Shown piece by piece: positions 1 to 25,904 of a DNA stretch of 25,904 nucleotides (position 1 is its first letter; each line of letters opens with the position of its first letter). Below the pieces are notes generated by a model, which was not told where the DNA came from, made no database searches, and saw nothing but the letters and a program-made list of their open reading frames with translations. Both the position numbers and the translations under genes were made by a program. The stretch is from positions 1 through 25,904 of the forward strand of contig JAUSPT010000034.1 of NCBI GenBank assembly GCA_030652805.1, written 5' to 3'. The DNA comes from a bacterium (lineage in GTDB: Bacteria > JAHJDO01).

Positions 1-160
1 CACATTATGCACATAATTAACAAAAAGAAAAAGCTTGACCAAAAAGAAAAATTTACTACTACTAATTTAATATATCAAAAAAAACAAAAAGGGACATTTT
101 GATTTTGTTAAAAAGGGGACATTTTTAATTTGTCTTGACAAAAGGGGGACTTTATATTGC
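1..160 (+). mobile_element. Right end of an insertion sequence (partial)
   Basis: The stretch carries two copies of GGACATT (92-98 and 117-123), 25 bases apart, followed by a related GGGGGAC at 145-150. The same heptamer in opposite orientation (AATGTCC) occurs twice, 24 bases apart, in front of the transposase start at the other window edge. This arrangement is what the outward-facing ends of one IS family would look like. Frame 1 is open from base 1 to the TGA at 112-114 and could be the last codons of a transposase, but it is low-complexity and lysine-rich, so I do not call it a gene. The outer boundary is uncertain, probably about 150-165. Confidence 0.5.
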
Positions 161-199
161 CTAATCTTCGGTTTTGAGATATCATAAATAAAAAAAATA

Positions 200-328
200 A
201 ATTCGAAGCATGAAGCACGAAATGCGAAACAATATCAAATAACCAAAATACGAATGCTCAAAACAATGTTTGAAATTTTGAAATTAGGATTTTAGATTTG
301 TTTAGGATTTCGATATTCGGATTTTTAA
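200..328 (+). repeat. Dispersed repeat, copy 1
   Basis: About 130 bases match the reverse complement of 15866-15996 almost throughout: a block rich in GAAGCA-CGAA units, then ACAATATCAAAT, ACAATGTTTG, GATTTGTTTAGGATTT and GATATTCGGATTT. It is noncoding here and fills the gap between the IS end and the DUF4416 gene. Similar sequences are common in intergenic regions of Omnitrophota-like metagenome genomes as far as I recall; that recollection is unverified. Confidence 0.8.
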
Positions 329-359
329 GTGTAATGTCTAAGAATCGGAAATAAAGGCA

Positions 360-908
360 ATGGGCATAATACAGGAACAAGAGCCGGTAAAATTAGTAAC
401 AAGTATTTTTTCTCAGGATAAGAATTTAATAGATTCCGTAACAAGAATGCTTGTGGATAAGTTTGGAAAAACAGATTTTGAAACAGAGTTATTAGAGTTC
501 AATCAGACTAACTATTATGAGACAGAAATGGGTAAAGCTCTGTTGAGAAAATTCGTGAGTTTTGAGGGGCTGATAGAGCCTGATAGTATCAGTGATATAA
601 AAATATATACAAACGAACTTGAAAAAAGCATTTCTCCGTCATGGAAGACTGAGAGAAAAAGAGATGTAAATATTGATCCAGGGTACTTAGACCTTGCAAA
701 ACTTGTTCTTGCAAGCACAAAAGATTTTTATCACAGAATATATCTTAGCCATGGCATCTATGCGGAAATAACACTTGTCTTTAAAAAAGAGACGCACTCT
801 AAGGGAGGATTTCAGCCTTTTCAATGGACATATCCCGATTATGCGTCTCAGGAATATCGCAATATATTTAACCAAATAAGAAAAATATATAAAAATGAAA
901 AAACCTGA
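360..908 (+). CDS. DUF4416 family protein
   Basis: This is a 182-residue soluble protein with no signal peptide or membrane segment. It shows the marks of the DUF4416 family: an N-terminal PVKLVTSIFSQD strand, a central DPGYLDLAKLVLASTKD segment followed by HRIYLSHGIYAEITLVF, and a C-terminal FQWTYPDYAS box. The family has no established biochemical role. The ATG at 360 follows an AAAGG ribosome site. The gene's last 14 bases overlap the U32 gene, so the two are probably translationally coupled and co-transcribed with the PHP gene. The family assignment comes from motif recall; the function is unknown. Confidence 0.8.
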   Translation: MGIIQEQEPVKLVTSIFSQDKNLIDSVTRMLVDKFGKTDFETELLEFNQTNYYETEMGKALLRKFVSFEGLIEPDSISDIKIYTNELEKSISPSWKTERKRDVNIDPGYLDLAKLVLASTKDFYHRIYLSHGIYAEITLVFKKETHSKGGFQPFQWTYPDYASQEYRNIFNQIRKIYKNEKT

Positions 909-2112
909 ACTGGTTGCACCTGCAGGAAATCTTGAAAAGCTAAAAGTCGCAATTGATTATGGAGCTGATGCTGTCTATATCGGTGGAAAAAGATGGAGCC
1001 TCAGAGCAAGAACTGACAACTTCACACTATCTGAAATTAAAAAAGCAGTTGATTATGCTCATAAACGTAAGAAAAAAGTATATGTTGCGCTTAACATATT
1101 TGCGCACAACAAGGACTTTGTAGGATTAGAAAATTATATAAAGAAACTATCCAGTATAGGGATTGATGCATATATCGTTTCTGATCCGGGAATTATCTCT
1201 GTTATTCAGGAAGTAAGCCCTGAGGCAAATATTCATCTTTCCACTCAGGTAAGCACTTCAAATCAACTAAGCGCAGAATTCTGGGAAAGGGAGGGCATAA
1301 AAAGAATTGTATTATCCAGAGAGCTCTCAAAAACAGAGATAAAAAATATTGCTAAAAAACCAAATTGCGGGATAGAGATCTTTATTCATGGGGCTATGTG
1401 TATGGCTCATTCAGGGAGATGTCTGCTTAGCAGCTTCATGACAGGAAGAAGCGCTAACCTCGGAGACTGCGCTCAGCCCTGCAGATGGAAATATTTTCTT
1501 AACGAGGAAGTAAGACATGGTGAATACTTTCCTGTTTTTGAAGGAGACAGAGGTACTTTTATATTCAACTCAAAGGACCTCTGCTTGATAGAACATATTC
1601 CTGAAATCTTTAAGACAGGTGTAAATGCTGTAAAAATTGAGGGGAGAATGAAAAGCCTCTACTATATAGCATGTGTAACAAGAGTATATCGGCAAGCAAT
1701 TGATGAATATGCTTCCAATCCGTCAAAATATAGATTCAGAAAAACCTGGCTGGATGAATTAAAAAAAGTCAGCCATCGCGGATACACAACAGGTTTTTTC
1801 CTTAATAAACCAAATGATGAAGCCCAGGTATATAAGTCCTCATCATATATAAAAAATTACGAGTTTGTTGGCGTAGTCACTAAAATTATAAAATCAAACA
1901 TCGCAAGAATTGAAGTTAGAAACAAAATATGTATCGGAGACAAACTTGAAGTAATTGGGCCAAGACTAGAAAATGACTGCAAGGAAGTTATAACAAACAT
2001 GACGGATAAAAACGGTAATGAGTTTGAAGTCGCTAATCATGGACAGATTGTGTTTATGAAAACAAGAAATAAGCTAGAAAAAGGCAGCCTGTTACGCAGG
2101 CAAATTGATTAA
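895..2112 (+). CDS. U32 peptidase-family protein (TrhP/YegQ-like)
   Basis: A 405-residue protein that opens with the family's KPELVAPAGNLEKLKVAI segment and GADAVYIGG loop. The U32 signature lies near residues 161-180 (E161-x-F163, H165-G166-A, C169, G174-R-C176), and C192/C196 follow. These cysteines fit the Fe-S or metal-binding set known in U32 proteins. The C-terminal third (about 320-400) is a beta-barrel-like domain. Characterised relatives such as E. coli TrhP and RlhA act in prephenate-dependent hydroxylation of tRNA or 23S rRNA rather than as proven proteases. A similar RNA-modification role is likely, but the substrate cannot be read from sequence. It overlaps the upstream gene by 14 bases. 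Confidence 0.88.
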   Translation: MKKPELVAPAGNLEKLKVAIDYGADAVYIGGKRWSLRARTDNFTLSEIKKAVDYAHKRKKKVYVALNIFAHNKDFVGLENYIKKLSSIGIDAYIVSDPGIISVIQEVSPEANIHLSTQVSTSNQLSAEFWEREGIKRIVLSRELSKTEIKNIAKKPNCGIEIFIHGAMCMAHSGRCLLSSFMTGRSANLGDCAQPCRWKYFLNEEVRHGEYFPVFEGDRGTFIFNSKDLCLIEHIPEIFKTGVNAVKIEGRMKSLYYIACVTRVYRQAIDEYASNPSKYRFRKTWLDELKKVSHRGYTTGFFLNKPNDEAQVYKSSSYIKNYEFVGVVTKIIKSNIARIEVRNKICIGDKLEVIGPRLENDCKEVITNMTDKNGNEFEVANHGQIVFMKTRNKLEKGSLLRRQID

Positions 2113-2113
2113 A

Positions 2114-2968
2114 ATGTATGTAGATTTACACATTCACTCATGCGCCTCTGACGGAACATTAACTGCAGAGGAAACTATAGCTGCCTGCATGGAGAAAGAT
2201 ATAACTCTATTCTCTGTTACAGACCATAATTCCATTGCAAGCAACACAGAAATACGCCGAATTATAGAATTAAAAGAGATATCATATATTCCAGGAGTTG
2301 AGATCACATCAACATTCAGAGGCAGAGAGTTTCATATCACAGTTTATGGGTTTGATGAAACTAACAAAGAATTGAGAGAGCTTTTGAGAAAACATACTCA
2401 AGACGTAGAAGAAAACTTTTGCAATAAGTTTATAAAAAGTTTCTCAAGCCAAATCCCACAGCTCAATCTGGAAGAATTTAATGCATATTTATATGATCTC
2501 CGAAGAGGAGGGAGTAAATTATTGAATTATTTACTGGACAAAAAAGTGCTCAAAAATCTTGATGAGTATTTTCTTCTTGCAGGGGATTTTATTTCAAGAT
2601 TCAGGACATTCTCTTTGCCATGTGAAGTAATAGATATTGCAAAAAAAGCTGGAGGGTATCCGTTTTTAGCGCATCCTCCCGCTTACTATAGTTGCCTTGA
2701 TCATTTCCCTGAGAAAGAACTTGATGAGTGGCGCGGGTGGGGAATTGCAGGGATAGAGTGTTATTCTCCATATTTTGGAGAGAGAGAGAACGAACCTTAC
2801 ATCAGTTTTTGCAAAAAAAAGGGACTGCTTATTTCAGGGGGGTCCGACTATCATGGTACATTTACCGAAAGAAAACTTGGCTCACAGCAGATTACACCTG
2901 ATATGATTAATCTGGGGGATATACGAATTATTAATGAGCATGCACTTATGTTCCCGGCACAGGATTGA
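2114..2968 (+). CDS. PHP-domain phosphoesterase (YciV/RNase AM-like)
   Basis: A PHP-superfamily metal-dependent phosphoesterase of 284 residues. All metal-binding motifs are visible: DLHIHS (4-9), SDGT (12-15), TDHN (36-39), PGVEIT with E63, H74 before VYGF, AHPP (186-189) and GSDYHG (243-248). YciV-type relatives hydrolyse 3',5'-nucleotide bisphosphates or trim RNA 5' ends, so a nucleotide or RNA phosphatase/exonuclease role is likely. I chose the ATG at 2114, two bases after the U32 stop, because MYVDLHIHS is the usual family start; a TTG at 2105 would add three residues. The last 23 bases converge with the unknown membrane protein gene on the other strand. Confidence 0.87.
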   Translation: MYVDLHIHSCASDGTLTAEETIAACMEKDITLFSVTDHNSIASNTEIRRIIELKEISYIPGVEITSTFRGREFHITVYGFDETNKELRELLRKHTQDVEENFCNKFIKSFSSQIPQLNLEEFNAYLYDLRRGGSKLLNYLLDKKVLKNLDEYFLLAGDFISRFRTFSLPCEVIDIAKKAGGYPFLAHPPAYYSCLDHFPEKELDEWRGWGIAGIECYSPYFGERENEPYISFCKKKGLLISGGSDYHGTFTERKLGSQQITPDMINLGDIRIINEHALMFPAQD

Positions 2969-3584
2969 ACTTTATATGTAACTTTTGTTTTTCCAGATAC
3001 ACATGCTCAATTCTTCTTTCAATCTTTCTAAATTCAGGATTGTTTTCCAGCCCTTCAACTAAGCCGGAGGCAATTTTGTCTCTTAATTCTTTAGAAGGTG
3101 TCTTGAATCCCATTACATTGCATCTGTCTATTTCCAGTTTCAATAAGCGGTCATTCATACGCAATTTTCCTGAAAGATCTCCATTAATGTATCGTTCCAT
3201 AAATGGTATGGAAAACGTTATATTGATTTTATCTCCCATAAAATCCACATAAGCTCTATTCTTAAACTGGGGATTAGACGCAATAAGCAGATTCAAATCT
3301 CTGTCAGTAAGAACAAATTCTCCTCCCTTTTGTGATACGGATATTAATTCTCCAATCTTTTCTTTTATATCCTTTTCTTCCCCGGATAAAAAAGATACTT
3401 GCCTAATTTGAACTGGTTTATTTGAACTGTATTTTATGAATTTACTCCGCACAAAGAAGAGCATCGCTCCAACCGATATCGCAACAAACAGTACCAGCCC
3501 CCCACAACCTAAGAGACCCCAGAAAAAGCAACCCTTTTTCTTTTTTTTCTCGCTTTCTGCCCGTATATATTGCTCCTGCTCCAC
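2946..3584 (-). CDS. Membrane-anchored protein of unknown function
   Basis: 212 residues. A basic KKKKK run at about 13-17 is followed by one hydrophobic span (about 19-46), giving an N-in single-pass anchor with an outward C-terminal domain of about 165 residues. That domain holds LTDRDLNLLIASNPQF, followed by alternating strands ending FNPVPGT. This resembles the general plan of small extracytoplasmic domains such as the YpmS type, but I cannot place it in a family. It begins 27 bases after the guaA stop and is probably the last gene of the comM-ABC-guaA transcript. Its end overlaps the convergent PHP gene by 23 bases, and no hairpin terminator is visible between them. Confidence 0.7.
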   Translation of the reverse strand: MEQEQYIRAESEKKKKKGCFFWGLLGCGGLVLFVAISVGAMLFFVRSKFIKYSSNKPVQIRQVSFLSGEEKDIKEKIGELISVSQKGGEFVLTDRDLNLLIASNPQFKNRAYVDFMGDKINITFSIPFMERYINGDLSGKLRMNDRLLKLEIDRCNVMGFKTPSKELRDKIASGLVEGLENNPEFRKIERRIEHVYLEKQKLHIKFNPVPGT

Positions 3585-3611
3585 AACTGCCTTCCTAATT
3601 TTTTCTAATTT

Positions 3612-5150
3612 TCATTCCCATTCTATTGTGCTTGGCGGCTTTGAGGAAATATCATACACCACGCGATTTATGCCTTTTACTTCGTTTATTATTCTATTGG
3701 ATATCCGCTCAAGCAGTTCATACGGCAGTCTTGCCCAGTTTGCTGTCATAGCATCTTCACTTGTAACTGCTCTTATTGCAATAACATTCTCGTACGTTCT
3801 TTCGTCGCCCATAACACCCACTGTTCTTATTGGTAACAAAACACAGAATGACTGCCACAGGTCATGATACATTCCAGATGCTTTGACTTCATCCATCAGA
3901 ATCCAATCTGCATCACGCAGAACATCAAGCTTCTTCTTAGTTACATCACCTAAAATCCTCACTGCAAGTCCAGGACCTGGGAAAGGCTGTCTTTTAATTA
4001 ACTCATCCGGAAGCCCCAATTTTTCTCCGACAAGCCTTACTTCATCCTTGAAAAGCTCTTTTAACGGCTCTATTAGTTTAAACATCAGTTTTTCAGGCAG
4101 GCCTCCTACATTATGATGTGTTTTAATAGTTGCAGACGGACCTCCTACCGGAGACCTGCTTTCAATAACATCAGGATATAATGTGCCTTGGGCAAGAAAT
4201 TTAATTTTACCTAATTTTTTTGCCTCTTTTTCAAAAACACTTATAAAAAGCCCGCCTATTATCTTTCTTTTCTTCTCAGGATCCGTTATACCTTTAAGCG
4301 CATTTAAAAACTCAGACTGAGCGCTGATTTTCTTCAAATTGATACCAAACCCTTTAAGTCTGCTTTCTACGAGCTCTGCCTCTTTTTTGCGGAGCAATCC
4401 ATTATCAACAAAAACAGCTATTAAATTCTTGCCTATGGCTCTATTAAGAAGCACGGCTAGAACAGAAGAATCCACACCGCCGCTTACCGCGCATAAAACT
4501 TTCTCTTTGCCTATCTTCTTCCTTAGCTCCCGAACTGCATTATCCACAAATAACTTCATATTCCATTCCGGCTTGCAACCTGTTATTTCAGTAAGAAAAT
4601 TTTTGATGATTGTCTTGCCTTTAGGTGTATGTACCACTTCAGGATGAAACTGAATTCCATAAAACTTCTTCTGTTCATGTTCCATTGCTGCAATATGTGA
4701 ATTGTCAGTTGCACCAATTATCCTGAAACCCCGAGGAAGCTGTGTAATCTTATCTCCATGGCTCATCCAAACCGGTTCTTTTAGAGACAAGTTATTAAAC
4801 AAAGTCTCTCTGAATTTAACATTAAGAACTGCCTTTCCATACTCCCTTGCTTTTGCAGCAAGAACTTTACCGCTCAGCATCTTTGCCATGAGCTGCGCAC
4901 CATAACATATTCCAAGCACAGGTAATCCAATATTAAAAATATCTTTATCACACACTGGGCCCTCTTTTCCAATGACACTGGCTGGCCCTCCGGATAGTAT
5001 AATACAAGTCGGCTTATTACTGTATAGTTCACGGGCGTTGGTATCATAGGAGATTATCTTCGAATATACACCGCATTCTCTCACGCGCCGCGCAATAAGA
5101 TGTGTATATTGAGACCCAAAGTCTAAAATAGCTACCCAGTCTTTATTCAT
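3612..5150 (-). CDS. guaA: GMP synthase (glutamine-hydrolysing)
   Basis: Converts XMP to GMP using glutamine and ATP, the last step of guanine nucleotide synthesis, in the cytoplasm. The length of 512 residues is normal. The N-terminal class I glutamine amidotransferase carries GICYGAQ with nucleophile C82 and FHPE with H169/E171. The ATP pyrophosphatase P-loop SGGVDSS is at 223-229, and the dimerisation domain ends in the typical [12 protein letters not shown] start at the ATG at 5150, which has GGAGA five bases upstream and begins the standard [16 protein letters not shown]. An upstream in-frame start at 5171 would add seven atypical residues. The ABC gene's stop lies inside this start (ATGAATAA, 8-base overlap), so translation is likely coupled. 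Confidence 0.97.
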
Positions 5151-6084
5151 TATTCTCCACTGCTTCAACAAAGATTTCTTCCAAAGACCTCTTTATCGGC
5201 ATAACAGATAATATCCGGCTATTATTGGATCTTAGAATATCTATAACAGTATTAACAAGATGCTCATTTAGGCTAACTTCAAACATGCCTTTATCAGTTT
5301 CGTTTTCTCCTATGGAAATTTCGGGAATTTTGTTTAGCTTATTATGAGTTTCTTTATCAATGTTCATCGCTTTGATTTTAACCGCATGTTTCATAGTTAA
5401 AAGATCATCAAGCCTTCCAATTTTATTTAGTCTTCCCTTATGCAAAATACCTATTCTGTCGCAAATTAGTTCTGCCTCAGAAAGCTGGTGGGAACATAGA
5501 AAAAGAGTCTTGCCTTGTTCCCTTAATTTCAAAAACACATCTCTCATTTCCCTCTGCCCAATAGGGTCCAAACCTGATGTTGGCTCATCAAGAAGAAGAA
5601 GATCCGGATCATTAATCAGGGTTTGTGCAAGCCCAGCACGCTGCAGCATACCTTTGGAATATGAAGAAAGCCTGACATGTGCCTTTTCTGCAAGCCCGAC
5701 TAAATCCAGTATTTTGGCAATACGTCGCTTTCTTTCTATTGATGCTATTCCAAACAAGCTTCCGCAAAAATCAAGCAATTCCCATGCTGTGAGATAGCTA
5801 TATAAATACGAAACCTCTGATAAATAACCAATTCTGTTTTTTGTCTCTATATTGCCTAACTGCTTACCCAAAACCCAGCCTTGACCTTCGCTGGGAGATA
5901 TAAAACCCAGTAATAACTTAAGAGTTGTTGTCTTCCCAGAACCATTTGGCCCAAGCAGTCCAAACGTTTCTCCCTTATTAACCTCTATATCCAGATGGTC
6001 TAAAGCCAAAACCCTTGTCTTTCTCTGGATGCCAAGCACATATTCCTTTGTAAGATTTTCTGTTTTCATTACTATATCTGTCAT
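5143..6084 (-). CDS. ABC transporter ATP-binding protein (ABC-2/NatA-like)
   Basis: A 313-residue nucleotide-binding subunit with Walker A GPNGSGKT (45-52), signature SYSKGM (141-146), Walker B LLLLDE (162-167) and switch H199. The usual Q-loop glutamine is replaced within IGYLSEV, as is common in ABC-2/NatA-type ATPases. A C-terminal domain of about 100 residues matches the regulatory tail of that class. It would power an exporter, but no permease gene lies on either side, so partner and substrate are unknown. The ATG at 6084 has a strong GGGGGAAGG ribosome site. It sits 12 bases after comM and overlaps guaA by 8 bases, and therefore belongs to their operon. Confidence 0.93.
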
Positions 6085-6096
6085 AATGCCTTCCCC

Positions 6097-7635
6097 CTAT
6101 TTACCTCCCCAGAAGTTTCTATCCATACTTCTATATTGAATCGCTTCTGAGACATGAACAGCAGTTATATTTTTACCTTGCTCCAAATCTGCAATTGTAC
6201 GCGCAATCTTTAATATTTTATCATAAGCTCTCGCACTTAACCCTAAACTATTCATAGCGGCTTTTATAAGAGACTGAGTCTGACCGTCAAGCTGGCAATG
6301 CTCTTTTATATCCTTTGCATGCATATGAGCATTACAAAAAATCTTCTTCCCTTTAAATCTTTGCTGCTGAATCTTTCGAACATTATTAACTCTCTCTTTT
6401 ATTACAGCAGAGGTCTCAGACTGTGCCCTGTCAGATATCTCCTGATAATTAAGAGCTGGAACATCCACATGAATATCAATTCTATCAAGTAGAGGCCCGC
6501 TTATTCTAGAAATGTAGTTCTGTATTTGATACGGAGTGCATCTGCACTCTTTTACAGGATGTGTAAAATATCCGCATGGACATGGATTCATTGCTGCTAC
6601 AAGTGTAAATCTGGAAGGATATGTATGAGATGCACTTGCACGGGAAATAGTGACAACTCCATCCTCAAGCGGCTGACGCAGCACCTCAAGAGTATTGCGC
6701 TTGAACTCAGGAAGTTCATCTAAAAACAATACTCCATAATGAGAAAGGCTTACTTCTCCCGGCCTTACCAGCTGTGTGCCGCCAATTAGAGCTACATCGG
6801 AAATTGTATGGTGTGGAGCTCTGAAAGGACGGGTTGCTATAAGCCCCTTTCCCTGAGGAAGAATACCAGCAATAGAGTGAACCTTTGTTACTTCTAAACT
6901 CTCTTCTAAAGTCATATCCGGCATTATAGTTGGTATCCTTCTTGCAAGCATTGTCTTACCGGCTCCAGGAGGTCCAATCATCAGCATATTATGCCCGCCC
7001 CCTATTGCAACCTCTATTGCTCTCTTTACATGCTGCTGCCCTTTAACATCTGAAAAATCAACATCATACACAGAGTTCATTCTAAAAATCTCTTCAATAT
7101 CCACTTTAAAAGGCGGAATATCTTCTACCTGATTTATGAAATCCACTGTTTGCTGAAGGTTCTCTAATGGATATGTATCTATTTGATCTACAACGGCCGC
7201 TTCCTGAATATTATCTGACGGAACACAAAGAGAATGCCCGCTATTTTCCTTAATAGTTAACGCCATTGGTAAGACTCCTTTGGCAGGTCTAATATCGCCA
7301 TCTAGTGAAAGCTCTCCAACAAAACAATGTTTACTTATAGTTTTATCGCTTATATAGCCGGAACATGCAAGTATTCCTAAAGCAATAGGCAAATCAAACG
7401 CCGAACCTTCTTTTTTGAGTTCCGCCGGTGCCAGATTAATTGTTATCCTTTTTTGAGGAAAAACAAATCCTGAATTCTTTATCGCAGCTTTAACCCTGTC
7501 ACGGCTCTCTTTTACTGCATTGTCAGGAAGACCGACAATTGTAAGCGATGGCAAGCCGTTAGCTACATCAGTTTCTATCTCTATTAACTTGCCGCCAATT
7601 CCAACAACCGCACAACCATAAACTTTTGCAAACAT
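6097..7635 (-). CDS. comM: ComM/YifB family AAA+ ATPase (Mg-chelatase-like)
   Basis: 512 residues, the usual length. An N-terminal Lon-protease-like domain (1-170; [40 protein letters not shown]) precedes the AAA+ core with Walker A GPPGAGKT (221-228) and Walker B VLFLDE (302-307). Four cysteines in NPCPCGY and CRC (352, 354, 364, 366) look like a metal knuckle. The C-terminal Mg-chelatase lid ends about residue 505. In Gram-negative bacteria ComM is a hexameric branch-migration helicase that helps integrate DNA during natural transformation; the same role is inferred here. Its promoter appears to lie inside the repeat at 7643-7736. It is the first gene of the comM-ABC-guaA-unknown operon. 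Confidence 0.94.
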
Positions 7636-7642
7636 ATTCCCG

Positions 7643-7736
7643 CCGTATAAATCATCGTTATTCTATTATTATGGGGGTTGACACTCAAGAGCTATTCTGT
7701 GCCTATCACAACATAAGGACGAATATTTTTAAGTTT
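7643..7736. repeat. 3'-flank direct repeat, copy A
   Basis: Aligns without gaps to 12186-12279: about 84 of 94 bases are identical, including 21 in a row at 7705-7725. It covers the last 15 codons of the nuclease gene, its stop codon and the comM upstream region with the candidate promoter. The orientation is the same as copy B. Confidence 0.9.
7660..7688 (-). promoter_or_regulatory. Candidate sigma70 promoter for comM
   Basis: On the minus strand TTGAGT (7683-7688) and TAGAAT (7660-7665) are exactly 17 bases apart, and the comM start is 25 bases further on. The same pair at the same spacing is kept in the related copy before fabF, which supports function. It is not experimentally shown. Confidence 0.45.
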
Positions 7737-8567
7737 CTTTGGACTAATTCCCTTCACTTTGACTAAGCCATCTACTGTTTTATATGGACGTCTTGCTATA
7801 ATTCTCTCAGCCAAAACTGAACCGATTCCCTTGATAGACATAAGTTCTTCTTTGCTGGCAGTATTTAGGTTGAGTAAGCCTTGCGTGGATTTGCCTTTTT
7901 TTATCTGACTCTGTAATTCCTTTAATTTTTGATCCTCTCTGCGTTGTTTTGCGCGGTCCTCTGCAATCCGGTCCGGATCACTCTCTGACCAAATGCCGAC
8001 ACGTTTTAGCATAGCCGAAGTCTCCAGATCGCGGAGCCTTTCAATCATTTCACTGCGTAGTATGCCATTGGGTGTTTTTCTGCCTATCCCGTAATTACGA
8101 GCAAAACCATTTTTAACGAGCAGACTCGCCAGATCATCTCCGTCAGCAGTAGTGATGAACCCGTATACACGGCCTTTGGCTGACCTTCCCAATGCGCTTG
8201 CAAAGGCTGTATGAATAGTAAAAGGGTTAGCAAGTATATGTTCAACAAAAGTTTTTGCTTTGTTGCCAAAATGAATGGTGCGTGCAGCCTGCGATAATCC
8301 AAAATATCGTGTTTGCTCCCGTAATCTTCGCGCATCACTTGTAGAACTGGCAGAAGTTTCAGGACAGTCAATAAAATAAAGCCTTACATGGAAAGATTTC
8401 CCACCGGCTTCCACAAAGAAACTATCTCCATCATTTGCCGAATTACTCACCAATTTTGCATTGGAGAACATCTGCAAATCAGCGGCATATGATTGAAAAA
8501 TCCCTCCAAATATCAACACTGCTGTCAGCAAAAGAGTTCTGATGAGTGATTTGTTCAATTCATTCAT
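7692..8567 (-). CDS. Secreted SNase-like nuclease fused to ComEA-type helix-hairpin-helix
   Basis: 291 residues. A signal peptide (hydrophobic core about 11-27, likely cut after SYA) leads into a thermonuclease fold with the catalytic set intact by position: D46/D48 in NDGDS, R62, D67 and E70 in VRLYFIDCPE, R133 in KGRVYGF. A charged helix (about 195-228) links to a double helix-hairpin-helix (231-289; LLNLNTASKEEL, IKGIG, VKGIS), the DNA-binding module of ComEA. It should bind and cut DNA outside the cytoplasm. The ATG at 8567 starts a proper signal peptide 10 bases after the upstream stop; a TTG at 8594 is an alternative. Part of its 3' end is repeated at 12235-12288. Confidence 0.88.
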   Translation of the reverse strand: MNELNKSLIRTLLLTAVLIFGGIFQSYAADLQMFSNAKLVSNSANDGDSFFVEAGGKSFHVRLYFIDCPETSASSTSDARRLREQTRYFGLSQAARTIHFGNKAKTFVEHILANPFTIHTAFASALGRSAKGRVYGFITTADGDDLASLLVKNGFARNYGIGRKTPNGILRSEMIERLRDLETSAMLKRVGIWSESDPDRIAEDRAKQRREDQKLKELQSQIKKGKSTQGLLNLNTASKEELMSIKGIGSVLAERIIARRPYKTVDGLVKVKGISPKKLKNIRPYVVIGTE

Positions 8568-8577
8568 AATATAGAAA

Positions 8578-8991
8578 TCAGCCGTCTGAGCCAACCCCGT
8601 TAGACGGCAATGAAAGTCGGCTGGATTGCTTTGTTATAGGTTTTTGATCTATTTTTTTCTCGAAATTAATTATTCTTGATTGAGCTAAGGCGGCAAAAGC
8701 AATTACTGCTGTAAGAATTAGAATGCCCCAAAAATAAATTTTTGATGCTCGCAATAATTTATTACTTGAAGCGTTCATTTTTTCTCCGACACTACATAAA
8801 GCCTCTTTGAACGTAGCGATTTCCCCAGCAGTAAATTCAATGCTTTTTCCTAATTCATTAATATTCTTATTTGTTTCTGTAAATTTTTTATTTAGGACTA
8901 CTATGCTCTGAGTGGCTGCTTCTAGATAATCGCCTTTGTTATGATTATCATTAAACCTTCCTGTTGGCGTCTTAATTTTATCTTCTTCCAT
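8578..8991 (-). CDS. Small single-pass membrane protein, unknown
   Basis: 137 residues. A hydrophilic N-terminal part with a probable coiled-coil helix (about 25-78, many E/K/N) precedes one membrane span near residues 84-103 (IYFWGILILTAVIAFAALA) and a short basic/serine-rich tail. I recognise no family. The start overlaps the end of the preceding gene by 14 bases, and the nuclease start is 10 bases downstream, so the three are co-transcribed. The plan fits a membrane scaffold or an immunity or partner protein, but nothing in the sequence decides this. Confidence 0.7.
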   Translation of the reverse strand: MEEDKIKTPTGRFNDNHNKGDYLEAATQSIVVLNKKFTETNKNINELGKSIEFTAGEIATFKEALCSVGEKMNASSNKLLRASKIYFWGILILTAVIAFAALAQSRIINFEKKIDQKPITKQSSRLSLPSNGVGSDG

Positions 8992-9496
8992 ATTTATTTT
9001 CCCTATAAGTATTACAGTTTTTATTCATTAGATGAATATATCCATGTTTTTGTTGGGGATATTCTAATATAAATTTTTGATCTTCTGCTTCCCAAATAAT
9101 AAAGGACTGTTCTGACGAACTCGGATTCCCAATAAATTCAATAAGTTTTTCTTCAAGTTTTTTTAAGGATATTTCGGCAGCCATTTTATTTTGAATTATT
9201 TGAAAGGTAAGCTTTATCAATTTATTTTCTTTGAACCATAAGTAGGCAGAAGTGCCAAACATTATTTCAGTACCAGCCGTACTGTCTAAAATAGGATATA
9301 TTGTATTTTCGAAGTCGTCATTCAGGTATTTTAGTCCGCAGTTTTTTGACCACCATACAATTTCATCTTTAGCGGGCTTTACGAGTAAACGATCGAAAAA
9401 TCCAACCTTTTTGAAATCATGTTTTTTAAATTTTTCTTCATTTAGTTCTTGATCCAAAAATATGGGATAATTATTTACTCTTAAATTTAATTTCAT
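8978..9496 (-). CDS. Unknown soluble protein, first gene of accessory block A
   Basis: 172 residues from the ATG at 9496 (GGGG ribosome site 9 bases before). Earlier in-frame starts at 9511 (ATG) and 9523 (GTG) are possible, but they lie inside the conserved leader repeat. No signal peptide or membrane span is seen. The composition is aromatic and acidic with strand-rich segments (FGTSAYLWFKENKLIKLTFQ) and a C-terminal KFILEYPQQKHGYIHL. I recognise no family. It lies directly behind a candidate promoter and is followed, with a 14-base overlap, by the small membrane protein and then the nuclease. It has no counterpart in block B, where a NYN gene takes the same place. Confidence 0.68.
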   Translation of the reverse strand: MKLNLRVNNYPIFLDQELNEEKFKKHDFKKVGFFDRLLVKPAKDEIVWWSKNCGLKYLNDDFENTIYPILDSTAGTEIMFGTSAYLWFKENKLIKLTFQIIQNKMAAEISLKKLEEKLIEFIGNPSSSEQSFIIWEAEDQKFILEYPQQKHGYIHLMNKNCNTYRENKYGRR

Positions 9497-9510
9497 AATT
9501 ATTTTCCCCA

Positions 9511-9566
9511 TAACATTAATCACTGGACGTTTACTGCTATTTTAACGCTACTATACTTAAAATTGC
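9511..9566. repeat. 5'-flank direct repeat, copy A
   Basis: Ungapped match to 12873-12928, 49 of 56 bases identical. It holds the -10 box and the untranslated leader of block A. The similarity stops upstream of the -10 region, where the two copies are unrelated. Confidence 0.85.
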
Positions 9567-9578
9567 TTAAAACCTCAA
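9550..9578 (-). promoter_or_regulatory. Candidate sigma70 promoter of accessory block A
   Basis: Minus-strand TTGAGG (9573-9578) and TATAGT (9550-9555) are 17 bases apart. The predicted leader to the ATG at 9496 is about 47 bases. The -10 and leader are shared with block B. Confidence 0.5.
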
Positions 9579-9607
9579 TAAAAATAGACAAAAGTGGTGA
9601 ACACCGT

Positions 9608-9670
9608 GTCATTGCGAACGAAGTGAAGCAATCTCAGAGATTGCCACGTCGCTACGCTCCTCGCAATGAC
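9608..9670. repeat. REP-like palindrome (GTCATTGCGA...TCGCAATGAC)
   Basis: 63 bases with perfect 10-base ends (9608-9617 and 9661-9670) and an inner hairpin, GCAATCTC/GAGATTGC, with a one-base loop (9628-9644). This is a well-known form of extragenic palindrome seen in many bacterial genomes. It lies between the block A promoter and the flavoprotein gene. Confidence 0.75.
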
Positions 9671-9708
9671 GGCTTTGAGCTTCCTCGTTAACGTTGTTGG
9701 CATTTATG

Positions 9709-9789
9709 TTGTAGGGGTTCAATATCTTGAACCCTTTTTATCTGCAACATCACCATTATTAATGGGCACAAAATATTGTGCCCCTACAA
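9709..9789. repeat. MITE-like element with 9-base terminal inverted repeats
   Basis: TTGTAGGGG (9709-9717) pairs with CCCCTACAA (9781-9789). Inside each end sits a perfect 8-base stem: GGGTTCAA/TTGAACCC (9715-9734) and GGGCACAA/TTGTGCCC (9764-9783), each with a 4-base loop. The first stem is followed by TTTTT and could terminate plus-strand transcription. With 9608-9670 it fills most of the 340-base gap at 9524-9863, which otherwise holds only the block A promoter. Confidence 0.65.
9715..9740 (+). terminator. Possible intrinsic terminator, plus strand
   Basis: 8-bp stem GGGTTCAA/TTGAACCC with loop TATC followed by TTTTTA. Plus-strand genes do not end nearby, so it may only be part of the repeat element. 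Confidence 0.3.
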
Positions 9790-9863
9790 ATATTGCCAAA
9801 TAATTCTTTGCGTTCATGTGTGCAAATTGTCACATAGTAATATCTGGATTCTGCATAATTTTC

Positions 9864-10931
9864 TTATGCTTCATTGAGTTCGGATAGAAGTTCATGGATA
9901 AGTTCTTTAACAGTAACAATCTTATCAACACGATACGCATTCTGCCCGCAGAAAATGAGGCCGTGGTCCACATCACCAAAATAGGAATTCACAAGAGCCT
10001 GTGCAATACAATATCGCGCTTTGTCGACTTGACAGACTGTAAGACATCTATAGGGACACTTTATCTTCAGTTTTCCTTTAACTTCAAGGTCCTTTAAAAA
10101 ACGGTTATTTATCGCCCGTCCAGGCATACCAACAGGACTTTTAATGATAACAATGTCATCTTGCTTGGCATCCAAATAGGCTTGCTTGAATTCGCGGGAC
10201 ACATCACACTCTTCGGTACAGACAAAACGGGTTCCCATCTGAACACCTGAAGCGCCCAGGGAAAGCATTCGCGCAATATCTTTTCCGTTATAAATACCAC
10301 CTGCGGTGATAATAGGAATTTTCTTTCCGTATTTGTCTTCATAGGGTTTAATAGCTTCTAGGACTTCAGGCAGAAGTTTTTCGAGGGAGTAATCCTCTGG
10401 ATGTTCCAGCTGTTCAGCTGAAAAACCGAGATGTCCCCCGGCCAGTGGTCCCTCCAGGATAAAGCCATCCGCGGTTCTTTCATACCGTTTGTCCCAGGTC
10501 CGCAGGATAAATTCTGCAATTCTGGCAGAACTGATGATGGGCACAAGATTTACACTGGTATCCTGGACTAAAGCCGGAAGTTTAGTTGGCAATCCGGCGC
10601 CGAATACAATCATTTTAATTCCTTCTTGTACTGCGGTTTTAATCAGATCGTCTACGTTGCTGAGCGCACCCATGAAGTTTACTGCGAGGTGGCCATCTGT
10701 CATATTCCTGGCTTTACGGATCTCTCTTATAAGTGCTTCCCGTGATATTCTTTCATATTCCTGTTTTGAATCCTCCAAATCTCCCAGACCAATACTGGAG
10801 ATGGTGCCAATGCCACCTTCGTTTGCTACTGCTGAAGCCAGCGAAGCAAGAGAAACTCTGACGCCCATACCTCCTTGAACAATAGGAATATTTGCAGATA
10901 TATTTCCGATCTGAAGTTTAGGAATTTTCAT
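9864..10931 (-). CDS. Nitronate monooxygenase/FabK-like flavoprotein
   Basis: 355-residue FMN-binding TIM-barrel protein: VQGGMGVRVS (18-27), NFMGAL, EGPLAGGHLGF (160-170) with the family histidine, TAGGIYNG (209-216) and LGASGVQMGTRF (225-236) for phosphate binding. A cysteine cluster, C292-x3-C296-x3-C300-x7-C308, is present as in a subset of this family, perhaps binding metal or Fe-S. Members are either nitronate monooxygenases or enoyl-ACP reductases (FabK). The 14-base overlap with fabF upstream favours a fatty-acid or related acyl-ACP role, but the sequence alone does not settle it. No signal peptide is seen. Confidence 0.85.
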   Translation of the reverse strand: MKIPKLQIGNISANIPIVQGGMGVRVSLASLASAVANEGGIGTISSIGLGDLEDSKQEYERISREALIREIRKARNMTDGHLAVNFMGALSNVDDLIKTAVQEGIKMIVFGAGLPTKLPALVQDTSVNLVPIISSARIAEFILRTWDKRYERTADGFILEGPLAGGHLGFSAEQLEHPEDYSLEKLLPEVLEAIKPYEDKYGKKIPIITAGGIYNGKDIARMLSLGASGVQMGTRFVCTEECDVSREFKQAYLDAKQDDIVIIKSPVGMPGRAINNRFLKDLEVKGKLKIKCPYRCLTVCQVDKARYCIAQALVNSYFGDVDHGLIFCGQNAYRVDKIVTVKELIHELLSELNEA

Positions 10932-12174
10932 TTATATCTCCATATTTCTTAATTATGAGGCAAGCATTGCCTCCACCAAAACCAAACGAATTACTCATTG
11001 CCGCATTTAAATCAAGCGATTCAGCGCCATTGGTAACATAGTCAAGAGGACAATCAGCATCAGGTTCTTTATAATTAATGGTTGGCGGGATCATACCAGT
11101 AAACACACTCATTACAGTCGACACGAAATCCACAGACCCTGCGGCTGCCATAAGATGACCAATCATTGATTTTATTGAGCTGACCTTTAAGTTTTTTGCA
11201 TGTTCGCCAAATACTTTTTTAATAGCTATACTCTCACATTTGTCATTTAAAACAGTGGATGTGCCATGCGCATTGATATATCCTATTTTTTCAGCATCCA
11301 TATCAGAGTCCTGCAACGCCGCTTGCATAACTCGGATCATGCCATCGCCCTCGGGTTCTGGAGCCGTAAAGTGATAGGCATCTGCCGTATTGCCGTATCC
11401 GGCGATTTCAGCATAAATTCTTGCGCCTCGCTTGAAAGCATGTTTCAGATTTTCCAAAACAACAATCCCGGCTCCTTCCCCCATCACAAAACCATCACGA
11501 TTTTTATCAAAAGGTCTACTGGCATTTTCAGCGCAATCATTTGGAGTCATGGATCGTGTGGCGCAAAAACATCCATAGGGGAGCGGGGTTATACATGCTT
11601 CGGAACTACCTGCGAGCATGATGTCGGCATCCCCTCTCTGAAGAATCCGAAAAGCATCGCCAATGGCGTTTGATCCTGTAGAACAAGCCACAGAGAGAGC
11701 AGAAAGGGGACCTTTTAATCCATATTTAATGGAAACCATGCTTGCTGCCATATTGATGAGCAGCTTGGACACAAAAAACGGACTTAAACCTTTGGGTCCA
11801 CTTTCTTGAAGTATGGAATACCCATCTTCGATTGTCTGTGAACCCCCAATGCCGGAACCGATGATGACACCTGCCCTGTTTTTGTCAAATGAGAAAGATT
11901 CCAATCCTGCGTCTTCAATTGCCATTGCAGATGCAGCAATTCCAAATTGTGTGAATCGATCCATACGCTTTGCTGATTTTTTGTCAATCCATTCTTCAGC
12001 CTGAAAATCTTTTACCTCAGCTGCGAGCTTAGAACGGAAATCTGTCACATCAAAATGAGTAACTTTCGCAATTCCGTTTCGCCCGGCATTTAATCCTTCG
12101 CAAAAATCCTTTACACCTATACCAATCGGGGTTACAGCGCCCAAGCCTGTGATAACAACCTGATGTTCGTTCAT
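10918..12174 (-). CDS. fabF: Beta-ketoacyl-ACP synthase II
   Basis: 418 residues from the ATG at 12174, the normal size. The condensing-enzyme triad is complete: C164 in SVACSTGSNAIG, H303 in NAHGTSTVLND and H340 in KSMIGHLMAAAGS, with the glycine-rich SFGFGGGNA near the end. It elongates acyl-ACP with malonyl-ACP. Starts further upstream (12189, or 12231 inside the repeat) would add residues the family lacks. No strong ribosome site is seen; GGGA lies nine bases before the chosen ATG. It overlaps the flavoprotein gene by 14 bases. There is no fabD, fabG or acpP nearby, so this is a stand-alone pair, possibly for a specialised acyl chain. Confidence 0.93.
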   Translation of the reverse strand: MNEHQVVITGLGAVTPIGIGVKDFCEGLNAGRNGIAKVTHFDVTDFRSKLAAEVKDFQAEEWIDKKSAKRMDRFTQFGIAASAMAIEDAGLESFSFDKNRAGVIIGSGIGGSQTIEDGYSILQESGPKGLSPFFVSKLLINMAASMVSIKYGLKGPLSALSVACSTGSNAIGDAFRILQRGDADIMLAGSSEACITPLPYGCFCATRSMTPNDCAENASRPFDKNRDGFVMGEGAGIVVLENLKHAFKRGARIYAEIAGYGNTADAYHFTAPEPEGDGMIRVMQAALQDSDMDAEKIGYINAHGTSTVLNDKCESIAIKKVFGEHAKNLKVSSIKSMIGHLMAAAGSVDFVSTVMSVFTGMIPPTINYKEPDADCPLDYVTNGAESLDLNAAMSNSFGFGGGNACLIIKKYGDINENS

Positions 12175-12185
12175 GATAAGAAATC

Positions 12186-12279
12186 CCATATAAATTATCG
12201 TTATTCTATTATTATGGGGACTGACAATCAAGGACTATTCTTTGCCTATCACAACATAAGGACGAATCTTTTCAAGTTT
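12186..12279. repeat. 3'-flank direct repeat, copy B
   Basis: Partner of 7643-7736 (about 89% identical, no gaps). The copy continues to 12288 after a 44-base deletion relative to copy A. Here it places its promoter-like boxes in front of fabF. Confidence 0.9.
12203..12231 (-). promoter_or_regulatory. Candidate sigma70 promoter for fabF
   Basis: Minus-strand TTGATT (12226-12231) and TAGAAT (12203-12208), 17 bases apart, 29 bases before the fabF ATG. It matches the comM promoter candidate base for base in the -10 box and in spacing. Confidence 0.45.
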
Positions 12280-12288
12280 TATATGGAC
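12235..12288 (-). pseudogene. 3' remnant of the SNase-HhH gene
   Basis: Read on the minus strand, the last codons give LEKIRPYVVIGKE and a TAG stop, against LKNIRPYVVIGTE and TAG in the intact gene at 7692. Upstream, 44 bases are missing relative to the intact copy; the join lies in a GTTT present at both ends of the missing piece (7733-7736 and 7777-7780), and GTTTTATATGGAC then continues to 12288. Nothing further upstream resembles the nuclease gene. This is a decayed copy, not an expressed reading frame. Confidence 0.85.
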
Positions 12289-12368
12289 ATCGGAAATCAC
12301 CGGCGTATTTACGCGTCCTGTGGTACTAGTTCAATCCTCAACGACTTGTTATAAACTTCTTAACTTCT
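12289..12368. other. Short GC-richer segment of unknown origin
   Basis: 80 bases between the NYN stop and the nuclease remnant. It includes GCGTATTTACGC (5-bp stem) and CGG/CCG arms around a 6-base loop. No reading frame or known RNA is recognised. It is absent from block A. Confidence 0.3.
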
Positions 12369-12863
12369 TTACACATTTGTCTTTCTTGGTGCTTTATATA
12401 CAAACCAATCTTCTTTGATTATTTCATGAAAATAGTCTGCTTCATCAATTAATATTTTGGCAGTTGTTTCCCTTACCGCAGCAATTTCTACCCTTACACC
12501 TTCCCCTTTCAGATGCAAAACCAAATCCACAAAATCCGAATCCCCTGACATAATGATAATGGTGTCAACCTTTGAAGCGAGTTGCGTTGCTTTGATAGAA
12601 AGTGGAATATCGGCAGATTTATGACACGGAATAACAGAGCCATAATAGTTTTCATGTAATCTATCAGCGAATTTCGAAGATATGGACTTGCCTTCCCTAA
12701 AATAAATTAGCCTGTTTAATCCTCTATTATTTAGCAATTTCGGGATTAACTTATCAAAATTAATCATTGCGTTTTTTGTTTTAGAGAGTTCATGGATACT
12801 CCGTTCAATATTGTTCCCATCGCATAGTATAGCTACCGATTGATTAATTAAAATATTTTCCAT
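12369..12863 (-). CDS. NYN-domain (LabA-like) putative ribonuclease
   Basis: 164 residues of a PIN-like NYN domain. It has CDGNNIE with D15, KSADIPLSIKATQLA (82-96) with K82/D85, and IIIMSGDSDFVDLV (102-115) with D108/D110, so the acidic metal-binding set is complete. Relatives of the LabA/DUF88 type are thought to be RNases. I use the ATG at 12863 with AGGA six bases before it; an ATG at 12878 within the leader repeat is possible. It sits alone behind its own candidate promoter. It takes the place held by two unrelated genes in block A, and a nuclease remnant follows it. Confidence 0.87.
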   Translation of the reverse strand: MENILINQSVAILCDGNNIERSIHELSKTKNAMINFDKLIPKLLNNRGLNRLIYFREGKSISSKFADRLHENYYGSVIPCHKSADIPLSIKATQLASKVDTIIIMSGDSDFVDLVLHLKGEGVRVEIAAVRETTAKILIDEADYFHEIIKEDWFVYKAPRKTNV

Positions 12864-12872
12864 AATTGTTCC

Positions 12873-12928
12873 TAACATTAATCATTGAACGTTTACTGGT
12901 ACTTTAATACTACTATACTTGAAATTGC
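12873..12928. repeat. 5'-flank direct repeat, copy B
   Basis: Partner of 9511-9566, 49 of 56 bases identical, same orientation. Contains the -10 box and leader of the NYN gene. Confidence 0.85.
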
Positions 12929-12940
12929 ATTGCCATACAA
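12912..12940 (-). promoter_or_regulatory. Candidate sigma70 promoter of the NYN gene
   Basis: Minus-strand TTGTAT (12935-12940), 17 bases, TATAGT (12912-12917). The -35 sequence differs from block A although its position is kept. It lies just downstream of the zincin stop. Confidence 0.5.
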
Positions 12941-12949
12941 TTTCTATTA

Positions 12950-13300
12950 TTAGCGAGCTATCTCTTCCTCAGTCATTCCAAAATGATGCCCAAGCTCATG
13001 CATAACCACTTCTTTAACTCTTTTTTTTATTTTATCTTCATTGCTGCATAACATTTCAATAGGCTCTTTGTAAATAGTTATCATATCCGGAAGTACGTTT
13101 GAATAATACACCCCCCTCTTCTTTAGTGGAATACCTTGATATAATCCGAGAAGAGTCATGGGACTCTTTATTCCCTGTTTTCTGAGTATCTCCTTAGAGG
13201 GTCTGTCTTCTACTGATATACTCACATTATCCATTCTCCGCTGGAATTTCTCTGGTAGTCCGTCAACAGCTTCTGCTACGAGTTTTTCAAACTTATTCAT
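12950..13300 (-). CDS. Zincin-like metallopeptidase family protein
   Basis: 116 residues matching the small 'possible zincin' family (PF06262 type): KFEKLVAEAVDGLPEKF at the start, LGLYQG and PDMITIYKEPIE in the middle, and the zinc-binding MHELGHHFGMTEEE (100-113; H101, E102, H105) at the end. It is cytoplasmic by sequence. Substrates of this family are unknown. Its start overlaps the upstream secreted-protein gene by 8 bases in the same ATGAATAA form seen at the ABC/guaA junction. It is the last gene of the operon that begins at 18356. Confidence 0.88.
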   Translation of the reverse strand: MNKFEKLVAEAVDGLPEKFQRRMDNVSISVEDRPSKEILRKQGIKSPMTLLGLYQGIPLKKRGVYYSNVLPDMITIYKEPIEMLCSNEDKIKKRVKEVVMHELGHHFGMTEEEIAR

Positions 13301-14273
13301 ACATTACTTTTACTTGCTTGAAGTAGAGAGGAGATTTGTCAGAAGAGAGAACCCTTTTAAATACAAGCTTATTTTCTTTCTTTACTAAGTCAGATATATC
13401 AAAAACAAATGAAGAATAGTCCCTTGATTTAGGCGCTTTCCAGAGCCCATAACTTGTAACATTTGATTCGCCAGTTGTGCGTTTATTTATCAACCTTTTT
13501 ATGTCTTTTATTTGAGTGCCGTTAATCTTAATTATCAAAGCACTTACATAACCTGCTGGTTTCCTTGACTTGGTCCTTACCAAAAAAGAAAGGTACGCTT
13601 CTTTGACTTCCGGCAGAGCAAAGGAAAAACTAACTGGTTCCAGAGCAGTCGCTTTGACTTCCCTTTCCTTGCGAGTTAAGTTAACTTCATTCTTAGGATG
13701 CTCGGTTTTAGCCCTCGTAGCAGAGCTGATCTCTTCTTTTCGAGGTTTAACCTTTTCTTCTGCTTTCTCCGGGCTTGGTTCCTTGTCTCCTGATTCATAG
13801 ATTATCTTTGCTTCCTTAAGAAAAAATGGAGCTTCAGACGAGGAATGAGGAACTCTGAGAAATATGATCCTGTTCTTATTTTTAATTAAATCAGTAATAT
13901 CAAAGACAAATAAGGAATAGTCTCCGGAAACAGGAACTGTCCAGATGCCATGAGCATTACACCAATCATTTGTTTCTTCCTCTACCTTGTATTTGAATGG
14001 TTTATTTATCAATCTTTCTAACGTCTTTATTCTAGTCCCATTAATGTGTATTACTAAGCCCTTTGTATATCCTTTGGCTTTTTCAGGTTCTGATCTTATA
14101 AGAAACGATAGATATGTTTTGCATGCATCTTGTTTGACGAATGAAAAAACAGCTGGTTTATCGACTGCCAGTCTTAATTCCTCAACTTCTGGACTAAGAA
14201 CAAGTTCCCCTGCCATTGAAGAATTTCCTATCAGAACAAAACTTAAAACAAGCAATGAAATTCTTAGTATCAT
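13293..14273 (-). CDS. Secreted protein with two copies of an unrecognised beta domain
   Basis: 326 residues. A signal peptide (about 1-22, cut after SMA or nearby) is followed by two similar domains, about residues 40-160 and 213-326, joined by a K/E/P-rich linker (161-210). Shared blocks are YLSFL[IV]R, INGT[RQ]IK, RLINK, G[IL]W, DYS-FVFDI-DL and the closing K-IIYE or KVMYE. The pattern suggests a carbohydrate- or protein-binding beta sandwich (DNRLH-like lectin plan), but I do not recognise a family and no catalytic motif stands out. It overlaps the acetyltransferase gene upstream by 4 bases (ATGA) and the zincin downstream by 8, so it is embedded in the operon. Confidence 0.8.
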   Translation of the reverse strand: MILRISLLVLSFVLIGNSSMAGELVLSPEVEELRLAVDKPAVFSFVKQDACKTYLSFLIRSEPEKAKGYTKGLVIHINGTRIKTLERLINKPFKYKVEEETNDWCNAHGIWTVPVSGDYSLFVFDITDLIKNKNRIIFLRVPHSSSEAPFFLKEAKIIYESGDKEPSPEKAEEKVKPRKEEISSATRAKTEHPKNEVNLTRKEREVKATALEPVSFSFALPEVKEAYLSFLVRTKSRKPAGYVSALIIKINGTQIKDIKRLINKRTTGESNVTSYGLWKAPKSRDYSSFVFDISDLVKKENKLVFKRVLSSDKSPLYFKQVKVMYE

Positions 14274-14740
14274 GCTACTTCCATGTTTGTCTTTACCTTA
14301 TACATAACTGGAACCTCTCCGCAATTAGGAAACTTTGGACACTTAATACAATCAGCCCAGATTTTGTGAGGAAGTTCTGCTCTGTCAATTCTAAAAAACT
14401 TCTTTTTCTCGAAAAACTCAGGTCTATATGTAAGCGCAAACACCTTGCTTAGACCCATCTGGCTCATTTCTCCAATACATGTTTCTACTAGTTTAGACCC
14501 TATTCCCTTACCTTGTTCTTCAGTTTTCACGGCAAGAGACCGTATCTCACCAAGATCTTCCCACATAACATGAAGAGCGCAACATCCGAAAATCTTTCCT
14601 GCTTTCTCAAATACAAAGAAATCCCTTAAGTTATCATATAATTCACTCAAGGAACGCGGAAGCATTTCCTCCTTGAGAGCAAATTCCATAATCAAGTCAT
14701 AAATCTGTTTTATGTCAGCTACTTTCGCTTTTCTTATCAT
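14270..14740 (-). CDS. argA: GNAT N-acetyltransferase, short-form N-acetylglutamate synthase-like
   Basis: 156 residues with a GNAT fold: IRKAKVADI at the start, FFVFE and GCCALHV strands, EIRSLAV, and the acetyl-CoA loop EEQGKGIGSKL (74-84). LPRSLSELYDNLRDF and FALTYRPEFFEKKKFF, followed by ELPHKIWADCIKCPKFPNC with C131, C134 and C140, are typical of the short, stand-alone N-acetylglutamate synthases that start arginine synthesis by acetylating glutamate. No other arginine genes are present. It overlaps the WecA-like gene by 26 bases and the secreted-protein gene by 4. The enzyme family is clear; the substrate is inferred. Confidence 0.82.
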   Translation of the reverse strand: MIRKAKVADIKQIYDLIMEFALKEEMLPRSLSELYDNLRDFFVFEKAGKIFGCCALHVMWEDLGEIRSLAVKTEEQGKGIGSKLVETCIGEMSQMGLSKVFALTYRPEFFEKKKFFRIDRAELPHKIWADCIKCPKFPNCGEVPVMYKVKTNMEVA

Positions 14741-15827
14741 TATTTCTCTTTGCTATTCTTTCTAAAATTACAATAATTATGAATATACACACAGTTTGAA
14801 CCAATAGTACACCTGCTCCCCATATATTAGCAAAACAAAGCAGTAAAGCATTAATCCCTACACAGAAGGTAACCAGATAAATAAACCATACTGCCTGTTT
14901 CTGTGTCATTCCTAGATTAACAAGCCTATGTGAAAAATGATTTTTATCGCCCTCTGAAACAGGTTTTCCATTTTTAATCCTTACAGCTAACACAAAGATC
15001 GTATCAAAAATTGGCACTCCAAGTATTAAAACAGGCATAATTACAGGGAACAATGTAGGGCTGCTCTTTGTATAATAGGAGCTTACAACTGCTAATACAG
15101 CCAGTATATAACCTATAAACATACTACCTGCATCGCCCATAAATATCCTGGCAGGATGCATATTATAACGCAAAAAGCCCAATATGCTTCCAGCAAAAGC
15201 TGAAAGTATTGTTGCAGTAAAAACCTGACCTTGTAATGCTGTTATTGCGAAAAATATTATAGATGCAATAAATGCCACACCTGCTGAGAGTCCATCCATA
15301 TTATCCAGCAAGTTAAATGCATTTGTAATCCCAACTATCCATATAAGTGTGATAATACTGCTAATAAAATTGTTCTCTATAAAAAGTGTTATTCTTATAC
15401 CAAAACTAATAAGCAGTAATGCAACCATTATCTGTGCCATTAGTTTTGTCTTTGCGGATAATTTGTAAATATCGTCAACCAGCCCCAACCCCAATATAAG
15501 TATTCCACTAAACAAAATAACAACTAGTTTGGGTAACACAGCCTTTATTGAAACGATTTCACTGAGTAAAAAATCAGGCATTAAGTGTGTTAGAGAAAAA
15601 ATCTCAGAACAAAAGAAGAGTATCAACAAATTTATAAGCACTGTTCCTATAAATGCTATACATATTGCTACTCCTCCAAGTAATGGTTTAGGTTTTAGAT
15701 GTATCTTCCTGTCGTCCGGTTGATCAAGTATGCTATGACTTATTGCAAATTTCCGAGCAACAGGAACCAGGATAAGACTTAAAAGGAAGGGCACTATAAA
15801 ACAGCAAAAATAAACTACATACCACAT
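14715..15827 (-). CDS. WecA/TagO-like undecaprenyl-phosphate sugar-1-phosphate transferase
   Basis: 370 residues with about ten membrane spans of the MraY/WecA superfamily. It transfers a UDP-sugar's (usually GlcNAc) phosphosugar to undecaprenyl phosphate on the inner face of the membrane. Motifs are DDRKIHLKPKPLLGG (38-52), LGLVDDIYK with D118/D119, NAFNLLDNMDGL (169-180), GDAGS (231-235) and the C-terminal DKNHFSHRL (294-302). The last motif favours the WecA/TagO branch over MraY. GGGGA precedes the ATG at 15827. It follows the GT4 gene after 106 bases that consist mostly of repeat DNA, and overlaps the argA-like gene. It probably primes the glycan made by the neighbouring glycosyltransferases. 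Confidence 0.92.
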   Translation of the reverse strand: MWYVVYFCCFIVPFLLSLILVPVARKFAISHSILDQPDDRKIHLKPKPLLGGVAICIAFIGTVLINLLILFFCSEIFSLTHLMPDFLLSEIVSIKAVLPKLVVILFSGILILGLGLVDDIYKLSAKTKLMAQIMVALLLISFGIRITLFIENNFISSIITLIWIVGITNAFNLLDNMDGLSAGVAFIASIIFFAITALQGQVFTATILSAFAGSILGFLRYNMHPARIFMGDAGSMFIGYILAVLAVVSSYYTKSSPTLFPVIMPVLILGVPIFDTIFVLAVRIKNGKPVSEGDKNHFSHRLVNLGMTQKQAVWFIYLVTFCVGINALLLCFANIWGAGVLLVQTVCIFIIIVILERIAKRNNDKKSESS

Positions 15828-15865
15828 ATACTAATCCCCAAATTATGTAAATTCTATGGATAAAA

Positions 15866-15996
15866 CTCGAAATCCGAATATCAAAATCCTAAACAAATCC
15901 AAAATCTTAATTTTCAAAATTCCAAACATTGTTTCAGTCATTTGTGCTTTGGTCATTTGATATTGTTTCGTATTTCGTGCTTCGTGCTTCGAATTT
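15866..15996 (-). repeat. Dispersed repeat, copy 2 (inside the GT4 3' end)
   Basis: Reverse-complement match of 200-328. The first half forms the last 20 or so codons and the stop of the GT4 gene; the second half fills the gap to the WecA-like gene. Confidence 0.85.
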
Positions 15997-17166
15997 AATT
16001 TTTTTTGTAATTAGATTATCATATATTCCTTTTATTTTATCAATCATTGTTTCTATGCGAAATGCCGGATCCACAAGTTTTTTACCATTTATGCCCATTT
16101 TCTCTGCCTTTTCTGCATTATTTAGCAAATCTATTACTCTATCTGATAGTCCTTTAGTATCTTTAGGCCTAACAAGATAACCTGTGTAGCCCTTATGCAC
16201 TAATTCCCTGGCACCATCAATATCAAAGCTCACTACAGGCTTGGACATTGCCATTGCCTGAGGTATAACTCTTGCCAACCCTTCTCTTAATGAAGTATGC
16301 ACAACTACATCCATTGCAGCGATAAATCTTGGCACATCATCATGCGGGACAAGTCCAGCAAAAATAAATCTATCTTTTAATCCCATTTGCCTAACCATCT
16401 CTTCTAATTGTCCCCTTAAAATTCCATCTCCTACAATTAAAAAATATACATTCTGCACGCACTCCGAAATATATTTCGATGCGCTGATAAAATATTCATA
16501 GCCCTTTAAAGGGAAAAGCCTTGCTACTTTACCTACAACCTTAGCGTCAACAGGCAGCCCGATATTTCTTTTTGCTTGACGGGAACTTGTTTTCTCATCT
16601 ATAAACTTACCTAAATCCATACCGCTATAAACCGTTACGTATCCATAAACAGGTTTTACGTCTGCAGCCTGCGCTTTTTGAGCCATATTTTCGCAGACAG
16701 TAATTATCTTATCTGTGTATTTCCCGGCCAATCTCTCCAAGCGGATATAAAGAAAGTTTAGAAACCTGCTCTGATACGGATGAAACGGCAAACCATGTAT
16801 TGTATGTATGATTACACTGCGTCCTGCCAGTTTTGCTGCAAGTCTTCCAATGATACCTGCTTTTGAGGAATGCGTATGTACTATATCAAAATCATTCATC
16901 CTTATCAGTTTATATAAAGATAAAAAAGCGCTTATGTCTCTAAAGGGATTTATATTCCTTGTCAGTCCGTTAATGGTTACTAAATTTACTCCGGATTCTT
17001 TTGCCTTGCTCACGAGACTTCCTTCAGGACCTGTGGTAGGCCCTGAAGCTAATGTAACATCATAGGCAGGATCCTTCATCAATCCTTCCACTGTGTACAA
17101 TGTGTTTTCCTGCGCTCCACCCAAAATCAGGCGAGTAATTATGTGAAGAACCTTTACTTTTTCCAT
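15934..17166 (-). CDS. GT4 family glycosyltransferase with repeat-derived C-terminus
   Basis: 410 residues of GT-B fold. The N-terminal acceptor domain starts VKVLHIITRLILGGAQENT. The nucleotide-sugar domain contains GKVARLFPLKGYEYFI, ILVGDG-like FLIVGDGILRGQLEE, and SLREGLARVIPQAMAMSKPV; here the second glutamate of the usual E-x7-E is Q, as in a common GT4 subgroup. It should add a sugar to a lipid-linked acceptor at the cytoplasmic membrane face. After ITKK the last 20 or so residues (FEARSTKYETISNDQSTND) come from the dispersed repeat, so the original C-terminus was probably slightly different. The start overlaps the GT-C gene by 13 bases. Confidence 0.9.
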   Translation of the reverse strand: MEKVKVLHIITRLILGGAQENTLYTVEGLMKDPAYDVTLASGPTTGPEGSLVSKAKESGVNLVTINGLTRNINPFRDISAFLSLYKLIRMNDFDIVHTHSSKAGIIGRLAAKLAGRSVIIHTIHGLPFHPYQSRFLNFLYIRLERLAGKYTDKIITVCENMAQKAQAADVKPVYGYVTVYSGMDLGKFIDEKTSSRQAKRNIGLPVDAKVVGKVARLFPLKGYEYFISASKYISECVQNVYFLIVGDGILRGQLEEMVRQMGLKDRFIFAGLVPHDDVPRFIAAMDVVVHTSLREGLARVIPQAMAMSKPVVSFDIDGARELVHKGYTGYLVRPKDTKGLSDRVIDLLNNAEKAEKMGINGKKLVDPAFRIETMIDKIKGIYDNLITKKIKFEARSTKYETISNDQSTND

Positions 17167-18356
17167 AACAATCTATCTATTCCTATTGATGCCAGCACAA
17201 TAACAGCAGGCATTAGGGGAAGTCTGAATCTCATAGTGCCGTAGAATACCATGCAAAAAATGCTGGTATACACTATAAGACAGTACAAAGGTAAAACAAG
17301 TTTCCAGTTTCGTATACTCAAAAATATTCCAATAAGAAAAAACGGAAGGATCAATCCATAAGAAAATATGCTTATTAATTTGTATTTTATGTTGGTGAAG
17401 CCGGATGTCCAATAAGGAAAAACCCTCCACAATCTCCCAACTTTTTTTACACTCATTTTAAGAAAAGTTACAGGATTGTGTCTTATAAATTCCAATCCTT
17501 TCTTAAACATATATTTAGATGCTTCAAATTCTTTCATGCTTCCTGTCTCTTCCGGCTCTATAAAATCAACGTGTCTAATGCACCCGCCAGTTTTATTCAT
17601 CGGGTTATTCCCGCTGTAAAAAACTCGCCCTGCTTCAGTAGTAATAGGAATAAATTTCTCAAAAACAATATAGTTTCTTATAGTCCAGGGCAATATTACT
17701 AAAAACATAGTTACTAAAATTATAGCACTGCCTTTAAGTCTGCGTTTAGGCACCCAAAAATAGCACATTACAAAAAACAGTCCAAATCCCATTGCAATAG
17801 GTCTTGTAAGCACTGAAAGTCCCAAAAATATACCCGCTAACAATGAGTCTTGATAGGAACCTCTTTTTACAAATCTGATTAAATATAATAAGGATAAACA
17901 GGAGAGAAAAACAAACAAAGTCTCTGTAAGAACGTACGCGCTATAGAAAACATAAAAAGGATAAAACATAGAAATACATGCAGAAATCATCGCAGCTCTT
18001 TTAGAAGCAATCTCTTTGCCAATTAAATAGGTAATAATAGGAACTAGAGAACTTATACAAACTTGAAAAATTCTTGCCGGCCAGTAACCTTGTCCAAAAA
18101 ACTTAAAAATTCCGGCAAGAATAAATGGAAAAAGAGGAGCTCTGTTTGCTAAAAGGTTTGAATCAGGCAACATGTTGAACCCATTACCTGAGGCAATGTT
18201 TTTTGCAATCAGAATGTACTGAGCCGCATCGCCAAAAAGAGAACGCTCAATGTGTATTATGTGCTGAGAAAAGAAATAGAGATATATAAATCTGACAACA
18301 AAGGAAAATAAGAAAATATAAAGTGCAAAAAGATGTCTATGTTTTTTATCTGGCAT
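17154..18356 (-). CDS. GT39/ArnT-like membrane glycosyltransferase
   Basis: 400 residues, about 10 membrane spans, PMT_2/GT-C type. The first outer loop has ERSLFGDAAQY (37-47) with D43 in place of the usual D-E pair, then NRAPLFPFIL (71-80), a typical family box. A later loop carries NNPMNKTGG. It would move a sugar from a polyprenyl-phosphate donor to a lipid, glycan or protein on the outer face; the acceptor is unknown. It is the first gene of the operon running down to 12950, behind a candidate promoter in the 100-base divergent gap. Confidence 0.83.
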   Translation of the reverse strand: MPDKKHRHLFALYIFLFSFVVRFIYLYFFSQHIIHIERSLFGDAAQYILIAKNIASGNGFNMLPDSNLLANRAPLFPFILAGIFKFFGQGYWPARIFQVCISSLVPIITYLIGKEIASKRAAMISACISMFYPFYVFYSAYVLTETLFVFLSCLSLLYLIRFVKRGSYQDSLLAGIFLGLSVLTRPIAMGFGLFFVMCYFWVPKRRLKGSAIILVTMFLVILPWTIRNYIVFEKFIPITTEAGRVFYSGNNPMNKTGGCIRHVDFIEPEETGSMKEFEASKYMFKKGLEFIRHNPVTFLKMSVKKVGRLWRVFPYWTSGFTNIKYKLISIFSYGLILPFFLIGIFLSIRNWKLVLPLYCLIVYTSIFCMVFYGTMRFRLPLMPAVIVLASIGIDRLLWKK

Positions 18357-18383
18357 TATTTATTTTAATATTATTGAATATTT

Positions 18384-18412
18384 AGTATACTCAAACCATT
18401 GTTTAGCTGCAA
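18384..18412 (-). promoter_or_regulatory. Candidate sigma70 promoter of the glycosyltransferase operon
   Basis: Minus-strand TTGCAG (18407-18412), 17 bases, TATACT (18384-18389), ending 28 bases before the ATG at 18356. On the plus strand the same gap shows only weak boxes for the divergent gene. Confidence 0.4.
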
Positions 18413-18456
18413 ATCTTATTATGCTATCCTGAAAATTTTTGAGACAAAGAAAAACC

Positions 18457-20220
18457 ATGGAATGCAAAATGGTGACATCCAAAAAAGCAGAAACAAGTAA
18501 GATTTCCGTCATGATATTGTCTCTTCTAATGCTTATTTCCGCATATGTATATACAAGTGGAATAAGATTTGGACTTCCATCTCAAGCCTTAAACAACCTA
18601 TATTTTACAAACAAAGACAGCATTCAAGCTACAATGGCAAAGATTAAGAGCTACTCCCCAGAAGAAATATGGAAAGGCATGAGAGTGCATTTAGTCTATC
18701 ATCCCGAAGAAGTAGAAAAAAAAGCGCCAAGAAATCTGTACAATTCTATAAGAAGTTACCATCCAGACGAGTATTATCTGATAAAAAGCTTATCTACTAT
18801 GAATCCAAAAGAATTGGATTTTAATCCTAATCAGTTCGTAGTTGGTGGAGCGTATCTATACTCGATAGGGTTTTTACTTTTTTTACTTTCTAAGTTTAAT
18901 TTAATTGCTATTACTTCTGATCTGGCTTTCTATTTTCTTCACCCTGAAGAGATTGCTAAGTTTTATATAGTTGGAAGATTTGTAACAGCGTTATATGGGA
19001 TCAGTATTATTGTTTTAAGCTACTTCATATTTAAAAAGGTGTTTAAAAATAATATTGGTTCATTCATAAGCAGTCTCTTAATTTTAGTCACGCCTCTAAT
19101 GTTATTAAATGCCCATTATATGTATGTTGATGTTCCTGGTTTATTCTGGATAATGGCGTGTTTGTTTGTTACAACCAAATTTATTGAAAGATTTTCCTTC
19201 AAAAAAGTTTTCTTAGCAGGTCTATTTTCTGGTCTTGCCTGTGGAACAAAGGTAACCTTTGGCGCAACTCTGATAATACCTGTAATCGGAATTCTTCTTA
19301 GTTATAAGGATTTAAAACAGTTATTTAAAGGACTTGCCTTAACCGTTGCAGTGTTCTTGCTCTTCTTTTTTGTAACAAACCCTTACTTCTTTATAACTTT
19401 TCCCAAACCTTTGATTGCCTTGAGTGAGCATACAGGTTTATCTTTTAGCTGGAGGTTCTATATTTCCAGCTTAAAATATGGCCTAGGCATTCCTCTTCTT
19501 GTTTTTATTTTAATTGGTATTCTAATTAAATTATGGCTCTTCAGAGAGAATAAACTTTTTGAAAAAAAAGCAGTGTTACTCTTCTTATTCTGGGTGCTTT
19601 TTTTCTTTGTTTTTATTTCTTTCTTTTCAAAAACATTTTCCAGGTATATTCTTCCCATTGTTCCTTCACTCATTATTCTTGGATGCAGTGGATGGTTTGA
19701 ACTATTAAGCAAGCTGAAATCCATAAAAAAGCATATCGGTTATTCTATAATCATCTTTGTTCTGTTATTTACATTCTGTTATGGAATGAGTTATGAAAAA
19801 CTTTTGGCAAAAAAAAATGTGCGGACTGAGGCAGGAGAATGGATTGCAAAAAATATAAAGCAATCCTCAACTGTTGGAATGACAGAGATTCCATGGCAGC
19901 TTCAAATGCCTCCTATAGATGAAACCAAATATAAGCTTATGATAGTGGGACATGACTATTCTGAATTGCCGAAGAAAAAGCCCGAGTATTTTATAACATC
20001 CAATATGCAGTATGGATTTAATTACACTGTTCCGGAGATTAAAAAAGGTTCTCTCTCTACAGGATTTTTTCATAACTTGTTTACGTCTCGCGAGTATGAG
20101 ATATGCAAGGTATTCCATAAGCCGCTCTCATTTTTGGGAATTAGATTCAAGCAGTTTGGCGCTTCACAGGATCTCTGGTATGTAAATCCAATCATAGTAG
20201 TGCTAAAATCTAGAGAATAG
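18457..20220 (+). CDS. GT39-like (GT-C) membrane glycosyltransferase
   Basis: 587 residues from the ATG at 18457; a TTG at 18439 or ATG at 18469 are alternatives and no ribosome site is decisive. One N-terminal membrane span is followed by an unusually long outer loop, then HPDEYYLIKSL with the GT-C acidic pair (D104/E105 from this start). About ten more spans follow, and then a hydrophilic C-terminal part of about 130 residues with TEAGEWIAKNIKQSSTVG, as in many bacterial PMT-type enzymes. It would use a polyprenyl-phosphate sugar. Its TAG stop overlaps the next gene's GTG start by one base, so the two are coupled. Confidence 0.8.
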   Translation: MECKMVTSKKAETSKISVMILSLLMLISAYVYTSGIRFGLPSQALNNLYFTNKDSIQATMAKIKSYSPEEIWKGMRVHLVYHPEEVEKKAPRNLYNSIRSYHPDEYYLIKSLSTMNPKELDFNPNQFVVGGAYLYSIGFLLFLLSKFNLIAITSDLAFYFLHPEEIAKFYIVGRFVTALYGISIIVLSYFIFKKVFKNNIGSFISSLLILVTPLMLLNAHYMYVDVPGLFWIMACLFVTTKFIERFSFKKVFLAGLFSGLACGTKVTFGATLIIPVIGILLSYKDLKQLFKGLALTVAVFLLFFFVTNPYFFITFPKPLIALSEHTGLSFSWRFYISSLKYGLGIPLLVFILIGILIKLWLFRENKLFEKKAVLLFLFWVLFFFVFISFFSKTFSRYILPIVPSLIILGCSGWFELLSKLKSIKKHIGYSIIIFVLLFTFCYGMSYEKLLAKKNVRTEAGEWIAKNIKQSSTVGMTEIPWQLQMPPIDETKYKLMIVGHDYSELPKKKPEYFITSNMQYGFNYTVPEIKKGSLSTGFFHNLFTSREYEICKVFHKPLSFLGIRFKQFGASQDLWYVNPIIVVLKSRE

Positions 20221-21689
20221 TGGAAAAAAAAATTATATCTTTAATCCTCGCTGCTTCATTTGCTGTATATGCTTACAGTTTACATAACTGGTTCTGCCTT
20301 GAAGATTTTCGACATATTGCGAATGCTTTTTTAATAAAAAGAAATTTTATTTATTTATTGAGGCCTGTAGGGTCCGACAGAATAACCATACAACCTTTCG
20401 TTTATTTCATGTATTATTTTAATTATGTGATTTTCGGAATAAAATCATGGGGATATCATCTTACAAGTATCCTGAATCATTTAATAAATATCTTGCTTCT
20501 ATTTTTTCTTGTCAAAAAGATAACAAAGGATAAACTATCCGCCTATTTTGCCTGCCTTCTTTTTGCTCTATCCTTTGCTTTTTCATCTGCAATTTTTCAT
20601 AACGCTCAAAAAGACGAACTTGCAAGCATTTCTTTTTGTCTTCTCTGTTTATTAACGTTTGGGAAATGGCTAAGAGTTAAAATTAAAAGATACTATATCT
20701 ATTCGTTTATCTTTTTTATATTTGGGTTAATGACTCATGCAAGCATTATTTTGTTTCCTGTTATCCTTTTTTTGTATTGTTTCTATATTGAGCAAAAAAA
20801 AATCGAACTCAGGATTTTTATTCCTTTTTTAGTGACTTCTCTTGGTTTTTTTCTTCTGGCAAGATACTCCTCTCCCTTAGCTGCATCAGTTTTCAGTCCC
20901 GTTGAAGGAGGAAGTGGATATAGCTTAATTGGAATTCATCCATGGAGAAACTTGGCAAATTATCTGGTAGCGCTCTATTTCCCAAATGTCACTCAAAGTA
21001 TTTCTGTTAATCTTGATAAGCTGCCTTTTTCCTCTCTTCTGATTTTTACAGTAAGATTGCTTTTGGTTATTACTCCATGTATATTTATTATGCTTTTCAA
21101 ATTCGGGAATAGGATTGTCCGCTTTTCAATTGCATGGATTGTGATTATGCTCTTTATGTGCCTTCTTTTTACATCTCCAATTTCAACATATTATCTCTAC
21201 TTTGCCTTTCCATGTTTTGCGCTTATGGTGGGAAATGGACTTTCTGTTCTCAAAACAAAGATAAAAAGGAAATTTCTATGGAAAATAGTTATGTGTGCTT
21301 TTACATGTTATCTTCTAGTCTCAATCTTTATAATTCAAGTAATTGAAAAAAAGTATGAAACAAAAGGCAAAAAGAGTTACAATGTTCTTCAAAAAATAAA
21401 TCAAAAGATACCCTTTTCTCAGGAGTTGAAACATTTCTATTTTATAAATGCTGATGATTTCAATGTAAACTTTCTTTCTGAAAATATTCAACTTTTTCGT
21501 CAGGATAGGATTATAGTCCATATTTCGCTTTTTGATACAAACGGCTCTATAAATTATGACTTACATAAAGAATACCGCAAAAAAGATCCTGAGTTTAAAA
21601 ACGTAGTTACAAATGGCGTAGCTGCATATCATAACAGCTATCTTATCAGGTTTAAAGGTGATCAGATATTGAGAATAAGAAAATTATGA
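20220..21689 (+). CDS. GT-C type multispan membrane protein
   Basis: 489 residues starting with GTG directly in the preceding stop (TAGTG). About 10-11 membrane spans are seen. The first outer loop carries WFCLEDFRHIANAF with an E28-D29 pair, then QPFVYFMYYFNYVIFG and GYHLTSILNHLINILLLF, as in TMTC/PMT-like proteins of bacteria. The C-terminal region (about 385-489) is hydrophilic and outward. Function as a polyprenyl-phosphate-sugar-dependent transferase is inferred from topology and neighbours; acceptor and sugar are unknown. A GT2 enzyme that could make the donor follows 26 bases downstream. Confidence 0.72.
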   Translation: MEKKIISLILAASFAVYAYSLHNWFCLEDFRHIANAFLIKRNFIYLLRPVGSDRITIQPFVYFMYYFNYVIFGIKSWGYHLTSILNHLINILLLFFLVKKITKDKLSAYFACLLFALSFAFSSAIFHNAQKDELASISFCLLCLLTFGKWLRVKIKRYYIYSFIFFIFGLMTHASIILFPVILFLYCFYIEQKKIELRIFIPFLVTSLGFFLLARYSSPLAASVFSPVEGGSGYSLIGIHPWRNLANYLVALYFPNVTQSISVNLDKLPFSSLLIFTVRLLLVITPCIFIMLFKFGNRIVRFSIAWIVIMLFMCLLFTSPISTYYLYFAFPCFALMVGNGLSVLKTKIKRKFLWKIVMCAFTCYLLVSIFIIQVIEKKYETKGKKSYNVLQKINQKIPFSQELKHFYFINADDFNVNFLSENIQLFRQDRIIVHISLFDTNGSINYDLHKEYRKKDPEFKNVVTNGVAAYHNSYLIRFKGDQILRIRKL

Positions 21690-21715
21690 ATAATATAGGT
21701 ATATAAACCCAATCA

Positions 21716-22456
21716 ATGTTTTTTTCTATTGTCATACCAGCTCGAAATGAAGATGAGTCTATTAAAAAAACCGTATTAAATCTTTTACAATCATTACATG
21801 AGAACTCAATATACTCAGAAATAATTATTGTTGACGATGGCAGCACTGATAAAACAGAGGAAGTAGTGAAGCATATTATAACAACAAACAGTTCAGTCCG
21901 TTATATAAAGAATATGCCCCTTCATGGATTTGGTTTGGCAGTTAGGAAGGGATTGGAAGTATATAGAGGAGACGCAGTTGCAATACTTATGGCAGATGGC
22001 TCGGACAGCGCAGAAGATGTTGTAAGATGTTATAAAAAGCTGAAAGAAGGCTATGATTGTGTGTTTGGATCCAGATTTATTAAGGGAAGCAAGGTTAAGA
22101 ACTACCCTGTTATAAAACTAATATTGAATAGGATTGCTAATTATTCCATAAAAATATTATTTGCATTGAAAACAAATGATGTAACAAATGGTTTCAAGTG
22201 TTACCGCAGAAAAGTAATAGAAGGAATAAAACCAATATTATCCGTTCATTTTAATTTAACAGTAGAACTCCCGCTTAAAGCCATTGTTAGAAAGTATTCT
22301 TATGCTGTTATTCCAATAAGCTGGCATGGCAGAGAAAAAGGAATGGCAAAATTCAGAATCAAGGAGATGGGCAGTAGATACGTGTTTATAATTTTATATG
22401 CATTACTTGAAAAATGGCTTTCTAAAGGCGATTATATCCAGCGAGAAAATAATTAA
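21716..22456 (+). CDS. GT2 glycosyltransferase, polyprenol-phosphate sugar synthase-like
   Basis: 246 residues of GT-A fold: FSIVIPARNEDESI at the start, IIIVDDGSTD (36-45) for UDP/GDP binding, and ILMADGSDSAED (90-101), the DXD-like metal site, then VFGSRFIKGS. VTNGFKCYRR and the C-terminal HGREKGMAKFRIKEMG match DPM1/DPMS-type enzymes, which charge a polyprenyl phosphate with a sugar for GT-C enzymes. No C-terminal membrane span is obvious beyond one hydrophobic stretch (VFIILYALL). It ends 9 bases before the stop of the convergent GT-C gene. Pairing with the two upstream GT-C genes is likely. Confidence 0.88.
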   Translation: MFFSIVIPARNEDESIKKTVLNLLQSLHENSIYSEIIIVDDGSTDKTEEVVKHIITTNSSVRYIKNMPLHGFGLAVRKGLEVYRGDAVAILMADGSDSAEDVVRCYKKLKEGYDCVFGSRFIKGSKVKNYPVIKLILNRIANYSIKILFALKTNDVTNGFKCYRRKVIEGIKPILSVHFNLTVELPLKAIVRKYSYAVIPISWHGREKGMAKFRIKEMGSRYVFIILYALLEKWLSKGDYIQRENN

Positions 22457-22465
22457 AGTTAATCT

Positions 22466-23953
22466 TCATTTCAATTTAAACAAGTATAATTTATATTTAT
22501 ATTCGTGATACTTGTGAATATTCTTAAAACTTTCTCTTAATCCCTTAAGTGTGTTTTCTTCATAAAGATACTTCTTAATCAATATAATTTCTCCGTTCTC
22601 TCTCATCCATTCCTCAAAGTTTTCTCTGGGTCTTTCAGAGTGAAGAAGCATCCACAATCGTTTATGCTTTCCTCCATATTGTTTGATTTGCTCTGGCTTG
22701 TCAAATGGATTTATTCTACAAATCGGAAGAATGCCTTTGTAATAATGAGGAAATCCCTCCATTAATCTTCCTAAAAGAACTACATCGTCTTTTTGTTCAT
22801 TAACAGTAATCTCATCTGTGATTGCCCGCCATGGAGTTATCATATCAACATCAAAATACTGCCTGTTTGTAAAGTAGTTATAGTTTGAATATGCACAAGC
22901 AAGTATAATTACTGTACCGACAATCCACTTGAGCCATGAATATCTCATTCTTACAATACCTGTTGCCAGTATCAGACAAAAAGCAGGCAGGCTTACTAAC
23001 AATTGTCTTGGTGCATATAACGGTAGAAATATGCCTATAATGAATGGGATAAATAACCAGAATAAAATTATTTTCTTATATTGATTATGTTCTCTAAGTA
23101 AATAAATCACTCCATAAATAAATACAATAAAAAATGTCGTAAGTAAAGGAACTGCCATGTATAGATTAAAAGGATACACAGTCTGTCCGAGAGTAAAACT
23201 ATAAAAAAAGTATGCTGCCTTAATAAAATAACCGAAAGTTGACGAGGTATAAATTGTTAAGACACTGCCCCATTCTCCATTTAACCTGGCCAGGATATTT
23301 AGTCCTATCCATGGAAGAAAAAGGCAAAGTATAATCGTATTTGTTCCAATCCAATGCCTTAGTTTTTTTCTTTTGTAAATTAATAAAAATATTCCCTGAG
23401 CAATTATAATAAACCAGCAGTAGTAGTGAGTATATACTAATAAAATGGAAACTATTCCATATATTAACCACTTATAAAATCTGTTTGATTTAGTTGATAT
23501 TACAAGCCAGAAACTAAACATTGAACAAACTGATAATAAACAGACTAAAGAATATTCCCGAGTCATTCTTGAGAACATTATGTGAAACGGTGACACAGCC
23601 AGAAAAAACACAGATAATAATGCAACCTTTCTATCAAATAGTTTCTTGAAAAAGTAATATGAGATTATAATTGTCATTACGCCAAAGATGGATGAAAGTG
23701 TTCTTACAAAAGCATCTGATATCCCGAGATTCAGCCAGAAGTGGAGCAAAAGATAATATAATGGGATATGCGGAGTGTTACGAATAAGATTTGCCAGCAT
23801 AGAGGATGCCGGTTGCAGGGCTCTATTATAGGATTCCAGCTCATCACACCAGAAACATCTGCCTTCAAGGTTAATGAAGCGCAGGATAGATCCTAAAATT
23901 AGAATTAGAATAAAGATCCATTTGCTATGTATTTTTTTTAACATAAATGTCAT
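22466..23953 (-). CDS. GT39/PMT_2 membrane glycosyltransferase
   Basis: 495 residues and about ten spans. The first outer loop has RCFWCDELESYNRA with D37/E38, the catalytic acidic pair of GT-C enzymes, followed by NTPHIPLYYLLLHFWL, the family's second box. YAPRQLLVSLPAFCLILATGI marks the later membrane core, and the C-terminal 120 residues are hydrophilic. Two N-terminal ATGs (23953 and 23944) are possible, neither with a good ribosome site. It begins two bases after the stop of the upstream GT-C gene and is the last gene of an operon whose first known member is broken by the IS at 25783. Confidence 0.85.
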   Translation of the reverse strand: MTFMLKKIHSKWIFILILILGSILRFINLEGRCFWCDELESYNRALQPASSMLANLIRNTPHIPLYYLLLHFWLNLGISDAFVRTLSSIFGVMTIIISYYFFKKLFDRKVALLSVFFLAVSPFHIMFSRMTREYSLVCLLSVCSMFSFWLVISTKSNRFYKWLIYGIVSILLVYTHYYCWFIIIAQGIFLLIYKRKKLRHWIGTNTIILCLFLPWIGLNILARLNGEWGSVLTIYTSSTFGYFIKAAYFFYSFTLGQTVYPFNLYMAVPLLTTFFIVFIYGVIYLLREHNQYKKIILFWLFIPFIIGIFLPLYAPRQLLVSLPAFCLILATGIVRMRYSWLKWIVGTVIILACAYSNYNYFTNRQYFDVDMITPWRAITDEITVNEQKDDVVLLGRLMEGFPHYYKGILPICRINPFDKPEQIKQYGGKHKRLWMLLHSERPRENFEEWMRENGEIILIKKYLYEENTLKGLRESFKNIHKYHEYKYKLYLFKLK

Positions 23954-23955
23954 TT

Positions 23956-25569
23956 TTATATATCTGAAGATGTTTTGTAAATAGTTATCTTATCTCTCCA
24001 CTGGACTGAAGAGTAAGTATCGTCTATCGCTTTTATTTTTATATATTTATTGCTTTTGGCAATGTAATTTCCTATATCTGTTGCGGCGCCATTCTGTATC
24101 CCTTCATATGTTATAGCACAGACTAAGTAATTAATATTAAGTTCTTTAATAAATTTGCCTAATTCAGCCGGCTCGTAAGGTAAACACATAACTCTTTTAT
24201 CTGTAAGATAGGCTATTTCAGGTGGATACCCGAACTCTGCCATAATACCATCCCCTTTTAAGCCTGATAAAAAATCACTGGTTTTTTGACATTGGACTTC
24301 CTTTTTTAGATTAAAAATGATATGCGGATTTTGTGATATCCATAGAGGAATAAAAATTACCAATTCAAGAATAATAAGGATCAAAATTGTTGAATTACGA
24401 ATCGTTAATTTTGTTTTTGATATCATATAGCCAAAGCCTTTTATTATAAAGTAATATACTGGAACAATTGCAATAATCGCATATCTGGCAGCCCCCATTT
24501 TATTAGTGAGAGGAAGAAGGGATATAAATAATAAGATAAGCATAAACAGGTCAGTATTGTTCGCGATACATCTCCTTTTCATTGCTCTTATAAAAGAAAG
24601 GATTATTCCGCTAATCAGTGCTGTAAATAATGGAACATAAACAAAACAAAGGAATAGTATCTTATGTGTTTTGTGTAATGATTGACTCATATGTGCTGGC
24701 CATATAATGTTTATTAGCACTCCTATCTCACTTATATAATGTTTGATGCTTGTTGAAAACCCTCCAAAGCTGAGAATTTTTTGTGTATTTGGTAAGAACC
24801 ATGGAAAAATTATCTGCTTTATTTTTACAGCATTAAGGTTTTCAATAATTCCGTCCACCCCTGCAGGATAATAGTTATTTGAGGCAAAGACTTTGTATTT
24901 GATAAGAATCCATGCTATGGATGACAGAACACATATCAATATTGGCAGGATCGGTTTTATATCTTTCAAACCTTTTTTTGCATATACAATGTAACCCGCC
25001 AATAAAATTAATGGCAACAGCAGAGCTTGATCCGCTGTAAACGCTGAAGCAGAAGCGAACACTGCAGAGGCTATCAACCGACCAGAGGAGTTGCTGGAAA
25101 CTCCTCTGATAAAAAAGTAGATTGCTCCTGTAATTAAAAATAAATAGAAGACTTCTTTATAAATCATGTGTGAATAGTAATATGTTATCCAATTAAATGT
25201 TACGAGAAAGATACTGAAAAACAGTTCTTTTTTGTGAAGTTTCATAAAGTCCATCAGCTTGTAAAAAAGGATTATAAAACCACATATTGAAAGAAACGAT
25301 AATATAATACCAGCCAGATAGTCAGTAAAGAATAAGGAGAAGAATCGAATAAAATAAGGGTATAATGGCGGATGAACTAAATACAGTGAATGATTATACA
25401 GTCTATGGAAAGGGAAATTACGTGCAAGTGTCAAATACTTCCCCTCATCCCATTGAATAAAGAAGGTATCAAAATCAACAAAGATTCTAATAGTTACAAA
25501 TATTCCTATTTGCAATAGTATCAAACTGTTTAAATTAAGGATGCTACGATTTGATTTTTCAATTGTCAT
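23956..25569 (-). CDS. GT39/PMT_2 membrane glycosyltransferase
   Basis: 537 residues with 10-12 spans. FFIQWDEGKYLTLARNFP (37-54) carries the D41-E42 pair and HPPLYPYFIRFF is the family's next box. A hydrophilic C-terminal region (about 425-537) follows the last span. It uses an unknown polyprenyl-phosphate sugar on the outer face. The ATG at 25569 has GGAAAG nine bases upstream and lies four bases after the stop of the truncated GT2 gene, so it was originally downstream of that gene. With the IS inserted, its normal promoter may be lost. Confidence 0.85.
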   Translation of the reverse strand: MTIEKSNRSILNLNSLILLQIGIFVTIRIFVDFDTFFIQWDEGKYLTLARNFPFHRLYNHSLYLVHPPLYPYFIRFFSLFFTDYLAGIILSFLSICGFIILFYKLMDFMKLHKKELFFSIFLVTFNWITYYYSHMIYKEVFYLFLITGAIYFFIRGVSSNSSGRLIASAVFASASAFTADQALLLPLILLAGYIVYAKKGLKDIKPILPILICVLSSIAWILIKYKVFASNNYYPAGVDGIIENLNAVKIKQIIFPWFLPNTQKILSFGGFSTSIKHYISEIGVLINIIWPAHMSQSLHKTHKILFLCFVYVPLFTALISGIILSFIRAMKRRCIANNTDLFMLILLFISLLPLTNKMGAARYAIIAIVPVYYFIIKGFGYMISKTKLTIRNSTILILIILELVIFIPLWISQNPHIIFNLKKEVQCQKTSDFLSGLKGDGIMAEFGYPPEIAYLTDKRVMCLPYEPAELGKFIKELNINYLVCAITYEGIQNGAATDIGNYIAKSNKYIKIKAIDDTYSSVQWRDKITIYKTSSDI

Positions 25570-25573
25570 ATCA

Positions 25574-25782
25574 CTAACTTTCCGTAGGTGAAAATTTAAA
25601 TAGTCTAAAATGGGCTATCCCCGTCTTTTGTAAAATATATTTTAACGTGACCCAAATTGTTTGGATTCCATACTTCAGGCTTCTTCTAAAATTAATTGAT
25701 GATGATGATGGGAAATAGCGTGTGGGAATTGGAATATCACCTACACGAAATCTAGAAAAAATAGCTGTAACACCAAAATGAT
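25574..25782 (-). pseudogene. 3' fragment of a GT2 glycosyltransferase, cut by an IS
   Basis: The minus-strand frame open to the TAG at 25574-25576 reads ...FSRFRVGDIPIPTRYFP, then a serine run, INFRRSLKYGIQTIWV and a basic end. FR-GEIP-PTRYF followed by SSINFRRS-KYG is the characteristic C-terminus of GT2 enzymes of the DPM/undecaprenyl-phosphate glucosyltransferase type. Homologous sequence stops near 25782, where the IS end begins; the frame runs on into the IS without meaning. About 65 codons remain, so all catalytic residues are missing. Confidence 0.82.
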
Positions 25783-25904
25783 AATGTCCTATTTGGCCAA
25801 AATAGAAATGTCCGCTTTTAAGGAAGCTATAATACCCGATTTAAGAGGAGGGTATTATGGCAGAAAGGGACATAATCATGGCGAGTCAAAGGGAATTAAA
25901 GCGG
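25783..25904 (+). mobile_element. Left end of an insertion sequence (partial)
   Basis: Begins near the first of two AATGTCC copies (25783-25789 and 25807-25813), which mirror the GGACATT copies at the window's other edge. A consensus -10 TATAAT (25828-25833) without a clear -35 precedes the transposase gene. The element runs out of the window. Confidence 0.7.
25857..25904 (+). CDS. Transposase, first 16 codons only
   Basis: ATG at 25857 behind the strong ribosome site GAGGAGGG (25845-25852). The 16 visible residues, MAERDIIMASQRELKR, match the usual start of ISNCY-like integrase-catalytic transposases as I recall them. The rest is outside the window, so neither family nor intactness can be confirmed. 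Confidence 0.65.
   Translation, partial: MAERDIIMASQRELKR

Follow-up and report, generated by a model that had tools for sequence, protein, structure and literature searches.

Blocks A and B of the analysed window, which is the whole 25,904-nucleotide stretch of bacterial DNA, probably (at about two chances in three) represent neighbouring exchangeable slots for accessory genes that flank fabF and the NMO/FabK-like gene and have as their 5' boundary a dispersed, genus-specific element of about 85 bp (Table 1). Directly visible in the genomes are the element family, the place and orientation of its members before genes, and the differing cargo at the same places. A repeat search of the window returned exactly the two repeats that the first-pass annotation had placed at the block boundaries, namely a 94-nt pair (7643-7736 and 12186-12279, 89% identity) and a 56-nt pair (9511-9566 and 12873-12928, 88% identity), and the second copies lie far beyond chance (E=4.6e-30 and 7e-14, respectively), so both repeats are real. 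The annotated gene contents also held: a NYN gene, an SNase gene with HHH_3, and two genes without family, whereas the upstream repeat of block A, although present, reaches approximately 9593 and not only 9566. The two repeats differ in kind, the upstream one belonging to a dispersed family and the downstream one being a local duplication. A tRNA scan found no tRNA in the window, which rules out a tRNA-anchored island. All genomes compared are draft assemblies from metagenomes.

Table 1. Features of the window in and around the two slots
Feature	Position	Strand	Details
yifB/comM, right edge of slot A	6097..7635	-	
94-bp repeat, intact copy	7643..7736	-	SNase 3' end + yifB promoter
SNase-HhH gene, intact	7692..8567	-	SNase domain (PF00565) + ComEA-like HhH (HHH_3)
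Gene A2	8578..8991	-	137 aa, no family
Gene A1	8978..9493	-	about 171 aa, no family
Promoter-leader element A	9510..9593	-	repeat core 9511-9566; R1 E=3.9e-21; predicted -35 TTGAGG, 17-bp spacer, -10 TATAGT; leader end ATTAATGTTA
Dispersed REP-like repeats, NMO to element A	9567..9863	.	palindrome 9709-9789
NMO/FabK-like gene	9864..10931	-	3' end = left edge of slot A
fabF, beta-ketoacyl-ACP synthase II	10918..12174	-	between the two slots
yifB-type promoter copy, now before fabF	12186..12237	-	boxes read from sequence
Decayed SNase-HhH 3' remnant	12238..12291	-	last 14 codons + 16-bp scrap, 44-bp internal deletion
NYN-domain gene, slot B cargo	12369..12863	-	PF01936, 1.4e-21
Promoter-leader element B, in front of NYN	12872..12953	-	repeat core 12873-12928; R1 E=4.4e-16; predicted -35 TTGTAT, 17-bp spacer, -10 TATAGT; leader end ATTAATGTTA
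Zincin-like metallopeptidase gene, left edge of slot B	12950..13300	-	

The 56-base upstream repeat is a member of a genus-restricted family of promoter-plus-leader elements of about 85 bp. A sequence-model search of five congeneric genomes identified 76 sites at E<0.01, corresponding to about fifteen copies per genome, with about 17 in this one, located between housekeeping genes; they are dispersed and form short runs of two to four at most (loci L239 and L240). Across 71 aligned sites conservation climbs steeply at TTTTTATTGAGG and stops at ATTAATGTTA. At 67 of these 71 sites the element is co-directional with the next gene and directly before it, and three of the four exceptions are explained by shadow ORFs. 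Judging from its position and the spacing of its -35 and -10 boxes, the element probably acts as a promoter. No match above chance was found in 55 genomes of other phyla, nor any in 975 kb of other organisms' loci, except at one locus that is itself from the congener G003, and the full pattern was absent from viral contigs. A viral origin was rejected, as ten matches to the short leader pattern proved to be unrelated sequence (nhmmer E 0.14-0.77) with no element around them. In the leader, a candidate helix between AACATTAA and TTAATGTT pairs in 87.5% of cells as compared with 19-54% when slid, with one double change only. Neither covariation (RNAalifold) nor an Rfam match was found for the leader, and a riboswitch or RNA thermometer was set aside as unlikely on these grounds.

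The genes behind the elements are mostly species-specific accessory genes, including restriction-modification, toxin-antitoxin, NYN and YhcG genes as well as many unknowns, and Pfam assigned the first genes to an eclectic accessory set with about half of them lacking a family. For gene A1, for instance, four congeners and 35 other genomes yielded no relative. The cargo differs by species at about ten orthologous places bounded by the same core genes, mostly behind an element. Slot A, behind NMO and an element, holds A1-A2 here, TrmO in one relative and an Eco57I methylase of restriction-modification type in another, while slot B holds NYN here, MNT-HEPN plus a gene of 152 aa (zincin gene and element again on the left) or HipA in others, and is empty in a fourth genome. 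Slots with an element in each species compared include those behind purN (URO-D vs EamA), plsY (DUF5677 vs another gene, with gpsA on the right in both), a KilA-N-like gene (a 322-aa gene vs a phosphorylase) and waaA (169 vs 230 aa), and that between lpdA and lipB (PHP vs URO-D); a further variable slot lies between pckG and DUF2779. Slots without an element also exist, in G001 and G004 at the window locus and in G003 at the pckG slot. The NYN gene shares 97% nucleotide identity with a G002 gene whose locus is unrelated, with 13 differences in about 505 nt of coding sequence as against 13 in 48 nt of leader and with unrelated flanks, whereas tautomerase elements, which are inherited vertically, share ~91% identity; thus, in two species one cargo gene sits behind element copies that clearly differ. 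A plasmid origin of NYN was rejected, no match being found. In some slot pairs the sequence immediately left of the element differs, and there the element may have been brought in along with its cargo, instead of the cargo having changed behind a fixed element.

The first-pass annotation had offered, as one of two readings, an exchangeable slot whose recombination arms are the repeats. On the 5' side this is borne out by the ten or so orthologous slots with their differing genes; the downstream arm is locus-specific, so that many different genes are found behind the upstream arm only. In the letter, one of the two flanks matches what had been named as contrary evidence, the upstream flank being a genus-wide repeat, yet that repeat carries the slot-like behaviour.

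Alternatively, the elements may constitute a regulon, each being the binding site and leader of one transcription factor or alternative sigma factor to which accessory genes were recruited independently by promoter evolution. Such an explanation would accommodate the conserved spacer between the -35 and -10 boxes, with its direct repeats (TTTTAAG CAA TTTTAAG or TTGAGG..TTGAGG), and the conservation of the leader beyond the need of a plain promoter. We nevertheless consider it unlikely: there is no orthologous target set across species, as only NYN and a tautomerase among the 71 first genes are common to different species at high identity, and intergenic copies that consist of the leader alone immediately follow the stop codon of the preceding gene (L239 4132, L249 and L267). 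Moreover, elements at different genes reach up to 96% identity between species over 76-79 bp, which argues for copying instead of convergence.

The 94-bp repeat consists of the 3' end of the SNase-HhH gene and the yifB promoter, copied before fabF, and within the five congeners its only locations are in front of yifB and fabF. Read by eye, its non-coding 52 bp (12186-12237) resemble a promoter (-35 TTGATT/TTGAGT, 17-bp spacer, -10 TAGAAT) that would serve fabF in one copy and yifB in the other. The SNase 3' end annotated in block B is present, but only as the last 14 codons (12238-12279) and a 16-bp scrap (12276-12291); in the intact gene the scrap is found 44 bp farther upstream, which marks the block B sequence as a decayed, internally deleted remnant. 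The other reading of the first-pass annotation, duplication followed by cargo exchange, holds in part for this repeat, in which the end of a gene and a promoter have been duplicated locally, but not for the dispersed 56-bp one. As a full account, a simple old segmental duplication, in which block B arose by copying block A and later lost or swapped its genes, would suit a repeat spanning coding and promoter sequence, the retained SNase end and the two SNase genes of G003. It is nonetheless quite improbable, as it accounts for the downstream repeat only, and a copying of the whole of block A into block B is contradicted by the dispersed upstream repeat. In addition, the block B SNase end is nearer to the G002 copy (94.7%) than to that of block A (89.4%), and G002 lacks block B at a clean junction, retaining at the window locus only the promoter half of the repeat, before fabF, with no insert. 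In the G003 contigs seen, fabF-NMO is missing between the zincin gene and yifB, with fabF located elsewhere, and together with the two SNase genes this makes an older SNase duplication likely.

A mobile non-autonomous, MITE-like element inserting itself before genes would be dispersed, genus-wide and sharp-ended, with near-identical copies at unrelated loci in different species, as observed here, but it is a very remote alternative given the nearly fixed orientation and distance to the next gene and the copies at orthologous positions with differing genes behind them, and neither terminal inverted repeats nor short target duplications were seen by eye in the 71 aligned copies.

For the exchangeable slots, the most likely mechanism is that copies of the element and the ends of flanking genes recombine. 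The element would supply transcription and a 5' leader to whichever gene stands behind it, and cargo would be swapped with homology provided by the element on the left and the flanking gene on the right. Additive inserts would leave a duplicated gene end of 75-105 bp, and the 94-bp repeat may be one, left when fabF-NMO came between two SNase copies. Gene-end duplications of this size were found beside inserts at pckG (77 bp), coaX (105 bp), DUF2779 (80 bp) and SNase (94 bp), although with seven in 464 kb, as against four in 917 kb of control loci, they are only about threefold commoner than in the controls. G002 has two copies of the pckG 3' end, which enclose an HTH-nucleotidyltransferase and a HEPN-like gene, whereas G000 and G003 have a single one.

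Integrons comprise a Pc promoter, attI and gene cassettes with attC sites. The elements studied here are similar in that interchangeable accessory cargo, mostly of one gene, follows a promoter and leader, and their cargo types (toxin-antitoxin, unknowns) are those of chromosomal integrons. An integron was an attractive candidate, as conservation ends at ..ATG TTA and some cargo ends resemble half attC sites, e.g. TATAACAAGTCGTTGAGG after NYN, but was rejected. No protein of the five genomes exceeded the 265-bit cut-off for the integron integrase (TIGR02249), the best reaching 109+87 bits without matching the middle of the model, and weak matches occurred in all 14 control genomes as well. Scanning the window and 38 loci by motif (RYYYAAC..GTTRRRY with internal hairpin) and by folding yielded eight candidates, none judged attC-like, and no site is common to the 3' flanks of 63 cargo genes. 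Furthermore, the element stands before the gene and not after it, and its dispersed sites do not match a single platform of promoter, attI and cassette array. It is conceivable, if doubtful, that the element forms the constant half of a gene-capture system that is distributed and array-less, as a repeated promoter-leader docking site at whose 3' end (ATTAATGTTA) a recombinase other than the integron integrase, or a dedicated homologous pathway, would exchange accessory genes. 

Mobile promoters and horizontal regulatory transfer involve promoter switches before a conserved gene; the present elements are likewise short regulatory sequences recurring at non-orthologous places, but here it is mostly the gene that changes behind a conserved promoter. 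Defence-island hotspots similarly carry variable accessory cargo between conserved flanking genes, but hotspots of the usual kind are not known to have a common 5' element, whereas here one element family marks many slots with cargo of one to few genes. A shared promoter element is likewise not known from insertion with long target duplication, to which the 94-bp and other gene-end duplications are close. That process is described mainly for restriction-modification genes, with long direct duplication of flanks, between strains of one species (Nobusato, Uchiyama, Ohashi and Kobayashi, Gene 2000; PMC1643837, PMC3154945). The resemblance lies in accessory genes (here toxin-antitoxin and others) with long direct flank duplication, and the difference in that the duplicates here are gene ends of 75-105 bp with 80-95% identity and that many inserts carry the promoter-leader element.

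A promoter usable by the host is often missing from newly acquired genes. If the proposed reading is true, one standard promoter-leader at many sites with changing genes would be a general solution to this promoter problem without an integron. The element is also of practical use as a marker, as searching relatives' genomes with it leads to accessory genes, which in many cases are toxin-antitoxin or restriction-modification genes or belong to no known family.

The upstream repeat that bounds the two accessory-gene blocks of the window is, judged from its sequence, a dispersed promoter-leader element. A repeat search recovered both repeats that the first-pass annotation had described around the blocks, with unchanged coordinates. 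A BLAST search with a 68-bp region of the upstream repeat found many copies in all five genomes of the genus, and a sequence model trained on 17 copies placed 76 sites in these genomes at E<0.01, including 17 in G000, the genome that contains the window; outside the genus, the element was not found in the places searched. The genus consists of five species, and no further relative of its phylum was present among the genomes searched. All genomes are draft metagenome assemblies whose contigs break at repeats, G000 being 2.0 Mb in 102 contigs and 95.6% complete. A 140-bp sequence in locus L239, with 100% identical copies at several other places of G000, mostly near contig ends, probably marks the terminus of a multi-copy insertion sequence at which the assembly breaks.

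Conservation across the element consensus, TTTTGTCTATTTTTATTGAGGTTTTAAGCAATTTGAGGTATGGTAACATTAAAGTAGAAGTGACTGTTCAATAATTAATGTTA, has sharp limits on both sides. By eye, the sequence is read as a promoter whose -35 (TTGAGG) and -10 (TATRGT) boxes are spaced 17 bp apart, followed by some 40 nt of 5' leader; several gene names were likewise assigned by eye. Copies occur in three forms, promoter with leader, promoter only and leader only, and the last may begin right at the stop codon of the preceding gene (pckG in L239; also L249 and L267). REP-like palindromes of several kinds (GTAGGGGCACAATATTTTGTGCCC; CATTGCGAACGAAGTGAAGCAATCTC) are dispersed between the NMO gene and element A, and palindromes of the same kinds precede many other copies.

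The next gene is co-directional with the element at 67 of the 71 distinct sites; at three of the other four it is a short gene shadowed by a longer antisense frame. Across the 71 sites these first genes are nearly all different from each other, and only NYN and a tautomerase are common to different species at high identity. They include Eco57I-type methylases, a DNA methylase of another type, ParE, BrnT, a nucleotidyltransferase, YhcG nuclease, DUF5677, Cas3-HD, a kinase, a sulfatase, URO-D-like, tautomerase, EamA and NYN proteins and others, and about half lack a Pfam family match. Relatives of A1, the first family-less gene of block A, were found in none of the four congeners. REP-associated tyrosine transposase-like genes (one weak Y1_Tnp match, others by eye) lie after or among the cargo of several slots. 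An 80-aa membrane-protein-like gene (MTVDILRGVLGWCAVIN..) with no family match occurs in slot A or B of three species, with differing neighbours.

Comparison of oriented loci between species identified ten orthologous places (a to j in the table) with differing gene content; the names of core genes (purN, plsY, gpsA, waaA, lpdA and lipB among them) were assigned by eye. At place a, G000 and G003 carry the element and G002 its promoter half. At places e, g and i the similarity of the left flanks extends, apart from small indels, into the element and ends within or at it; at places d and h the sequence immediately left of the element differs, and the element may therefore have arrived together with its cargo there. 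A 51-bp direct repeat in G003 resembles a tmRNA 3' end by eye and may mark a small island.

Features and orthologous places in the window and in the fetched loci (L) of the five genomes (G000-G004)
Feature	Genome or locus	Coordinates	Content or remark
Element A	window, minus strand	9510-9593	
Element B	window, minus strand	12872-12953	
Downstream repeat	window	7643-7736; 12186-12279	
REP-like palindromes	window	9567-9863	
NMO/FabK-like protein	window	9864-10931	
DUF3344-like protein	window	13293-14273	
Transposase-like gene	L274	355-957	
Transposase-like gene	L296	1283-1783	
Transposase-like genes	L249, L252, L261		3' flanks
80-aa gene	L068	2265-2507	
80-aa gene	L124 (G004)	7266-7508	
80-aa gene	L074	1438-1680	
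140-bp sequence	L239	8524-8664	
51-bp direct repeat	L243 (G003)	2633-2683; 3602-3652	
DUF2779 5' end, twice	L298 (G004)	1939-2018; 3187-3266	
pckG 3' end duplication	G002		around HTH-nucleotidyltransferase and HEPN-like genes
coaX 3' end duplication	G004		around HicB-HicA-like genes
75-bp repeat	NYN locus of G002		
Place a, after NMO	G000, G002, G003, G001, G004		G000 A1-A2-SNase; G002 TrmO and 124-aa gene, then SNase; G003 Eco57I-type methylase, its fabF-NMO elsewhere in the genome; G001 AAA ATPase and 80-aa gene; G004 empty
Place b, after zincin	G000, G002, G003, G004		G000 NYN; G002 empty; G003 80-aa, MNT, HEPN, then element and 152-aa gene; G004 XRE-HipA, 80-aa, DUF4143-like ATPase (G003 and G004 families by eye)
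Place c, pckG to DUF2779	G000, G002, G003		contents differ
Place d, beside purN	G000, G003		URO-D; EamA
Place e, plsY to gpsA	G003, G004		DUF5677; other genes
Place f, after KilA-N-like gene	G003, G004		322-aa gene; phosphorylase
Place g	L242, L245, L240		three contents
Place h, after waaA	G000, G001		169-aa and more; 230-aa
Place i	L090/L261; G004, G001		247-aa; 323-aa
Place j, lpdA to lipB	G000, G002		PHP; URO-D

The NYN gene of G000 also occurs at an unrelated locus in G002, the two copies differing at 13 of about 505 nt when the alignment is counted by eye. The elements preceding it differ at 13 of 48 positions (also by eye) and their flanks are unrelated, whereas vertically inherited elements before the tautomerase are about 91% identical by eye count; on this sequence comparison, the gene therefore came to lie behind different element copies in the two species.

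On the minus strand the window reads zincin, element B, NYN, a decayed SNase end with a promoter copy, fabF, NMO, REP-like repeats, element A, A1, A2, SNase-HhH, promoter and yifB. The NMO/FabK-like protein shows 75-85% identity across genomes that carry the labels of many different candidate phyla, a level above that expected from vertical descent. The DUF3344-like protein has two similar halves, residues 32-160 matching, at 43%, the DNA that encodes residues 201-326. Within the genus the downstream repeat was found before yifB and before fabF only. What remains of SNase in its fabF-side copy is the last 14 codons and a 16-bp scrap with a deletion of 44 bp, and the 52-bp promoter completes this copy; the coding part is identical to the SNase end of G002 (42/42) and differs at three sites from that of block A. 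In G002 fabF is preceded by the promoter copy, with NYN and the SNase end both absent. G003 has fabF-NMO elsewhere and two SNase genes: one lies before yifB, and the other, seen as a gene start at a contig end, follows zincin. In the simplest history, two SNase copies would have lain between zincin and yifB, fabF-NMO would have entered between them, and both intervals would then have gained and lost cargo independently.

Other inserts are likewise flanked or adjoined by direct repeats of gene ends, 75-105 bp long, with gene names partly by eye. Such repeats number 7 in 464 kb, one of the seven being a REP-like repeat, and control loci have 4 in 917 kb. The two DUF2779 stubs of L298 are 80-bp gene starts, 95% identical, in tandem slots adjoining Vsr-like and SocA-like genes; the fetched 5.5 kb showed no full-length copy of the gene.

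The gene content of the slots is like that of chromosomal integron cassettes. An integron integrase was looked for in the five genomes and attC sites in the window and 38 loci, and neither was found, so integron membership is not claimed; it is improbable that the slots work like a distributed integron platform. The element probably acts as an active promoter, and cargo is probably exchanged by homologous or homology-assisted illegitimate recombination. Competence in the genus is rated as no more than possible, since the ComEC model (PF03772) that matches all five genomes also matches 10 of 14 control genomes, and the presence of yifB/ComM at the window locus may be a coincidence. The gene-end duplications resemble what has been reported in Helicobacter pylori for restriction-modification genes as 'insertion with long target duplication' (PMC1643837, PMC3154945). 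The arrangement as a whole is read as a set of slots for accessory genes that have a promoter-leader in common as their mark.
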